Source: Asticcacaulis excentricus
Lineage (GTDB): Bacteria; Pseudomonadota; Alphaproteobacteria; Caulobacterales; Caulobacteraceae
Direction: 5' to 3'
Assembly: GCF_003966695.1 (NCBI RefSeq)
Contig: NZ_AP018828.1
Location: 774,001-838,000, forward strand
Length of the DNA stretch: 64,000 nt
A program made the position numbers and the translations under genes. Every line of letters begins with the position of its first letter. Position 1 is the first letter of the stretch. Below are positions 1 through 64,000 of this stretch, one piece after another. The notes under the pieces are model-generated. The model had not been told where the DNA came from, did no database searches, and saw only the letters and a program-made list of their open reading frames with translations.

Positions 1-31
1 CAAGCGCCGTCTTGCCGGTCAGTTCAAACAT
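1..31 (-). CDS. fabG: FabG 3-oxoacyl-ACP reductase, 5' end only
   Basis: The first 31 bases encode, on the minus strand, a start codon followed by MFELTGKTAL, the usual N-terminus of FabG, the NADPH-dependent ketoacyl-ACP reductase of fatty acid elongation. The ATG is at 29-31 and the gene continues off the window. It sits 27 bp downstream of fabD on the same strand, the classic fabD-fabG order. Only ten codons are visible, so the call rests on the peptide start plus the neighbour. Confidence 0.8.
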   Translation of the reverse strand, partial: MFELTGKTAL

Positions 32-58
32 AGGTGTCTCCTGTGAGAAGGAAAAAAA

Positions 59-1003
59 TCAGAGGCTTTTGGCAAACGCTTCAAAATCCGCCGCGCCATT
101 CAGCGCCACGGCTTCGGAGTCGGGGGCCAGACGCTTGATCATGCCGCTCAGCACCTTGCCCGCGCCAAGCTCGGCAAACTGCGTCACGCCGCCGTCCTGC
201 GCCAGCCACTGCACCGACTCGCGCCAGCGCACGCGGCCCGTCACCTGCTCGATCAGCAGCGGCGCAAACTGCGCCTTGTCGCCGACCGGCTGGGCCGTGA
301 CATTGGCCACCAGCACGGACTTCGGGTCATGGAAGGTGGTCTTGGACAGGGCCTCAGCCATTTCCTCGGCCGCCGGCTGCATCAGCGGACTGTGGAAAGG
401 TGCAGACACATTGAGCAGCATGGCCTTGGCCCCCAGTTCCTTCGCCTTTTCGACCGCCAGATCGACGGCGGCCTTTTCACCGGAAATCACCACCTGCCCG
501 GCATTATTGTCATTGGCCACGACGACCACACCTGCGGCACGTCCGGCTTCGCAGGCGGCTTCGGCCAGGGCCAGATCGGCCTTGGCCCCGATCAGGGCCG
601 CCATAGCGCCCTGCCCCACCGGCACGGCGCGCTGCATGGCCTGACCGCGCAGTTTCAACAGTCTGGCCGCGTCCGCAAGCGTCAGCACCTCCATCGCCGC
701 CAGCGCCGAATATTCGCCCAGCGAGTGACCGGCGCAGAAAGCGGCCTTCGACACATCAACCCCGAAATCCGCCTTCAGCACGCGAACAACCGCCAGCGAA
801 ACGGCCATCAGGGCGGGCTGCGCATTTTCGGTCAGTGTCAGGTCGGCTTCCGGGCCTTCGCGCATCAGCCGGAGCAGGTCCTGCCCCAACACCTCGTTGA
901 CTTCGCCGAAGACCTCACGGGCAGCCGCGAAATTATCGAACAGCTCGCTCCCCATGCCGACGCTCTGAGAGCCCTGTCCCGGAAAAACGAATGCCAGAGT
1001 CAT
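59..1003 (-). CDS. fabD: FabD malonyl-CoA:ACP transacylase
   Basis: This enzyme transfers malonyl from CoA to acyl carrier protein in the cytoplasm, supplying elongation units for type II fatty acid synthesis. The protein (314 aa) opens with MTLAFVFPGQGSQ, the FabD signature. It has the nucleophile elbow GHSLGE with the active-site Ser near residue 95 and the conserved APFHSPLM segment with the catalytic His. I chose the ATG at 1003 because the family begins immediately before the FPGQGSQ motif; upstream in-frame codons look non-coding. It is followed by fabG on the same strand. Confidence 0.97.
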   Translation of the reverse strand: MTLAFVFPGQGSQSVGMGSELFDNFAAAREVFGEVNEVLGQDLLRLMREGPEADLTLTENAQPALMAVSLAVVRVLKADFGVDVSKAAFCAGHSLGEYSALAAMEVLTLADAARLLKLRGQAMQRAVPVGQGAMAALIGAKADLALAEAACEAGRAAGVVVVANDNNAGQVVISGEKAAVDLAVEKAKELGAKAMLLNVSAPFHSPLMQPAAEEMAEALSKTTFHDPKSVLVANVTAQPVGDKAQFAPLLIEQVTGRVRWRESVQWLAQDGGVTQFAELGAGKVLSGMIKRLAPDSEAVALNGAADFEAFAKSL

Positions 1004-1209
1004 GTAATGCCTTGTCCCGACCAGTTGATTTGAGCGGCATGGGTTAGGGCAATCCGCCCCCAAGGGCAAGAGGCTTGCGCCCCGCCCCGACGGACACCGC
1101 TGATCTGATCGACATGAAAAACGGTTGTAGGTGACCGCAAATATTCGTAAAGATAGAAGCGATTGAGGACGGTTGGGCCGTCCACGGAGAAGGGTCTAAG
1201 GGGGATTTC

Positions 1210-3162
1210 ATGCGTATGCTCAAACACAGCGTCTTTGCAGGCGTTCTGGCGGCCTGTGCCTTTTCGACGGCGGCCGAAGCTGATCCGGCCAATACACTGG
1301 GGCCACCGCCGCCACTGACGGCCTTTAGCAAATTACCGGACATTGATAAGGTCGCCCTGTCGCCCGACGGGAAGCGTATCGCCCTGATTAAAGGGTACGG
1401 GGCCCAACGCCTCTTGCTGGATATTGACCTTGAAAAGGATGACTTCAAAGCGCTGAAGGTCGGCGATGTGAAGGTCCGCTCGCTGTTTTGGGGGGATGAG
1501 ACGCGCATCATCCTGATTTCGTCGCAATCCGTTTATCTGCGCGACTTTGTCGGCGGCAAGGATGAGTATTATTCGGGACAAATACTCGATTTGTCGCGCA
1601 ACAAGACCTTCGCGATGTTTGATAATGTGGAGGGTTTTTATCCCATCGTTATGGGCGATTATAACCGCATCAAGATCAAGGACGCTTACCGGGTCACCGC
1701 CTCCAACGTCAAAATTCAGGGCGAGGGCCTGCGCAGTCTGTATAATTTCGATCTGAATACCGGGCGCGGTCGTGAAATGGAGGTTGTGCCCCATCACGTT
1801 CAAAACTGGATCGTGCGTCCGGATGGCGAGATCATGGCGCGGGCCGAATATGATCGTGACACCAGGGTGTGGACGCTGCGTTACCGGCAGAATGGCAAGT
1901 ATCGTGCGATCTACTCGGAAAAGCAGTTGCTGGACGCCCCGTCTCTTTTGGGACGCGGCCGCGATGACGAATCGGTGCTGGTCTATATCAATGCTGGCGA
2001 AAAGGCCGGCAACTATTACGAAGTCTTCCCGGATGGCCGGTTCAGCGAGCCTCTGGATACCAAGGGCAGCAATGTCGGCACCTTCTATCATCCGGCGACG
2101 GGCAAGCTGGCGGGATTTATCAACTACAGCCCCGATGGCCTCGCCTATACCTTCTTTGCCCCTGATCTGGCCAGCCTGCCACGTCTGATCGAAAAAGGGA
2201 TGCCAGACTATACCTACCGCAGCCTTGTGGACGTTTCGGATGATGGCAAAAAGATTATTGTCTATGGCGAAGGCCCTGGCGATCCCGGCTCCTACTACTT
2301 TATCGACTACACCACCAGAAGCTTCAAGATCGTAGGGCAAACGCGCCCCGAAGTGCCTGCAGAATGGGTCGCCGAAAAACGCAAGGTGACCTATAAGGCG
2401 GCGGACGGGCTGGAGATTAACGGCTACCTGACCCTGCCGCCGGGTCGGGAAGCGAAAAACCTGCCGCTTATCGTGCTGCCGCATGGCGGGCCAGAGTCCT
2501 ATGACGACATCAGCTACGAGTGGATGTCTCAGGCCATTGCCTCGCGCGGCTATGCCGTCCTGCAACCCAATTTCCGCGGCTCCAGCGGCTATGGGGAGGC
2601 CTTTACGGAAAAGGGCTATGGCGAATGGGGCCGCAAAATGCAGACCGACCTGTCGGACGGCGTGCGCTATCTGGCCAAGGAAGGCACGATCGACCCCAAG
2701 CGGGTGTGCATCGTCGGTGCCTCCTACGGTGGCTATGCGGCCATGGCGGGCGCGACGCTCGATCCCGGCGTCTATCGCTGCGCCAGCGGCATTGCGCCCG
2801 TCACCAATCTCAAGAAGATGATTTCTTACGAAGAAGAGTCCGTCGGCTATGATAAAAAGGCTCGGAAGGTGCTCTACTGGAAGCGTTTTCTGGGCGATGA
2901 AAGCCGCTGGGCGGAGGTGTCTCCGGACCTGAAAGCGGCCAATGTCACCATCCCCATCCAACTGATTCACGGCAAGGACGACACGGTCGTGCCGATTGAT
3001 CAGAGCTACCGGATGCGCGACGCCCTCAAAAAAGCCGGTAAGGAGGTTGATCTGATTTTATTGAAAGACGAGGATCACCACCTGTCGCGTGAAGCGACCC
3101 GTGTGCAGACCATGGATGCCGTGGTCAGCTTCATCGAAAAGCACAACCCGCCTTACCAATGA
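1210..3162 (+). CDS. Secreted S9-family (prolyl oligopeptidase-type) peptidase
   Basis: A 650-aa serine peptidase of the S9 / acylaminoacyl-peptidase type. A hydrophobic signal peptide (about residues 1-24, ending AEADP) suggests export. The middle is a beta-propeller-like region and the C-terminal third is an alpha/beta hydrolase domain. The nucleophile is in GASYGG (Ser about 505), the Asp is in the HGKDDTVVP segment, and the His is in DEDHHLS near the C-terminus. The PHGGPES segment is typical of the oxyanion region. It is divergent from fabD and stands alone. The natural substrate is unknown. The family is secure, the specificity is not. Confidence 0.9.
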   Translation: MRMLKHSVFAGVLAACAFSTAAEADPANTLGPPPPLTAFSKLPDIDKVALSPDGKRIALIKGYGAQRLLLDIDLEKDDFKALKVGDVKVRSLFWGDETRIILISSQSVYLRDFVGGKDEYYSGQILDLSRNKTFAMFDNVEGFYPIVMGDYNRIKIKDAYRVTASNVKIQGEGLRSLYNFDLNTGRGREMEVVPHHVQNWIVRPDGEIMARAEYDRDTRVWTLRYRQNGKYRAIYSEKQLLDAPSLLGRGRDDESVLVYINAGEKAGNYYEVFPDGRFSEPLDTKGSNVGTFYHPATGKLAGFINYSPDGLAYTFFAPDLASLPRLIEKGMPDYTYRSLVDVSDDGKKIIVYGEGPGDPGSYYFIDYTTRSFKIVGQTRPEVPAEWVAEKRKVTYKAADGLEINGYLTLPPGREAKNLPLIVLPHGGPESYDDISYEWMSQAIASRGYAVLQPNFRGSSGYGEAFTEKGYGEWGRKMQTDLSDGVRYLAKEGTIDPKRVCIVGASYGGYAAMAGATLDPGVYRCASGIAPVTNLKKMISYEEESVGYDKKARKVLYWKRFLGDESRWAEVSPDLKAANVTIPIQLIHGKDDTVVPIDQSYRMRDALKKAGKEVDLILLKDEDHHLSREATRVQTMDAVVSFIEKHNPPYQ

Positions 3163-3168
3163 GGACCA

Positions 3169-3205
3169 CTTGTCCATTGCAAGCTTTTACGTTGCAATGG
3201 ACAAG
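3169..3205. terminator. Perfect 14-bp inverted repeat after the S9 peptidase
   Basis: Arms 3169-3182 and 3192-3205 are exact reverse complements (CTTGTCCATTGCAA and its complement) with a 9-nt loop. It begins 7 bp after the stop codon. No T-run follows, so it may act as a transcript-end stabilising hairpin or protein-binding palindrome rather than a standard intrinsic terminator. Confidence 0.55.
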
Positions 3206-3282
3206 TCAAATCCGGCCAGATTATCTGAGCCAAGGGCGGCAAACCGTCGTATAAGACGTTACAAATCCAATGGAGACGTCCC

Positions 3283-3810
3283 ATGATCACCCGTGCCGCT
3301 CTGATTGCCGCTGCCTTTGCCCTTACCGCCGCCTCCCCCGCCCTTGCCGCGCTCAAGGTGGGCGACAAGGCGCCCGACTTCATGGTCAAGGCCGCCACCA
3401 ATGGCAAGGTTCATGATTTTTCGCTGAAATCGGCCCTGAAGCAGGGCCCGGTGATCGTGTACTTCTATCCCAAGGCCTTTACCGGTGGCTGTTCGCTGGA
3501 GGCGCGTCAGTTTTCCGAGAACATGGACAAGTTCGCCGCCAAAAAGATCAGCGTTGTGGGCCTTTCGGCGGATGATGTGCCGACGCTTCAGAAGTTCTCG
3601 ACCGCGGACTGCGGCGGCAAGTTCCCGGTGGGCTCCGACAAGGGGGCCAAGATTGCTGAAAAATACGACGCCAAGCTGCCGGCGGTGCCCATGTCGGGCC
3701 GCGTTTCCTACGTGATCAGCAAGGATGGCAAGATCGCTTTCGTGCATGACTCGAAAGACGCTGCCACCCACGTCCCCAGCCTGCTGGCCGCCGCGAATGG
3801 CCTGAAATAA
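3283..3810 (+). CDS. Periplasmic AhpC/TSA-type peroxiredoxin
   Basis: A 175-aa thioredoxin-fold peroxiredoxin that reduces peroxides through a peroxidatic cysteine. A signal peptide is visible (residues 1-23, cleavage after ALA), so it should work in the periplasm. The core has VGDKAPDF near the mature N-terminus and VIVYFYPKAFTGGC, placing the peroxidatic Cys at about 70 with the preceding Thr and the later conserved Arg (SGRVSYVI). The usual P-G-C-T context is replaced by G-G-C-S, a mild departure. A second Cys occurs in TADCGG. A cytosolic relative (bcp) lies at 34.3 kb. Confidence 0.88.
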   Translation: MITRAALIAAAFALTAASPALAALKVGDKAPDFMVKAATNGKVHDFSLKSALKQGPVIVYFYPKAFTGGCSLEARQFSENMDKFAAKKISVVGLSADDVPTLQKFSTADCGGKFPVGSDKGAKIAEKYDAKLPAVPMSGRVSYVISKDGKIAFVHDSKDAATHVPSLLAAANGLK

Positions 3811-3823
3811 CGGCTTTTCCGAA

Positions 3824-3948
3824 CCGTAATCGCGTCAAAACGCGGCGAAACGGGTGTGTTTCGAGAACCGGCGCGCAGCTTAACCTTGTACGTGAGCACC
3901 GTAAGCGCAGAAAGCGCCCGTTGCAGACCGTTTTCTCGCGATTACCGA
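3824..3948. repeat. Dispersed intergenic repeat, copy A
   Basis: This 125-bp stretch has partly inverted ends (GTAATCGCG near 3826 and CGCGATTAC near 3938). It contains a core, GTACGTGAGCAC at 3888-3899, that recurs at 41661 in a similar setting. Together they suggest a dispersed repeat family lying beside ribosomal protein operons. Function unknown. Confidence 0.5.
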
Positions 3949-4039
3949 GACTTGATTATGCGGGAGTTATAGACTATAGCGCCCGCTTCGCTTGCGTGGT
4001 GGTCATCCCTCATTGTGAGGAGCCATGATCCATCGTGTG

Positions 4040-4091
4040 TCCGGGACTTCCGCCCGGATGCGCGCCACCCCGCTCAACGGAAGAGGACCAA
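4040..4091 (+). promoter_or_regulatory. Possible S6:S18-type leader hairpin before rpsF
   Basis: A GC hairpin (TCCGGG at 4040-4045 pairing with CCCGGA at 4053-4058, loop ACTTCCG containing CCG) lies directly upstream of rpsF. Autoregulatory S6:S18 leaders with an exposed CCG are known for this operon in many bacteria. Here the match is only structural and positional, so this is a weak call. Confidence 0.25.
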
Positions 4092-4466
4092 ATGGCACTT
4101 TATGAACACGTCGTGCTCGCACGGCAGGACATTTCGCCGCAACAGGCGGAAGGTCTCAACGATACCCTCAAGGCGCTGATCGAAGAACTGGGCGGCTCGG
4201 TCGCCAAGATCGAATACTGGGGTCTGCGCAACCTCACCTACCGCGTGAAGAAGAACCGCAAGGCGCACTACTCGCTGCTGGCCATTGATGCGCCGGCCGC
4301 CGCCGTAAAGGAAATGGAACGTCAGTTGTCGATCAACGAAGACGTCATCCGCTTCCTGACCGTTCGCGTCGAAGAGCTGGATCTGGAACTGTCGCCGGTT
4401 CTGTCGCGTCGTGACCGTCCGGAGCGCGCTGAGCGTTCCGAACGTGCTGAATTCGCTGAGCAATAA
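4092..4466 (+). CDS. rpsF: 30S ribosomal protein S6
   Basis: S6 binds the central domain of 16S rRNA together with S18. The protein (124 aa) begins [15 protein letters not shown] and contains [18 protein letters not shown]-like features of S6 (here [18 protein letters not shown]). Its C-terminal tail is rich in Arg and Glu. The ATG at 4092 is preceded by an AGAGGA ribosome-binding site; an upstream in-frame start would add unrelated residues. It is first gene of rpsF-rpsR-rplI with 12-bp gaps. Confidence 0.98.
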
Positions 4467-4478
4467 GGAGATCTGAAG

Positions 4479-4757
4479 ATGGCTGAAGACACTATCGCCG
4501 CCACTCCGGGCGCTCCCGTCGGCTCCGCTCCGGCTCGTCGTCCGTTTTTCCGCCGCCGCAAGGTGTGCCCGTTCTCCGGCGCCAACGCCCCGAAGATCGA
4601 CTACAAGGACGTGAAGCTGCTGCAACGCTACATCTCCGAGCGCGGCAAGATCGTGCCGTCGCGCATCACCGCTGTGTCGCAAAAGAAGCAACGTGAGCTG
4701 GCCAAGGCCATCAAGCGCGCCCGCTTCTTGGCACTTCTGCCCTACGTCGTGAAGTAA
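4479..4757 (+). CDS. rpsR: 30S ribosomal protein S18
   Basis: S18 (92 aa) pairs with S6 on the platform of the small subunit. The conserved core is easy to see: [35 protein letters not shown] in pieces, then [20 protein letters not shown]. An alpha-type Ala/Pro-rich N-terminal extension of about 15 residues precedes the core. A good Shine-Dalgarno (AAGGAG) is present 8 bp before the ATG. Confidence 0.98.
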
Positions 4758-4769
4758 GGAGACGCACCC

Positions 4770-5354
4770 ATGAAAGTTGTTCTCCTGGAACGCGTTGAAA
4801 ATCTGGGCGTTATCGGTGACGTCGTGTCGGTTAAGGACGGCTTTGCCCGTAACTTCCTGCTGCCGCGTCACAAGGCCCTGCGCGCCACGACCGCCAATCT
4901 GAAGTTCTTTGAAGCTCAGAAGGAACAGATCGTCGCCCGTAACGCCGCCGCTCGCTCGGCCGCCGAAACGCAAGGCGCCGAACTGGACGGTCAGCAGTAC
5001 GTGATCATCCGTCAGGCGGGTGAAACCGGTCAGCTCTACGGTTCGGTCACCGGCCGTGACGTCGCCGACGCGGTCGCCGAAACCGGCGGCAAGGTCGAGC
5101 GCAATCAAATCGTTCTCGATACCCCGATCAAGACCCTCGGCCTGCACACCCTCAAGGTGCGCCTGCATGCCGAAGTCACGATCTCGATCACGGTCAACGT
5201 CGCGCGTTCGGCTGAAGAAGCCGAGCGTCAGGCCGCGGGCGAAAACGTTATCGCCTCGCAGTTTGAAGAAGACCGTCTGGCTGACGAAGCCGCCGCTGCC
5301 GACCTTCTCGAAGGCGGCGCCGGTCAGGCCATCGAAGAGTCGTACGAGTATTAA
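4770..5354 (+). CDS. rplI: 50S ribosomal protein L9
   Basis: L9 (194 aa) begins MKVVLLERVENLG and carries the diagnostic GDVVSVKDGFARNFLLP segment of the N-terminal domain that binds 23S rRNA. A central helix and a C-terminal domain with GLHTLKVRLHAEV follow. An acidic Ala/Glu-rich tail makes it longer than the ~150-aa E. coli protein, as is common in alphaproteobacteria. AAGGAG precedes the start. An intrinsic terminator follows. Confidence 0.98.
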   Translation: MKVVLLERVENLGVIGDVVSVKDGFARNFLLPRHKALRATTANLKFFEAQKEQIVARNAAARSAAETQGAELDGQQYVIIRQAGETGQLYGSVTGRDVADAVAETGGKVERNQIVLDTPIKTLGLHTLKVRLHAEVTISITVNVARSAEEAERQAAGENVIASQFEEDRLADEAAAADLLEGGAGQAIEESYEY

Positions 5355-5383
5355 TCCCAAAAGGATTTGTACCTTTTCTACGG

Positions 5384-5418
5384 AAAACCCCTGAGCCTCA
5401 CGGTTCAGGGGTTTTTTC
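5384..5418 (+). terminator. Intrinsic terminator of the rpsF-rpsR-rplI operon
   Basis: AACCCCTGA (5386-5394) pairs with TCAGGGGTT (5405-5413) and is followed by a T6 run. Confidence 0.9.
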
Positions 5419-5475
5419 GTATATTGTCTCCACAGACATAAGATTCACCAAAAAACTTACCTATGGGGGAGCACC

Positions 5476-6111
5476 ATGAAGGAAGTACCGGCACCTGCCA
5501 CACTGATGCCGTTGTTCGTCACAGAGGTCTATCGCACCGATCTGGCGGACAGTCCGGCAGAGCCCCTTCTGACACGACTGGAAGCCGCTTCGATGCGTCT
5601 GGCGCAAACCGACACGGCCGGGCGTAACTGGTCCAGACGTCAGGGCTATCTCGGCTACACGTCTTATGAAAGCATAGTTGACCTTAGGACCGAAGACCCG
5701 GCATTCAGCGAACTGATAGATATGCTGGACGTTCAGGTGACTCTATATGCGCGTCTGATTGAACTGGACCTTCGCGGTAAAACCCCGCGCATGGCGACTA
5801 TGTGGATCAACCTGCTTGAGCAGGGTGGTGCCCATTCGGCGCACATCCACACCCACAGCGCCTTTTCTGGCACGCTGTACCTGACAGTGCCCAACGGGTC
5901 CGGTGCCCTGCAGTTTGAAGATCCGCGACTGGGCTTTATGATGTGCGCACCACAACGCCTGCCCTCAGCACTCCCCTTTCGTCAGACCTTCGTGCCTGTG
6001 CCCCCGGCCCGCGGCACCTTGCTCCTGTGGGAAAGCTGGCTTAGGCATGAGGTTGCGACTAATCAAAGCCCGCACTCACGCTTGTCGATCAGCTTCAACT
6101 ACACGCTTTGA
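5476..6111 (+). CDS. Putative 2OG-Fe(II) oxygenase (TIGR02466-like)
   Basis: A 211-aa protein with the layout of the TIGR02466 group of putative 2-oxoglutarate/Fe(II) oxygenases. A His cluster HIHTHSAFSGTLYL (about residue 120) leads into a jelly-roll strand. It is followed by FEDPR, a late VPPARGTLLLWESWLRHEV holding the distal His, and RLSISFN with an Arg that could bind the 2OG carboxylate. These residues are visible; the metal and co-substrate roles are inferred from the family. The substrate is unknown. The start follows a GGGGGAG site 7 bp upstream. It stands alone between two operons. Confidence 0.75.
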   Translation: MKEVPAPATLMPLFVTEVYRTDLADSPAEPLLTRLEAASMRLAQTDTAGRNWSRRQGYLGYTSYESIVDLRTEDPAFSELIDMLDVQVTLYARLIELDLRGKTPRMATMWINLLEQGGAHSAHIHTHSAFSGTLYLTVPNGSGALQFEDPRLGFMMCAPQRLPSALPFRQTFVPVPPARGTLLLWESWLRHEVATNQSPHSRLSISFNYTL

Positions 6112-6824
<713 letters not shown>

Positions 6825-6866
6825 TCCTCCCCAAACTACCCAACCAAAAACCCAGGGCGTCAAAAA

Positions 6867-8273
6867 ATGACCGCAGCAGACATTCTCAAGCTCATCAAGG
6901 AAAAGGACGTCAAGTACGTTGACGTTCGCTTCACCGACGTTCGCGGCAAGATGCAGCATGTGACCTTCGACATCGATCTCGTCGATGAAGACTTCCTCAA
7001 TGACGGCACCATGTTCGACGGTTCGTCGATCGCCGGCTGGAAGGCCATCAACGAATCCGACATGAAGCTGCGCCCGGACCTGAAGACGGCCTATATCGAC
7101 CCCTTCTATCAGCAGACGACCCTCTTCCTGTTCTGCGACGTCATCAATCCGGACACCAACGAGCCCTATAACCGCGACCCGCGCTCGATCGCCAAGAAGG
7201 CGCTCGCCTACGTGCAGTCGGCCGGCATCGGCGACACCGTCTATTTCGGTCCGGAAGCCGAATTCTTCCTGTTCGACGACGTCCGCTGGTCGATCGCCCC
7301 GAACAATACCGGCTTCTCCTTCGACTCTTCGGAACTGCCGATCAATTCGGCCAAGGAATATGCCGAAGGCAATATGGGTCACCGTCCGGGCCCGAAGGGC
7401 GGCTACTTCCCGGTTAACCCGGTCGACTCGTGCCAGGACCTGCGCGGCGAAATGCTCGCCGTCATGGGCGAACTGGGCATGGAACCGGAAAAGCACCACC
7501 ACGAAGTGGCTCCGGCCCAGCACGAGCTTGGCCTGAAGTTCTCGGACATGCTGACCATGGCCGACCGTACCCAGCTCTATAAGTACGTCGTGCAGAACGT
7601 CGCCCACGCCTATGGCAAGACCGCGACCTTCATGCCGAAGCCGATGTTCGGTGACAACGGTTCGGGCATGCACGTCCACCAGTCGATCTGGAAGAACGGC
7701 AAGCCGCTGTTCGCCGGTGACAAGTATGCCGGCCTGTCGGACCTGTGCCTGTGGTACATCGGCGGCATCATCAAGCACGCCAAGGCCATCAACGCCTTCG
7801 CCAACCCGACGACCAATTCCTACAAGCGTCTGGTTCCGGGCTACGAAGCCCCGGTGAAGCTGGCCTATTCGTCGCGTAACCGTTCGGCCTCGATCCGTAT
7901 TCCGTGGGTCTCCTCGCCGAAGGGCAAGCGTATCGAAGCGCGCTTCCCCGATCCGCTGGGCAACCCCTACCTGACCTTCACCGCCCTGCTGATGGCCGGT
8001 CTCGACGGTATCGAAAACCGTATCGATCCGGGCCCCGCGGCCGACAAGAACCTGTACGACCTGCCGCCGCAAGAGCAAAAGGCCGTGCCGGAAGTCTGCG
8101 GCAGCCTGCGTGAAGCCCTTGACAACCTCGACAAGGACCGCGCCTTCCTCAAGAAGGGTGGCGTGTTCGACGACGACTTCATCGACTCCTACATCGAATT
8201 GAAGATGGAAGAAGTGATGGCCTTCGAACTGCGTCCGCACCCGATCGAGTTCGAGATGTACTACAAGGGCTAA
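6867..8273 (+). CDS. glnA: Glutamine synthetase, type I
   Basis: This enzyme makes glutamine from glutamate, ammonia and ATP. The 468-aa length is standard for GSI-beta. Motifs include [10 protein letters not shown], the metal site [11 protein letters not shown], the NDNGSGMH-like [17 protein letters not shown], and [13 protein letters not shown]. The adenylylation target is Tyr397 in KNLYDLPP. It is regulated through PII and an adenylyltransferase not in this window. It forms an operon with glnB and ends at a strong terminator. Confidence 0.98.
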
Positions 8274-8309
8274 TCTGAACATCTCCCTGCAAAGGGTTGA
8301 TTTCAAAGA

Positions 8310-8342
8310 ACAAGCCGCTCCTGAAAAGGGGCGGCTTGTTTG
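8310..8342 (+). terminator. Terminator after glnA
   Basis: CAAGCCGC (8311-8318) pairs with GCGGCTTG (8331-8338), with further pairing toward the loop, then TTTG. Confidence 0.85.
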
Positions 8343-8606
8343 CGTTTGGCGATCCAAACCACCACCAGATACCGTTACGTCAAGCCGGGTGGAAATTTAA
8401 TTTCAAATGATACCTTTATCGTATCACATGATACCAAAACGTTTTTCTGGGTTTGCGCGTTTCAGACGGCCATATTGACACATAAATGACGCATTGCGCC
8501 CCGCGACGCCCGCTCCTCGCCTCAAGTCTTAATAAAACTCTTTGCGAAACAATCGGATGGCGGCACTCTTCGCGAGTGCAACATCCGCTTATCCAAGGGG
8601 GATAAC
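8343..8606. other. Intergenic region upstream of amtB
   Basis: AT-rich stretch (around 8395-8460) with repeated ATGATAC words (GATACCTTTATCGTATCACATGATACC in pieces), which may contain the amtB promoter. No gene and no clear sigma-54 element. Confidence 0.4.
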
Positions 8607-10046
8607 TTGAAAACGTGGATTAAATTCTCAAAGGTGCTTGCGGCCTCCGCAGCCCTCCTCATGACGGCTCCGGTCGTCACCGTCGCCCACGCGGCGGCTG
8701 TCACTTCCGAAGCTGCGGTTTCGGAAGTGGCCCCGGCCTCAGAGGCCGCTCCGGCTGAAGCGGCTGCGGCCGAAGCGCCGGCTCCGGCCCTGCTCGCTCA
8801 CCAGAAGCCGCTGGAACTGGACCTTGCGTCCTCGTCCTTCGTCTTCCTTTCGACTGCCCTCGTGCTGATGATGACCCTGCCGGGTCTGGCCCTGTTCTAC
8901 GGCGGTATGGTGCGTAAGAAGAACGTCATCGCCACCGTGACGCAATCCGTCGCCGTGTCGTGCGTCGCGGGCATCCTGTGGTATGTCGTCGGCTACAGCC
9001 TGTCCTTCGGGGTGGCTGATAAGGCGCTGTTCGGTCTTCCGGCCGAGACCGTCAACAAGTTCATCGGCGGTTTCGATACGGTCCTGCTGAAGGGCGTCAC
9101 CAAGGATACGGCTTTCAATCTGGCTCCCGGCCTGCCTGAAATGCTGTGGATCTCCTATCAGATGACCTTTGCCATCATCACCCCGGCCCTGATCACCGGC
9201 GCCTTCGCCGAGCGTATCAAGCTGTCGGGTCTGCTGTTGTTCATGGCCCTGTGGTCGGTCTTCGTCTACGCGCCAATCTGTCACCAAGTGTGGGGCGGCG
9301 GCTTCATGGGCAGCATGGGCGTGCTCGACTTCGCCGGTGGCGCCGTTGTTCACGTCAACTCCGGTGTGGCTGGTCTGGTTGCGGCCCTCTTCCTCGGCCG
9401 TCGTAAGGGTTATGGCACCGAAGAAATGGCGCCTAACAACCTGATCTTCGTTATGATCGGCGCCGCGCTCCTGTTCGTCGGCTGGATCGGCTTCAACGCT
9501 GGCTCGGCCTGGACTCCGGACGGCATCGGCGCGGCCGCCCTGCTCAACACGATCCTGGCGGCACTGGCTGCGGCCCTGTCGTGGAAGCTGGTCGAATGGA
9601 CCATCCGTCGCAAGCCGTCGCTGCTTGGCATCCTGTCCGGTCTAGTCGCTGGTCTGGTCGCCATCACCCCGGCTGCGGGCTTCGTCAACCCGACGGGCGC
9701 CCTGATCATCGGCCTGATCGCGGGTCCGGTCTGCTACGTCTTCGCTTCGTGGGTCAAGAAGCTGCTCGGCTACGATGACTCGCTGGACGCCTTCGGCATC
9801 CACGGCGCGGGCGGTGCCCTCGGCGCGGTCCTGACCGGCGTGTTCGCCGATCCGGCGATCAACAGCCTTTCGGAAGGTGCAAGCGTCGGTACGCAGATCA
9901 TGGGTCTGGTTTACACGATCCTGTGGTCGGCCATCGGCACCCTCGTCATCCTCGTCATCTGCAAGTTCACTACGGGCCTGCGCGTGTCGGAAGCGGATGA
10001 AGAAGCGGGTCTCGACTCGGCTCTGCATGACGAAGTGCATCACTAA
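8607..10046 (+). CDS. amtB: Ammonium transporter
   Basis: AmtB-type channel (479 aa) that conducts ammonia/ammonium across the inner membrane. A cleavable signal sequence (about residues 1-30) is followed by an Ala/Pro/Glu linker to about 62, then eleven hydrophobic segments. Family motifs include TLPGLALFYGGMVRKKNV, the FAEAR-like GAFAERIKLSG, DFAGGAVVHVNSGVAGL and DAFGIHGAGGALG. The start appears to be TTG at 8607, preceded by AAGGGGG; no upstream ATG fits and the next ATG lies inside the signal peptide. It sits beside glnBA, suggesting nitrogen control and PII blocking. Confidence 0.96.
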   Translation: MKTWIKFSKVLAASAALLMTAPVVTVAHAAAVTSEAAVSEVAPASEAAPAEAAAAEAPAPALLAHQKPLELDLASSSFVFLSTALVLMMTLPGLALFYGGMVRKKNVIATVTQSVAVSCVAGILWYVVGYSLSFGVADKALFGLPAETVNKFIGGFDTVLLKGVTKDTAFNLAPGLPEMLWISYQMTFAIITPALITGAFAERIKLSGLLLFMALWSVFVYAPICHQVWGGGFMGSMGVLDFAGGAVVHVNSGVAGLVAALFLGRRKGYGTEEMAPNNLIFVMIGAALLFVGWIGFNAGSAWTPDGIGAAALLNTILAALAAALSWKLVEWTIRRKPSLLGILSGLVAGLVAITPAAGFVNPTGALIIGLIAGPVCYVFASWVKKLLGYDDSLDAFGIHGAGGALGAVLTGVFADPAINSLSEGASVGTQIMGLVYTILWSAIGTLVILVICKFTTGLRVSEADEEAGLDSALHDEVHH

Positions 10047-10073
10047 TATTTAAATACAAAATAAATGACATGG

Positions 10074-10103
10074 ATGGAGCGCTTTCGGGCGCTCCATTTT
10101 TTT
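10074..10103 (+). terminator. Terminator after amtB
   Basis: GGAGCGC (10076-10082) pairs with GCGCTCC (10089-10095), followed by a T-rich run. Confidence 0.85.
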
Positions 10104-10309
10104 ATATCGTATAATCTATATGTAGTTTCCATGAATACAATTCTTTTAAATTTTGCATTTTTGATACAGTCCATTTGTTTGTTGAACGGGGAATAGAAAT
10201 TTCTTTTCTTACATGTACTATGAAAACTGTGGCGTCACAAAAATTCTATAGCGCCAATACTGTGCAGGAGAAGCGTTCAGGTGGCTCCATAAAAAATGAG
10301 GAAGTCATC

Positions 10310-10945
10310 ATGAAAAAAGTAATTATCATTGCCGCAGCCACTACAGCTCTGTTCACGGCGGGTGCCGCCTCGGCCGAAGGTACGGTCAGCTATAATGTCG
10401 GGGTTACGTCCGACTACGTCTGGCGTGGCGTCACCCAGACTGACGAAAACGCGGCTATTCAGGGCGGTATCGATTACACCAACGGCATCTTTTACGCCGG
10501 CACCTGGGCGTCCAACGTCGATTTCGGTGGCAAGGCCGATTATGAGCTGGACCTTTACGCAGGGGTAAAGCCCACAGCCGGTAATTTTACCTTCGACATC
10601 GGCGTGCTGGCCTATCTCTATCCGCAGGAAGACGACCTGAATTTCGAGGAAGTCAAACTGGGCGTTAGCCACCCCCTCGGCAAGGGCACGATCGGTGCAG
10701 CGGCCTATTTCAACACAGATGACAATTTCGAAGACTATTTCGAAGTCAACGCCGCCTACCCCCTGACCGATAAGGTGTCCGTTTCCGGCGCATTTGGTGA
10801 CTATGGCACCTACAATACCTGGAACCTCGGTGGGGCCTACGCCTTCACCTCCAACCTGTCTGTGGACCTGCGTTACCACGATACCGATGTCGATACACGT
10901 TACAGCGACGAACGTGTTGTGCTCAGCCTGAAGGCCGCGTTTTAA
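10310..10945 (+). CDS. TorF-family putative porin, copy 1
   Basis: A 211-aa outer-membrane beta-barrel candidate of the TIGR02001/TorF group. A signal peptide (residues 1-22, ending ASA) leads to the family opening SYNVGVTSDYVWRGVTQT and the FYAGTWASNVDF block. Alternating strands follow, and the protein ends in an aromatic residue (LSLKAAF), the usual barrel C-terminus. I chose the ATG at 10310 because of the adjacent GAGGAAG site and signal peptide; an upstream in-frame start has no such features. It is paralogous to the gene at 11.3 kb and lies beside amtB. Its substrate is unknown. Confidence 0.85.
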   Translation: MKKVIIIAAATTALFTAGAASAEGTVSYNVGVTSDYVWRGVTQTDENAAIQGGIDYTNGIFYAGTWASNVDFGGKADYELDLYAGVKPTAGNFTFDIGVLAYLYPQEDDLNFEEVKLGVSHPLGKGTIGAAAYFNTDDNFEDYFEVNAAYPLTDKVSVSGAFGDYGTYNTWNLGGAYAFTSNLSVDLRYHDTDVDTRYSDERVVLSLKAAF

Positions 10946-10965
10946 GGCGTAAAGACGGTTGGATC

Positions 10966-11002
10966 AGGAAACCGCCCTCTACTCGCGCGGGCGGTTTCTC
11001 TG
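10966..11002 (+). terminator. Hairpin after TorF-like copy 1
   Basis: GAAACCGCCC (10968-10977) is exactly complementary to GGGCGGTTTC (10989-10998). The following T-tract is weak. Confidence 0.65.
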
Positions 11003-11029
11003 TCTGAGACCGATTCGCTTTTTTGCGCA

Positions 11030-11059
11030 CTGCGGCGCAAAAGTAACGCTGCGCCGCAG
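11030..11059. repeat. Perfect 10-bp inverted repeat between the two porin genes
   Basis: CTGCGGCGCA (11030-11039) and TGCGCCGCAG (11050-11059) with a 10-nt spacer. It lies in a 372-bp gap (10946-11317) that otherwise contains an AT-rich putative promoter region for the second porin and no gene. Confidence 0.5.
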
Positions 11060-11317
11060 GAAAACCTCGCCACATTTGCAACACACACAAAAGAGAACCC
11101 GCCTCAACGCGAATTTTTATTATTTAAAATCAATTATATAATTTATGTTGACCTGTGTGAATATCGCGTTAGAGATTCGTGACAATTTTACATCAAGCGC
11201 CACCAAACCTTCCGCAGGGGGTAGTACGCAGCGTAAAAATTGCTACATTAAACTTCGATTTACACCGCAGTTGCGTGCTGCGGGCTATAATCTGAACCAT
11301 AAAACAGGATACAGATC

Positions 11318-11989
11318 ATGAAGAAGTTCCTCCTCGCCGCTACGATCGCCGCCAGCGCTCTGGTCGCCGGTGCCGCCTCCGCTGAAGGCGCCCTCAGCTA
11401 CAACATCGCCGCCACCAACAACTACGTCTGGCGCGGTATCTCGCAATCGAACAAGGAAGCCGCTGTTCAGGGTGGTATCGACTACACCAACGGCTCCTTC
11501 TACGCCGGCACCTGGGCGTCGAACGTCGATTTCGGCTCGGACGCTTCGCTGGAAGTCGATCTGTACGCCGGCGTGAAGCCGACCGTTGGCAACTGGTCGT
11601 TCGACTTCGGTGCCATCTACTATGCCTATCCGGACGAAGACGCGCTGAACTTCGGCGAACTGAAGGCTGGTTTCTCGCACCCGATGGGCAAGGGCACGAT
11701 CGGTGCAGCCATGTACACCAACTGGGAAACGCTGGAAAACCCGTACTATGAGCTGAACGCGGCCTATCCGCTGACCGAAAAGTGGTCGGTTTCGGGTGCC
11801 ATGGGCAAACAGGAACTGTCGGCAGGTGACTATACCACCTGGAACATTGGTGCTGGTTACGCCCTGACCCAAAACCTGTCGCTCGACGTCCGCTACTGGG
11901 ACACCGGCGACCACGCTCTGGGCCTGGCGGCTAACGGCCGCAACCTCATGAAGGAGCAGATCGCTGTGACCCTCAAGGCGGCGTTCTAA
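11318..11989 (+). CDS. TorF-family putative porin, copy 2
   Basis: A 223-aa paralogue of the preceding porin, with the same opening after the signal peptide (SYNIAATNNYVWRGISQS), the same FYAGTWASNVDF block and a terminal KAAF. The first 23 residues are a signal peptide ending ASAEG. Codon use is more biased than in copy 1, which suggests higher expression, although I judged this only by eye. It has its own upstream region and a strong terminator. Tandem duplication is the simplest origin. Confidence 0.86.
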   Translation: MKKFLLAATIAASALVAGAASAEGALSYNIAATNNYVWRGISQSNKEAAVQGGIDYTNGSFYAGTWASNVDFGSDASLEVDLYAGVKPTVGNWSFDFGAIYYAYPDEDALNFGELKAGFSHPMGKGTIGAAMYTNWETLENPYYELNAAYPLTEKWSVSGAMGKQELSAGDYTTWNIGAGYALTQNLSLDVRYWDTGDHALGLAANGRNLMKEQIAVTLKAAF

Positions 11990-12028
11990 GTCTTCCGGCT
12001 AAGCCATCTGGCATTAAGCCACAGAAAT

Positions 12029-12066
12029 CGGCCGCAAGCCCCTTGGGGTTTGCGGCCTTTTTGTTT
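12029..12066 (+). terminator. Terminator after TorF-like copy 2
   Basis: GGCCGCAA (12030-12037) pairs with TTGCGGCC (about 12050-12057), then a T-rich run. The 5' part of the longest open frame for parE overlaps it, which supports the later parE start. Confidence 0.88.
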
Positions 12067-12132
12067 ATGGATTGTTCACGTCCTCCATCGCCTGTCGGAT
12101 GGAAATTCACCGAATCGGTCCACAGTACGCGC

Positions 12133-14220
<2,088 letters not shown>

Positions 14221-14374
14221 GCCGCCGCAGCGCAATAAATCTCTGTCCTTTTATGTAAAATCTGATACTAGAGGCCGCAAAGCCTTTACCGGCGTATTTA
14301 TCGCCGTGTCCGCGCTTACGCGGCGGCTGATTTTTTTCCTGCGACTGTCCGAAACGGCAACCCTTCAAAGCTGA

Positions 14375-15880
14375 ATGACCAAATTTACCGATCTAGGCCT
14401 GAACCCCGATATCCTGAAAGCCGTGGCCGATACCGGCTACGATACGCCGACCGCCATTCAGGAACAGGCCATCCCCATTGCCCTGATCGGACTGGACGTT
14501 CTGGGGATCGCCCAAACCGGCACCGGCAAGACGGCGGCCTTCACCCTGCCAATGATCGAGAAGCTGGCTTCAGGACGTTCACGCGCCCGTATGCCGCGCG
14601 CCATCGTGCTGGCGCCGACGCGCGAACTGGCCGATCAGGTGGCCGAAGCCTTTGAGAAATATGCCAAATATTGCAAACTGAACTGGGCCCTGCTGATCGG
14701 TGGTGTCTCCATGGCCGATCAGGTGGCCAAGCTGGACAAGGGCGTCGATGTGCTGATCGCCACCCCGGGCCGTCTGCTCGACCTGTTTGAGCGCTCCAAG
14801 GTGATGCTGAATGGCGTGCAACTGATGGTCGTTGATGAAGCCGACCGCATGCTCGACATGGGCTTCATCCCCGACATCGAGCGCATCTTCAAACTGACGC
14901 CGCCGTCGCGTCAGACCCTGTTCTTCTCGGCGACCATGCCGCCGGAAATCACGCGCCTGACCGAACAGTTCCTGAAGAACCCGGTCCGCATCGAAGTCTC
15001 GCGCCCGGCAACGACCAACGAAAACATCACCCAATACGTCTATCGCGTGCCGTCGGGCGACTCCAAACTGCTGGCAAAGGCCAAGCGGCTGGCCCTGCGC
15101 ACCCTGATCGGGCAGCTCGAGATCAATAACGGCATCGTCTTCTGCAACCGCAAGACCGATGTCGATATCGTCGCCAAGTCCCTGTCGGTACACGGTTTTA
15201 ACGCCGCACCGATCCACGGCGACCTGGATCAGTCCCTGCGCATGAAGACGCTTGATGCCTTCCGCAGCGGCGAACTGAAACTGCTGGTGGCCTCGGACGT
15301 CGCGGCGCGCGGGCTGGATATCCCCAGCGTCAGCCATGTGTTCAACTTCGATGTGCCGCACCATGCTGATGACTATGTGCACCGTATCGGTCGGACAGGT
15401 CGCGCTGGTCGCACGGGTGAGGCCTATCTGATCCTCGCGCCCAACGATGAAAAGAACTACGACAAGGTTCTGAAGCTCATCAAGAAAGAGCCCAATCCGC
15501 TGGAACTGGACGTCGATTGGAGCCCGCTGGCCGATGCACGTCCGGAGCGGGAAAAGCCCGCGCGCGGTCGTGGTGAGCGCACGGAGCGTGACCGTTCGGC
15601 CCGCCCGCGCCGTGAGCGTGGCCGCAAGAGCGAATCAGCCCCTGAGGCCGTCGCCGAAGTCGTGGTCCCGGAAGAGGTCGTTGTGGACGCCGCTCCGCTG
15701 CCGGAGAAAAAAACGCGCCGCCGCAAATCTCCCGTGGCAGACACCCCGCCGCCGCGCGCAACGGCGGTCTCTGACGATTTTCCGTTGAAAGACAACGAAG
15801 ACAGCCTGCCCAAAGGTCCGGACGGTCTGGGTTTCGGCGGCCATGTGCCGGCCTTTATGCTGCGCAGCGCCTACCGCTGA
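14375..15880 (+). CDS. rhlE: DEAD-box RNA helicase, RhlE-like
   Basis: ATP-dependent RNA helicase (501 aa), likely in ribosome assembly or RNA decay. Q motif GYDTPTAIQ (about 21-29), Walker A AQTGTGKT (46-53), PTREL, GG, TPGR, DEAD (154-157), SAT (185-187), ARGLD and HRIGRTGRAGR are all present in order. Residues from about 385 form an Arg-rich basic tail typical of RhlE-type proteins, followed by a conserved-looking GFGGHVPAFML end. The start at 14375 opens MTKFTDLGL, as in relatives. The subfamily name is less certain than the helicase call. Confidence 0.92.
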   Translation: MTKFTDLGLNPDILKAVADTGYDTPTAIQEQAIPIALIGLDVLGIAQTGTGKTAAFTLPMIEKLASGRSRARMPRAIVLAPTRELADQVAEAFEKYAKYCKLNWALLIGGVSMADQVAKLDKGVDVLIATPGRLLDLFERSKVMLNGVQLMVVDEADRMLDMGFIPDIERIFKLTPPSRQTLFFSATMPPEITRLTEQFLKNPVRIEVSRPATTNENITQYVYRVPSGDSKLLAKAKRLALRTLIGQLEINNGIVFCNRKTDVDIVAKSLSVHGFNAAPIHGDLDQSLRMKTLDAFRSGELKLLVASDVAARGLDIPSVSHVFNFDVPHHADDYVHRIGRTGRAGRTGEAYLILAPNDEKNYDKVLKLIKKEPNPLELDVDWSPLADARPEREKPARGRGERTERDRSARPRRERGRKSESAPEAVAEVVVPEEVVVDAAPLPEKKTRRRKSPVADTPPPRATAVSDDFPLKDNEDSLPKGPDGLGFGGHVPAFMLRSAYR

Positions 15881-15981
15881 GGGCTAGGGTAAAGCAAAAT
15901 AAGTTCCCGCGTTAACCGCCTGTCAGAGAAATTGACTTAATGTGTTTCTCGTCACCCGATTCGTGACACAAGGAAGCCTTT

Positions 15982-17040
15982 ATGAGCAACGACATAGAAG
16001 TGAGCGTTCGCAGTTCCAATGCCTATAGTCTGGCCGTGGAGGCCATTCGGCTGATGGAAGTGCACGGGGTCTGGCCGACGCCGCTCAATTATGAAATCTG
16101 GCTCTATGTCGCGGGCGATCCCAACTCGGCTCTGGCGCAGGAGATTCATCGCCTGATCGGTTCGGGTGAGAAGATTACCGAGGAAATCTCCGAAAGCCTC
16201 GCTTCGAAATTCATTTCTCGCCTCAAGCTGAATGATGAGGTGCGCGACGCAGGCCTGCGTCTGACGCGCGAGCTGGCCTCGGTCAGCGAAGTCATCAACG
16301 AAGCCCAGAAGGCGCAGAAAGACTATAACGAGACGCTTGAAGGCGCACGCACCAGCATTGATGGGGATTCCGACGCGCAACGCCTACGCCAGCTTGTCGG
16401 GCGTCTGACGGACGCCACCTCACAAATCCTCAACCAGCACGCCCATTTCGAAGTCCGCCTTAGCGAATCCTCACGCGAAGTGGCACGTCTGCGCAAACAC
16501 CTTGATCAGGTGCGTCTGGAAGCCATGACCGACGCCCTGACCAATCTGGCCAATCGTAAATCCTTCGACGAAGCGCTGGAACGCCATTGCGACAGCGACG
16601 AAGGCAAGAATATCACCCTGGCCGTTCTCGACATCGACCATTTCAAACGCTTCAACGACACCTGGGGCCATCAGACGGGCGATCAGGTCCTGCGTTACGT
16701 CGCTTCGGTCCTGTCACGCATCGGTCGCGCCCCGCGCATGGCCGCCCGTTACGGCGGTGAAGAATTTGCCATGATCTTCCCCAGCGAAAATATGGCCGTT
16801 GTCGAGCGCCTGCTCAACGAAGCGCGGCAGGAAATCGCCTCTCGCGTGCTCAAGCGCCGTTCCACCAATGAAGATCTGGGCACGATCACGATTTCCGTCG
16901 GCATCGCCGAACGTGACTATGGCGAAGACGCCTACGACCTGCTCGACCGCGCCGACAAGGCCCTCTATCAGTCGAAGAACAATGGTCGCAACATGGTCAC
17001 CTGCGCCAAATCCGCCTTGAAAGCGACCGACGCCGCCTGA
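15982..17040 (+). CDS. Diguanylate cyclase (GGDEF protein)
   Basis: A 352-aa soluble protein that should make cyclic di-GMP from two GTP. The N-terminal ~150 residues are helical with a likely coiled coil (about 90-175). The C-terminal GGDEF domain has DALTNLANRKSFD, DIDHFKRFNDTWGHQTGD and the active site RYGGEEF (GGEEF at 258-262). The product-inhibition I-site (RxxD five residues upstream) reads RAPR, so it lacks its Asp. No receiver or membrane domain is visible. It stands between rhlE and plsC. Confidence 0.92.
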   Translation: MSNDIEVSVRSSNAYSLAVEAIRLMEVHGVWPTPLNYEIWLYVAGDPNSALAQEIHRLIGSGEKITEEISESLASKFISRLKLNDEVRDAGLRLTRELASVSEVINEAQKAQKDYNETLEGARTSIDGDSDAQRLRQLVGRLTDATSQILNQHAHFEVRLSESSREVARLRKHLDQVRLEAMTDALTNLANRKSFDEALERHCDSDEGKNITLAVLDIDHFKRFNDTWGHQTGDQVLRYVASVLSRIGRAPRMAARYGGEEFAMIFPSENMAVVERLLNEARQEIASRVLKRRSTNEDLGTITISVGIAERDYGEDAYDLLDRADKALYQSKNNGRNMVTCAKSALKATDAA

Positions 17041-17061
17041 GAAATATAACTGGGAAAATAT

Positions 17062-17082
17062 AATTTGAACATTGTTCAAATT
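17062..17082. promoter_or_regulatory. 21-bp perfect palindrome upstream of plsC
   Basis: AATTTGAAC (17062-17070), ATT, GTTCAAATT (17074-17082): exact 9-bp arms. It is 17 bp before the plsC start and 22 bp after the GGDEF stop, a place where an operator or attenuating hairpin would act. Confidence 0.5.
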
Positions 17083-17099
17083 TATGCGACAAGAAGCTG

Positions 17100-17897
17100 G
17101 TGACGACTCCGTCACTGGCTTTCTTTGTGGATACCTCCATGCGCGCCTTTGCGTTCGCCCTCGCCTACTGGGTTTTCTCCATCAGCTACAGCCTTATGGC
17201 TGTTGGCCTGTCGCTCTTGCCGGGCCGCAAACCGGTTCTGTGGGTGGTACAGCGCTATACGCGGCGGATGGTCTGGGCCATGCGGGTACTGGCTGGCATC
17301 CGGCTTGAGGTCCGCGGCCGTCACCTCGTTCCGGACATGCCGGTCATCTTCGCCGCCAAGCATCAGTCGTGGGGTGACGGCTTTTGCCTCTATTCGCAGT
17401 TCGAGGACGTGGCCTTTGTCACCGGCGATCATCTGGAAAAGTTCCCGCTGATGGGCACGCTGCTGCGCAAGCTGGGCGCCATTGTGGTCAACAATTGCGG
17501 CGGCCGCGAAGCGCGCCGCAGCCTCAGCCAGCGCTCGGCCGAAGCCGACCGTGACGGTCGTCACATCCTCATCTATCCCGAAGGCCACCTCAATGCGCCC
17601 GGCACCTATCGCCGCTATCGTTCCGGCGTGTGGCACATGTACAGAAATTTCAACCGCCCCGTAGTGCCCGTGGCCACCAATCTCGGCCTGTTCTGGCAGG
17701 AAACCCAGTATCGCAAGACCGCCGGCACAGCGGTGCTGGAATTCCTTGAACCGATCGCGCCCGGCCTCGACAAGGCGCAGTTCATGGCCGTGCTGCAAGC
17801 GCGCATCGAAGGCCGCACTCAGGAACTGATCGCCGAAGCGCGCGGCGGCCCGGTTGAACCTTCCGAATTGATCACTGAAGGGGCCGTTGCCGCTTAA
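17100..17897 (+). CDS. plsC: 1-acyl-sn-glycerol-3-phosphate acyltransferase
   Basis: Makes phosphatidic acid by acylating lysophosphatidic acid at the inner membrane. The protein (265 aa) has an N-terminal hydrophobic segment (about 15-42). The HX4D catalytic motif KHQSWGD is present (His88, Asp93), and the glycerophosphate-binding block IYPEGHLNAPG sits where EGT-type motifs normally lie. The start is a GTG at 17100 behind AAGAAG; the next ATG (17139) has no ribosome site and would cut into the membrane segment. Other PlsC-like acyltransferases cannot be excluded. Confidence 0.85.
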   Translation: MTTPSLAFFVDTSMRAFAFALAYWVFSISYSLMAVGLSLLPGRKPVLWVVQRYTRRMVWAMRVLAGIRLEVRGRHLVPDMPVIFAAKHQSWGDGFCLYSQFEDVAFVTGDHLEKFPLMGTLLRKLGAIVVNNCGGREARRSLSQRSAEADRDGRHILIYPEGHLNAPGTYRRYRSGVWHMYRNFNRPVVPVATNLGLFWQETQYRKTAGTAVLEFLEPIAPGLDKAQFMAVLQARIEGRTQELIAEARGGPVEPSELITEGAVAA

Positions 17898-17974
17898 ATA
17901 CATAGGATATAAGCGTTTTTTAACGGACGATCTTTAAGAGTAGGGTAGCCGTTTCCTGTTCTGTAAGGTCCGCC

Positions 17975-18367
17975 GTGCCGCGCCCTCTCCGTCTCTCCCA
18001 TCTGATCGACACGGATAACAACCTGCTGATAGTCACCGCCCGCGGTGACTATACCAGCGAAGGCTTTGTGGACGCCCTGATCGACCTTTATCAGAAAATC
18101 GAGAAGCCCTGGCTCTACGACCGTATTCTGGATATGCGCTCGGCTCAGGGCGTGGTTGAACTGTCCGACCTGATGCGGGCGGCCGCTTGGCTGACTCAAG
18201 CCGCTGGTACGCCGCCTCCACCGCGCCGGCGTCTGGCCCTCATTTCCAACGACCCGTTCGACCGTGCGCGCCTGAACGCTCTCGGTGACGCCTTCCCCAA
18301 GGCCTTCATACAACTCTTCGACCGCCGTGACGAAGCCATCGAGTGGTTGGCTTCGTCACAACCTTAA
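17975..18367 (+). CDS. Hypothetical protein, SpoIIAA/STAS-like fold suspected, copy 1
   Basis: A 130-aa protein of unknown function, GTG start. A beta strand LLIVTARGDYTSEGF is followed by a helix with LIDLYQKIEKPWLYDRILDMRSAQG and a late ALISND...EAIEWLASSQ. The strand-helix order and terminal helix with 'EAIEWL' resemble SpoIIAA/STAS-like proteins, which is inference from layout only. It is clearly related to the next gene: EKPWLYDRILDMR matches GEPWRYDRLIDFR. No signal peptide. Confidence 0.6.
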   Translation: MPRPLRLSHLIDTDNNLLIVTARGDYTSEGFVDALIDLYQKIEKPWLYDRILDMRSAQGVVELSDLMRAAAWLTQAAGTPPPPRRRLALISNDPFDRARLNALGDAFPKAFIQLFDRRDEAIEWLASSQP

Positions 18368-18462
18368 CCGATTACCGAAACGGCATTTCACTTTTAAGCT
18401 AAGCGGATTTTAAGCATTGCCCGCTACACTCGGCTGGCACGTCACAAAGTCACAGCTTACCC

Positions 18463-18885
18463 ATGTCGCAAAAATACCGCCTCAGCGTGTTTCTGGATGA
18501 AACCCATTCCATCCTCATTGCCCGCGTCTTCGGCCCCTTCCCCAGCGCCGAACTGTGCGACCGCTTCATCGAAGCCTATGCCGAAATCGGCGAACCGTGG
18601 CGTTATGACCGTCTGATCGACTTTCGCCGCTATACCGGCCATCTGGAAGACGAAGATCGCCAACGCTTTGCGCAGACCTGGGCCGAATGGACGCGCGATT
18701 TCCACGACGGACGCCGGGTCGCCTTTGTGACGCATGACGCGGTGGAAGAGGTCTACATCCAGCAGGACTACGCCTCCTTCCCCAAGGACACGATGCGCAA
18801 CTTCTATACGGCGGATGAGGCGCTCGACTGGCTGACCGGGCGCAGCGGGGAAATCGAGTTTGTGCCGCTCGCCCTGCGGGCCTGA
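18463..18885 (+). CDS. Hypothetical protein, SpoIIAA/STAS-like fold suspected, copy 2
   Basis: A 140-aa paralogue of the previous gene. It opens YRLSVFLDETHSILIARVFGPF, then EAYAEIGEPWRYDRLIDFRRYTG, an acidic helix, VAFVTHDAVEEVYIQQ and FYTADEALDWLTG. The shared pattern and neighbouring location point to tandem duplication with strong divergence. No catalytic motif is apparent. It ends only 60 bp from the 3' end of the convergent sufA, next to a duplicated fragment of that gene. Confidence 0.6.
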   Translation: MSQKYRLSVFLDETHSILIARVFGPFPSAELCDRFIEAYAEIGEPWRYDRLIDFRRYTGHLEDEDRQRFAQTWAEWTRDFHDGRRVAFVTHDAVEEVYIQQDYASFPKDTMRNFYTADEALDWLTGRSGEIEFVPLALRA

Positions 18886-18891
18886 GGCTGA

Positions 18892-18998
18892 TTAATCAGA
18901 TTCCGTGGCTGCGGGCTTGATCGTTACACTCTCGCCGCAGCCGATTTTTAATCAGATTCCGTGGCTGCGGGCTTGATCGTTACACTCTCGCCGCAGCC
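18892..18998. repeat. 51-bp direct duplication of the sufA 3' end
   Basis: Bases 18892-18942 are repeated exactly at 18948-18998 with a 5-bp spacer (period 56). The second copy is the last codons and stop of sufA; the first lies just beyond its stop. Confidence 0.95.
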
Positions 18999-19346
18999 AC
19001 AGGCATCCGTCTCATTCGGGTTGTTAAACACGAACTTCGACGCCAGCTTCGTCGTCTCATAATCAATGACCGTGCCGACCAGATACAGCACCGCCTTGGG
19101 TTCGATCAGTATGGTCACGCCCTTGTCGGTGACCACCTCATCCAGCGGGTCGGCGGCTTCGGCGTAGCTCAGCACGTATTCCTGGCCCGCGCAGCCGCCC
19201 TGCTTCACACCGACGCGCAGCCCCACATAGGGCTTGTCGGCGCGCGCCATAATGGCCTTCACCTGAGCGGCCGCCGCATCGGTCAGCGACACGATGGCCG
19301 GACGCGGCCGACGGGGACGAGGCGTGATAACAGGCTGAATATCCAT
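18948..19346 (-). CDS. sufA: A-type Fe-S carrier (SufA/IscA/ErpA family)
   Basis: Carries nascent Fe-S clusters from the SufBCD scaffold to targets. The protein (132 aa) has a ~20-residue Pro/Arg-rich extension, then SLTDAAAAQVKAIM. The three cluster cysteines are present: one in KQGGCAGQEY and two in ACGCGES near the C-terminus. It is the last gene of the suf operon, 71 bp after sufT. The 3' end is duplicated immediately downstream. The A-type class is firm; the choice of SufA over ErpA rests on the operon. Confidence 0.88.
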   Translation of the reverse strand: MDIQPVITPRPRRPRPAIVSLTDAAAAQVKAIMARADKPYVGLRVGVKQGGCAGQEYVLSYAEAADPLDEVVTDKGVTILIEPKAVLYLVGTVIDYETTKLASKFVFNNPNETDACGCGESVTIKPAATESD

Positions 19347-19416
19347 AGCTATCTCTGCGGCCTTTTACACTGACGAAAGGGGGCACATGGGGGAAACCGC
19401 GTTTCTCCCATGCGAA

Positions 19417-19848
19417 CTAGAACATATTGAGCTGAAGCTTGGCTTCGTCGCTCATTTTCGAAGAGTCCCACGGCGGATCGAAGACCAGATTGACGTGACA
19501 ATCGGCAACACCGCGCACGCCCATCACCGCATTCTGCACCCAGCCCGGCATTTCGCCGGCCACCGGACACCCCGGCGCGGTCAGGGTCATATCGACCACC
19601 ACTTCGCGGTTGTCATTGATATCGACGCGATAGATCAGGCCCAGCTCATAGATATCAACCGGGATTTCCGGGTCGAACACCGTCTTGAACGCCGCGATCA
19701 GTTCGTCGGTCAGACGATCCAGCTCTTCCTGAGGGAGCGGTTCGACCGCCGTCGTCTCTTCCGGCGCAAACAGCTCGGCCTGACCCGGTTCGCCAACCGG
19801 TTCGCTGGCGTCATCGCCGGACAGGGAAATGATCTCGTGCTTGGACAT
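19417..19848 (-). CDS. sufT: SufT, MIP18/DUF59-type Fe-S assembly factor
   Basis: A 143-aa auxiliary Fe-S maturation factor. After an acidic N-terminal region (~45 aa), the DUF59 core shows VFDPEIPVDIYELGLIY, MTLTAPGCPVAGEMPGWV with a conserved Cys, and FDPPWDSSKMS. Two ATGs, at 19854 and 19848, are in frame; the first overlaps the sufS stop by one base, so translational coupling is likely, but MSKHE at 19848 fits relatives better. It lies between sufS and sufA. Confidence 0.88.
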   Translation of the reverse strand: MSKHEIISLSGDDASEPVGEPGQAELFAPEETTAVEPLPQEELDRLTDELIAAFKTVFDPEIPVDIYELGLIYRVDINDNREVVVDMTLTAPGCPVAGEMPGWVQNAVMGVRGVADCHVNLVFDPPWDSSKMSDEAKLQLNMF

Positions 19849-19853
19849 GGTCA

Positions 19854-21074
19854 TTACTCAAAAAACCCTTGCGCCTTTTCGACCGCCGCAATCAGCGCGT
19901 CGATCTCGGCCTCGGTATTGTAAAGCGCGATGGAGGCGCGCACCGTAGACGTCACACCCAGCCGCGTCATCAGGGGTTCGGCGCAGTGCGTCCCGGCCCT
20001 CACCGCTATATTGTAGCGGTCAAGGATCTGCGCAACGTCATGGGCGTGGGCCGCGCCCAGAGAAAAGGTCAGGATCGACCCTTTTTCTGCCGCTTCACCA
20101 TAGATGCGCAGGGCATTGATCTTTTTCAGCCCCGCATGGGCGCGTTCATAGAGCGCCATTTCGTGCGCCGCAGCGGCCTCACGGTCAATCTGCGACAGCC
20201 AGTCAATGGCGGCTTTCAGCCCGATGACCTCAAGAATAGCCGGCGTGCCCGCCTCAAAACGGTGCGGCGGCTCGGCGTAGGTGATGCGCTCTTTGGAAAC
20301 GTGGGCGATCATTTCGCCGCCGCCCTGCCAGGGCGGCATGGCCTCCAGCAGATCATAGCGGCCCCACAAAACGCCCAACCCCGTCGGGCCGTACAGCTTG
20401 TGCGCCGAAAAGGCATAGAAGTCACAGCCCAGCGCCTGCACATCGACGGGCAGATGGACCACGCCCTGACAACCGTCGATCAGCACCTTGGCACCCACGG
20501 CGTGGGCCTTGTCGGCGATTTCGCGCACGGGGTTGATGGTGCCCAGCACGTTCGACATATGCGCCACGGCGACCAGCTTGACGCGATCGGTCAGCAACTG
20601 ATCGAACGCCGCCCTATCGAGGCTACCGTCGTCAAGGATCGGCACCCATTTCAGCACCGCACCGGTGCGCTGCGCCAGCATGTGCCACGGCACGATATTG
20701 GCGTGATGCTCCAACTCGGTGATGAGGATTTCATCACCGGCCTTGATATGGGCCTGCCCCCAGGTCTGGGCGACGAGGTTCATCGACTCGGTCGCCGACT
20801 TGGTGAAGATCACCTCTTCCGGGCTCGCGGCGTTGATGAACTTCGCCACCGTCTCGCGTCCGGCCTCAAAGGCATCGGTCACCTCGTTGGCCAGCCGGTG
20901 CAGGCCGCGGTGCACATTGGCGTAGGACTGCGCCATGTGATGGCTCATCGCCTCGATAACCGCGGTCGGCTTCTGCGCCGAGGCCCCGGAATCGAGATAG
21001 ATCAGCGGCTTACCGTTGATCTGACGGCTGAGGATGGGAAAATCGCGGCGGACCGCTTCGACATCAAAGGGCAT
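19854..21074 (-). CDS. sufS: SufS group II cysteine desulfurase
   Basis: PLP enzyme that takes sulfur from cysteine for cluster assembly. At 406 aa it matches SufS. The opening DFPILSRQINGKPLIYLDSGASAQKP is typical in its pieces. The PLP lysine is in FSAHKLYGPTG and the catalytic Cys is at 364 in RAGTHCAEPL, the same number as E. coli SufS. It overlaps the end of sufD by 11 bp and its stop touches the sufT start. No sufE is seen in the window. Confidence 0.96.
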   Translation of the reverse strand: MPFDVEAVRRDFPILSRQINGKPLIYLDSGASAQKPTAVIEAMSHHMAQSYANVHRGLHRLANEVTDAFEAGRETVAKFINAASPEEVIFTKSATESMNLVAQTWGQAHIKAGDEILITELEHHANIVPWHMLAQRTGAVLKWVPILDDGSLDRAAFDQLLTDRVKLVAVAHMSNVLGTINPVREIADKAHAVGAKVLIDGCQGVVHLPVDVQALGCDFYAFSAHKLYGPTGLGVLWGRYDLLEAMPPWQGGGEMIAHVSKERITYAEPPHRFEAGTPAILEVIGLKAAIDWLSQIDREAAAAHEMALYERAHAGLKKINALRIYGEAAEKGSILTFSLGAAHAHDVAQILDRYNIAVRAGTHCAEPLMTRLGVTSTVRASIALYNTEAEIDALIAAVEKAQGFFE

Positions 21075-22121
21075 AGAATCCCTCCGTCTTGTCGGCGATC
21101 CAGTTCAGCACCATCTCACGCAGGGCCTCGTCTTCGATCTGCTCGGCGACCGGCACCACAAAGGCCTGCATCAGGAGGGCGCGCGCCACCTCTTCGGGCA
21201 TACCGCGCGACTGACAAAAGAACAGCGCCGACTCGTCCAGCGCGCCGATGGTATTGCCATGCGCGCACTGCACATCGTCGGCGTAGATTTCCAGCTCCGG
21301 CTTGGCGCGCACGTGCGCCCCGTCATTGAGCATCAGGGCCTGATGGCGCATCCGCGCATCGGTGCCGTCCGCGCCCTTTTCGACATAGATGCGGCCCTGA
21401 AAGACCGCTGTGGCGCGGTCCTTGACGAGGCCCTTGATCAACTGCCCCGTCACGCCATCGACCTCGGCGTGGTTGACGCGCGTCGTGTAGTCGAAGTGCG
21501 CTGTGTCTTTCAGCAGATAGGCCCCGTGCATCTCGACTTGCGCGCCATGCCCGGCGTGTTCGACATGGGTTTCAAAGCGCTGGAACTTCGCCCCGGTGGC
21601 GAAGACGTACTGCTTGAAGACGCTACCCGGCGCGGTGGTCACGGTCGAACGGCGCACCGACACGGCGCTTTCCGGCTCATCGAGAATGACCACGCGGATC
21701 AGCGTGGCCTTTTCGGCCAGATCGAAGTGCAGGACCGTGCTCGCGGCATAGTCCAGCGCCCCGCTATAGTCTTCGAGCAGGATAAGGTGTTCACCCGTGC
21801 CCAGCGTGATGCGGCCCTCGCCCTGATAACCGGCGACCGCGCCCTCTTCCCCGACATCGCTCAAGTCGAGGTAGAGACGCCCACCCGAACTCTGGACCGC
21901 TCTGGAAACGGCGGCTTGCAGGTCAGCCAGTTGCCCGTCACCCGCACAGTGCCAGTAGAAGCCCCCGAAATCACCGGCTTCGGCCTGAAGATGCGTCAGC
22001 TCGGCGCGCGCCGGCGCGTCACGCAGGGCGCGCGACAGGTCGGAATATTTCCATTCCTCATGACGCCGTGTCGGGTAGGACGACGGGTCGAACAGGTCGA
22101 GCGGGGTCAGGTCAAACGCCA

Positions 22122-22122
<1 letters not shown>
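21064..22122 (-). CDS. sufD: SufD, scaffold subunit of SufBCD
   Basis: A 352-aa beta-helix subunit of the SufBC2D complex. The N-terminus has the SufD-type PTRRHEEWKYSDLSRAL. The C-terminal part has LEIYADDVQCAHGNTIGALDESALFFCQSRG, in pieces, with the conserved Cys and His used at the SufB-SufD interface. It ends EGFYAL. Its ATG overlaps the sufC stop by one base, and it overlaps sufS at its end, so the operon is tightly coupled. Confidence 0.95.
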
Positions 22123-22863
<741 letters not shown>

Positions 22864-22871
<8 letters not shown>

Positions 22872-23247
22872 TGTTATTGTTCTCTTCTTCCGTGGCCAGA
22901 CCGAAAGTTTGCGTCACCTCGATCTTGCCAACGATGGCCGCGTTGAAAGCGTCAAGCTCCTCCGCAGGCACCCAATATTCCTCGTGTTCACGCCCACCAA
23001 CGATCTTCTTTTCGTAGGCGCTCAGAACATCCGTCCGCACGTCAAAGCGGGTCACATAACCCCGGTGGTCATCATTATGAACCGCATTCCAGTCGCGAGC
23101 GATTTGAGCGGCATAGCCTTCATTCGTAACCGGATAGAAAATGGGCTGCTCAGGCAAACGCGGCGGAAACGCGCTCCATCCGGTCGCTTCGATCAGTCGA
23201 AGTTCGGCAGTGCCTACGGGACGATAGAGTGTAGTGGCTTCCGTCAT
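22864..23247 (-). CDS. Conserved protein of unknown function inside the suf operon
   Basis: A 127-aa soluble protein. Visible blocks are [54 protein letters not shown], a Gly-Gly-Arg-Glu-His segment before [14 protein letters not shown] and IVGKIEV. I recall similar proteins annotated loosely as 'ADP-ribosylation/crystallin J1' in other bacteria; that label is from memory and gives no function. It overlaps sufB by 4 bp and sufC by 8 bp, so it is translated with them. There is no Cys and no obvious cluster-binding motif. Confidence 0.75.
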
Positions 23248-24710
23248 CCCACGCTCCCTTCAAGGCTGATGGCCAGCAGTTTCTGCGCCTCGACGGCAAA
23301 TTCCATCGGCAGTTCCTGCAACACTTCGCGCACGAAACCGTTGACCAGCAATGCCACCGCCTCTTCCTGCGACAGGCCGCGCTGCATGGCGTAGAACAAC
23401 TGATCCTCGCTGAGGCGGGTCGTCGTCGCCTCGTGCTCGAACTGCGCCGAAGCGGTGTCGGACTCAACATAGGGCACGGTGTGGGCGGCACAGGTCTTGC
23501 CGATCAGCAGGCTGTCGCACTGGGTGAAGTTACGCGCCCCGCCGGCCTTGGCGTGGGCCGAAACCAGCCCGCGATAGGTGTTGGACGACTTGCCCGCCGA
23601 CACGCCCTTGCTGATGATGCGCGAACGGGTGTTCTTGCCCAGATGGATCATCTTGGTGCCGGTATCGGCCTGCTGCATCCCGTTGGTGACGGCGATGGAG
23701 TAGAATTCCCCCACGCTGTCGTCACCGCGCAGGATGCACGACGGGTATTTCCACGTCACCGCCGAACCGGTTTCCACCTGAGTCCACGACACTTTCGAGC
23801 GCGCGCCCCGGCAATCGGCGCGCTTGGTCACAAAGTTGTAGATACCGCCCTTGCCTTCGGCGTCGCCAGGATACCAGTTCTGCACGGTCGAATATTTGAT
23901 CGAGGCGTCTTCCAGCGCCACCAGCTCGACCACGGCGGCATGAAGCTGGTTTTCGTCGCGCATCGGCGCCGTGCAGCCTTCCAGATAAGAGACGTAAGCC
24001 CCCTTGTCGGCGATAATCAGAGTGCGTTCGAACTGACCGGTATTTTCGGCATTGATGCGGAAATAGGTCGAAAGCTCCATCGGGCAGCGCACACCGGGCG
24101 GCACATAGACGAACGACCCATCCGAAAACACGGCGGCGTTCAGCGCGGCAAAATAGTTGTCCGAGACCGGCACGACCGAACCGAGATATTCTTTCACCAG
24201 TTCAGGATATTCGCGTAAGGCTTCGGAAATAGAGCAGAAAATGACACCCGACTTCTTCAGCTCGTCCTTGAAGGTGGTGACGACCGACACCGAATCGAAC
24301 ACCGCATCGACGGCGTATTTCGGCGCCGTGGCGACACCGGCCAGCACTTCCTGCTCTTTCAGGGGTATGCCCAGCTTGGCATAGACGGCAAGCAGTTCCG
24401 GATCGACCTCGTCCAGACTGTTTAGTTTGGGCTTGGGCTTGGGCGCGGCGTAGTAATAAAGGTCCTGATAATCGACCTTCTGATAATGGACCTTGGCCCA
24501 GTCGGGTTCGTCCATCGACTGCCAGCGCTCAAAGGCCGCCAGACGGTAGTCGAGCATCCATTGCGGCTCGTTCTTCTTGGCCGAAATGAAGCGCACGATG
24601 TCGGCATTGAGTCCCTTGGGCGCGTATTCCGTCTCAATATCGGTGACGAAACCGTGCGCATAGGTTTCAAGCTTTTGAACCGTTTCAATGGTTTCCTTGA
24701 CCGCTGCCAT
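23244..24710 (-). CDS. sufB: SufB, Fe-S scaffold subunit
   Basis: Core scaffold protein (488 aa) on which SufBCD builds clusters. It carries [15 protein letters not shown] near residue 50, [15 protein letters not shown]-like [18 protein letters not shown], and the conserved [10 protein letters not shown] and [15 protein letters not shown] segments near the C-terminus, holding the Cys and Glu implicated in assembly. Its ATG overlaps the stop of the upstream desulfurase gene. It is the first Suf scaffold gene after the regulator and desulfurase. Confidence 0.97.
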
Positions 24711-25834
24711 CAGGCGCTTTCCTTTACTCTACCTGCTTGTCGGGCGTGATGCTTCGCATAGCCCGTGGACCAAACCTCTATGAATTGTTGCCAGTCGGCG
24801 GCGCTTGTCGTCCATCCGGACGAGACGCGCAAGGCCTTGTCGGCGACGTCCGTAAGGCCCATGGCCTCCAGAACGCGGCTCGATTTGACCTTGCCCGACG
24901 AACAGGCCGACCCTGACGAGACGCAGACGCCCGCCATATCCATGTGGATAAGCTGAAGCTGCGCTGTCCAGTCGGGGACGGTGAAACAGGTAATCCCCGG
25001 CGCGCGCGGGGCCTCTTCGCCGACAATGGTCGCACCGAGCGCCTTCAGGGCCGCCTCGGCCTCGGCCTGAGCGGCATCGGTCATCGGACGCGCGTGGCGG
25101 GTGGCTTCGGCAAAACCGGCGATCCCGGCGATGTTTTCCGTGCCCGCGCGATGGCCGAACTCCTGCCCGCCGCCGGTAATGGCGGCGCGGATGTCGCGGT
25201 CCGCGCTGTAGATCAGCGCGCCCACGCCCTGCGGCCCGCCGATCTTGTGCGCCGCCAGCGACAGGCTATCGGCCCCCAACGCATCAAAGTCGATCTCGAC
25301 CTTGCCCGCCGCCTGCACCGCATCGACGTGCAGCCAGCCACCGGCGGCGTGGACCTGATCGGCAATCTCACGGATGGGGTTGATCACGCCGGTTTCGTTA
25401 TTGACCCACATGATGGCCACGAAGGGCTTGCCGCCTGCGTTCAACAGTTGAGAGAGCGCCTGAAGATCGACCACGCCTGACCTTAGCAATGGCGCATAAG
25501 CCACGGGCAAACCGTAGCTTTCGGCAGCCTTATAGACGCTGTCGTGTTCCCCGGCGCTGACAATCAGGCGATCAAAGCCGCGCGACTGGCTAAGCGCCAG
25601 TTGATTGGCCTCCGTGCCGCCCGATGTGAAGACCAGACGCGCCGGACCGACGCCGTTGACGAACGCCAAAACGGCGTTGCGCGCCTCTTCGAGCCACAGC
25701 TTGGCCTTACGCCCCAGGGCGTGCACGGACGAGGCATTGGCCCCGATTTCCCACGCCCGGAGCATGGCCTCGCGCACCTGCGGCCGGATCGGCGAGGTGG
25801 CGGCATGGTCCAGATAGAGGGGCGCGTCTGCCAT
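24710..25834 (-). CDS. NifS/IscS-type cysteine desulfurase
   Basis: A second PLP-dependent desulfurase (374 aa) in the same operon as SufS. It has the group I signature [21 protein letters not shown], the PLP lysine in [23 protein letters not shown] and the mobile-loop Cys in SSGSACSSG. It is coupled to the regulator (ATG overlaps its stop) and to sufB. Such a second desulfurase near suf is common in alphaproteobacteria. Whether it feeds Suf or another sulfur user is not shown. Confidence 0.9.
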
Positions 25835-26352
25835 CAGGCCAGTTCCCTTTGGGCATCGACCGGGAAACGGTTTTCGATCGTCACCCGCTTGCGCGTGCGC
25901 TTATGCACCACGTCGTTCAGCGATACGGTCGAAAGGTAATCGTGGATGGCAAAGCCCAGATCTTCCCACAGATTATGCGTCAGGCAGCGCTGACCGCCCG
26001 GCATACAGCCGATTTCGCGCGCCGCATGTTCCTTAGACAGACGTTTATTGGCCCCCAGCTTGTTGGACGTTAAAGCGCAGCGCGTCGCCTTGATCGGCTC
26101 ATCGACGGCCAGTACGATCTCACTCACGAACAGGGCATCCGCCGTCCGCGCCAGCGTGTAGCCGCCGCCGGGACCGCGCGCGCTTTTGACCAGCCCGGCC
26201 TTGCGCAGGCGGGCAAAGAGCTGCTCCAGATAGGACAGGGAAATCTGCTGACGCTCTGAAATTTCGGACAGGGAGATGGGCTTGCCCTGCGCATTGAGCG
26301 CCAGATCCGTCATGGCCATGACGGCGTAACGTCCCTTGGTCGATAATCTCAT
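25834..26352 (-). CDS. iscR: Rrf2-family Fe-S regulator, IscR-like
   Basis: A 172-aa winged-helix repressor expected to sense Fe-S status and control the suf operon it heads. MRLSTKGRYAVMAMTDLAL is the classic Rrf2 start, followed by the recognition region YLEQLFARLRKAGLV and RGPGGGYTL. Three cysteines are present (92, 116, 123) with the CLTHNLWEDL end. Their spacing (23 and 6 residues) differs from E. coli IscR (92, 98, 104). I chose the ATG at 26352 because the family starts there. An IscR-type palindrome lies 130 bp upstream. Confidence 0.92.
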   Translation of the reverse strand: MRLSTKGRYAVMAMTDLALNAQGKPISLSEISERQQISLSYLEQLFARLRKAGLVKSARGPGGGYTLARTADALFVSEIVLAVDEPIKATRCALTSNKLGANKRLSKEHAAREIGCMPGGQRCLTHNLWEDLGFAIHDYLSTVSLNDVVHKRTRKRVTIENRFPVDAQRELA

Positions 26353-26481
26353 GCCGTCAGTCCTGTGGCTGCCCTCGGCTAAATCGCAACAGGTCGATGA
26401 AAAACCTGCCCAAAGCCGAAAAGAGTGTGCTAAACGGCTTGCCTGATAAGGGGGCGCCGTCTTCCCTGCGCGGGACATAGT

Positions 26482-26506
26482 AATCCTGACTATTATAGTC
26501 AAGAAT
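26482..26506. promoter_or_regulatory. IscR-type operator of the suf operon
   Basis: The palindrome TGACTATTATAGTCA (26487-26501) has arms TGACTA and TAGTCA. It fits the E. coli type 1 IscR core YYGACTRWWWYAGTCRR exactly. It also fits the TGA-N9-TCA core described for alphaproteobacterial IscR sites. It lies between iscR and the divergent gene at 26553, so it could control both. Predicted from sequence only. Confidence 0.8.
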
Positions 26507-26552
26507 TATGCGCCGCACCATGACACATTTTATTACGAAACAAGGGTTCTAT

Positions 26553-27203
26553 ATGCCTGAAGTGATCCTCGCCGGCGCCGCCGGTCGAATTGAGGCCCGA
26601 TACACCGCCGGAAAGACGGACAACGCGCCCATTGCCCTGATCCTTCACCCCCACCCCAAGGCCGGCGGGCACATGAACAACCCGGTGACGGCGCAGTTGT
26701 TCCACCTGTTTATGACGCGCGGTTTCTCGGTGCTGCGCTTCAACTTCCGCGGCGTCGGCAAGTCGCAGGGCGAATTCGATTCGGGTATCGGCGAACTGGC
26801 CGATGCGGCGACCGCGCTCGACTGGCTTCAGGCCAAGAACCCGACAGCCTCGCAATTCTGGGTCGCGGGCTATAATTTCGGGGCCTATATCGGTATGCAA
26901 TTGCTGATGCGCCGTCCGGAAACCGACGGCTTCATCTCGGTATCGCCGCCGGCCAATGCCTATGATTTCAGCTTCCTGGCCCCCTGCCCGGCCTCAGGCC
27001 TGTTCATCAACGGCTCGGCCGATTCGGTGGTGCCGCCGACCGAGGTCGAGCGCGTCGTGGCCAAGCTGCGCACGCAAAAGGGCATCACCATCGCCCACGA
27101 AGTCGTAGACGGCGCGGGCCACTTCTGGACCGAGCACCTGCCGGAAATCGAAGGCCGCGTCGGCGGTTATCTCGATCGCCGTCTGGCCGGTGAACTGGAA
27201 TAG
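26553..27203 (+). CDS. Alpha/beta-hydrolase-fold protein with Ser replaced by Asn
   Basis: A 216-aa protein that opens MPEVILAGAAGRIEARY and has the fold markers LILHPHPKAGG, VLRFNFRGVGKSQGEFD and a late GAGHFW holding the usual His. The nucleophile elbow should read G-x-S-x-G but is GYNFG (106-110), with Asn108 encoded by AAT where Ser is expected. The acid position INGSADSVVP is kept. It may be non-catalytic or use different chemistry. I chose the ATG at 26553 (AAGGG site) over one at 26508. It is divergent from iscR and shares its operator region. Confidence 0.8.
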   Translation: MPEVILAGAAGRIEARYTAGKTDNAPIALILHPHPKAGGHMNNPVTAQLFHLFMTRGFSVLRFNFRGVGKSQGEFDSGIGELADAATALDWLQAKNPTASQFWVAGYNFGAYIGMQLLMRRPETDGFISVSPPANAYDFSFLAPCPASGLFINGSADSVVPPTEVERVVAKLRTQKGITIAHEVVDGAGHFWTEHLPEIEGRVGGYLDRRLAGELE

Positions 27204-27208
27204 GGGTT

Positions 27209-27234
27209 AAAGGACGCTTCGGCGTCCTTTTTTA
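27209..27234 (+). terminator. Terminator after the hydrolase-like gene
   Basis: AAAGGACGC, TTCG tetraloop, GCGTCCTTT, then a T-run (27209-27233). Confidence 0.9.
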
Positions 27235-27250
27235 TGGCCGCGAATGGAGT

Positions 27251-27404
27251 TTAGCCACGAAAAACACGAAAAGCTGGAAAAGCGGCTGTGTGAATTTTTT
27301 CAGCGTGTAGCGCCGATCTGGTAGTGCCTGCGGACTAACGCGGCCCTGCGGGCTACGGCAGGATCAAAAGCTTTTTTCCAATTTTTCGTGTTTTTCGTGG
27401 CCAA
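27251..27404. repeat. Long imperfect inverted-repeat element (R1)
   Basis: The left arm around 27251-27281 (TTAGCCACGAAAAACACGAA...) is complementary, with few mismatches, to 27370-27404 (...TTCGTGTTTTTCGTGGCCAA). About 90 bp lie between them with no gene. A related element lies at 43.9-44.2 kb. Confidence 0.75.
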
Positions 27405-27407
27405 TTC

Positions 27408-28538
27408 TTAAGCGCTGCGGCGTGCGCTTTCGGGGCGATAGATGACCCCACCGGTAAGCGGCGTCTTCACTCCCGTGGTGCCGGGGAAGGAAATCGGCAG
27501 CCCTTTCAGCGACCGTGCGGCCATATAGGCAAAGGCCTCGGCCTCGATCGCACCGCCGCGCCAGCCGAGGTCTTCGGCAATACGCACGGGCGCAATGTTG
27601 GCCAGACGCTCACGCAGCACCTTGACGAGGTGGCGGTTATTACGGCCGCCGCCGCACAGAACGATAGCCGAAGGGGTCACGCCCGCGCGCACGATCTCAT
27701 GGCGCAGGCTTTCGACGGTAAAGGCCATCAGGGTCGCCATGCCGTCTGCGTGGCTGAGGTGACGCACACGCTCCAGCGTAAAGTCGTATCGGTCCAATGA
27801 CTTGGGCGCAGGCGCTGCGAAATAGGGGTGGCTCAGATAATCGGCTACAATGGCCATATCCGCCCGGCCTTGTGCGGCCACCGCGCCACCTTCATCGAAC
27901 CATTGGCCGGTGTGTTGCCGCATCCACTGATCCATCAGGCCGCTGGCCGGGCCGGTATCGAGCGCCGTCAGGCTGTCCCCGCTAATCACGGTGATATTGG
28001 CCACGCCCCCCAGATTGACGACGACTACGGGCAATGCCAGCCGCGCCTTGTGCGCCAGCGCGCGGTGATAGACGGGCGCCAGCGGGGCCGCCTCACCGCC
28101 CGCTTCGATATCGGCACGGCGGAAGTCGCAGACGACGGTCAGGCCGGTTTTATCCGCCAGATAGGCCCCATCAAACAACTGCACCGTCCGTCCCGGCACG
28201 CTGTCCTTTGGCCGTTCGTGCAGCACGGTCTGCCCATGCACCCCCAGGGCGTCAAAATCCTGCACATTCAGACCGTTTTCGCTTAAAAACTGATCTAAAG
28301 ACTGAAGATGATAATCGGCGATCACGCGCCGCGCCGTGGCGAAACTGTCCGGTTCCGCCGCACCGCGCGGCCATCGGAGCGCGTCCTTTGTGGCGGCCTC
28401 CAGAACGGCGCGCACCTCAGCCGGCATGGGCTTTTCAGCAAAGGGCCCGAAGCTCAGCTTAGCCTCACCGTCAGTTTCCAACACCGCCATGTCGATGCCA
28501 TCGAGCGAGGTGCCGGTCATAAAGCCGATGATTTTCAT
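27408..28538 (-). CDS. anmK: Anhydro-N-acetylmuramic acid kinase
   Basis: Recycles the cell-wall sugar anhMurNAc by hydrolysing the anhydro ring and phosphorylating it to MurNAc-6-P. The 376-aa protein opens [18 protein letters not shown], the AnmK phosphate loop. It has [11 protein letters not shown], a conserved [27 protein letters not shown] and FDTGP-like [11 protein letters not shown]. It is divergent from tyrS, the common alphaproteobacterial arrangement. The 3' end is next to repeat R1. Confidence 0.96.
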
Positions 28539-28621
28539 GCGAAAAGCCTATGGAAAAGCGGGGGCTACGTGTTAGACGCAACTTGCACGCAAACCCGCGT
28601 GACAGCAACATCGTTAGAGAC

Positions 28622-29875
28622 ATGACCTCCTTCAAATCCGATTTCCTCAACGTCCTCTCGGAGCGCGGTTTCATCCACCAGTGCACGGACGCGGAAGCCC
28701 TCGATACGCTGGCTTCTGCCGGACCGATCACGGGTTATATCGGCTATGATGCCACGGCTTCGTCGTTGCACGCCGGGCATCTGGTGCAGATCATGCTGCT
28801 CTACTGGCTGCAAAAGACGGGCAACAAGCCGATCGTTCTGATGGGCGGCGGCACGACCAAGGTCGGCGACCCGACCTTCAAGGATACCCAGCGTCCATTG
28901 CTGACCGACGAGCAGATCCATTCGAACATGAACGGCATCAAGTCGGTCTTCAACAGCTTCCTGACATTTGGAGACGGCGCGACCGACGCCATCATGGTCA
29001 ATAATGACGACTGGCTGTCGGGTTTTGGCTATATCGAATTTCTGCGCACATTCGGCACGCACTTCACCATCAACCGTATGCTGACCTTCGACTCGGTCAA
29101 GCTGCGCCTTGAGCGTGAGCAACCGATGACCTTCCTCGAATTCAACTACATGCTGATGCAGGCGGTCGATTTCCGCGAACTGAACAGCACCTATAACTGC
29201 GTCCTGCAAATGGGCGGTTCAGATCAGTGGGGCAATATCGTCAATGGCGTCGAACTGACGCGCCGCCTGAACCAGAAAGCCGCCTTTGGCCTGACCACGC
29301 CGCTTCTGACCACCGCGTCGGGCGCCAAGATGGGCAAGACGGTGGGCGGTGCCGTGTGGCTCAATGCCGACGCGCTTTCGCCCTATGACTACTGGCAATA
29401 CTGGCGCAACACCGAAGACGCCGATGTCGGCAAGTTCATGCGCCTGTTTACCGACCTGCCCATGGACGAAATCCGCCGCCTCGAAGCCCTGCAAGGGGCG
29501 GAAATCAATGAGGCCAAGAAGATCCTCGCAGACGCGGCCACGCGCCTGGTGCACGGCGAAGCGGCGGCCGCCACGGCCCGCGACACGGCGCAAAAGGCCT
29601 TTGAACAGGGTGTGCTTTCCGCCGATCTGCCGACGGTCGAGGTGGCGCGCGCCGAGCTTGAGGCCGGGATCATGCTGGCGGCCCTGACCACCCGGATCGG
29701 CCTCACGGCGTCCAACGGCGAAGCCCGTCGTCTGGCTCAGGGCGGTGGCCTGCGCGTCAATGACACGGCCATCGCCGACGGCAATCAGGCCGTGACTCTG
29801 GGCGATCTCAATGCCGACGGCGTGATCAAGGTTGCTCAGGGCAAGAAGAAGATCGTGCTGGTCAAGCCGGTTTAA
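28622..29875 (+). CDS. tyrS: Tyrosyl-tRNA synthetase
   Basis: Charges tRNA-Tyr. The 417-aa protein has the class I motif as HAGHL in [11 protein letters not shown] (about residue 50), the Tyr-binding QAVDF and [11 protein letters not shown] segments, and KMGKT in place of KMSKS. A C-terminal S4-like RNA-binding domain begins around 350 ([13 protein letters not shown]). I chose the ATG at 28622 because the family starts [18 protein letters not shown] tRNA-Tyr gene is at 53.9 kb. Confidence 0.96.
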
Positions 29876-29893
29876 GCGACAAGTCGCAAGGTC

Positions 29894-30003
29894 TTGGGGC
29901 CGCAGGCCCCAAACCCCATAACCCACAAAAGGAAAGGCCGGAGCTTGAACTCCGGCCTTTCCTTTTGGCTCCCGTTGACGGGGTGTGGGGCCCGCGGCCC
30001 CAC
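29894..30003. terminator. Bidirectional terminator flanked by two similar 19-nt palindromes
   Basis: A strong hairpin (about 29927-29966, GGAAAGGCCGGAG / CTCCGGCCTTTCC, with A and T runs) separates convergent tyrS and the AsmA-like gene. On each side sits a 19-nt palindrome of the same design: TTGGGGCCGCAGGCCCCAA (29894-29912) and GTGGGGCCCGCGGCCCCAC (29985-30003). Confidence 0.85.
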
Positions 30004-30008
30004 GACTC

Positions 30009-33000
30009 TTAACTCTTCCTCGGCGAGGTCACATCGACCGGCGGCAACGGGTCTTCGTGTTTTTCATCCAGAATGCGCCGCAGGAAGCCCGGCAGGACCA
30101 GCGAGAACGGGTTGATCTCGGCCTGCGGCGTGCCGAAGCGGCCCTTGAGGCGGTATTTGAGACCCAGCACGCCTTCGCCTCGATTGGAGGTCAGGGCGTC
30201 GCCAACCAGTGGAATGCCAGCAAAGGCGGCGTTGACGCCATAGGCCGGGATCAGGGTGCCGTGATAGTCCATGGTCTGTTGGCTGAAATCCTGCGCGCCC
30301 CAGACATTGATGCGCAGGGCGTCGCCCTTGGCCCAGCCATTGCGGATAAACAGGTAGTTGTCGCGGTAGCGGATGGGGAATTCATAGTCGTCGAACTTGA
30401 TACCGGCCCCGGACAGGGTGTCGGACAGGCCGCGCAGCGAGGCCAGGGTCAATACCTGCCCCAGAGCCGGTATCTGCTTGACGCGGATGTCTTCGCCTTT
30501 GAGCGTGGCGTCGATCTGACCATTGCGATAGACGCCCTCAATCACGGCATCGCCGCCCGACAGACGCTTGTCACCCAAGGCGGTCGCCACGAGGTCACCG
30601 AGATCGTCGGCTTCGAAGGTGAAGGCCGTGTAGTCGTTTTGCGGCTTGAAATCGAGCGTCACCAGCGAGCCCAGACGAGTCAGGGCCGAGCCTTCGCCGG
30701 CAACCACATTGCGTCCGTCCCAACCGGCCTTCAGTTCGACCTCGCTGAACACGCCGTCCTGAGAGGTACGCACCGCGCTGATATCCACCAGCAAGCGCAC
30801 GGGCCGGTCAAGGTGCGGTGCCGTGTCAACCGTTGCTGCGGGGGCGCGCGGCAGCTCAGCCGCGGTGACCGGGCGGGCGTCGGTGACGGTCGGCTGGGTG
30901 CGCGGCGGATTGAACCACGGCCGCACATCAAGGCGTTTTCCACGCAAGGTCAGGGTCTGCACCCCTGAGGCGTCAGCGGGCGACAGGCGCGCGGTTAAAT
31001 CTGCGAAGTCTTTGAGATAAAGTTTTGAAAAATCGACATAATCGACTTCGCCCGACTCTTTTACGGACACCTTCCCCTCGACCTCAATACGCTCACCCGT
31101 GGCCCGGATACGCGGCATATCGAGGCCGCCGCCGCTGCGTTCATCGAAGCTGATCGACAGTCGGGCCGCCTCGCCCACCGGCTTGACCCAGTCGCTGCGT
31201 GCCAGTTGCAGCCGCGTCGGCGTGGCGTCGATGTCCAGCACCGCCGCCGAAATCTGCGCCGGAGACAGGGCCCCCAACGCGCGGTTTTCCGTCTGATAGA
31301 GGTTGAGTTCAAACCCGACCTTACCGTCCAGTTCAAGGCTATGGCTGACATAGCCGAGCCGCCCCAGAAACGCGCGGTCCACCATCCCCCCGATGCGCGC
31401 CCACGCCTTGGGCGGGCCGAACAGGAAGCTGGCCCCATCGCTGTCGGGCAGGTCAAACGTCAACAATTGATCGCCGATAAACACATCGCCGTCTATGCCG
31501 CGAAGGTCCTGTTCCCAGCGTGCAAACACGGGCAGGGTTTCCTGTGGATTGAACCAGGCGCGCGGCAGGCCGAGCGCGTACATCTGCTCCGGCGTCAGGC
31601 GCGTGGTCAGGGTGCGTTTGGGCGGTTTGTCGCCTTCATCGGTCCAGTCGAGGACGGAGTTGATGTCGCCTACGCGGATGCGGGCTTCGCGCGACTCAGC
31701 ATCAAGCCCGATATTGACCGTCAGGGGCCGCGTCTCGCTGAAATAGGGCAAGGCCCCCAGACCCAGCAACCGGGCGCGTTCAGGGGAGATATTGGCCTTA
31801 TAGACCAGTCGCGGATGCTGGCTGTCGATATAGGCCAGATCGCCGGAAAAGCCTTCGGCCGCCACCTCACCCGTCCACACGTCACCCGACCGGCGCAGAC
31901 GGATGTCGGTGGGAATTTCGGGACGGAAGCGCCCGAAGATGGGCAGGCCCTGCCCCTTCATGCCATCGCTCAGCGTATTGCCGGACAGGACGACCTGCGT
32001 CGGGCGCGGTTCCGGGCCATCCCAGTTGACCGTGCCGTTGAAGATATCGGACTCGATCCGGCCCTTGCCGATATTGTTGAACAGCTCCAGTTGCCCGCGA
32101 ATGGCGACGCGCTTGGTGGGCGAGCCGCCAAACTGCCGCGCATTAAAGCTGCCTGTGAAGTCGATATATTGCATGGTCGGCTCGAACTGCGTCCGATAGC
32201 CGATCTCACCGGCATAGGGGCCCAGTTTGGCCGGACCGCGCACCTCAAGACGGTTGGCCAGATAGTCGCCCGTCACCGTCAGGTCGCCTTCGAGAATGTC
32301 CCAGCCCAGCGCCGCCTGTTTGAGGCCGGCATTGCGGATCTTGCCCGAAAAGGTCAGGTCGAGGTTTTTGAGCGTCAGATTGTCAAAGGTCGGAAAGCGA
32401 ATATCGAGCCGCGTTTCGGCGTCACCGCTCAGACGATCGCGCGTCAGCCCTTCCTTTTGCAGATGCCCGCCGGTCAGCGGGTCAATGGCTTCGATCAGTT
32501 GCGCCGCCCCGCTTTGCGCCGTCAGCCAGATATGGGTTTCGGCCCTGGGCGCGCGGCGTTTATGGAACTGCGGCACGGAGACGCCGCCGCCGGTCAGCGG
32601 CACCTCGACCAGATGGCCGCCGCGCAGGCTGAGGTCGAAGCTGGTCCCCTGCAACAGGCCCGTCCCGTATAGCCCGGTGGCGTCCTGCAGGCGGCTATCG
32701 ACGCTGAGGCCCATGTCGCGGAAGCCAAAGGTCAGGCGCAGGTCCTCCTTTTCCAGTTGCCCGTCACGGAAATGACCCGGCGGGGCTTTCAGCACGAAAT
32801 CGGCATTGGAATAGGTGCCGCCCTTGATGCGGCGGATCAGGTCGCCGCGGGTGATCGGCGTCAGGTTTTCCGGCCAGAAGGCGAACACCACCTCCTTGCG
32901 GAAATCGCCGTCGATGCGTGCCGTCAGATCGGCCCCCAACTGGCCCTTGTCATCCGTGTAGAGCCGCCCCTTCGTCGTCAGCGGCGCATCCACCAGCAGC

Positions 33001-34196
33001 GCCTTGCCCGACTCGATGTCGAGCTGCCGCAGGTCAGGCGTATAGGTGCCCTTGAAATGCACCTCGGTCAGGGTCTGGGCCGGGAAGTCGTCGGCCAGTT
33101 GCCCGGTGACGCGCGGCCCGGCGAAGTCAAAATGCACCGCCATCTTGCGGTCGCGTTTGGGGTCTTCGGGCGTCATGAACACACGACCCGACAGGTCGGT
33201 ATCAATGTAGCGCGAGTCGAGCCGGAAGGTGGTGAAGCGCACGGTGCGCGTTTTGGGGACGTAGTCGGCCTTGAGGCTCAAGGCGTCAAAATCCTGTGCC
33301 GACTTGCCGAAATCATAGCTGCCCTTGCCGGCGGAAATATCGAGAAAGGCGCTCTCGATGCCGGTGCGCGCCGCGTATTTCAGATTGCCGCGCCCATTAA
33401 TCGCTGCACGAAAATGCGACAGCCCTTTCAGCGACCCTGCTGACGGGAATATCTGCGACGGGATAAGGTCACGGATTTCCGCCTGAACCTCGGCGGTGCG
33501 CAGGTCCGTCTGCGCCCGCGCGTCCAACATGAGTGAGGCCTTGCGCCCCTGCGTTTCGACGTCCAGACCAATTTTTGAGCGGATCAGCCTGTTGCGCTTG
33601 GAAAAGTCGATCTGCGTCACGCGGGCGCGCCAGTCGAGCGGCGTCCCCACCTGCCGGAAGGCCAGGGTGCCATTGGTCAGATGGACCTCACGGGTATAGC
33701 TCAGCGGGCGGCCCAGCGTCTCCTTGCCGGTCAGGTCGTAGAAGAGGCGCTCAACCGCGAAGGCTTCCGGATTGCCTCTCGCCTCATAGCCCAGTTCGAT
33801 GCGGCCATTGGGCGACGCCGACAGCGCCACAAAAAACCGGTCCGCCGTCAGCCGTGCCGGGGCCAGATGCCACCAGATCAGGCTGTCGAGCGCCAGCGCC
33901 GCCTCCATCTGATCGGCGGAGGCCACTGTGCGCCCGGCCTTGTCCTTCAGCAGCAGGTCGTCAAACCGCAGACCCAGCGCGTTGGAATCATGGAACCACA
34001 CGAGGTCGAGGTGTTTCAGGCTGGCCTCGGCCCCCGGAATGGTGCGCTCCAGCCGAGATACGATCAGGAAGCGTAGCCCGTCAATGCGAATGGGCCCCTG
34101 CGACAGGCACCCGACAAACACCAGCGCCATCAACAAAATGACGCCGCTCAGGCTAAGCCTCCAGTGTTGTCTGAGCAGGGTGATCAGGCTATTCAC
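30009..34196 (-). CDS. Large AsmA/YhdP-like envelope protein
   Basis: A ~1395-aa protein with one N-terminal membrane segment (LSLSGVILLMALVFVGCL) and a very long periplasmic part of repeating beta strands. The C-terminal region resembles the AsmA-like/DUF3971 block (e.g. YRLKGRFGTPQAEINPFSLVLPGFLRRI). Such proteins form hydrophobic grooves that move phospholipids between membranes. That role is family knowledge, not shown here. The longest frame begins at a TTG (34241); I prefer the GTG at 34196, opening (M)NSLITLLRQHW, directly before the membrane segment. It is divergent from bcp. Confidence 0.8.
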   Translation of the reverse strand: MNSLITLLRQHWRLSLSGVILLMALVFVGCLSQGPIRIDGLRFLIVSRLERTIPGAEASLKHLDLVWFHDSNALGLRFDDLLLKDKAGRTVASADQMEAALALDSLIWWHLAPARLTADRFFVALSASPNGRIELGYEARGNPEAFAVERLFYDLTGKETLGRPLSYTREVHLTNGTLAFRQVGTPLDWRARVTQIDFSKRNRLIRSKIGLDVETQGRKASLMLDARAQTDLRTAEVQAEIRDLIPSQIFPSAGSLKGLSHFRAAINGRGNLKYAARTGIESAFLDISAGKGSYDFGKSAQDFDALSLKADYVPKTRTVRFTTFRLDSRYIDTDLSGRVFMTPEDPKRDRKMAVHFDFAGPRVTGQLADDFPAQTLTEVHFKGTYTPDLRQLDIESGKALLVDAPLTTKGRLYTDDKGQLGADLTARIDGDFRKEVVFAFWPENLTPITRGDLIRRIKGGTYSNADFVLKAPPGHFRDGQLEKEDLRLTFGFRDMGLSVDSRLQDATGLYGTGLLQGTSFDLSLRGGHLVEVPLTGGGVSVPQFHKRRAPRAETHIWLTAQSGAAQLIEAIDPLTGGHLQKEGLTRDRLSGDAETRLDIRFPTFDNLTLKNLDLTFSGKIRNAGLKQAALGWDILEGDLTVTGDYLANRLEVRGPAKLGPYAGEIGYRTQFEPTMQYIDFTGSFNARQFGGSPTKRVAIRGQLELFNNIGKGRIESDIFNGTVNWDGPEPRPTQVVLSGNTLSDGMKGQGLPIFGRFRPEIPTDIRLRRSGDVWTGEVAAEGFSGDLAYIDSQHPRLVYKANISPERARLLGLGALPYFSETRPLTVNIGLDAESREARIRVGDINSVLDWTDEGDKPPKRTLTTRLTPEQMYALGLPRAWFNPQETLPVFARWEQDLRGIDGDVFIGDQLLTFDLPDSDGASFLFGPPKAWARIGGMVDRAFLGRLGYVSHSLELDGKVGFELNLYQTENRALGALSPAQISAAVLDIDATPTRLQLARSDWVKPVGEAARLSISFDERSGGGLDMPRIRATGERIEVEGKVSVKESGEVDYVDFSKLYLKDFADLTARLSPADASGVQTLTLRGKRLDVRPWFNPPRTQPTVTDARPVTAAELPRAPAATVDTAPHLDRPVRLLVDISAVRTSQDGVFSEVELKAGWDGRNVVAGEGSALTRLGSLVTLDFKPQNDYTAFTFEADDLGDLVATALGDKRLSGGDAVIEGVYRNGQIDATLKGEDIRVKQIPALGQVLTLASLRGLSDTLSGAGIKFDDYEFPIRYRDNYLFIRNGWAKGDALRINVWGAQDFSQQTMDYHGTLIPAYGVNAAFAGIPLVGDALTSNRGEGVLGLKYRLKGRFGTPQAEINPFSLVLPGFLRRILDEKHEDPLPPVDVTSPRKS

Positions 34197-34297
34197 GAAG
34201 ATCCGAACGCACGCGCCGGGCGTACCACAAAACGAAACCAATAAGACCGCCAGTGTGCGGCGTTCTTTTTCTCATAAGATTAACCGAAGGCATTGTC

Positions 34298-34810
34298 ATG
34301 GCAAAAAATTTGTCGAAAAAGTCAGATGGCGAGTCCGCAGCCGACGCATTCGCGCCCTTCCCTCTGCCCGACTTCACCCTGCCCGGCGATGATGGCCAAA
34401 ACTGGACGCCAGACAGCCTCAAGGGTCGCTGGACCGTGCTGTTCCTCTACCCCGCCGACAACACCCCCACCTGCACGCAGGAAGCCATCGACTTTACCGC
34501 CGCCATGCCGCAGTTCGAAGCCCTTGGCGCGCAGGTCATCGGCCTGTCGAAGGACGATCTCAATAGCCACGCCCGCTTCAAAACGAAACACGCCCTGACA
34601 CCTGTCCTGCTTTCGGACACCACGCCGGGGCTGATCGAGGCGCTGGGGGCTTGGGTTGAAAAGTCGATGTACGGCAAAACCTATATGGGTACCGACCGCT
34701 CCACCTGGCTGGTTGATCCGCAAGGCGTGGTGCAGGCCGCGTGGCGCAAGGTGCGCATCAAGGGCCACGTTGAGGCCGTGCTCGACACTCTGCGGGCAAA
34801 AATCGCGTAA
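34298..34810 (+). CDS. bcp: Thiol peroxidase, Bcp-type peroxiredoxin
   Basis: Cytosolic peroxiredoxin (170 aa) that reduces hydroperoxides. The peroxidatic Cys is at 59 in the PADNTPTC motif, with Thr in place and VLLSDTTPG and RSTWLVDPQG downstream. No resolving Cys five residues later is present, so it would act as a 1-Cys enzyme. It begins after a CCGAAGG site; an upstream frame start lacks one. It has no signal peptide, unlike the relative at 3.3 kb. Confidence 0.9.
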   Translation: MAKNLSKKSDGESAADAFAPFPLPDFTLPGDDGQNWTPDSLKGRWTVLFLYPADNTPTCTQEAIDFTAAMPQFEALGAQVIGLSKDDLNSHARFKTKHALTPVLLSDTTPGLIEALGAWVEKSMYGKTYMGTDRSTWLVDPQGVVQAAWRKVRIKGHVEAVLDTLRAKIA

Positions 34811-34876
34811 GCGGCGAAATTTCCTATTGACATTCTATTTTCACAATAACCGCGTTACGCGGCACTTTTCTTGAAA

Positions 34877-34916
34877 CAGGCGATTTTGTCCCTACCAAAA
34901 CGGGACATATCGCCTG
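34877..34916. repeat. Imperfect palindrome between bcp and the M23 gene
   Basis: CAGGCGAT...GTCCC (34877-34892) pairs with GGGAC...ATCGCCTG (34902-34916), loop about 9 nt. It could be the bcp terminator (no T-run) or an operator. Confidence 0.45.
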
Positions 34917-35015
34917 AAAACCCCCACCTTAACCTTCTGTTTTAAAACAGCTTGCAGGTTCGGTGTGCGGCGCATCATCCGGCGATTCGATTAAGGCTTG
35001 CCAAAGCGCATTTGG

Positions 35016-35030
35016 TTAAGTCATAATTAA
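35016..35030 (+). promoter_or_regulatory. CtrA-type box upstream of the M23-bactofilin operon
   Basis: TTAA (35016-35019), exactly seven bases, TTAA (35027-35030): the full CtrA consensus TTAA-N7-TTAA of Caulobacterales. It lies 26 bp before the ATG, so binding could repress or activate depending on the unmapped start site. Confidence 0.6.
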
Positions 35031-35055
35031 AATCAAGTGGAAGGGCGCGGGTGTT

Positions 35056-36195
35056 ATGCCTAAGAGAAGCTTTCATCGCCTCAGGAGCGCTCTGGAACAA
35101 ACCTTTCCGGAGCGGCATCTTTACATCCGCAGTGGCGACGAAACCCACGGTTACATTCTCAGCACAGGCAAACAATTCGGCTTTGCGGTACTGGCCACCA
35201 TCGGTCTGACCTGGCTGGCCATGAGCACCGGGGCGGTCTTTTTCATGGCCATTTCCGGTGGTAACGGCGCCGAAAAGCAGATCATGATGGCGCGAGCCCA
35301 GTCCGAGCGCCTCGTCGCTGACCGTCAGGCGCGTCTGGATGTGCTGATGAAGCAGAGCGAAGCCTCCTCCGGTTCGCTGGAGCAACTGGCGCAGACGGTC
35401 GAAAAGCGCCACGGTGCGCTGGTCCAGATTCTTCAGGATTTCAAAGGCGTTCCCGGTGCGGCTCCGGCTCTGGCCCCGGCGCGCATCGACCCATCCATGC
35501 CGCCGGTGGAACGCATCTATGCGGTGCGTGCCGAACAGGAACGCATGGTGTCCAAGGCTGAGACATTCGCCAAGTCGCGCGCCGAGCGTCTGCGCCTGGC
35601 CTTCCGTCTGGCCGGGCTCAATCCGCAAAGCTATGCCGGTGCGGGCTCAAGTGCGCTTTTGGAAACGCGCGACGCCAAGGAGTTGGCGACATTTCTCGAT
35701 GTCGATCAAGGCTTTGCCGAACGCATCCGCAGCGCAGCGCTCAATCTGTCGGACATGCGCGGCCTCGAAAAGTCGTCGCGCGTCCTGCCTTTTGCCCGCC
35801 CGACGGTCAATACGCGCATGACCTCTGGCTTCGGCGTGCGCTTCGATCCCTTTACGCGCCGGCCCAAAACGCATGCTGGCCTGGATTTTGCTGGACCCTT
35901 CCTGACGCCGATCCATGCCACGGCGCCCGGCATTGTCTCCTTTGCCGGGGTGCGCAGTGGCTATGGCAACTGCGTCGAAATCGACCACGGTAACGGCTTC
36001 AAGACCCGTTACGCCCATATGCAGTCCTTTGCCGTGCGCGCCGGTCAGCGTGTTGGCGTTGGTCAGCGGGTGGGCGCGATGGGCTCAACGGGCCGCTCCA
36101 CCGGTGTTCACCTTCATTATGAGGTCTGGCTCAATGGCCGTCCTCAAAACCCTGCGCGCTTCGTAAAGGCTGGAGACTATGTTCAACAAAACTAG
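35056..36195 (+). CDS. Membrane-anchored M23 peptidase, LmdC-like bactofilin partner
   Basis: A 379-aa peptidoglycan endopeptidase. A ~45-residue cytoplasmic N-terminus (MPKRSFHRLRSALEQTF) precedes one membrane segment (about 46-70). A coiled-coil region (75-135) and the LytM domain follow. Zinc ligands appear in HAGLDFA and the HLHYE motif, with YAHM also conserved. The stop lies 17 bp inside the bactofilin gene, so the two are translated together. M23 proteins of this layout work with bactofilins in stalk and curvature formation in related bacteria. Confidence 0.88.
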   Translation: MPKRSFHRLRSALEQTFPERHLYIRSGDETHGYILSTGKQFGFAVLATIGLTWLAMSTGAVFFMAISGGNGAEKQIMMARAQSERLVADRQARLDVLMKQSEASSGSLEQLAQTVEKRHGALVQILQDFKGVPGAAPALAPARIDPSMPPVERIYAVRAEQERMVSKAETFAKSRAERLRLAFRLAGLNPQSYAGAGSSALLETRDAKELATFLDVDQGFAERIRSAALNLSDMRGLEKSSRVLPFARPTVNTRMTSGFGVRFDPFTRRPKTHAGLDFAGPFLTPIHATAPGIVSFAGVRSGYGNCVEIDHGNGFKTRYAHMQSFAVRAGQRVGVGQRVGAMGSTGRSTGVHLHYEVWLNGRPQNPARFVKAGDYVQQN

Positions 36196-36760
36196 CAAAC
36201 CCGTCCGTCCTCAGTCCGACGCCAGTCGCGCGCCGGTCAAGGCCAACACCCCGCCGCCGCTGGACATGTCCACGGTCAATATGAAGACGTCCGGCGCACC
36301 CGCTCCGGCCCCGGCACCGGCGGCCCCCACCGTGTCGCGCGGTGCCCCGTCGCTTCTGGCCGCGCATCTGCGCATCGAAGGCAATATCAACGGCACGGCG
36401 GATCTTCAGGTCGATGGCAATGTACGCGGCAATGTAAAGGTCGCCCACCTGATCGTCGGTGAAGCCGGCAATATCGAAGGCGATGTCGAAGCCGAAACCA
36501 TCGAAGTGCGCGGTCGCGTCGTCGGCAGCATTTCGGGTAAGGCCGTCAAGCTCTATTCCTCGGCCTATGTCGAAGGCGACATCACGCACGAAACCCTGTC
36601 GATCGACATCGGGGCCTTTTTCCAGGGTCGCTGCCTGCAAAGCCGCCCGGCTCAGCCCGCCCCTGCCCCGGTGGTTCAGACCGCCCCGGCCAGCTATACC
36701 AGCGGCGACGCCACGGCGATGAACAGCTATGATTTCAACGCGCTGTCGGACCTGAAATAA
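36179..36760 (+). CDS. Bactofilin
   Basis: Self-polymerising cytoskeletal protein (193 aa). A Pro/Ala-rich N-terminal tail of ~55 residues is followed by the bactofilin beta-helix (LRIEGNINGTADLQVDGNVRGNVK in repeats, then VEAETIEVRGRVVGSISGKAVKLYSSAYVEGDI in pieces). A short Pro-rich tail ends it. It overlaps the upstream M23 gene by 17 bp. In Caulobacterales bactofilins localise at the stalk base and recruit wall enzymes. Which paralogue (BacA/BacB) cannot be told here. Confidence 0.93.
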   Translation: MFNKTSKPVRPQSDASRAPVKANTPPPLDMSTVNMKTSGAPAPAPAPAAPTVSRGAPSLLAAHLRIEGNINGTADLQVDGNVRGNVKVAHLIVGEAGNIEGDVEAETIEVRGRVVGSISGKAVKLYSSAYVEGDITHETLSIDIGAFFQGRCLQSRPAQPAPAPVVQTAPASYTSGDATAMNSYDFNALSDLK

Positions 36761-36880
36761 TACCAAGAGTCATTTTCAATGACTCTCGGTATTCCTTTCG
36801 AGACTGTCTCATGTCGCTGATACACATGAGTCAGTCTCGTGTCTTCAACGGCCGGATGCGTTGAGCATCTTCGGCCGTTG
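36760..36880. repeat. Three consecutive hairpins after the bactofilin gene
   Basis: Hairpin 1: 36761-36774 with 36778-36791 (one mismatch). Hairpin 2: 36800-36814 with 36824-36838 (one mismatch in 15). Hairpin 3: 36846-36859 with 36865-36880 (CAACGGCCG / CGGCCGTTG plus GATGC/GCATC). Together with the next terminator they fill almost the whole 200-bp gap before brkB. Confidence 0.8.
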
Positions 36881-36908
36881 GTATAAGGTCTGATCGAAAG
36901 TTTGGGAT

Positions 36909-36946
36909 AAGACGCCGGAAAAGGATTAATCTTTTTCCGGCGTCTT
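36909..36946 (+). terminator. Strong hairpin before brkB
   Basis: AAGACGCCGGAAAA (36909-36922) is exactly complementary to TTTTCCGGCGTCTT (36933-36946). It may end the bactofilin transcript. It lies only 16 bp before the brkB start. Confidence 0.75.
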
Positions 36947-36962
36947 TGCGTTTGATACCCCT

Positions 36963-37868
36963 ATGACCCATACACCCCCACATGCCCGTCCGCCCCTGAG
37001 CCTCAGCCTGCTGGGGCGTATGCTGCTGGAAGCCCTGCACGAATGGAATGAAGACAAGGCCCCGCGGCTGGGGGCAGCGCTGGCCTTCTACAGCATCCTG
37101 TCCATCGGGCCGCTGCTGCTGATCGTCACCGGCATAGCGGGCATTGCCTTCGGGCGTGAGGCGGTCAATGGCTATATGATGGCCGAACTGAGCGCCCTGA
37201 TCGGCAATCAGGGGGCCGGTGCCGTGCAGACCATGCTCAGCGGCGCATTTAACCCGCAACAGGGGTTGGTGGCCACGGTCATCGGCTTTGTGACCCTGAT
37301 CATTTCGGCGACCGGCTTCTTTGCCCAGCTTCAGGAGGCGATGAACGACATCTGGAACGTCGAACCGCCGCGCCTGCACTGGAAAGTCTTTATCCAGAAA
37401 CGGCTTCTGTCGTTTGCGCTGGTGGTCGGGATCGGCTTTCTGCTGCTGATCTCGCTGGTGGTGTCGGCGGGGCTGGCGGCCTTCAGCGCGTTCATTTCGC
37501 CCTATATCCCTGCGCCCGTCATGGCCCTGATCAATCTGATCCTGTCGTTCGGCGTGGTGACCTTCCTGTTTGCCATGACCTTCAAAATCCTGCCCGATGC
37601 GCGCATCGAATGGAGCGATGTGTGGGTCGGGGCGGCCATTACCGCCGTGTTGTTCAGCTTCGGCAAGCAACTGATCGGCCTCTATCTGGGGCAAAGCGCC
37701 CTGTCCTCGGCCTATGGAGCGGCCGGGTCGCTGATCGTGCTTCTGGTGTGGATCTACTATTCGACGCAGATCTTCTTTTTCGGCGCGGAGTTCACGCAGG
37801 TCTATAGCCGCCACCTGGGTAAGGCCATCCAACCGCGACGCAAACGCAAGGCTGCCCCGGAAATGTAA
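36963..37868 (+). CDS. YihY/BrkB-family inner membrane protein
   Basis: A 301-aa protein with about six membrane helices. Family features are the N-terminal DKAPRLGAALAFYSILSIGPLLLI, in pieces, a central FGVVTFLFAMTFKILPD, and AYGAAGSLIVLLVWIYYSTQIFFFGAEFTQVYS, in pieces, near the end. The C-terminus is basic. The family was once called ribonuclease BN, which is a misnomer. Its function in the membrane is not settled. It is convergent with rplL. Confidence 0.9.
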   Translation: MTHTPPHARPPLSLSLLGRMLLEALHEWNEDKAPRLGAALAFYSILSIGPLLLIVTGIAGIAFGREAVNGYMMAELSALIGNQGAGAVQTMLSGAFNPQQGLVATVIGFVTLIISATGFFAQLQEAMNDIWNVEPPRLHWKVFIQKRLLSFALVVGIGFLLLISLVVSAGLAAFSAFISPYIPAPVMALINLILSFGVVTFLFAMTFKILPDARIEWSDVWVGAAITAVLFSFGKQLIGLYLGQSALSSAYGAAGSLIVLLVWIYYSTQIFFFGAEFTQVYSRHLGKAIQPRRKRKAAPEM

Positions 37869-37897
37869 AAAGCCCGGATCTTGCGATCCGGGCTTTC
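37867..37897. terminator. Bidirectional terminator between brkB and rplL
   Basis: AAAGCCCGGATC (37869-37880) pairs exactly with GATCCGGGCTTT (37885-37896); A-run on the left and T-rich on the right. Confidence 0.88.
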
Positions 37898-37982
37898 TAT
37901 TTCGTTTGTCGCGCATTTGCGTCCGAAAACCGCTACACACTTTTCGGAATGCGCTGTTTTGACTTTCCGAAGAAAGGCGAAA

Positions 37983-38369
37983 TTACTTAACTTCGACCTT
38001 GGCGCCGGCGTCTTCCAGCTTCTTCTTGATGTCCGCCGCTTCTTGCTTCGAAACGTTTTCCTTGACGGTCTGCGGAGCGCCTTCGACGAGGTCCTTGGCT
38101 TCCTTCAGGCCGAGCTCCGAACGGATGCCACGGATTTCCTTGATCACGTTGATCTTCTTGTCGCCGCCGTCAACCAGGACGACGGTGAATTCGGTTTGCT
38201 CTTCGACGGCTTCCGCCGGAGCGGCAGCAGCGCCACCGGCGACGGCAGCGACGGCGACCGGAGCGGCGGCCGAGACGCCCCACTTGTCTTCGAGGAGCTT
38301 CGACAGTTCAGCAGCTTCCAGAACGGTCAGGGCGGACAGGTCGGCGACCAGTTGTTCGAGTTTGGACAT
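37983..38369 (-). CDS. rplL: 50S ribosomal protein L7/L12
   Basis: Stalk protein (128 aa) that recruits translation factors. It opens [27 protein letters not shown] in pieces. The Ala/Val/Gly hinge spans about 35-58. The C-terminal domain has [28 protein letters not shown] in pieces, ending [10 protein letters not shown]. It lies 39 bp after rplJ. In most relatives rpoB follows next, but here the next gene downstream is the convergent brkB. Confidence 0.98.
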
Positions 38370-38408
38370 GGTATTTCCTTAAGGATGAGATGGGTTGGGA
38401 ATGAGCTG

Positions 38409-38927
38409 TTAGGCGTTTTCTTTGGTCGCGTAAGCGTTGAAAACGCGAGCCAGTTGGCCGGCAGGCGCCTGAAGCACGCCAGCAACCTTGGTCGCCGGGG
38501 CCTGAAGCAGACCGATGAGCTTGCCACGCAGTTCGTCCAGCGACGGCAGGGTGGCCAGAGCCTTGACGCCATTGGCGTCGAGGACGGTCGTCCCTTCCAT
38601 GATGCCGCCAACGATCTTGAACTTGTCATTCTCTTTGGCGTACTGGGCGGCGATTTTCGCGGCCGTCACCGGATCATTGGCGTAGGCGAGCACGGTCGGG
38701 AACTTGAACAGGGCATCGCCTTGTTCACCCGCAGCGCCAGCCAGAGCCTTCTGAGCCAGACGGTTCTTGAACACTCTGAGAACCGCGCCTTCCTTACGAA
38801 GACGCAGACGCAGATCAGCCATTTCCACAAAGGTCATGCCCGAATACTGGGCAACAACCACGGAGCCGGATTCGGCGAAGACGCTCTTAAGCTCTTCAAT
38901 CGATTCGGCTTTTTTAGCGCGGTCCAT
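38409..38927 (-). CDS. rplJ: 50S ribosomal protein L10
   Basis: L10 (172 aa) anchors the L7/L12 stalk. It opens MDRAKKAESIEELKSVFAES and has VVAQYSGMTFVEMADLRL and VFKNRLAQKAL. The C-terminal helix binds L12 dimers. I chose the ATG at 38927 because the family begins there and a GAGGCC site precedes it; the longer frame extends into the leader. L10-L12 complexes usually repress their own leader. Confidence 0.97.
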   Translation of the reverse strand: MDRAKKAESIEELKSVFAESGSVVVAQYSGMTFVEMADLRLRLRKEGAVLRVFKNRLAQKALAGAAGEQGDALFKFPTVLAYANDPVTAAKIAAQYAKENDKFKIVGGIMEGTTVLDANGVKALATLPSLDELRGKLIGLLQAPATKVAGVLQAPAGQLARVFNAYATKENA

Positions 38928-38949
38928 TGTGGCCTCCAATTGAGGATTG

Positions 38950-38972
38950 CTTTGCGGGACAATCCCGCAAAG
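38950..38972 (-). promoter_or_regulatory. Possible L10-type leader hairpin before rplJ
   Basis: CTTTGCGGGA (38950-38959) pairs exactly with TCCCGCAAAG (38963-38972), loop CAA, 22 bp upstream of the rplJ ATG in the expected L10-leader position. The rest of the 39.0-39.3 kb gap likely holds the rplJ promoter and the divergent glxA-type promoter. I did not fold the full leader. Confidence 0.4.
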
Positions 38973-39317
38973 GTGAAACGACTTAAACGTCCCGGTTACC
39001 CGGAACGGCAAAGTCACTGTCCATGATGAGAGGCAAAGGCAACCGGACCACGCTGCCCTTAAGGCAGACATGAAATCCTAGAGGCGTTTCGCGTCCCGTC
39101 TATATTCGGGTTCCGGCGGCTACCGGAAACTTATGGAACAGGCGGCCCCTGCTCCCACGAAGGTCTCGGACAGAACGGAGGGAAACCGAAATTCCCACAC
39201 CGAGGCGGCTCCCTTACCCGTAAGTCGCCACAAAAGCAAGAGGCCCCTGACATTTATTGCGTTGGCCGCGGTTCAGCGCTATGGCTTTTGGCAGATATTG
39301 GCCCGAAAGGCAAAATC

Positions 39318-40346
39318 ATGCCAAAGACCCTGCTCAATCACGATGTCTGCGCCCTCGCCTTCGACGGGATGCCCTTGTTTGAGTTTTCGATCGCCGTTGA
39401 GCTGTTCGGGCTGGAACGCCCGGAAATGGGACCGGACTGGTATCGCTTTCAGGTGGTCAATGTCGAAGATGGCACCTGCCGCACGACAGCGGGCCTCTCA
39501 CTCACGGCCACAGGGCCGCGCGAGTGGCTGGAGACCGCGGGCACGCTGATCATCCCCGGCTGGCCGCTGGACAAGCCTATTCCTGACGGTTTGGTGGCGC
39601 TGATCCAGCGCGCCTATGCGCGCGGGGCCCGCATCGTCACCATCTGCTCCGGGGCCTTTGTGCTGGCCGCCGCCGGGTTGCTGAAAGGGCGGCGCGCCAC
39701 GACCCACTGGAAATATGTTGAGCACGTCAAATGCCACTGGCCGGAGGTCGAGCTGGTGCCGGACGTGCTGTATATCGACGAAGGGCAGATCCTGACCTCG
39801 GCCGGGAGTGCCGCCGGGATCGACCTGTGCCTGCACGTCATCCGCCGCGATTTCGGCCCCGAAGCCGCCAACAAGGTCGCGCGCCGTCTGGTCGTGCCAC
39901 CGCACCGAGATGGCGGTCAGGCGCAGTATATCCAGAAGTCCGTGCCCATCGAATATGAGCGCAACCGGCTGGGGCCCCTGCTCGACTATATGCGCGAATG
40001 CCTGGATCAGCCGCACACGGTGGCGCAACTGGCCCGCCGCGCCGGTATGAGTGAGCGCACCTTCCTGCGCCGCTTCGAAGAAGCCACCGGCACGACCCCC
40101 GCCAAATGGCTGATGCAGGTTCGCTTGCAAATCGCGCGCGACCTTCTGGAGGCGACGACGGACAGTATCGACCTCATCGCCCACACCTGCGGTTTCGGCA
40201 GCGCCGCCAACTTCCGCCACCACTTCCGCGAACAGCTTTCGACCACGCCCACGGCCTACCGCCAGACCTTTCAGCGTTTACCGCCTGCGGCGACTTGCGC
40301 CCCGTCGCCGGATTTGGCAGAGGCAGGCTATGCGTACCGATCTTGA
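39318..40346 (+). CDS. GlxA-type AraC-family transcription factor
   Basis: A 342-aa regulator. The N-terminal ~200 residues are DJ-1/PfpI-like (LAFDGMPLFEFSIAVELFGL, TICSGAFVLAAAGLLKGRRATTHW in pieces, with Cys and His kept). The C-terminal third carries two AraC HTH motifs (QLARRAGMSERTFLRRFEEATG and a CGFGSAANFRHHFRE motif). The ATG at 39318 has a GAAAGG site; a TTG at 39288 is less likely. It overlaps miaE by 17 bp. Its signal is unknown. Confidence 0.9.
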   Translation: MPKTLLNHDVCALAFDGMPLFEFSIAVELFGLERPEMGPDWYRFQVVNVEDGTCRTTAGLSLTATGPREWLETAGTLIIPGWPLDKPIPDGLVALIQRAYARGARIVTICSGAFVLAAAGLLKGRRATTHWKYVEHVKCHWPEVELVPDVLYIDEGQILTSAGSAAGIDLCLHVIRRDFGPEAANKVARRLVVPPHRDGGQAQYIQKSVPIEYERNRLGPLLDYMRECLDQPHTVAQLARRAGMSERTFLRRFEEATGTTPAKWLMQVRLQIARDLLEATTDSIDLIAHTCGFGSAANFRHHFREQLSTTPTAYRQTFQRLPPAATCAPSPDLAEAGYAYRS

Positions 40347-40950
40347 CGACATACTGACCTTTCTGGGTTCTGCGACGCCGCCCGAATGGATTGAAGCCGC
40401 CCTGGCCCATCAGGACATACTCCTGCTCGATCACAAGGCGTGCGAGTACAAGGCGGCTTCCAACGCCATCAACCTGATGGCCAAGTATCAGACCCATGCC
40501 GAGCTGGTGGACGCCATGAGCCGACTGGCGCGCGAGGAACTGGTCCACCACGAACAGGTGATGAAGCTGATCAAAAAGCGCGGCATTGCCCTGCGCCCTC
40601 TGTCGGCGGCGCGCTACGCCTCCGGACTGCGCACAATGGTCCGGCGCAGCGAGCCCGGCATGATGACCGATATTCTGGTCATCTCGGCCTTTATCGAGGC
40701 GCGTTCGTGTGAACGCTTCGCGGCCCTCTACCCGCATCTGGATGACGAATTGGGCAAGTTCTACAAGGGCCTGCTCGACAGCGAGGGCCGCCATTTCCGC
40801 AACTACCTCAAACTGGCGCATCTCTATGGCGACGCCGATGACGTCGCGGCGCGCATCGACGCCATCCGCCCGGTCGAACAGGCCCTGATCCACGATCCCG
40901 ACCCGGAATTCCGCTTCCACAGCGGCTTACCGGCGCTGGTGGCGGCGTGA
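40330..40950 (+). CDS. miaE: tRNA-(ms2io6A)-hydroxylase
   Basis: Di-iron enzyme (206 aa) that hydroxylates the isopentenyl group of ms2i6A37 in tRNA. A ferritin-like helical fold carries REELVHHEQV (Glu and His ligands), EARSCERF and SEGRHFRNY. It also has LLDHKACEYKAA near residue 35. It overlaps the GlxA-type gene, so the two are probably cotranscribed, which is an odd pairing. The name is from family recognition. Confidence 0.92.
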   Translation: MRTDLDDILTFLGSATPPEWIEAALAHQDILLLDHKACEYKAASNAINLMAKYQTHAELVDAMSRLAREELVHHEQVMKLIKKRGIALRPLSAARYASGLRTMVRRSEPGMMTDILVISAFIEARSCERFAALYPHLDDELGKFYKGLLDSEGRHFRNYLKLAHLYGDADDVAARIDAIRPVEQALIHDPDPEFRFHSGLPALVAA

Positions 40951-40956
40951 CAGACA

Positions 40957-41256
40957 TTACGCTTCTTTGGCCAGTAAGGATGGATGGTCCTGCGCCGCGT
41001 TCAGGACTTGGATAATCACGATCCGGGCCGCTTCAACGCGATAAAAGATCAGATAGCGCCTGAACGGCTTGCGCCGGATGCCGGAGGCTTCAAATCCTGA
41101 CACCAGAGGATAGGCCAAGGGCATATCGGCCAGCGCCAGAGCCGCCTCCACGATTTCATTGACGAAGCTGATGGCGCGCGCCCGGCTGTCCAGCGCTATA
41201 TAGTCGGCTATGGCCTCAAGGTCTGACTCAGCCGCCGCCGAAACAACGACCTTCAT
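40957..41256 (-). CDS. ParE/RelE-family toxin
   Basis: A 99-aa toxin of a type II pair. It opens MKVVVSAAAESDLEAIADYIA, followed by PLVSGFEASGIRRKPFRRYLIFYRV and VIIQVLNAAQDH, the ParE-type layout. ParE toxins poison gyrase; that activity is family knowledge. It overlaps the upstream antitoxin gene by 4 bp. It ends 6 bp after the convergent miaE stop. The pair sits inside the ribosomal protein block. Confidence 0.88.
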   Translation of the reverse strand: MKVVVSAAAESDLEAIADYIALDSRARAISFVNEIVEAALALADMPLAYPLVSGFEASGIRRKPFRRYLIFYRVEAARIVIIQVLNAAQDHPSLLAKEA

Positions 41257-41501
41257 GTGTCAGAAGCGTATTTGGACAACAGACGCGCCCGCACCTCTTC
41301 GATGTCGGTAACGCGCCCGGCTTCAACGTCAGACACGCCGCGCGTCAGGGCATCGTTCAATCGGAGGCTCTCGTTTTCACGGGCCTCCAGCATCCGCACG
41401 CCCTCACGCAGGATTTCGCTGCGCGAGCCGTAACGACCAGAGGCAATCAAATGGCTGACCACCTCTTCCAGATGCGGACCCAGATTGACGCTGCCGGACA
41501 T
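41253..41501 (-). CDS. ParD-family antitoxin
   Basis: An 82-aa ribbon-helix-helix antitoxin: SVNLGPHLEEVVSHLIASGRYGSRSEILREGVRMLEARE, in pieces, is the ParD DNA-binding part. The flexible C-terminus with DIEEVRARLLSKYASD should wrap the toxin. It is coupled to the toxin start by a 4-bp overlap. An ATTATGAAATAATAAA stretch just upstream may contain the promoter and operator. Confidence 0.88.
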   Translation of the reverse strand: MSGSVNLGPHLEEVVSHLIASGRYGSRSEILREGVRMLEARENESLRLNDALTRGVSDVEAGRVTDIEEVRARLLSKYASDT

Positions 41502-41557
41502 GGGGCACCTCCATTATGAAATAATAAACCTCACCCCGGCAGACCGCAAGTCAGACG

Positions 41558-41592
41558 CAAAAAAGCCGCCCCGTTGCCGGAGCGGCTTTTTA
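41558..41592 (-). terminator. Terminator of rplK-rplA
   Basis: AAAAGCCGC (41561-41569) pairs with GCGGCTTTT (41582-41590). Read on the minus strand it ends in a T-rich run, as expected for the rplKA transcript. Confidence 0.85.
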
Positions 41593-41593
41593 A

Positions 41594-41716
41594 AATCGTT
41601 AAATCGGGATGGCGTAGCGAAAACCGTTAGCTGATGAGGAACGGAGCCCAGCGTACTTCAGTACGTGAGCACTGTATCGCAAGCAGATGAGGGTTTGCAG
41701 CCCGTCAACGCGATTT
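41594..41716. repeat. Dispersed intergenic repeat, copy B
   Basis: It shares the GTACGTGAGCAC core (41661-41672) with copy A at 3888. The ends are partly inverted (AAATCG near 41600, CGATTT near 41710). It contains the small palindrome GTACTTCAGTAC at 41653-41664. It lies between the rplA stop and its terminator, so it would be transcribed with rplA. Confidence 0.5.
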
Positions 41717-42401
41717 AGAGCGCGGAGGAGGTATCGACCTTCACGCCCGGCCCCATGGTCGAAGACAGCGAAATCTTCTTCACATAGAGACCCTTGGCAC
41801 CCGACGGACGGGCCTTCACGAGGGCGTCCACCAGAGCCTTGGCATTGGCTTCGAGCTGCTCGACGGTGAACGAGGTCTTGCCGATGCCGGCGTGCACGAT
41901 CCCGGCCTTTTCGACGCGGAATTCGACGGCGCCCGACTTGGCGTCCTTGACGGCCTGAGCGACGTTCGGGGTCACGGTGCCGACCTTCGGGTTCGGCATC
42001 AGGCCGCGCGGGCCCAGCACCTTACCAAGGCGACCGACCAGAGCCATCATGTCCGGAGACGCGATAACACGGTCAAAGTCCATGAAGCCGCCCTGAATCT
42101 TTTCGACCAGGTCTTCGGCACCGACGACTTCGGCACCGGCGGCCAGAGCTTCCTCGGCCTTCTTGTCCTTGGCGAACACGGCGACGCGGACGTCCTTACC
42201 CGTGCCCGACGGCAGTTGAACAACGCCACGGACCTGCTGGTCGGCGTGGCGCGGGTCAACGCCCAGGTTGACGGCGATCTCGACCGACTCGTCGAACTTG
42301 GCCTTGGCATTGGCCTTCACGACGCCCAGAGCGTCGGTCAGGTTGTGCAGCTTGTCGGCCTCGACGTTCCAGGCCTGAATGCGCTTTGCAATCTTGGTCA
42401 T
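41715..42401 (-). CDS. rplA: 50S ribosomal protein L1
   Basis: L1 (228 aa) forms the L1 stalk and represses its own operon. It opens [20 protein letters not shown] and has [25 protein letters not shown] in pieces, [13 protein letters not shown], and [12 protein letters not shown] at the end. It starts 11 bp after rplK. Confidence 0.98.
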
Positions 42402-42412
42402 CAGAATTCCCC

Positions 42413-42841
42413 TTAATCGACGATCTTCAGACCCATCGAACGGGCCGAGCCCTCGATGATCTTGGCGGCGGCGTCGATGTCGTGAGCCGAAAGGTCCTTC
42501 ATCTTCTTTTCGGCAATTTCACGCAGTTGCGCCTGCGTGATCTGGCCGGCCGAGTCACGACCCGGCTTCGACGAACCCGACTTCAGGTTCAGCGCCTGCT
42601 TGATGAAGAAGGTTGCCGGCGGCGTCTTGGTGACGAAGGTGAACGACTTATCCTGATACACCGTGATGATGGTCGGGAGCGGCGTGCCTTTTTCGACGTT
42701 TTCAGTGCGGGCGTTGAATTCCTTACAGAAACCCATGATGTTGACGCCGCGCTGACCCAGAGCCGGGCCGATGGGGGGCGAAGGCGTGGCAGAGCCAGCC
42801 TTCACCTGGAGCTTGATGTAGCCCAGGATTTTCTTAGCCAT
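42413..42841 (-). CDS. rplK: 50S ribosomal protein L11
   Basis: L11 (142 aa) binds the GTPase-associated region of 23S rRNA. It opens [44 protein letters not shown] in pieces, and has [12 protein letters not shown] and [11 protein letters not shown] at the end. It precedes rplA. Upstream lies a gap and an oppositely oriented hypothetical gene instead of nusG directly. Confidence 0.98.
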
Positions 42842-43091
42842 TGGATATCTCCATAAAGTCCCGATCTTTTGGGACGTTGTGAGCCGTGGTGCGGGTCGCC
42901 CCTTCCACGGATTTAGCTCCGTCCGAAGACGAAGAGCGGGTGCCTTAGACGAAAAGCCCCGTCACCGCAAGGGCGATTATGCGGTTTCGTGGCAAACCAA
43001 GGCTTCCAGCGAGCAGGGGCACGGCCCCTGCACCCGGTTTAGGGGCGCGAAATCTATCCCCGCCAAAAAAAGCGCGGTTACCCTTTGGGGC

Positions 43092-43856
43092 ATGACCGAG
43101 ACGACGGACATGGCTGGCTCTCTAACCCCCGAACAGCGGCGCGAACACTTGCGCGCCTATGCGGATCGGATGCTGCTGGCCTTAAGCGCGATGGACGCGC
43201 CTGAAACGCCGGACGCGGTCACCAAGGGCATCCGCACGGCGCTGATGATCGAGCGCCTCTATGCCCGCTGCGACGCCTCTCAGGCACAGGCGCACAAGCA
43301 CGCCATCGCCGCCATCGAGGATCAGGTAAAGCTGAAAAACAAACTCGAATGGTCCGGAAACTGGCTCGACAAGGCGCCGGATGTGCCCTTCATCACGCTC
43401 AAACCCGAGGCACTCAAAGGGATGCAGTGGCCATGCCCGCCGCGCGATTACGTCGGCGAACTCAAGGCCAGGATCGACCAGATCAAGGCCGCTTCGCAAC
43501 CCAAGCCACAGCCACAGCCTGCACCCGCGCCGGTCGCGCCGGTCGCGGTTACACCCCAGCCCAAGCCGAAATCTGAACCTGCGGCCCCGTCGCGGCCCCT
43601 GACGCCACAGGAAATGGCTCTGCGGGAGCGCGTGCTGAACACGGTCGCCATCCCCCGGCCGCAGGATACGCCGTTAACGGAGCACGATTACGGCCTGATC
43701 CGCGACGAGGATGTGGAAATCCTGCACGGTGACCGGCTGCCTCGCCTTTATGAAATGGGCGAAACGCGCGACACGCTGCTGAAAGCGCTCAAAGCCTATA
43801 GCCGCGAAGACCTCAACCTGTTGTGGCCCGATCTGTTCCCGCTGGATACGGGGTGA
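43092..43856 (+). CDS. Hypothetical protein with Pro/Lys-rich linker
   Basis: A 254-aa protein of unknown function. The N-terminal part is helical (LTPEQRREHLRAYADRMLLALSAM in pieces, later IRTALMIERLYARCDAS). A low-complexity Pro/Gln/Lys/Ala linker spans about 138-175. A C-terminal region has RDEDVEILHGDRLPRLYEMGE and a helix ending WPDLFPLDTG. No signal peptide or catalytic motif. The start at 43092 opens MTETTD; the longer frame upstream looks non-coding. It stands on the opposite strand between nusG and rplK. Confidence 0.7.
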   Translation: MTETTDMAGSLTPEQRREHLRAYADRMLLALSAMDAPETPDAVTKGIRTALMIERLYARCDASQAQAHKHAIAAIEDQVKLKNKLEWSGNWLDKAPDVPFITLKPEALKGMQWPCPPRDYVGELKARIDQIKAASQPKPQPQPAPAPVAPVAVTPQPKPKSEPAAPSRPLTPQEMALRERVLNTVAIPRPQDTPLTEHDYGLIRDEDVEILHGDRLPRLYEMGETRDTLLKALKAYSREDLNLLWPDLFPLDTG

Positions 43857-43859
43857 AGG

Positions 43860-44200
43860 GGTTAGCCACTGAAGATTTAGCCACGAAACGTAGTTCGGCG
43901 AAGCCAAAAGACACGAAATTAGCCGTTAAAGCGCCCGGCCCGCAGGGCCCTTACCTTTGTGCGGCCTGCACGAGTGAGGGGCGCTGCGCGCCGAAGGGAT
44001 TTGAACCACAGATTACACAGATTTCACAGATAGGCGCTGCGCGCCCCTGCGTGACGCAGACACGGATAATCTGTAAAATCTGTGTAATCTGTGGTTCCTA
44101 AAATCTCGCGTGGCACAGCGCTGCATTTGACAAGTTAGACGCAGACCTGTGCCACAGGCTCCCGTTCGTGCTTTTTGTGTTTTTCGTGGCTAAACCTTCT
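43860..44200. repeat. Nested inverted-repeat element (R2) filling the nusG-side gap
   Basis: Outer arms: TTAGCCACGAAA (43877-43888) against TTTTTCGTGGCTAAA near 44180-44194. Inner arms: AACCACAGATTACACAGATT (44004-44023) against AATCTGTGTAATCTGTGGTT (44077-44096), which are exact complements. The 476-bp gap between the hypothetical gene and nusG contains no other gene. Confidence 0.85.
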
Positions 44201-44275
44201 TAGCCTCACATTCGGGGTCCGGGGTCAACTGACCCCGGAGACATTACCCTTGCTCAGAACCCAAACGCGCAAAAA

Positions 44276-44312
44276 ACAAACCCCACATAGCCGGGCTACA
44301 TGGGGTTTGCGT
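44276..44312 (-). terminator. Terminator after nusG
   Basis: CAAACCCCA...TAG pairs with CTA...TGGGGTTTG around 44278-44310 with a small internal mismatch. Read on the minus strand it is followed by TTTGTTTTTT. Confidence 0.75.
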
Positions 44313-44332
44313 CAGCGGATTTACGAAGACGA

Positions 44333-44902
44333 TCAGACGGTCTTTTCGACCTGACCGAATTCCAGATCGACCGGGGTGGCGCGACCAAAGATCGACACCG
44401 AGACCTTGAGGCGGGCATGTTCCTGATCGACGCTTTCGACCACGCCATCGAACGAGGCGAACGGGCCGTCGATGACCTTGATCTTTTCGCCGATGTCGAA
44501 GGACAGGACGGTCTTGGGCTTTTCGGCCGCGACTTCGACGTTACCGACGATGCGCTGAACTTCCTTTTCCGAGACCGGCATGGGCTTTGAGCCCGAGCCG
44601 AGGAAGCCGGTGACCTTGGGGGTGTTCTTGACGAGGTGGAAAGCTTCGTCGGTCAGTTCCATCTTCACCAGCACGTAGCCGGGGAAGAATTTGCGTTCGG
44701 AGTTGAACTTGCGGCCGCGACGGACTTCGACGACTTCTTCGGTGGGGACGAGGATTTCGGAGAACTTGTCCTCAAGGCCCTGCGCCTTGGCCTGCTCGCG
44801 CAGGGATTCGGCCACCTTCTTTTCAAAGTTGGAATAGGCGTGGACGATGTACCACTTGTGCTTGGGGTTCGGTGCGAGCGTCGCTTCCAGGGTTTCGGCC
44901 AT
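44333..44902 (-). CDS. nusG: Transcription termination/antitermination factor NusG
   Basis: NusG (189 aa) binds RNA polymerase and links it to Rho or ribosomes. KWYIVHAYSNFEKKVAESL opens the NGN domain. RKFFPGYVLVKM and VTGFLGSGSKPMPVS follow. The KOW domain has GEKIKVIDGPFASFDGVVE and GRATPVDLEFGQVEKT. I chose the ATG at 44902 (MAETLEA). It follows secE by 13 bp. Confidence 0.97.
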   Translation of the reverse strand: MAETLEATLAPNPKHKWYIVHAYSNFEKKVAESLREQAKAQGLEDKFSEILVPTEEVVEVRRGRKFNSERKFFPGYVLVKMELTDEAFHLVKNTPKVTGFLGSGSKPMPVSEKEVQRIVGNVEVAAEKPKTVLSFDIGEKIKVIDGPFASFDGVVESVDQEHARLKVSVSIFGRATPVDLEFGQVEKTV

Positions 44903-44915
44903 GTGTTGTGAGCCC

Positions 44916-45218
44916 TTAACGTCCGATATTGATGAGCGAGTTGACCGCGAATCCCAGTCCGCCGTCAACGATATAGAAGAACGCACAGGCGACAACGACC
45001 ATGATGAATACCATTACCGTGGTGATCCAGGTCTCCTTGCGCGAGGTCCAGGTGATCTTGCGCGCTTCCTGACGGACTTCGGAGAAGAATTTGGCCGGGC
45101 TGGTGCGCTTCTTCGGGGTGACGGCTTCGCAGCCGGCGGCCTTGGCGGCAGCTACGGGGGCGACCGCGACTTTGCGCGCGCTTTCTACCGTCGGGGTCGA
45201 AGGGGGCTTTTTAGCCAT
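44916..45218 (-). CDS. secE: Preprotein translocase subunit SecE
   Basis: A small SecYEG subunit (100 aa). An Ala/Lys-rich N-terminal extension (~45 aa) is followed by FFSEVRQEARKITWTSRKETWITTVMVFIMV in pieces and one C-terminal membrane helix (VVVACAFFYIVDGGLGF). I chose the ATG at 45218 (MAKKPP); the longer frame crosses the tRNA gene. It is upstream of nusG and downstream of tRNA-Trp. Confidence 0.95.
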   Translation of the reverse strand: MAKKPPSTPTVESARKVAVAPVAAAKAAGCEAVTPKKRTSPAKFFSEVRQEARKITWTSRKETWITTVMVFIMVVVACAFFYIVDGGLGFAVNSLINIGR

Positions 45219-45271
45219 AGGTTTCTCGTCCAGCTTTCTCAAGGGATGCGCGTAACAGGCGCTTCCAGCAC

Positions 45272-45307
45272 AAATGAGGCTCGAAATCGCGATTTCAAGC
45301 CTCATTT
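45272..45307. repeat. 36-bp near-perfect palindrome between tRNA-Trp and secE
   Basis: AAATGAGGCT (45272-45281) and AGCCTCATTT (45298-45307) enclose the palindromic GAAATCGCGATTTC (45283-45296). Only one base pair is mismatched. It follows the tRNA 3' end by 9 bp on the minus strand. Confidence 0.85.
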
Positions 45308-45316
45308 GCGATGAAA

Positions 45317-45392
45317 TGGCAGGGGCAGAGGGACTCGAACCCACGACTTCCGGTTTTGGAGACCGGCGCTCTACCAGCTGAGCTATACCCCT
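45317..45392 (-). tRNA. trnW: tRNA-Trp (CCA)
   Basis: The minus strand folds as a cloverleaf. Acceptor AGGGGTA/TGCCCCT, D-arm GCTCAGCTGGTAGAGC, anticodon loop CTCCAAA giving CCA, TpsiC arm with GGTTCGAGTCC, encoded 3' CCA. It is upstream of secE, the usual order in this class. Confidence 0.97.
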
Positions 45393-45497
45393 GTGTGAAG
45401 CCGACCTGTTGTGACAGGCGGTTTCAGAGGAAGTCGCGTGTATCAGCGGTTGGCGCAAAGGGCAAGCCACCGCTACGCAAAATCCACCAAAAACTTG

Positions 45498-46295
45498 TTA
45501 TTCGCCGGAAAGCTTCTTCGCCGCGTGCAGCAGTTCCTGCGGGAAGCCAAGGATGATGGTCGAATTCTGCTCGGTGCCGATCTCTTGCAGAGTCTGAAGG
45601 CGGCGCAGTTCCATCGCGCCCGGTGCCTCGGCAATGGCCATGGCGGCGGCGCGCAGGGTTTCGGACGCCGCCTGCTCGCCCTGCGCCTTGATCAGACGGG
45701 CCTTGGCTTCGCGGGTGGCTTCGGCTTCCTGAGCCAGGGCGCGCTGCATCTGCACCGGAATGTCGAGATCGCGCATTTCCACAGCGTCAATATCGACGCC
45801 CCACTTGTTCGCCGCACGATCAAGCTGGGTCATCAGGAGGGCGTTGATCTGCTCACGACCTTTAAGGATGGCATCCAGATCGTGCTGACCAATGACGTCC
45901 CGCAGCGAAGTTTCGGCGGCCTGAAGCACCGCCGTATGCGGGTCGAGCACGCTGTTGACCGCCTTGGCCGGGTCGTTGATGCAGTACCAGACCACGGCGT
46001 TCACCTTCACCGCCACGCCGTCGCGGCTCAGGGTTTCCTGCGTCTGGAGATTAACCGAAAGGATACGCACATCGACCTTGGTGCTCCATTCGATGAACGG
46101 GATGATCCAGAACAGACCCGGCCCGCGCACATTGACGAAGCGCCCCAGCCGATAGACGACGGCGCGCTGGTATTCCTGATTGATGCGGAAGCCCTGAATG
46201 ACGAAGACAAGCAGGATGACGGCGATCGTCGCGACCTGCATAAAATTGATGCGCCATCCGCCAAGCGCCGACAGGCCGTCCAGCAGGGTCTGCAT
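45498..46295 (-). CDS. Slipin/stomatin-like SPFH protein
   Basis: A 265-aa membrane protein with one N-terminal helix (about 20-38) and an SPFH domain: INQEYQRAVVYRLGRFVNVRGPGLFWIIPFIE in pieces, VDVRILSVNLQTQETLSRDGVAVKVNAVVWY in pieces. A coiled-coil C-terminal part (about 190-240) is rich in Ala/Glu. Slipins scaffold membrane microdomains, and most are paired with an NfeD protease; no NfeD is visible here. The next gene upstream is the GIN-domain gene. Confidence 0.9.
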   Translation of the reverse strand: MQTLLDGLSALGGWRINFMQVATIAVILLVFVIQGFRINQEYQRAVVYRLGRFVNVRGPGLFWIIPFIEWSTKVDVRILSVNLQTQETLSRDGVAVKVNAVVWYCINDPAKAVNSVLDPHTAVLQAAETSLRDVIGQHDLDAILKGREQINALLMTQLDRAANKWGVDIDAVEMRDLDIPVQMQRALAQEAEATREAKARLIKAQGEQAASETLRAAAMAIAEAPGAMELRRLQTLQEIGTEQNSTIILGFPQELLHAAKKLSGE

Positions 46296-46367
46296 GACAC
46301 CCCTCCCCCCAAATCCAGCCTAAAGGGTTAACGCAGTCGGGGCCGGTTGTCAAAAGACGGTACGATG

Positions 46368-46405
46368 ACAAAAAAAAACGCGACGGTCACCAGGGCCGCC
46401 GCGTC
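46368..46405 (-). terminator. Terminator between the GIN-domain and slipin genes
   Basis: On the minus strand ACGCGGCGG pairs with CCGTCGCGT (one G-T pair) and is followed by about nine Ts (46371-46379 region). Confidence 0.85.
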
Positions 46406-46538
46406 TGAGTTTATGGAGAACCAGAGAGTGCCAGACCGAAAGGATCAGGCCCGTCTCCTGATCGCCACCTGCCCCGGAAAGCGCAGGCGGAGATTTCGTG
46501 ATCGGGTCAGACTATAACCCGACACATACCTGTTTCTG

Positions 46539-47381
46539 TCAGCGGCTGCCTTCGCCGATGCGCACCTTGCCGGAGCCCATGACGGACCGTGAGACGTGAC
46601 CGGTGACCTTACGTACCGAAACATCGCCCGCACCGACGATAGAGACATCGACATCGACCGCCTCACCGCCGAAGCGCACATTGCCTGAACCGGCGATGGA
46701 GACGTCCACCTTGGGGGCCGTGCCCTTGTCGATGCGCACATCACCGGAACCGCCAATGGCGATTTCCACGGGCCCGGCCACTTCGGCGACATTGATCGAG
46801 CCCGACCCGCCGATGGCACCCGACAGGGACTTGATGCGACCCAGATAGATATCGCCAGAGCCGCCGACGGCGACTTCGGCATCGCCGACATTGGCGGCGC
46901 GAATGCTGCCCGACCCGCCGATATTCAGTTCGGCCTTGCCCTGCACCGTGTCCACCGTCCAGTCGCCACAGCCGCCCAGCGCGAACTCCAGCGATTTGGA
47001 TGCCCCGATGCGACCAGAGACGGCGCCTTCCGAGGCCACCTTGGCATCCATCGGCACGCGCAGATAGACGACGGGAAGATCGGCCACAGCGATCTGCCCC
47101 TTACCATCGATGCGGACCGTCTGATTGCCCGCGCAGCCATAGCTACGCTTGCGCAACTGACCCGAGGCCACCAGCTTGTCGCCCTTGGTGCTGACCATGA
47201 TTTTCGGCAGATCGGCCTTGCCATAGGTGACGGTGAGTTTCACGTCTGCGCGGTTTTCCGGCGTGACGATGACGCGCGCCGCCATATTCTTCAGTTCGAC
47301 CTGCGTGGCGGCCTGCGCGCCTGCCGCGGCAGCCATAGTGGCTATGGCGACGAAAACGCCCGCCTTGATGCCCGTGCCCAT
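46539..47381 (-). CDS. Secreted GIN-domain (DUF2807-like) beta-helix protein
   Basis: A 280-aa exported protein with signal peptide (residues 1-24, ending AQAAT). The C-terminal ~145 residues hold eight tandem units of about 16-20 residues, each with a G-S-G-D/S/N-like turn (GGCGD, GGSGS, GGSGD, GGSGS, GGSGD, AGSGN, VGAGD, MGSGK). This is the right-handed beta-helix typical of putative auto-transporter adhesin head GIN domains. The repeats are visible; the role is unknown. It has its own terminator. Confidence 0.85.
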   Translation of the reverse strand: MGTGIKAGVFVAIATMAAAAGAQAATQVELKNMAARVIVTPENRADVKLTVTYGKADLPKIMVSTKGDKLVASGQLRKRSYGCAGNQTVRIDGKGQIAVADLPVVYLRVPMDAKVASEGAVSGRIGASKSLEFALGGCGDWTVDTVQGKAELNIGGSGSIRAANVGDAEVAVGGSGDIYLGRIKSLSGAIGGSGSINVAEVAGPVEIAIGGSGDVRIDKGTAPKVDVSIAGSGNVRFGGEAVDVDVSIVGAGDVSVRKVTGHVSRSVMGSGKVRIGEGSR

Positions 47382-47490
47382 TGTTCAACCCCTGACTGGT
47401 TTCAATAGGCCAAGCATGAAGAAGGCGGGCGTTCAGAACAACTTAATTACGTGTCATGAAGCAATTGTAATATAACGGGGTTTTGGGGCC

Positions 47491-49716
47491 TTATTTCTTC
47501 AGCTTGCGGTCGAAGAAGTCGAGATACAACCGGTAGCGGAACAGGTTTTTCTCATTGCTGCGGATGCCGTGGCGGTCGCCCGGAAAGAGCATCAGCTCAA
47601 ACGGGATCGACTTCTTTTGCAGGGCATCGACGACGCGCGTGGTGTTTTGCAGGATGACGTTGTCGTCGGCCATGCCGTGCATCAGCAACAGGCTGCCCGG
47701 CTTGAGATTATCGAGGCGGTTGACCACATCATATTTGGCGTAGTTCTCGGCATTGGCCTGCGGCGTGGACATGTAGCGTTCGGTATAGGCGGTGTCATAA
47801 AGCCCCCACTCGGTCGGTGGCGCGCCGGCCGCTCCGGCGACAAACGGCGTGTCCTTGGCCGTCAGGGCCATCAGGGTGACAAAGCCGCCCTGCGACCAGC
47901 CCATAATGCCGATCTTCGCCGGATCGACATAGGGCAGGCTTTGCAGCCACTTCGCGCCCATGATCTGATCGTCGATATCCGGGCCGCCGAACTGCTTATA
48001 GATCGCGCGCTGGAACTTTACCGAGCGGTTGGGCGTGCCGCGATTGTCCAGCGTAAAGACGATGTATCCGGCCTCCTGGAACAGGCGGTTGGCGGGCGAC
48101 ACCCATCCGCGTCGCACGTCCTGACGCGCCGGGCCGCCATAGATGGAGACGATGACCGGGTACTTTTTCGCCGGGTCGAAGCCGCGCGGCTTGAGCATCA
48201 GCCAGTGCAGATCTTCGCCATCCACGGCCTTCAGTGTACCAAATTCCGGTGCGCTATAGGTGTCTTTATAGGTGAAATACGGGTGTTTGGCGTCCAGCGC
48301 GTTTTCCTCAATCCAGCGCACGCGCTTGCCTGTCGCGTCATAAAGCCCGGTCTGGGCCGGGGTTTGCGGGTCGGCATAGGTACCGATAAAGGCCTTGGCA
48401 TTGGGCGACACGTCGGTGGACCACCAGCCGCCGGCCTTGGTCACGGCGACAGGTTCGGACGGCTTGAGGTAGGAGGTTTTGTATAGCCCCATCTCGACCA
48501 CGGTCTTATAGGACGACTCAAACCATACCTCGCCCTTCGCCTCATCGACCGCCGCGACCCTGGCCACCGGGAAGTCGCCTTTGGTCACCTGACGGATCAG
48601 CTTGCCATCCTTGTCATAGAGGTAGAGGTGGTTATTGCCGTCGCGTTCCGAGGCCCACAAGAAACGCCCGTCCTTCAGGAAACGCAGGTCGTTATTCAAC
48701 TCGACCCAGGTGTCGGAGGTCTCGGTCAGGACGGTGCGCGGTGCCCCGCCAGTCAGCGGATATTGCAGCAGGTCCAGCGTCTTCTGATCGCGGCTGAGGC
48801 GCTGCACAAAGACGGACTGCCCGTCCGGGCTCCAGTTGACGCGCGCCAGATAGATGTCGCTGTTGGCCCCCAGATCGAGCGGCACATCCGTACCGGTTTT
48901 CAGGTCGTGCACAAACAGGGTGACGATGGCATTGGGACGCCCGGCCTTGGGGTAGCGCTGATCGACCGTGCGCGTCCCCGTGCCGCTGATCTCGAAGCGT
49001 TCGACGATATCGACCGGGCTTTCATCGACCTTGGCATAGACGATCTTCGTGCCGTCCGGCGACCACCAGTAGCCGGTGTAGCGGTTCAGTTCTTCCTGCG
49101 CGATAAACTCGGCCACGCCATAGGAGATGACACCCTCGCCCTTCGGCGTAATGGCGCGCTCGCTGCCGGTCGCGAGGTCGCGCACATAAAGCGTTTGATC
49201 GCGGACATAGGCCACCTGCCCGCCTTTGGGGTTCAGCTTGGCATCGACCTCATCGCCCGGCGTTTCGGTGGCGCGGCTGATCTTTTTGGTCGCCCGATCG
49301 ACCAGATAGATGTCGCCATCCAGCGGCACCAGCAGGGTTTTGGACGACGGGTCCCAGTCATAGGCCACGACGCCGCGCGCCGACACGCGCATCCGCTCAC
49401 GCCGCGCCTTTTCGGCCTCGGACAGTTCCTTGCCTTCGGACGACAGGGTGTCGGCATCGACCAGCACATAGGGCTCACCGCCCTTGACATCGACGGCCCA
49501 CAGGTCCTGCACCGTGGCATTGGTCAGCTTGGGCTTCAGGAAGGTCAGAAGCGTACCGTCCGGCGACAGGCGCGCGCCTACCGCCTTCGGCCCGGACAGG
49601 TCCGGATTGGCAAACACCCGCTCAGGGGTCAGCGTGGCCTGCGCAAAGACGGGGGAGACAACCGCCGCACCCATGAGGGCAACGGCAGAGACGGCAATAG
49701 TCAGCTTGGACGACAT
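47491..49716 (-). CDS. Secreted dipeptidyl peptidase IV-type S9 peptidase
   Basis: A 741-aa exoprotease with signal peptide (residues 1-25, ending VFAQ). The N-terminal beta-propeller includes YWWSPDGTKIVYAKVDESPV, in pieces, with the Glu-rich VAEFIAQEELNRYTGYWW stretch that binds substrate N-termini in DPPIV. The C-terminal hydrolase has the nucleophile GWSQGG (Ser about 608), an Asp in LLMHGMADDNV and the His in PGDRHGIRS. It is distinct from the S9 protein at 1.2 kb. Confidence 0.93.
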   Translation of the reverse strand: MSSKLTIAVSAVALMGAAVVSPVFAQATLTPERVFANPDLSGPKAVGARLSPDGTLLTFLKPKLTNATVQDLWAVDVKGGEPYVLVDADTLSSEGKELSEAEKARRERMRVSARGVVAYDWDPSSKTLLVPLDGDIYLVDRATKKISRATETPGDEVDAKLNPKGGQVAYVRDQTLYVRDLATGSERAITPKGEGVISYGVAEFIAQEELNRYTGYWWSPDGTKIVYAKVDESPVDIVERFEISGTGTRTVDQRYPKAGRPNAIVTLFVHDLKTGTDVPLDLGANSDIYLARVNWSPDGQSVFVQRLSRDQKTLDLLQYPLTGGAPRTVLTETSDTWVELNNDLRFLKDGRFLWASERDGNNHLYLYDKDGKLIRQVTKGDFPVARVAAVDEAKGEVWFESSYKTVVEMGLYKTSYLKPSEPVAVTKAGGWWSTDVSPNAKAFIGTYADPQTPAQTGLYDATGKRVRWIEENALDAKHPYFTYKDTYSAPEFGTLKAVDGEDLHWLMLKPRGFDPAKKYPVIVSIYGGPARQDVRRGWVSPANRLFQEAGYIVFTLDNRGTPNRSVKFQRAIYKQFGGPDIDDQIMGAKWLQSLPYVDPAKIGIMGWSQGGFVTLMALTAKDTPFVAGAAGAPPTEWGLYDTAYTERYMSTPQANAENYAKYDVVNRLDNLKPGSLLLMHGMADDNVILQNTTRVVDALQKKSIPFELMLFPGDRHGIRSNEKNLFRYRLYLDFFDRKLKK

Positions 49717-49790
49717 GGGGCGCTCCGGAAATCACTGCCGGAAGCTAGCCCCTTCCTCCGCAAAGGGTCAAGCGGTCACACGGGTAACTA

Positions 49791-50141
49791 TCACTGCGAC
49801 GGCCGCGACAGCACGTAAAGGGCGCACAACAGGCACACCCCCGCGGGCACAAAGGCCCACACGCCGCGCAGGGTGACGAAGCCGATCACCGACGACACGG
49901 CCATGCCGCTGACTGCCGCGATCTTGGCCGTCGGGCCGATGACACCGCGTTCACGGAAGGCGCGGATGGGTGGGCCGAACTTCGGGTGCGCCATGATGCG
50001 CCGCTCCCATTCCGGATTGGAGCGGGCAAAGATGACGGCGGCAATGATCAGAAACACCGTCGTCGGCAGAACCGGCACAAACATGCCGATGACGCCAAGC
50101 GCCACGAAACACAGGCCAAGCAGGTTCAGAACCACTCTCAT
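49791..50141 (-). CDS. YbaN/DUF454 inner membrane protein
   Basis: A 116-aa protein with hydrophobic segments at about 5-38 and 75-110. The DUF454 signature GMFVPVLPTTVFLIIAA is followed by FARSNPEWERRIMAHPKFGPPI, in pieces, and an amphipathic middle. Function unknown across the family. I chose the ATG at 50141; a TTG six bases upstream is possible. Confidence 0.88.
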   Translation of the reverse strand: MRVVLNLLGLCFVALGVIGMFVPVLPTTVFLIIAAVIFARSNPEWERRIMAHPKFGPPIRAFRERGVIGPTAKIAAVSGMAVSSVIGFVTLRGVWAFVPAGVCLLCALYVLSRPSQ

Positions 50142-50303
50142 TCTCAAACCATAGACCGAATTTCCGCCGCGTCCACCGTTCTTGTGCGGCTGCGCGGTTT
50201 CGCCGCTCCCGATAAGTTTACCGCCACGCCCCTGCTGCCCCGAACTGCGTTATGGTAAATTCATCCGATAAGAGAGTCGCCTTCATGCGGCCGGGAGGAA
50301 ACC

Positions 50304-50720
50304 ATGACTATCATCAATACCCTGCTCAGCCCCAACGGTCGGCTGTCGCGCATCGGCTTCTGGGGCTGGAGCCTGGGCATAGCCCTCGTCTGCGCAACCC
50401 TGTGGTGGCTACGGACCCATTATGGCACCGCAATGGGCCTGAGCCCGGCCGAGGGGCTGGACCCGATGTGGCTGGTTCTGGGGCTGCCGCTCCTGTGGAT
50501 CGGCTTCTGCCTGAGCGTCAAACGTTGGCATGATCGGGGCAAGTCCGGATGGTGGCTGATGGTCGGCCTCGTACCGGTGCTGGGGCAGCTCTGGACCCTG
50601 ATTGAATGTGGCTTTCTGGCCGGGCAAAGGGGCGGCAACCGCTTTGGTCCCTCACCCGAAGGCCACCGCCCGATGCTCAATGCCTATCGCCTTGAGGACA
50701 TGCCCGAAGACATGCCCTGA
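50304..50720 (+). CDS. DUF805 membrane protein, copy 1
   Basis: A 138-aa inner membrane protein with three to four hydrophobic segments. The DUF805 blocks are visible: GRLSRIGFWGWSLG at the start, LSVKRWHDRGKSGWW in the middle, WTLIECGFLAGQRGGNRFGP near the end. The ATG follows GGGAGGAAACC. Function unknown. A second copy is at 54.2 kb, and the two share VKRWHDR.KSGWW and LIECGFL. It is convergent with the dienelactone hydrolase gene, 11 bp away. Confidence 0.9.
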   Translation: MTIINTLLSPNGRLSRIGFWGWSLGIALVCATLWWLRTHYGTAMGLSPAEGLDPMWLVLGLPLLWIGFCLSVKRWHDRGKSGWWLMVGLVPVLGQLWTLIECGFLAGQRGGNRFGPSPEGHRPMLNAYRLEDMPEDMP

Positions 50721-50731
50721 AAGCTTTGACT

Positions 50732-51595
50732 TCACGCGAGATTTGCCTTGAAGAAACCAACCGTTCGCTGCCATGCCAGATCGGCGGCCGCCTTGTTGTA
50801 TCGGGCTGGTGAGGTATCATTATTGAAGGCGTGATTGACGCCTTCGTACATGTGAATCTCGAAACGCTTGCCTGCTGAGGTCAAGGCTGCCCGGTAGGCT
50901 TCGATCCCGGCATTGATACGTTCATCCAGACTGGCATAGTGCAGCATCAGCGGGGCCTGAATGCCGGGCACGTCGGCGAGAGGCGCCTGTGAGCCATAAT
51001 AGGCAACGCCAGCATCCAGTGCCTTCGACCGCGTGGCGATACGGTTGACCAGACCGCCGCCCCAGCAAAAGCCTATCGCCCCGGTCTTGCCGTTGCCTTT
51101 TGTATAACCGCTCAGCCAATTCAGATAGGTTTCAGCATTGGCCACGGTCTGCGTGCCGTCCAGCTTGCCGATCAGGGTGCGCGCCTCGTCCTCATTGGCC
51201 GGGGTGCCGCCCACAGGTGACAGGAAATCCGCACCCAGCGCCACAAAGCCTTCCAGCGCCAGCTTTCGGGTGACATCGCGGATATGCGGCGTCAGGCCGC
51301 GATTTTCATGGATGACCAGCACGCTCGGCAGCCTGCGCGACACAGCTTTGGGCCGCGCCAGATAGGCTTTCAGCCCCTCAATCATCACCTCTTCGGTCAC
51401 CAGACGGCTGTCATCGGCCGATACAACTTCTGCCGCCGCCGATCCGGCACTCAGAAGCGGCAGGACCGCTGCGGCGGCGGCCGCCGATCCGGTCAAGGCC
51501 GTCAGGCGGCTCATAAAGGCGCGGCGATCCAATGACGTATGGGTGAATTCATCATAGGCGTCGATCATCGCCTGTGTAACAACGGGTTTGTCCAT
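50732..51595 (-). CDS. Dienelactone hydrolase-family protein, probably exported
   Basis: A 287-aa alpha/beta hydrolase with a Cys nucleophile in GFCWGGG. It also has HENRGLTPHIRDV near 90, an Asp near the LDERINAG loop and a late His in GVNHAFNN. An internal twin-Arg-like stretch DRRAFMSRLTAL then a hydrophobic Ala-rich run (about 28-57) suggests Tat export. The substrate is unknown. I chose the ATG at 51595 because of its GGAGGG site. Confidence 0.87.
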   Translation of the reverse strand: MDKPVVTQAMIDAYDEFTHTSLDRRAFMSRLTALTGSAAAAAAVLPLLSAGSAAAEVVSADDSRLVTEEVMIEGLKAYLARPKAVSRRLPSVLVIHENRGLTPHIRDVTRKLALEGFVALGADFLSPVGGTPANEDEARTLIGKLDGTQTVANAETYLNWLSGYTKGNGKTGAIGFCWGGGLVNRIATRSKALDAGVAYYGSQAPLADVPGIQAPLMLHYASLDERINAGIEAYRAALTSAGKRFEIHMYEGVNHAFNNDTSPARYNKAAADLAWQRTVGFFKANLA

Positions 51596-51657
51596 ATAGC
51601 CCTCCAGTCTGAGGTTTCTACGCCCGAACCCCGCCCATCCTTCGGACATCACCCAGA

Positions 51658-51692
51658 AAAAAGCGGCTCCTGAGGATTAGGAACCGCTTTCA
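51658..51692 (-). terminator. Terminator after the TerC-family gene
   Basis: AAAGCGGCTCCT (51660-51671) pairs with AGGAACCGCTTT (51679-51690), one wobble. On the minus strand it ends in TTTTTT. Confidence 0.88.
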
Positions 51693-51744
51693 GAACGCAA
51701 TCCGATGAAGTGCCACCCTTATCGGACAATTTGTGCAGTCAAAC

Positions 51745-52515
51745 TTAATGCGCCGGTTTCGGGCCGAAGTGTTTGATGTCTTTTTCGGTGATATCCATAA
51801 AGTCCGGCACAATCTGGTTATATTCCGAGACCTTACCCGTATCGACCACGATGTCGCGGTGGCCTTCCCAGATCATGTTCAGCGCCACGTAGAGTACGAC
51901 GGCCAGACCGAAGAAGCCGATCCAGCGGTACTTGTGCAGGACCTTGGCGATAAAGTGCGAGGCGACCCCCATCAGGGCGATGGCCAGAATCAGGCCGAAG
52001 ACCATGATTTCGGGATGGGCGTGTGACGCCCCGGCCACGGCCAGCACATTGTCGAGCGACATCGACAGGTCGGCGATCAGGATCTGAATCACAGCCGCCT
52101 TGAAGCTCTTGCGTTTGGGTGCCGGAGCCGTCGCCCCGCCCGTGGTGGGATTGCCGTTGATATCGGCCCCGGTGGCGTCTTCGAGCGCCGCTTCGGCGTG
52201 TTCCTGCGCATGGGTATCGGGCTCGCGCAGTTCGCGCCACATCTTCCACGCCACCCACAGCAGAAGCAGCCCGCCCGCCAGCAGCAGACCGACAACCGTC
52301 AGAAGCTGCGCCGTCACCAGCACAAAGCCGATGCGCATAATGACCGCGGCGATCAGGCCATAAAGGATGGCCTTTTTGCGATCACTGGCTGCCAGACCTG
52401 CCGCCGCCAGACCGACCGCCACGGCATTATCACCGGCCATGACGATGTCGATAAAGACGACCTGAAAAAAGGCAGAGACCTGAGACGCGAACTCAGGATG
52501 GCTGAAAAAGTCCAT
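51745..52515 (-). CDS. TerC-family (YjbE-type) membrane protein
   Basis: A 256-aa membrane protein with about seven helices split by a cytoplasmic loop (about 97-140, rich in Ala/Thr/Pro). The two TerC half-motifs are FIDIVMAGDNAVAVGLAA and ADLSMSLDNVLAVAGASH, whose Asp residues probably bind metal. TerC relatives export Mn(II) or help metalate exported proteins. Which metal is moved here is not shown. The leader was checked for a Mn riboswitch and none was convincing. Confidence 0.9.
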   Translation of the reverse strand: MDFFSHPEFASQVSAFFQVVFIDIVMAGDNAVAVGLAAAGLAASDRKKAILYGLIAAVIMRIGFVLVTAQLLTVVGLLLAGGLLLLWVAWKMWRELREPDTHAQEHAEAALEDATGADINGNPTTGGATAPAPKRKSFKAAVIQILIADLSMSLDNVLAVAGASHAHPEIMVFGLILAIALMGVASHFIAKVLHKYRWIGFFGLAVVLYVALNMIWEGHRDIVVDTGKVSEYNQIVPDFMDITEKDIKHFGPKPAH

Positions 52516-52800
52516 GACGGGCCCGTAAATAAAAAGGTTTGCACACCCTCCTAGTTTTCACGTCCCACCTTGTCCAGAGGCAGAACGCATGACAGGCTGG
52601 AGAAACCGGCGGTTCGCCCTTGCGCGGGCGGCATGATTGTCAAGTTCGGGACTCTTTTTCCAACATGGATAGACACGGATGACGAACTTCGTACATCTGA
52701 ACGGATATCCGTGTCGGCGGGCAAGGCCCGCCATCCGTGTGTATCCGTGGTTGGACTCTACCTTATGGCCTTACGCGGGCTTTCGGTAATTAGGGGGCGT
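52516..52800. repeat. Gap between TerC and rlmB with inverted-repeat element (R3)
   Basis: No gene. Bases about 52658-52757 form an inverted element. CAACATGGATAGACACGGAT (52661-52680) is near-complementary to ATCCGTGTGTATCCGTGGTTG (52733-52753). The middle holds ATATCCGTGTCGGCGGGC with a GGCGGGC/GCCCGCC hairpin, almost identical in layout to the element at 59.1 kb. Confidence 0.8.
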
Positions 52801-53769
52801 TCAAACCGCGCGCCCCAAAGCCTCATACAGCGCAATCGACGTCGCATGGCTGACGTTCAGGCTCTCAAAGCCGCCCGGCATAGGGATTTTGACCAGATGG
52901 TCGCAATGTTCGGCCACCAGCCGCCGCAGCCCCTCGCCTTCTGAGCCCATGACGATGACCAGCGCCCGCGGGCTGCCGGCCTGACGCCAGCCCTGCTGTT
53001 CCAGAACGGCCTGAAGGCTGTGTTCAGCCTCCCCCGCCATGCCCAGACTGACAAAGCCGTTTTCCGTCAGGGACTCCAGCGCCCGCGACAGGTTGGTCAC
53101 CCGCGCGAAGGGCACTCTATCCATCGCCCCCGCCGCCGTCTTGGCCAGCACGCCCTGCATGACCGGCGAATGGCGGTCCTGCATGATCAGCCCGGCCGCG
53201 CCAAAGGCAGCGCAGGTGCGCAGGATGGCCCCGATATTTTGCGGGTCGGTCACCTGATCCAGCATGACCAGCACCGGGTGCGCCTGCCTCAGCGCCCCTT
53301 CCATCAGGCCGCTCAGGTCGTCGCCTTCCAGCGGTGGCCCGTTCAACGCCACGCCCTGATGCACCGCGCCTTGCGGCAGGAAGCCGGAAAATTCCGCCAT
53401 CTCGGTCAGGCGCACGTGCAGATCACCGCGCTTGGGGGCCACCTGCTCCAGCGCCTTTTGACGCTCTGGCGTGACATAGAGGCGAATCGGTCCGTGGCGG
53501 GACGGATTTTTCAGCGCCGCCTCCACCGCGTGCAGGCCCCATATCCAGCCGTCTTCGGATACCCGCGCCGACGGCTTGGCCCGTGTCTGAGAGTGGGCCT
53601 GCGTTTGGGCGCGCGCCGACTGAGCCGGGGCGTTGCCGCCCTTGTCGCGCGACTTATCCTTGGTAAAAGGTTTGGATTGTCCCGAAAAAGCGGTCTTCGA
53701 CCCCGATTTTTTAGGGCTATTGGCCCCTTTCCGCGATTTAGGGTCGTTGCGTTCGCGTTGGCTTGACAC
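52801..53769 (-). CDS. rlmB: SpoU/TrmH-family 23S rRNA 2'-O-ribose methyltransferase, RlmB-like
   Basis: Methylates a 23S rRNA guanosine 2'-OH (Gm2251 in E. coli). The protein (322 aa) has a basic, Lys/Ser/Gln-rich N-terminus (~85 aa), then the substrate-binding domain (WIWGLHAVEAALKNP). The SPOUT motifs are LDQVTDPQNIGAILRTCAAFG in pieces, VIVMGSEGEGLRRL and IPMPGGFESLNVSHATSIALYE in pieces. I chose the GTG at 53769, with GGAGCG upstream; the longer frame starts at TTG with no site. It is next to tRNA-Tyr, its usual neighbour. Confidence 0.88.
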   Translation of the reverse strand: MSSQRERNDPKSRKGANSPKKSGSKTAFSGQSKPFTKDKSRDKGGNAPAQSARAQTQAHSQTRAKPSARVSEDGWIWGLHAVEAALKNPSRHGPIRLYVTPERQKALEQVAPKRGDLHVRLTEMAEFSGFLPQGAVHQGVALNGPPLEGDDLSGLMEGALRQAHPVLVMLDQVTDPQNIGAILRTCAAFGAAGLIMQDRHSPVMQGVLAKTAAGAMDRVPFARVTNLSRALESLTENGFVSLGMAGEAEHSLQAVLEQQGWRQAGSPRALVIVMGSEGEGLRRLVAEHCDHLVKIPMPGGFESLNVSHATSIALYEALGRAV

Positions 53770-53930
53770 TATAAGACGCGCTCCGATATGAGGCCGATAA
53801 GGCTTTTTGGCGAGATTGGCGGTCTGTTTAATGCGGGCATCCACAGAAACCAAAAAGTTTTTTTGTTTTTGGACTTGTTCTTTGTTCAAAGATTGAGTTT
53901 AAGGACCACCTCGTTTCAACGGGCGCGCTT

Positions 53931-54014
53931 GGGGGAATGTCCCGAGCGGCAAAGGGGGCGGACTGTAAATCCGCTGCGTAAGCTTCGCAGGTTCGAGTCC
54001 TGCTTCCCCCACCA
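53931..54014 (+). tRNA. trnY: tRNA-Tyr (GTA)
   Basis: Acceptor GGGGGAA/TTCCCCC, anticodon loop in GGACTGTAAATCC giving GTA, long variable arm (CTGCGTAAGCTTCGCAG), GGTTCGAGTCC and encoded CCA. Confidence 0.97.
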
Positions 54015-54059
54015 CCGCGCGCCCTTGAAACGCTGTTCGGCCACGGCCCTGCCTCAAGG

Positions 54060-54133
54060 GCGGGTATAGCACAATGGTAGTGCAGCAGCCTTCCAAGCTG
54101 AGGATGTCGGTTCGATCCCGTCTACCCGCTCCA
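54060..54133 (+). tRNA. trnG: tRNA-Gly (TCC)
   Basis: Acceptor GCGGGTA/TACCCGC, anticodon loop CTTCCAA giving TCC, GGTTCGATCCC arm, encoded CCA. It is 45 bp after tRNA-Tyr, so they are probably one transcript. Confidence 0.97.
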
Positions 54134-54150
54134 AAATCTTCCCTAAAACC

Positions 54151-54522
54151 TCAGAGTTTGGTCGCCGGCCCGTAGCGGTTGTCGCCGCTTGTGCCTTCCA
54201 AAAAGCCGCACTCGATCAGCACCCATAGCCAGCCGATCAGCGGCACCAGCGTGATTAACGCCCACCACCCCGACTTGTTGCGATCGTGCCAGCGTTTGAC
54301 CTGTACAGCGAAGGTGGCATAGAGCACGCCCAGCCAGGCGACAAAGCCGATCAGCCCCACCCCGTCAAAGCGATAGGGCCGCAGCAAATTGATCCCGTGA
54401 TCGTCTCCGCCGAACAGGGCCACAAAGGCCGAGCTGATCAGCCACAAAAACACGCTATAGAGCCAGAAATCCCGGCGGCGAAAGCGTCCGCGATAGCTGA
54501 AAAAGGCGTTAGATATATCCAT
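54151..54522 (-). CDS. DUF805 membrane protein, copy 2
   Basis: A 123-aa inner membrane protein with DUF805 blocks: the opening SYRGRFRRRDFWLYSVF, the middle VQVKRWHDRNKSGWW and WVLIECGFLEGTSGDNRYGP near the end. It has three or four hydrophobic segments. It is related to the copy at 50.3 kb and of unknown function. The 3' end is 18 bp from tRNA-Gly on the opposite strand. Confidence 0.9.
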   Translation of the reverse strand: MDISNAFFSYRGRFRRRDFWLYSVFLWLISSAFVALFGGDDHGINLLRPYRFDGVGLIGFVAWLGVLYATFAVQVKRWHDRNKSGWWALITLVPLIGWLWVLIECGFLEGTSGDNRYGPATKL

Positions 54523-54585
54523 AACGGGACTCCTCCGTTGTGAATGGATACGTCCGAACGCCTTTGTTCGCTAATGAATTATTGT

Positions 54586-56304
54586 TCAGGCGGCGTCGCT
54601 GCCGCCAAAGCGCGCAGCCCAGTCGGCGACCATGTCGTCGTCGATCTTTTTGAACAGGACCTCGCCGGATCGGACCGCCGCACCCGCCGGCAGTTTGGAC
54701 AATTCGACCTGAGCGTCCGTCGTCGGCCAGTCGAGCGGCAGCTCGACACCCACACAGTCGGCAATCGACTGCGCCGCAAACGGCATCAGCGGCTGAGCGA
54801 GCACCGCATAGAGGCGCACCAGATTGAGGCCGTGACGCACAATCACGCCCGCGCGCTCGACATCGGTCTTGAAGGCCGTCCACGGGGCGGCCTCCTGAAG
54901 ATACTCGTTCCCGAGCACCCAGATACGCCGAACGGCCTGCGCCGCCTTGCGCATCTCCATGGCCTCAAAGGCCTCGGTCGCCTCCGCCAGCAAGGCCGAC
55001 AGATCGGCATAGAGCTTCTCTTCCAGCGGGCCCGCCTCGCCGCCTTCCGGCACCACACCGCCGAACTTCGACTCGGTGAATTTGAGGATGCGGTTGGCGA
55101 AATTGCCCAGCACGTCGGCCAGATCCTTGTTCACCGCGCTCTGGAACTGCTCCCAGGTAAACGACGAATCCGAGCCTTCCGGCGACTGCGAAATCAGATA
55201 CCAGCGCCAGTAGTCGGCAGGCAGCAGTTCCAGCGCCTGATCCATGAACACGCCGCGATTCATCGAAGTCGAAAACTTGCCGCCGTACCAGTTCAGCCAG
55301 TTGAACGCCTTCAGCGTATCGACCCTCTTCCACGGTTCACCCGACCCGATAAGGGTCGCCGGGAAGCTCACCGTGTGGAAGGCGACATTGTCCTTGCCCA
55401 TGAACTGCACATAGGTGACGTCGTCCGCCCCCTGATCGAGACGCCACCAGCCTTGCCAGCCGTCGGCATTTCCTTTCGCATTGAAATATTCCTGCGTGGC
55501 GCCGATATACTCCACCGGCGCATCAAACCACACGTAGAAGACCTTGTTTTCAAAGCCTTCTCTGGGCTTTCCGTCCTTGGTTACCGGCACGCCCCATTTA
55601 AGGTCGCGCGTAATGCCTCGGTCAATCAGCCCTTCTTCGAGGTGCTTCATGGCGATGGATTTGGCCAGTTGCGGCCACTGCGTCTTCGACTCGATCCACG
55701 CCCGCAACTGCGGCTCGACCTTTGTTTGCAGCAGATAGAGGTGTTTGGTGTCGCGCACCTCAAGGTTCCGCGACCCCGACACCGCCGAATAGGGATTGAT
55801 CAGGTCCGTCGGATCGAGCAACCGCCCGCAATTGTCGCATTGATCCCCGCGCGCCTTTTCGAACTTACAATGCGGACAGGTGCCTTCGACATAGCGATCC
55901 GGCAGGAAACGCCCGTCGTCGATGGAATAGACCATCTTGTCCGTGCGCTCCTCGATCAGGCCGTTACGATCCAGCGCCTCGCAAAAGGCCTGAGTCAGTT
56001 GGCGGTTTTCAGCCGAGCTTGACCGGCCGAACCAGTCATAGCTGAGCCCGAAGGCCTCACCGGCGGTCTTCTGGATCAGGTGCTGCTCGTCGCAATAGGT
56101 CTTCACGTCCTGCCCGGCCTTGGCGGCGGCCAGCTCAGCCGGCGTGCCGTGTTCGTCGGTCGCGCAGATATACAGCACCTCATGACCGCGCGCCCGCATG
56201 AACCGGGCATAGACATCGGCCGGCAGCATGGACCCGGCCAGATTGCCGAGGTGCTTGATGCCGTTGATATAGGGCAGCGCGGAAGTGATCAGAATGCGGG
56301 ACAT
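54586..56304 (-). CDS. metG: Methionyl-tRNA synthetase
   Basis: Charges tRNA-Met and initiator tRNA. The 572-aa protein opens [21 protein letters not shown] with the class I HIGH-like HLGN. It has a zinc knuckle CPHC...CDNC (about 140-160). KFSTS stands where KMSKS is usual. The DPYWRWYL-like [21 protein letters not shown] follows. No C-terminal dimerisation domain is present, as in many alphaproteobacteria. The ATG is 6 bp from the opposite tRNA region. Confidence 0.97.
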
Positions 56305-56487
56305 GCTCAGACCGTCTAAAACTCAGGAAATCGGCTTGTCCTTTAGACCATTTTGCCGCTCTGCACACAGGTTTGATGGCCAAAGCACGAAAAAATCTGT
56401 GGCGAAGGCGGCAAATCCGTTGCGTTCTGCGATGGCTCCCGGCATAAGGACGGCCCTGTCTGCGACAACCCCCATGACTCGCAGCGT

Positions 56488-56563
56488 GCCGGTTTAGCTC
56501 AGTTGGTAGAGCAGTTGTTTTGTAAACATCAGGTCGCGGGTTCGAATCCTGCAACCGGCACCA
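56488..56563 (+). tRNA. trnT: tRNA-Thr (TGT)
   Basis: Acceptor GCCGGTT/AACCGGC, D-arm GCTCAGTTGGTAGAGC, anticodon loop TTTGTAA giving TGT, GGTTCGAATCC arm, encoded CCA. One T-T pair in the anticodon stem is noted. It marks the edge of the small accessory patch to its right. Confidence 0.96.
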
Positions 56564-56579
56564 TAACATTGTTATTTTT

Positions 56580-56601
56580 CAGACGCTTAGTCTGTTTTTT
56601 C
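56580..56601 (+). terminator. Terminator after tRNA-Thr
   Basis: CAGAC (56580-56584), GCTTA, GTCTG (56590-56594), then TTTTTT. Confidence 0.85.
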
Positions 56602-57006
56602 CTTTAGATTCATGCTACTATGCGGAGACGATCATCCGTGTACGTCCACGCATTTCCACCAATATCCGCCGGGTGCCCGTGCGGTTTATGGGCAGATTTC
56701 GGGGCATCGGATGAGTGAACCCTTTCAGGTGCCCGCCCACCCTAACAGACCGGCAGCTTGTGGAACTGTTCGATCTGTCGGCCACCCTGCGCGGGGAAGC
56801 CAATACCGGGCACATGTGGCTGGCCCTGATGTTCCTCTCAAGGGTGCAGATACTTCACCGCATCAGGCGTGCACGCCAGCGGACATCACCGGATGCGGCC
56901 GGACCAAGGAACGATGAGCTGAACCGGGGGGAAAGGCACGGACATGCGTTTGAAGAAGCATCTACGCATCGGGCAAGCCGTCCTGCGGTCGCCCTCCCCG
57001 TCATAT
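56602..57006. other. Non-coding or decayed region after tRNA-Thr
   Basis: About 400 bp with no solid gene. From about 56711 two overlapping frames look like one broken gene: one gives MSEPFQVPAHP, the next gives LTDRQLVELFDLSATLRGEANTGHMWLALMF before losing coding character. This suggests a frameshifted remnant. I do not recognise a family. Confidence 0.3.
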
Positions 57007-57420
57007 TCAGTTAGCGGCCCAGGGGTCGGTAATAGTTAGAGGCAAACGGTCAAAGTCTTTGGTGTTGCGCGTCGCAAGTTGCGCGCCAGCTACAGCCGCG
57101 ATCCCCGCTATCATCATATCAGACGCCGTTGAGGGGCGCCCAGTGGCGTCTCGCAAAGCCCGAAACTGACCCGCTTTGTATGCTGCACTTTCATCAAGCG
57201 GGACAGCCCCAAGAACCTCAAGCAAGGTCAGAAAGGCCCTTTTCAACTCCGCTTTGCGCGCACCGTCCGGCAGACGCTCCAACCCGTAGGTGATCTCGGC
57301 AACAGTGATGGCGGTCGTCGCGATCCTTATATCACCTATGCGGTTCAGCCAGTCCACCACAGAGGGATGGGGCTGTGCTTTCATCAACTCGGATACGACA
57401 TTGGTGTCGAGAATGACCAT
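57007..57420 (-). CDS. VapC/FitB-type PIN-domain toxin
   Basis: A 137-aa ribonuclease toxin. The PIN acidic residues are visible: Asp in LDTNVVSELM at about 5, Glu in TVAEITYGLERLP, an Asp in STASDMMIAGIA and one in RNTKDFDRL. The FitB-like phrase ITYGLERLPDGARK fits that subgroup. The ATG at 57420 is 14 bp after the antitoxin gene. Its target RNA is unknown. Confidence 0.9.
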   Translation of the reverse strand: MVILDTNVVSELMKAQPHPSVVDWLNRIGDIRIATTAITVAEITYGLERLPDGARKAELKRAFLTLLEVLGAVPLDESAAYKAGQFRALRDATGRPSTASDMMIAGIAAVAGAQLATRNTKDFDRLPLTITDPWAAN

Positions 57421-57434
57421 GGCTCTCAACCCAC

Positions 57435-57677
57435 CTATGCCCTGAAATCGGGCACGTCCCGGTCGGAATCTCGCGACGGGAGGTCCAGTTCAACGCCCTT
57501 GTCGCCGCCAAACAGCTCTTTTGACAAGGCCAGAAGGCCCGGGCCGGAAATCCCGCCCACCGCCTGTTTCAGGATCAAACGCGCCTCTTCCTCCATCGAA
57601 TGCCCATGCGTCGCCGCCCTGATACGCAGGCGTTCCTTCAGCGCGTCATCAATGTTGCGGATGGTGATGCTTGCCAT
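57435..57677 (-). CDS. FitA/VapB-type ribbon-helix-helix antitoxin
   Basis: An 80-aa antitoxin: ASITIRNIDDALKERLRIRAATHGHSMEEEARLIL, in pieces, is a FitA-like RHH domain. The C-terminus with PSRDSDRDVPDFRA is disordered and likely binds the toxin. It starts with a GACAGG ribosome site. The pair lies between tRNA-Thr and the CRISPR-cas remnant. Confidence 0.9.
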   Translation of the reverse strand: MASITIRNIDDALKERLRIRAATHGHSMEEEARLILKQAVGGISGPGLLALSKELFGGDKGVELDLPSRDSDRDVPDFRA

Positions 57678-57824
57678 GACCTGTCTCCTATTGCGTTAAA
57701 ATAGCACGGCGCAATCAATGAAATCAATGCAGTCATTTGGAATTCATCGCCTGATCGCGACACAGGACTGGACTGACCCAACCATTCAAGCCATTCTCCA
57801 ACTTCAGCCGTGGATTGAGCGCGC

Positions 57825-58145
57825 ATGGATTACATCAAAAACTATTGGGGCAAGGCGCGCCCCGTGGAAGGTTCGCAAACGGATTGGCACCCGCTGGCCT
57901 ATCATAGTCTGGATGTCGCTGCGGCTATGCTGGCCTTGCTTGAACGGCGACCTGCACTGCTTGAAGCCGTATCGCGGCATTGCGGACTGGAAAGAGATGA
58001 GACACGTCAGCAACTCATAATGGTGGCGGAGCTACACGACATCGGAAAGTTTGCCGAAAACTTTCAGTGCAAGGTGCCGGAACTGGCCGCGCGTCTCGGA
58101 CACGAGCCGGAGCGCGCGTGGCTGACCGACGGCCGCGGCGATGTC
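57825..58145 (+). pseudogene. cas3: 5' fragment of type I cas3 (HD nuclease domain), truncated
   Basis: About 107 codons match the N-terminal HD nuclease domain of Cas3. MDYIKNYWGKARPVEG opens it, followed by DWHPLAYHSLDVAAAML (His27), then LHDIGKFAENFQCKVPEL with the HD pair at 71-72 and Lys75. Normal type I-E Cas3 is around 900 residues. Here the frame passes straight into a CRISPR repeat after codon 107 and then into antisense thiG. The helicase and all other cas genes are missing. I read this as a deletion scar, not a working nuclease. Confidence 0.85.
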
Positions 58146-58174
58146 CTGCTCCCCGCCCACGCGGGGATGAACCG
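58146..58174 (+). CRISPR. Single type I-E-like CRISPR repeat
   Basis: A 29-nt unit begins CTGCTCCCCGC and ends GCGGGGATGAACCG, with CCCCGC and GCGGGG forming the usual stem around CCAC. The length, stem and ATGAACCG tail are those of type I-E repeats. It reads in frame as LLPAHAGMNR. Only one copy is present. The next 32 nt (58175-58206) have the length of one spacer, but no second repeat follows. Confidence 0.8.
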
Positions 58175-58218
58175 GATAACCGCCCTGTCGAGACTAGATC
58201 TAGACAAAACTGTCGGGC

Positions 58219-59013
58219 TTAAATCAAACCGGCCAGAGGCGAGGACGGATCGGCATAGAGCTTCTTCGCCATCCGCCCGGCCAGATAGGCTTCGCGTCCG
58301 GCGATCACCGCGTGCTTCATGGCGACAGCCATACGGATCGGGTCCTTGGCTTCGGCAATGGCCGTGTTCATCAGGATAGCGTCGCAGCCCAGCTCCATAC
58401 CCACCGCCGCATCCGACGCCGTGCCGACGCCCGCATCGACCAGCACCGGCACCTTCGCGTTCTCGATAATGATGCGCAGCGTCACGCGATTCTGGATACC
58501 GAGACCCGAACCAATAGGCGCGCCCAAAGGCATAATGGCGCACGCCCCAGCCTCTTCCAGCTTTTTGGCATAGACCGGATCGTCCGAACAATAGACCATG
58601 ACGTCGAAGCCGTCCTTGACCAGCAGCTTCAGCGACCGCAGCGTCTCTTCCATGTCGGGATAGAGGGTCTTGGGGTCAGACAGGACCTCCAGCTTGACGA
58701 GGTTCCAGCCGCCGGCCTCACGCGCCAGACGAAGCGTCCGCACCGCGTCTTCGCCGGTGAAACAGCCCGCCGTATTGGGCAGGTAGGTGAATTCGTCCTG
58801 TTTGACATAGTCCATCAGCATGGGCTGGTTCGGATCGGTCAGATTGACGCGCCGCACGGCTACGGTGACGATCTCAGCGCCCGACGCCCGCGCCGCCGCA
58901 GCGTTCTGGGCGTAGTCCTTATACTTGCCGGTGCCGACGATCAGGCGCGAGGAAAAGGTGCGCCCAGCTACGGTCCAGGTATCCGGTGAAAGGGCGGCGG
59001 TCGGTTCGGTCAT
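58219..59013 (-). CDS. thiG: Thiazole synthase
   Basis: Makes the thiazole of thiamine from deoxyxylulose-5-P, ThiS-thiocarboxylate and dehydroglycine. The 264-aa TIM-barrel has [38 protein letters not shown], the Schiff-base Lys in [23 protein letters not shown] and [13 protein letters not shown]. It lies downstream of thiS with one unknown gene between. Its stop is only 12 bp from the CRISPR-remnant spacer. Confidence 0.97.
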
Positions 59014-59141
59014 GAGTATCGGTCCCGTATGAAACGCTTTGCGTCTCTATAAGACTTTCTGCTGGCAAAACCACCCCTTCACGCGCGGCAATCGCGCCAT
59101 GAAATAAGTTGTGTTCGGATGAAGCGACGCGATTAAGGCCT

Positions 59142-59218
59142 AAACACGGATATTCAGAGATGGCCTCATCTATCCGTGTCGCCGCCGTAGGCGGCATCCG
59201 TGTCTATCCGTGGTAGTC
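59142..59218. repeat. Inverted-repeat element (R4), same family as at 52.7 kb
   Basis: It reads AAACACGGATA...TATCCGTGTCGCCGCC...GGCGGCATCCGTGTCTATCCGTGG, given in pieces. The part from 59171 parallels 52705-52750 closely, with the GC hairpin in the middle. No gene in 59014-59223. Confidence 0.8.
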
Positions 59219-59223
59219 CTTAA

Positions 59224-59709
59224 CTAACGCGGCGGCTGGGCCGTTTCGTAAGCCACAACACTGAGGGTAGGGCCACTTGTGTAGTGGCAGTAACCCATGA
59301 AAAAAAGAGTGGTGCTTGTTCTCATGGACTGGCAATCCCAGACCTTACCTGTCAGACGGACGTAACGGCCCTTGGGCAAGCCATGCAGCCCTTCCATGAG
59401 GTCATCGCGGCCATAGAGCCCCAAGCGCCGACCATCTAACACCTTGGCAGAAGCCGCGTATTTAATCTTCGTGTCGCCCTTAGAAAGGAAAAGCGCCCAC
59501 GCATGAACATACCCTTCGACGATGACGCAGCGTCCTTTGTGAGCTGTCGGGTCTTTCAGAAGTTGGGCCAGCTCCACCGCCTCAGAAGCGCCGGGTTTGA
59601 GGCACTCATCGCCGATCGGGCGCACACCGGTGTCGTAAACCTCATCCTGCGCCTTAACTGGCAAGGCCAGCAAAGCGGACAAAATCAATCCGGTCGCCAG
59701 CGCTTTCAT
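59224..59709 (-). CDS. Secreted protein of unknown function between thiS and thiG
   Basis: A 161-aa protein with signal peptide (residues 1-20, [20 protein letters not shown]). The mature part has [55 protein letters not shown] and [25 protein letters not shown], with four cysteines that could make disulfides. The GRCV(I)VEGYV and RLTGKVWDC strands look OB-fold-like, which is only an impression. Its ATG is 1 bp from the thiS stop, so it is cotranslated. I see no link to thiamine chemistry. Confidence 0.75.
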
Positions 59710-59710
59710 C

Positions 59711-59914
59711 TCAATCGCCGCCGCCAACAAAGTGGACGATCTCAAAGCGATCACCGTCCTCGATCGGTGTGGCGACATAGGCCGATTTAGGCACGATTTC
59801 GAGATTGCGCTCTACCGCCACCTTGCGCGGATCAATGCCGATCTGTTCGATCAGCGCCATCACATTGGCGGCCAAAACCTCAGTTTCTTCGCCATTCAAC
59901 AGAATTTTCGTCAT
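59711..59914 (-). CDS. thiS: ThiS sulfur-carrier protein, with extra C-terminal Asp
   Basis: A 67-aa ubiquitin-like sulfur carrier: [24 protein letters not shown], in pieces, [15 protein letters not shown] and [14 protein letters not shown]. Working ThiS ends in Gly-Gly, whose carboxylate is adenylated and thiolated. Here one Asp follows GGG before the stop codon. It would need removal, or the enzyme may tolerate it. The ATG at 59914 is clear. It is divergent from aroQ. Confidence 0.9.
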
Positions 59915-60007
59915 TTTCGGATCGTTTTCGGGCGAAAAAGCCCGCTTTTTCTTGTGAGCAAGCGCAACAGGGGATACAAGACCGCATCCCACAGGATCAG
60001 GCTTTGC

Positions 60008-60448
60008 ATGTCGAAACCCATATATGTCCTTAACGGCCCAAACCTCAACCTTCTGGGGGTGCGTGAGCCGGAAATTTATGGATATACACGCCTTTCGGAC
60101 ATCGAGGCCCGGTGCACCGAGCTGGCTGCGGCCCGTCATGTGCCCGTCGTCTTTCGCCAGACGAATCACGAAGGCGAACTGATCGACTGGGTGCAGGAGG
60201 CGCGCGAACACGCTTCGGTCCTGATTCTCAACCCGGCAGGCTATGGCCACACCTCGGTCGCGTTGCTCGACGCGCTGAAGGCCCTCAACCAGCCGATCAT
60301 CGAATGCCACCTGTCGAACCCTCACGCCCGCGAACCGTTCCGCCATCACTCCTATGTGTCTCTGGCGGCCAAGGCGGTTATTGCCGGTATGGGGGCGATT
60401 GGCTATGAACTGGCTATCGAGGCGGCCCTACGCCTCATCGAACAATAG
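60008..60448 (+). CDS. aroQ: Type II 3-dehydroquinate dehydratase
   Basis: Third step of the shikimate pathway. The 146-aa protein has [20 protein letters not shown] with the catalytic Tyr, [50 protein letters not shown] with the catalytic His, and [13 protein letters not shown] chose the ATG at 60008 ([10 protein letters not shown]); the longer frame overlaps thiS. It precedes accB by 51 bp, the common aroQ-accBC order. Confidence 0.96.
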
Positions 60449-60499
60449 CCCACCGGCCCGTTCCTACGCACGGCCCCACCCCCTAACCAAGGTAAGCGC

Positions 60500-60997
60500 A
60501 TGTCATCGCAAAAACCGGTTGACCCGATCGACCCCCGCCTCATTCGCAAGCTGGCGGACATCCTGAAGGAAACCGAGCTGACCGAAATCGAGGTCGAGCA
60601 GGGTGAACTGAAGATCCGCGTCGCGCGCACCCTCACCGCCGCGCCGGTCGCAGCCCCCCTGACGACCTACGCCGCTCAGGTCGCCGCCCCCGCCCCTGTG
60701 GCCGCGCCCGCAGCGGCGGCTCCCGTTGCGGCCCCTGCCGCCGCCGAAGCGCCGAAAGCCGCCAAGGACGCGCTGAAATCGCCCATGGTCGGCACCGTCT
60801 ATCTGTCGCCGCAGCCGGGCGCTGCCACCTTCGTGAAGGTCGGCGACAAGGTGAAGGCCGGTCAGACCCTGCTGATCATCGAAGCCATGAAGACCATGAA
60901 CCCGATCCCGGCGCCCAAGGACGGCACGGTGTCGGAAATCCTCGTTTCCGACGCCCAGCCCGTCGAATTCGGCGAAGGCCTCGTGGTAATCGACTAA
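60500..60997 (+). CDS. accB: Biotin carboxyl carrier protein of acetyl-CoA carboxylase
   Basis: The 165-aa BCCP carries biotin on Lys131 in EAMKTMN. An N-terminal part with [28 protein letters not shown], in pieces, leads to an Ala/Pro linker (about 47-90) and the biotinyl domain starting [15 protein letters not shown]. It comes before accC with a 4-bp gap, as in most proteobacteria. Confidence 0.97.
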
Positions 60998-61001
60998 CGC
61001 C

Positions 61002-62381
61002 ATGTCCGACACCCCCAAACTGTTCGACAAGATCCTCATCGCCAACCGTGGCGAAATCGCCCTGCGCGTCATCCGCGCCTGTAAGGAGATGGGGATTGCC
61101 ACCGTTGCGGTGCATTCGACCGCCGACGCCAACGCCATGCACGTGCACCTGGCGGACGAAAGCGTCTGCATCGGGCCGCCCGCTGCCGCCAAGTCGTATC
61201 TCAACATTCCGTCGATCATCGCCGCCGCCGAAATCACCGGCGCTCAGGCGATCCACCCCGGCTATGGCTTCCTGTCGGAAAACGCCCGCTTCGCCGAAAT
61301 CGTCGGCGCGCACGGCATGACCTTTATCGGGCCGCAGCCGGACCATATCCGGCTGATGGGCGACAAGATCACCGCCAAGCAGGCCGCCAAGGACTCCGGC
61401 ATCCCCGTCGTTCCGGGCTCTGACGGTGGCGTGGCCACGGTCGAAGACGCCATCGAAGCGTCGAAATCCATCGGCTTCCCGCTGATCATCAAGGCCGCTG
61501 CCGGCGGCGGCGGTCGCGGCATGAAGGTCGCGGCCAATGCCGACGTGCTGGCCGAACAGGTGATGAGCGCCCAGACCGAGGCCGCCGCGGCCTTTGGCGA
61601 TGGCACGGTCTATATGGAGCGTTACCTCCAGAAGCCACGCCACATCGAGATTCAGGTCATCGCCGACAGCCACGGCAATGTCGTGCACCTCGGCGAACGT
61701 GACTGCTCGCTGCAACGCCGCCACCAGAAGGTGCTGGAAGAAGCCCCCTCGCCCGTCATCGACGCGGCGGCGCGCGACAAGATCGGCATGATCGTCGTCG
61801 AGGCCATCCGCAAGATCGGTTATCTGGGCGTCGGCACCATCGAGTTCCTGTACGAGGATGGCGAGTTCTTCTTCATCGAGATGAACACCCGCCTTCAGGT
61901 CGAACACCCGGTCACCGAATTTGTCACGGGCGTCGATCTGGTCCGCGAACAGATCCGCATTGCGGCGGGCCTGCCCCTGTCCTTCACCCAGGCCGATATT
62001 GACCTGAAAGGCCACTCTATCGAAGTGCGGATCAATGCTGAAAACGCCCGCACCTTCGTGCCGTCGCCCGGTACGGTCACCGATTTCCACACCCCCGGTG
62101 GTCTGGGCGTACGCATGGATTCGGCGGTCTATAACGGCTACACCATCCCGCCCTATTACGACTCGATGATCGGCAAGCTAATCGTCTATGGGCGCGACCG
62201 TCCCGAAGCCCTAGCCCGCCTCAAGCGCGCCCTTCAGGAAACCGTGGTGGCCGGTATCGATACCACGATTCCGCTGTTCCTCGACCTGCTGAACGAAGCC
62301 GATATCCAGAAAGGGGATTACAATATCCACTGGCTGGAAAAGTGGATCAAGGCGCAGGAAGAGGCGAAGGTAGCAAGCTGA
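61002..62381 (+). CDS. accC: Biotin carboxylase subunit of acetyl-CoA carboxylase
   Basis: Carboxylates BCCP biotin using ATP and bicarbonate. The 459-aa ATP-grasp protein has [22 protein letters not shown] in pieces, the glycine loop [36 protein letters not shown] in pieces, [22 protein letters not shown] in pieces, and [11 protein letters not shown]. The C-terminal lid and tail are complete. It opens MSDTPKLF from an ATG at 61002. Confidence 0.97.
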
Positions 62382-62388
62382 TCGAGCT

Positions 62389-62775
62389 ATGGTGAGCAGG
62401 TTGTCATTTCTGGTTACCGCTGACGAATACAATTCGTGGGTGTTGCCTGTTATCGATGACCTGCCACTTACCGAGCTGATCGAAGCCTACGAGCGGGAAA
62501 ACGGCTACACCGACCCCGCAGGTGGATATGGTCCGATCAGATGTACCGATTTAGATTTCTCTCGGCAGACGATAAATCTTCTGGCGTGCGAGTGCGGTGA
62601 AACGGGCTGTTGGCCTCTAAAAGCAACCTTATCTCAAAAAGATGATTGGGTTGTATGGTCGGAGTTTCGTCAGCCGCATCGCTCAAGTCGGGACTATTCT
62701 GGCTTCGGTCCATTTCAATTTCTGCGTAGCGATCATGATGCGGCTGTAAAGGGCTTATGCCTCGACGGTAGCTAA
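62389..62775 (+). CDS. Small protein with CxCx4C motif, unknown function
   Basis: A 128-aa protein of unknown function. It has LTELIEAYERENGYTDPAGGYGPI, in pieces, then a cysteine cluster LLACECGETGCWPL (C-x-C-x4-C), then VVWSEFRQPHR and GFGPFQFLRSD. I recall similar CxCGxxGCWPL proteins elsewhere, without a known role. Zinc binding is a guess. By eye the base and codon use are more AT-rich than in the flanking genes, hinting at a separate origin. It starts 7 bp after accC and ends 24 bp before aat. Confidence 0.75.
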   Translation: MVSRLSFLVTADEYNSWVLPVIDDLPLTELIEAYERENGYTDPAGGYGPIRCTDLDFSRQTINLLACECGETGCWPLKATLSQKDDWVVWSEFRQPHRSSRDYSGFGPFQFLRSDHDAAVKGLCLDGS

Positions 62776-62799
62776 TGACGTGACCGAGAGCTGAACATC

Positions 62800-63450
62800 T
62801 TGCAGGAATTCACCCTCGACGATCTGGTCCAATGCTACCGCACCGGCATTTTTCCGATGTCGGATGCGCGTGACGATGAGACCCTGTTTCTGGTCGATCC
62901 GCCGCTGCGGGGCATATTGCCGCTGGAGGGAGTCCATGTGCCGTCGCGGCTGGCGCGCACCGTGCGCAACACCCCCTTCACCGTGAAGATCGACACGGCC
63001 TTCCGGCAGGTCATCGAACTGTGCGCCGAAAGCGCCGCCGACCGCGAAAGCACGTGGATTTCCCATTCCATTCAATCGCTTTACGAAGCCCTGTTCGCGC
63101 GTGGCCTGGCCCACAGCGTCGAGGTGTGGGACGGGACTCGGCTGGTCGGCGGACTTTATGGCGTGGCCATCAACGGGGCCTTTTTCGGCGAAAGCATGGT
63201 GTCGCGCGCCACGGATGCCTCAAAGATCGCGCTGGTGCATCTGGTGGCGCGGCTGCGTGCCGGTGGCTATCGCCTGCTCGATTGTCAGTTCCTCACCGAC
63301 CATCTGCGACAGTTCGGCGTCATCGAAATTCCGCGTGAGGACTACAAGGCGCGCCTGAAAGACGCACTCTCGGTCGAAGGCGACTTCTACCGGCTGGCGA
63401 CCGCCGTGACCGGCAAGGGCGTCCTGCAACTGACCACCCAGACGTCATAG
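62800..63450 (+). CDS. aat: Leucyl/phenylalanyl-tRNA-protein transferase
   Basis: Adds Leu or Phe to N-terminal Lys/Arg proteins, sending them to ClpS-ClpAP. The 216-aa protein has [15 protein letters not shown], a WWSP-like slot ([13 protein letters not shown]), [26 protein letters not shown] in pieces, [28 protein letters not shown] in pieces and [15 protein letters not shown]. The start appears to be TTG at 62800; no ATG fits. The 3' end overlaps the convergent DUF2155 gene by 64 bp. Confidence 0.92.
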
Positions 63451-64000
63451 ACCGGGTGTTCCATGCCGTTGACGCCCGGCGTCGAGGCGTAGGTCCAGCC
63501 CTTGAACACGTCCTTGGGCTTCGGCACCGTGCCATTGGCCGCCGGTTGCGGCGAGGTACGCACCTCCAGATAGGTCATGGTGTCGCTCATCGCCTCGTCC
63601 TGCGCCGAGGTTTCGCAGGCCTTTACCGTATAGACCATGCCGCGATAACGCTTGGGCTTGCCCACCGGCGCCTCAAAGCGGATGGCTTCGCCCGTCACCT
63701 TGTCGAGCACGGTCAGGATGGCCGCACTGTAGCGCAGGCGCTTTTCGGGCGGCACCACGACCACAGGGGCCGATGACTGAGACGCGCTGCTGCTGGCCAC
63801 CGGCGCATTGCCCACCACCTGACCGGCGGAATCGACATAGGGCGTGCCCGCCGACGACGGAGCGGCAGCGGTTGGCGGAACGGCGGCGGGCGTACCCGTC
63901 CCCACGGCCTGCGGCTGGCTGGCCACCGGTGCGGTAGGGCGGTTCACGGTTTGCGTATTGGCGGCGCGCTGAGGGGTATTGCGTTTATTCCCGGTCGGGT
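63387..64000 (-). CDS. DUF2155 protein, 5' end beyond window
   Basis: The frame stays open to the window edge (beyond the GTG at 63947), so the N-terminus is missing. The visible ~204 residues have a Pro/Ala/Ser-rich region and a C-terminal DUF2155-like domain: [45 protein letters not shown] in pieces, and [27 protein letters not shown] in pieces. Such proteins are usually secreted or periplasmic; function unknown. Its last 64 bp lie antisense to the end of aat. Confidence 0.82.

Follow-up and report, generated by a model that had tools for sequence, protein, structure and literature searches.

What is the short stretch that separates a tRNA-Thr gene from thiG in Asticcacaulis excentricus, a duckweed-associated bacterium, and how could the beginning of a type I-E cas3 gene have come to abut a CRISPR repeat there? 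The two elements meet within the 64,000-nt stretch of genomic DNA analyzed here (hereinafter the window), and the available evidence makes it very likely that the site is the nonfunctional remnant of a type I-E CRISPR-Cas locus, that is, a deletion scar.

The cas3 fragment, the repeat and the tail

The open reading frame (ORF) at 57825-58379 on the plus strand, the start of which reads MDYIKNYWGKARP, encodes 184 amino acids and is Cas3-like for 107 codons. These codons (57825-58145), the first eighth of the gene, represent the 5′ end of a type I-E cas3 gene and cover the first part only of the HD nuclease domain, as indicated by profile searches (Pfam, PADLOC and NCBIfam), orthologues and alignment. 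Residues 8-94 match positions 1-87 of the 207-position Pfam profile Cas3_HD (PF18019; E-value 1.8e-23, 84 bits against a cut-off of 23), the top PADLOC match is Cas3e (2.4e-17), and the top NCBIfam match is PRK09694 (Cas3; 3.9e-17), a partial match with 61.5 bits against the full-length cut-off of 569. The initial annotation, made from the sequence and its ORFs, had held that a lack of Cas3 profile matches would refute its reading of the site as a deleted type I-E locus; the matches obtained are strong. Among the solved structures, four distinct sequences match the fragment (best E-value 9.7e-6), three of which are named Cas3.

Codon 107 abuts the repeat without a gap at 58145/58146, and the translation continues across the join (...GRGDV|LLPAHAGMNR|ITAL...) until the frame closes at 58379 within antisense thiG sequence. 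All these particulars, including the in-frame LLPAHAGMNR, had been described initially and were confirmed. In an alignment at the join with five orthologues, four from the family Caulobacteraceae and one from Nitrospirillum, homology ends at or just before 'GDV', the valine of which (V107) is the last residue encoded before the join. The residue aligned with V107 is followed by G in all five orthologues and by GH in three of them, neither of which is found in the window, and the later HHG motif, present in all five, is absent from the fragment. A cas3 N-terminus was detected in 5 of the 299 sampled genomes of the family, including that of A. excentricus itself, and the four other family orthologues are open frames ranging from 434 amino acids, encoded on a 7.3-kb contig, to 898. 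A functional type I-E system would include a Cas3 protein with a complete HD nuclease and helicase, and codons 1-107 alone are found at this locus. Because the HHG motif and the helicase are missing from the 184-codon frame, its product should not work as Cas3, judging from the known mechanism.

The repeat (58146-58174, plus strand) is a single complete type I-E CRISPR repeat of 29 nt with a perfect consensus sequence. It is identical at all 29 positions to the array repeats of a close relative (G129) and at 28 of 29 to those of Asticcacaulis sp. AC402 (G042). The 29-mer has one copy in the window, and none of 100 dinucleotide shuffles contains a match with three or fewer mismatches; at the same tolerance, the 3.79-Mb genome contains a single instance of its 25-nt core. 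There is accordingly no array of two or more repeats with a spacer in between, and a lone repeat is not expected to do the work of one, given how arrays are known to function. A rough estimate suggests that a whole repeat could end up precisely at the junction too readily for its presence to reveal how the junction formed. Microhomology with the end of a leader was considered and rejected: the first repeats of AC402 and of a second congener (G119) are preceded by ...TGT and the cas3 fragment ends with ...GATGTC, but, as judged by eye, pairing of the two would leave one C fewer than observed. The final repeats of the arrays are altered in AC402 and G129 and unaltered in G119. The 25-nt core of the window repeat is also contained in two viral contigs from IMG/VR (L099:627-651 and L100:2-26).

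The 44 nt between the repeat and thiG (58175-58218) could be a truncated spacer, an array trailer or junction filler. No second repeat follows position 58174, and homology to the thiG sequences of the relatives aligned begins again at 58214-58223. The initial annotation had suggested that the first 32 nt of this tail (58175-58206) might be the last surviving spacer, a proposal that gained no support: the segment is not flanked by repeats on both sides, matches no mobile element and, with up to three mismatches, matches itself alone in the genome. Searches for a phage or plasmid origin yielded nothing beyond chance, with two phage records for window positions 58165-58221 (E-value 5 at best, covering 58168-58188, that is, the end of the repeat and 14 nt of the tail) and four plasmid records for the tail (best E-value 0.6). 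Neither an exact 18-mer nor an exact 19-mer was found in the viral contigs, and comparison of the tail with the other loci studied gave no match beyond chance.

Type I-E loci of the genus and the missing parts of the system

Complete type I-E gene sets are present in two congeners, AC402 and G119, in both of which the genes are arranged in one direction in the order cas3-cse1-cse2-cas7-cas5-cas6-cas1-cas2-array and Cas3 consists of 875-882 amino acids. Cse1 (PF09481) was detected in these two of the 25 genomes of the genus, and also in 2 of 14 control genomes. A repeat pattern matched once in the A. excentricus genome, 73 times in AC402, 15 times in G129, 41 times in G119, once (with two mismatches) in G085, and not at all in the remaining 20 genomes; the reversed control pattern produced one match in each of two genomes, so that the single match in G085 is at chance level.

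The locus of AC402 (NZ_AWGC01000020.1) resembles the site in the window in its Cas3, which is 71-75% identical over the fragment, in its near-identical repeat, and in strand and order, but differs in having a complete operon and a 74-repeat array, on a contig other than those that carry its metG and thiG genes. In AC402, about 8.4 kb separate the codon aligned with V107 from the first repeat. The array of G129, whose thiG is 95% identical at the DNA level, shares the exact repeat of the window but comprises at least 15 repeats with 31-32-nt spacers and lies near a tRNA-Ser gene at a contig end (L024:9332-10248); the G129 genome contains no match to the Cas3 N-terminus or Cse1. The initial annotation had also noted that the occurrence of the 29-nt unit in relatives outside any CRISPR context would count against it, and here the opposite was observed: repeats of this kind make up real arrays in AC402, G129 and G119, which in AC402 and G119 adjoin the cas operon. 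The site in the window thus combines homology to Cas3e, a repeat like those located next to the type I-E operons of relatives, and the strand and order of an intact locus. The placement of cas3 and the repeat on one strand, in the order of the intact locus, is what an internal deletion predicts.

The G119 locus has some features of its own. Between its cas3 and cse1 genes (L025:6998-7064), there are two CRISPR-like palindromes (TCCCCGCATCTGCGGGGA and a 94% copy) and two copies of GGTACTTTCTATACAAA; located where the promoter of Cascade could be, the palindromes possibly represent a small regulatory mini-CRISPR. The cse1 gene of G119 contains an early in-frame TAG (L025:7458-7460), and its cas1e matches as two pieces in different frames (about position 12963), which suggests that this locus, with possibly damaged cse1 and cas1, may itself be decaying. 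Between AC402 and G119, cas1e is 95% identical over 244 amino acids and 82% over the other 73, and cas2e is 90% identical over 98, compared to just 57-63% for cas3, cse1, cas7 and cas5; apparently, the adaptation genes underwent an exchange of their own.

The genome of A. excentricus (3,793,195 bases) consists of two large replicons, C1 (2,422,803) and C2 (1,079,025), and a remainder of 291,367 bases (plasmid). A query with the Cas3 N-terminus retrieved a single match in this genome, the fragment in the window. No Cse1 (PF09481) was found genome-wide, leaving Cascade incomplete, and no Cas1e (PF01867), the sole Cas1 match being a type II fragment (C1:158474-158632). The search for the helicase part of Cas3, Cse2, Cas7e, Cas5e, Cas6e and Cas2e covered 373,502 of the 3,793,195 bases: tblastn with eight Cas proteins of AC402 and G119, including full-length Cas3, against these bases (17 pieces, the window among them) recovered the window fragment alone. 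The adaptation genes are likewise missing, Cas1e from the whole genome and Cas2e from the 373,502 bases. With one Cas3 N-terminus, one repeat and neither Cse1 nor Cas1e genome-wide, alongside the Cas3e profiles and the repeats of congeners, the initial reading of the site as the scar of a deleted type I-E locus is supported.

The chromosomal setting of the scar

The conserved metG side of the site ends with tRNA-Thr(tgt) (56488-56563, plus strand; predicted with ARAGORN). This side was matched in all 10 relatives searched, and the alignment with relatives ends at 56564-56570 in all four compared. On the other side lies an intact thiG gene (58219-59013, minus strand). The interval in between (56565-58218) is, by comparison with relatives, the remnant of a cargo island at an inversion junction and includes 440 nt that are unassigned, a toxin-antitoxin pair, the cas3 fragment, the repeat and the 44-nt tail. 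A VapC/PIN-domain toxin (57007-57429, minus strand; Pfam PIN, 4.3e-16; NCBIfam VapC, 1.4e-17, below its cut-off) likely partners with a FitA-like ribbon-helix-helix antitoxin (57435-57677, minus strand; Pfam PF22513, 4.3e-20), and the two are likely the remaining cargo beside the cas3 remnant. The possibility that this pair is a conserved CRISPR partner was rejected, the ORFs upstream of cas3 in AC402 and G119 being unlike it by eye.

To the right of tRNA-Thr (from window position 56565), four relatives (G104, G094, G129 and G085) each carry different genes in the stretches compared, which identifies a variable cargo site in the genus. Variable cargo lies between tRNA-Thr and a facing clpX in three relatives: the clpX side is located within 0.8 kb of tRNA-Thr in G085 and about 26 kb from it in G104, and in G094 about 40 kb of one contig separate tRNA-Thr from a chemotaxis-like gene next to clpX. 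The type I-E locus and the toxin-antitoxin pair were presumably cargo of this clpX/tRNA-Thr island; an entry later than the inversion described below is also conceivable and would give the same scar. Among the matches listed for the 10 relatives searched with the tRNA-to-thiG stretch, neither cas3 nor the repeat lies beside tRNA-Thr (the right flank was read in four), nor is there an intact locus at the same place; both complete congener loci are located elsewhere than at the tRNA-Thr/thiG site. An intact ancestral locus at this place is thus inferred rather than observed.

The thiG gene is present in 24 of the 25 genomes of the genus. In all five relatives compared in detail (G104, G094, G129, G085 and G137), its other side differs from that in the window, and the thiG flanks of these relatives align with one another; in G104 and G094, they comprise orf211, a DsbA-like gene, an M48-like peptidase and RNase E (named by eye). 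In A. excentricus, the usual downstream neighbour block of thiG is found 291 kb away (C2:541383-545371). In G104, metG and thiG are 291 kb apart and in the opposite relative direction, an arrangement shared by G085 (about 290 kb).

Pieces of the region C2:503001-858000 were mapped onto C2:350001-715000 of G104, with matches shorter than 1,200 nt dropped. Positions 514260-539620 correspond to G104 350001-375793 in direct orientation, 542001-549112 to 692074-684935 in inverted orientation, 549278-768614 to 468902-684884 (direct), 768941-830570 to 468809-401754 (inverted), and 833810 onward to 695001 onward (direct). Flanks of 7 kb and 62 kb are thus inverted around a co-linear core of 216-219 kb, for which the simplest reading, relative to G104, would be an outer inversion of about 291 kb with a nested re-inversion of 216-219 kb. 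The sign of the GC skew changes inside the rearranged stretch, which therefore probably spans the replication terminus; given that the change lies inside the stretch both in A. excentricus and in G104, the skew is not informative as proof of which order is derived. The order in A. excentricus appears to be the derived one because G104 and G085 share the other.

The scar occupies the outer inversion junction, between tRNA-Thr and thiG. At the reciprocal junction, the stop codon of the chemotaxis-like gene beside clpX is joined to orf211 with about 48 nt unmatched (C2:541335-541382). The rest of the type I-E locus does not reside there: tblastn with the eight Cas proteins detected no cas gene in C2:523000-542500, and window positions 56501-58300 match this region with an E-value of 0.029 at best. 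As far as gene order tells, it is the inversion that would have brought tRNA-Thr and thiG together. The initial annotation had proposed to look in close relatives for an intact system between tRNA-Thr/metG and thiG, a search that cannot work because the two are not neighbours in the relatives compared. Of its account of a plain deletion, the deletion scar stood and the simplicity did not, the setting being an inversion junction.

Origin of the scar, alternative explanations and known parallels

The deletion scenario can be outlined as follows. The ancestor would have carried, on the plus strand, a type I-E locus with the gene order seen in the two congeners, most likely within the variable clpX/tRNA-Thr cargo island. 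A deletion with endpoints after codon 107 of cas3 and at the 5′ boundary of a repeat would then have created the join, eliminating the remainder of cas3 together with Cascade, cas1-cas2, the leader and every repeat but one, a loss of at least 8.4 kb if the locus was AC402-like. Before, after or together with the deletion, a terminus-spanning inversion would have placed this end of the island beside thiG. The reading frame, the start codon and the repeat are unmutated, and therefore the loss was probably recent.

Alternatively, both changes might have occurred in one event, in which a CRISPR locus suffered a break, made for example by Cas3 or by its self-targeting complex, and repair connected it with another break adjacent to thiG, with loss of the interior and inversion of 291 kb. 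In agreement with such an event, it is the scar that bridges one inversion junction, and short unmatched filler is found at both (44 nt here and about 48 nt at the reciprocal one). Nevertheless, this possibility appears unlikely: no self-target is apparent, the putative spacer matching itself alone, although a target could have been destroyed; the site is variable in each of four relatives, so that breaks there need no CRISPR; and the cas3-repeat join resembles a plain same-strand deletion. It is slightly less probable still that the CRISPR loss and the 291-kb inversion were a single event begun by the CRISPR-Cas machinery itself, through self-targeting or through nicking by the integrase at the edge of a repeat, a position that coincides with the cas3 join to the nucleotide. 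If true, the scar would record a CRISPR-driven chromosome rearrangement; nothing shows CRISPR to be the cause of the inversion.

It is very unlikely that the remnant is active, either as a truncated HD protein or as a mini-CRISPR-like RNA that regulates the toxin-antitoxin pair or thiG. The 107 native codons are still open, the repeat is unmutated and a PIN/FitA-type toxin-antitoxin pair adjoins, but a recent loss accounts for the intact frame equally well, the repeat is alone, the HHG motif is missing, and Rfam gave no match in 57600-58600 at E-values up to 1. Moreover, without Cse1 there is no complete Cascade for a CreTA-like use. A CreTA mini-CRISPR regulator would involve two degenerate repeats at a guide, as reported (PMC8501985), and Cascade in the genome, whereas the site in the window has one repeat and the genome no Cse1. 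Finally, a wrong joining of repeat and cas3 sequence in the one assembly on which the analysis is based is the least credible explanation, considering that A. excentricus M6 is reported as three circular PacBio contigs at 254-368x depth (PMC6256675) and that no Cse1 or Cas1e exists elsewhere in the genome as a source of the rest of a misplaced locus.

The deletion relic is of a kind already known and reflects an ordinary process rather than a new system. In Salmonella and Shigella, degraded type I-E (Ecoli subtype) loci in some strains have lost the cas operon and retain a cas3 pseudogene and a few repeats (PMC2886076). The relic in Asticcacaulis is similar in the loss of cas genes and the retention of a cas3 remnant but differs in two respects: nothing separates its cas3 piece from the repeat, and its site doubles as the junction at which an inversion joined chromosome arms. 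Inversions across the replication axis are themselves described, for instance, in Streptococcus mutans (PMC2907686), where, in the portion of that study consulted, CRISPR is not tied to the breakpoints, in contrast to the junction in Asticcacaulis with its CRISPR relic. The inversion junction is the sole uncommon feature. No description of the scar was found in the literature on Asticcacaulis CRISPR, A. excentricus genomes, inversions linked to CRISPR loss or self-targeting, orphan or degenerate CRISPR and truncated cas3 relics, which does not prove that none exists. The site provides a clear example of a bacterium losing CRISPR immunity and, given its link to an inversion junction, cautions that a comparison of gene order with relatives should accompany any 'simple deletion' account of such a scar.

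A second CRISPR scar is located near a tRNA-Ser gene on C1 (157705-158644; L060:7706-8645). No cas9 was seen among the ORFs listed there, and the scar comprises the C-terminal 121 amino acids of a type II Cas1 (PADLOC Cas1_II, 4.1e-32), a 110-amino-acid Cas2 (Cas2_II, 5.8e-39) and three repeats 66 nt apart. The strain has apparently shed parts of two CRISPR systems, one of type I-E and one of type II.
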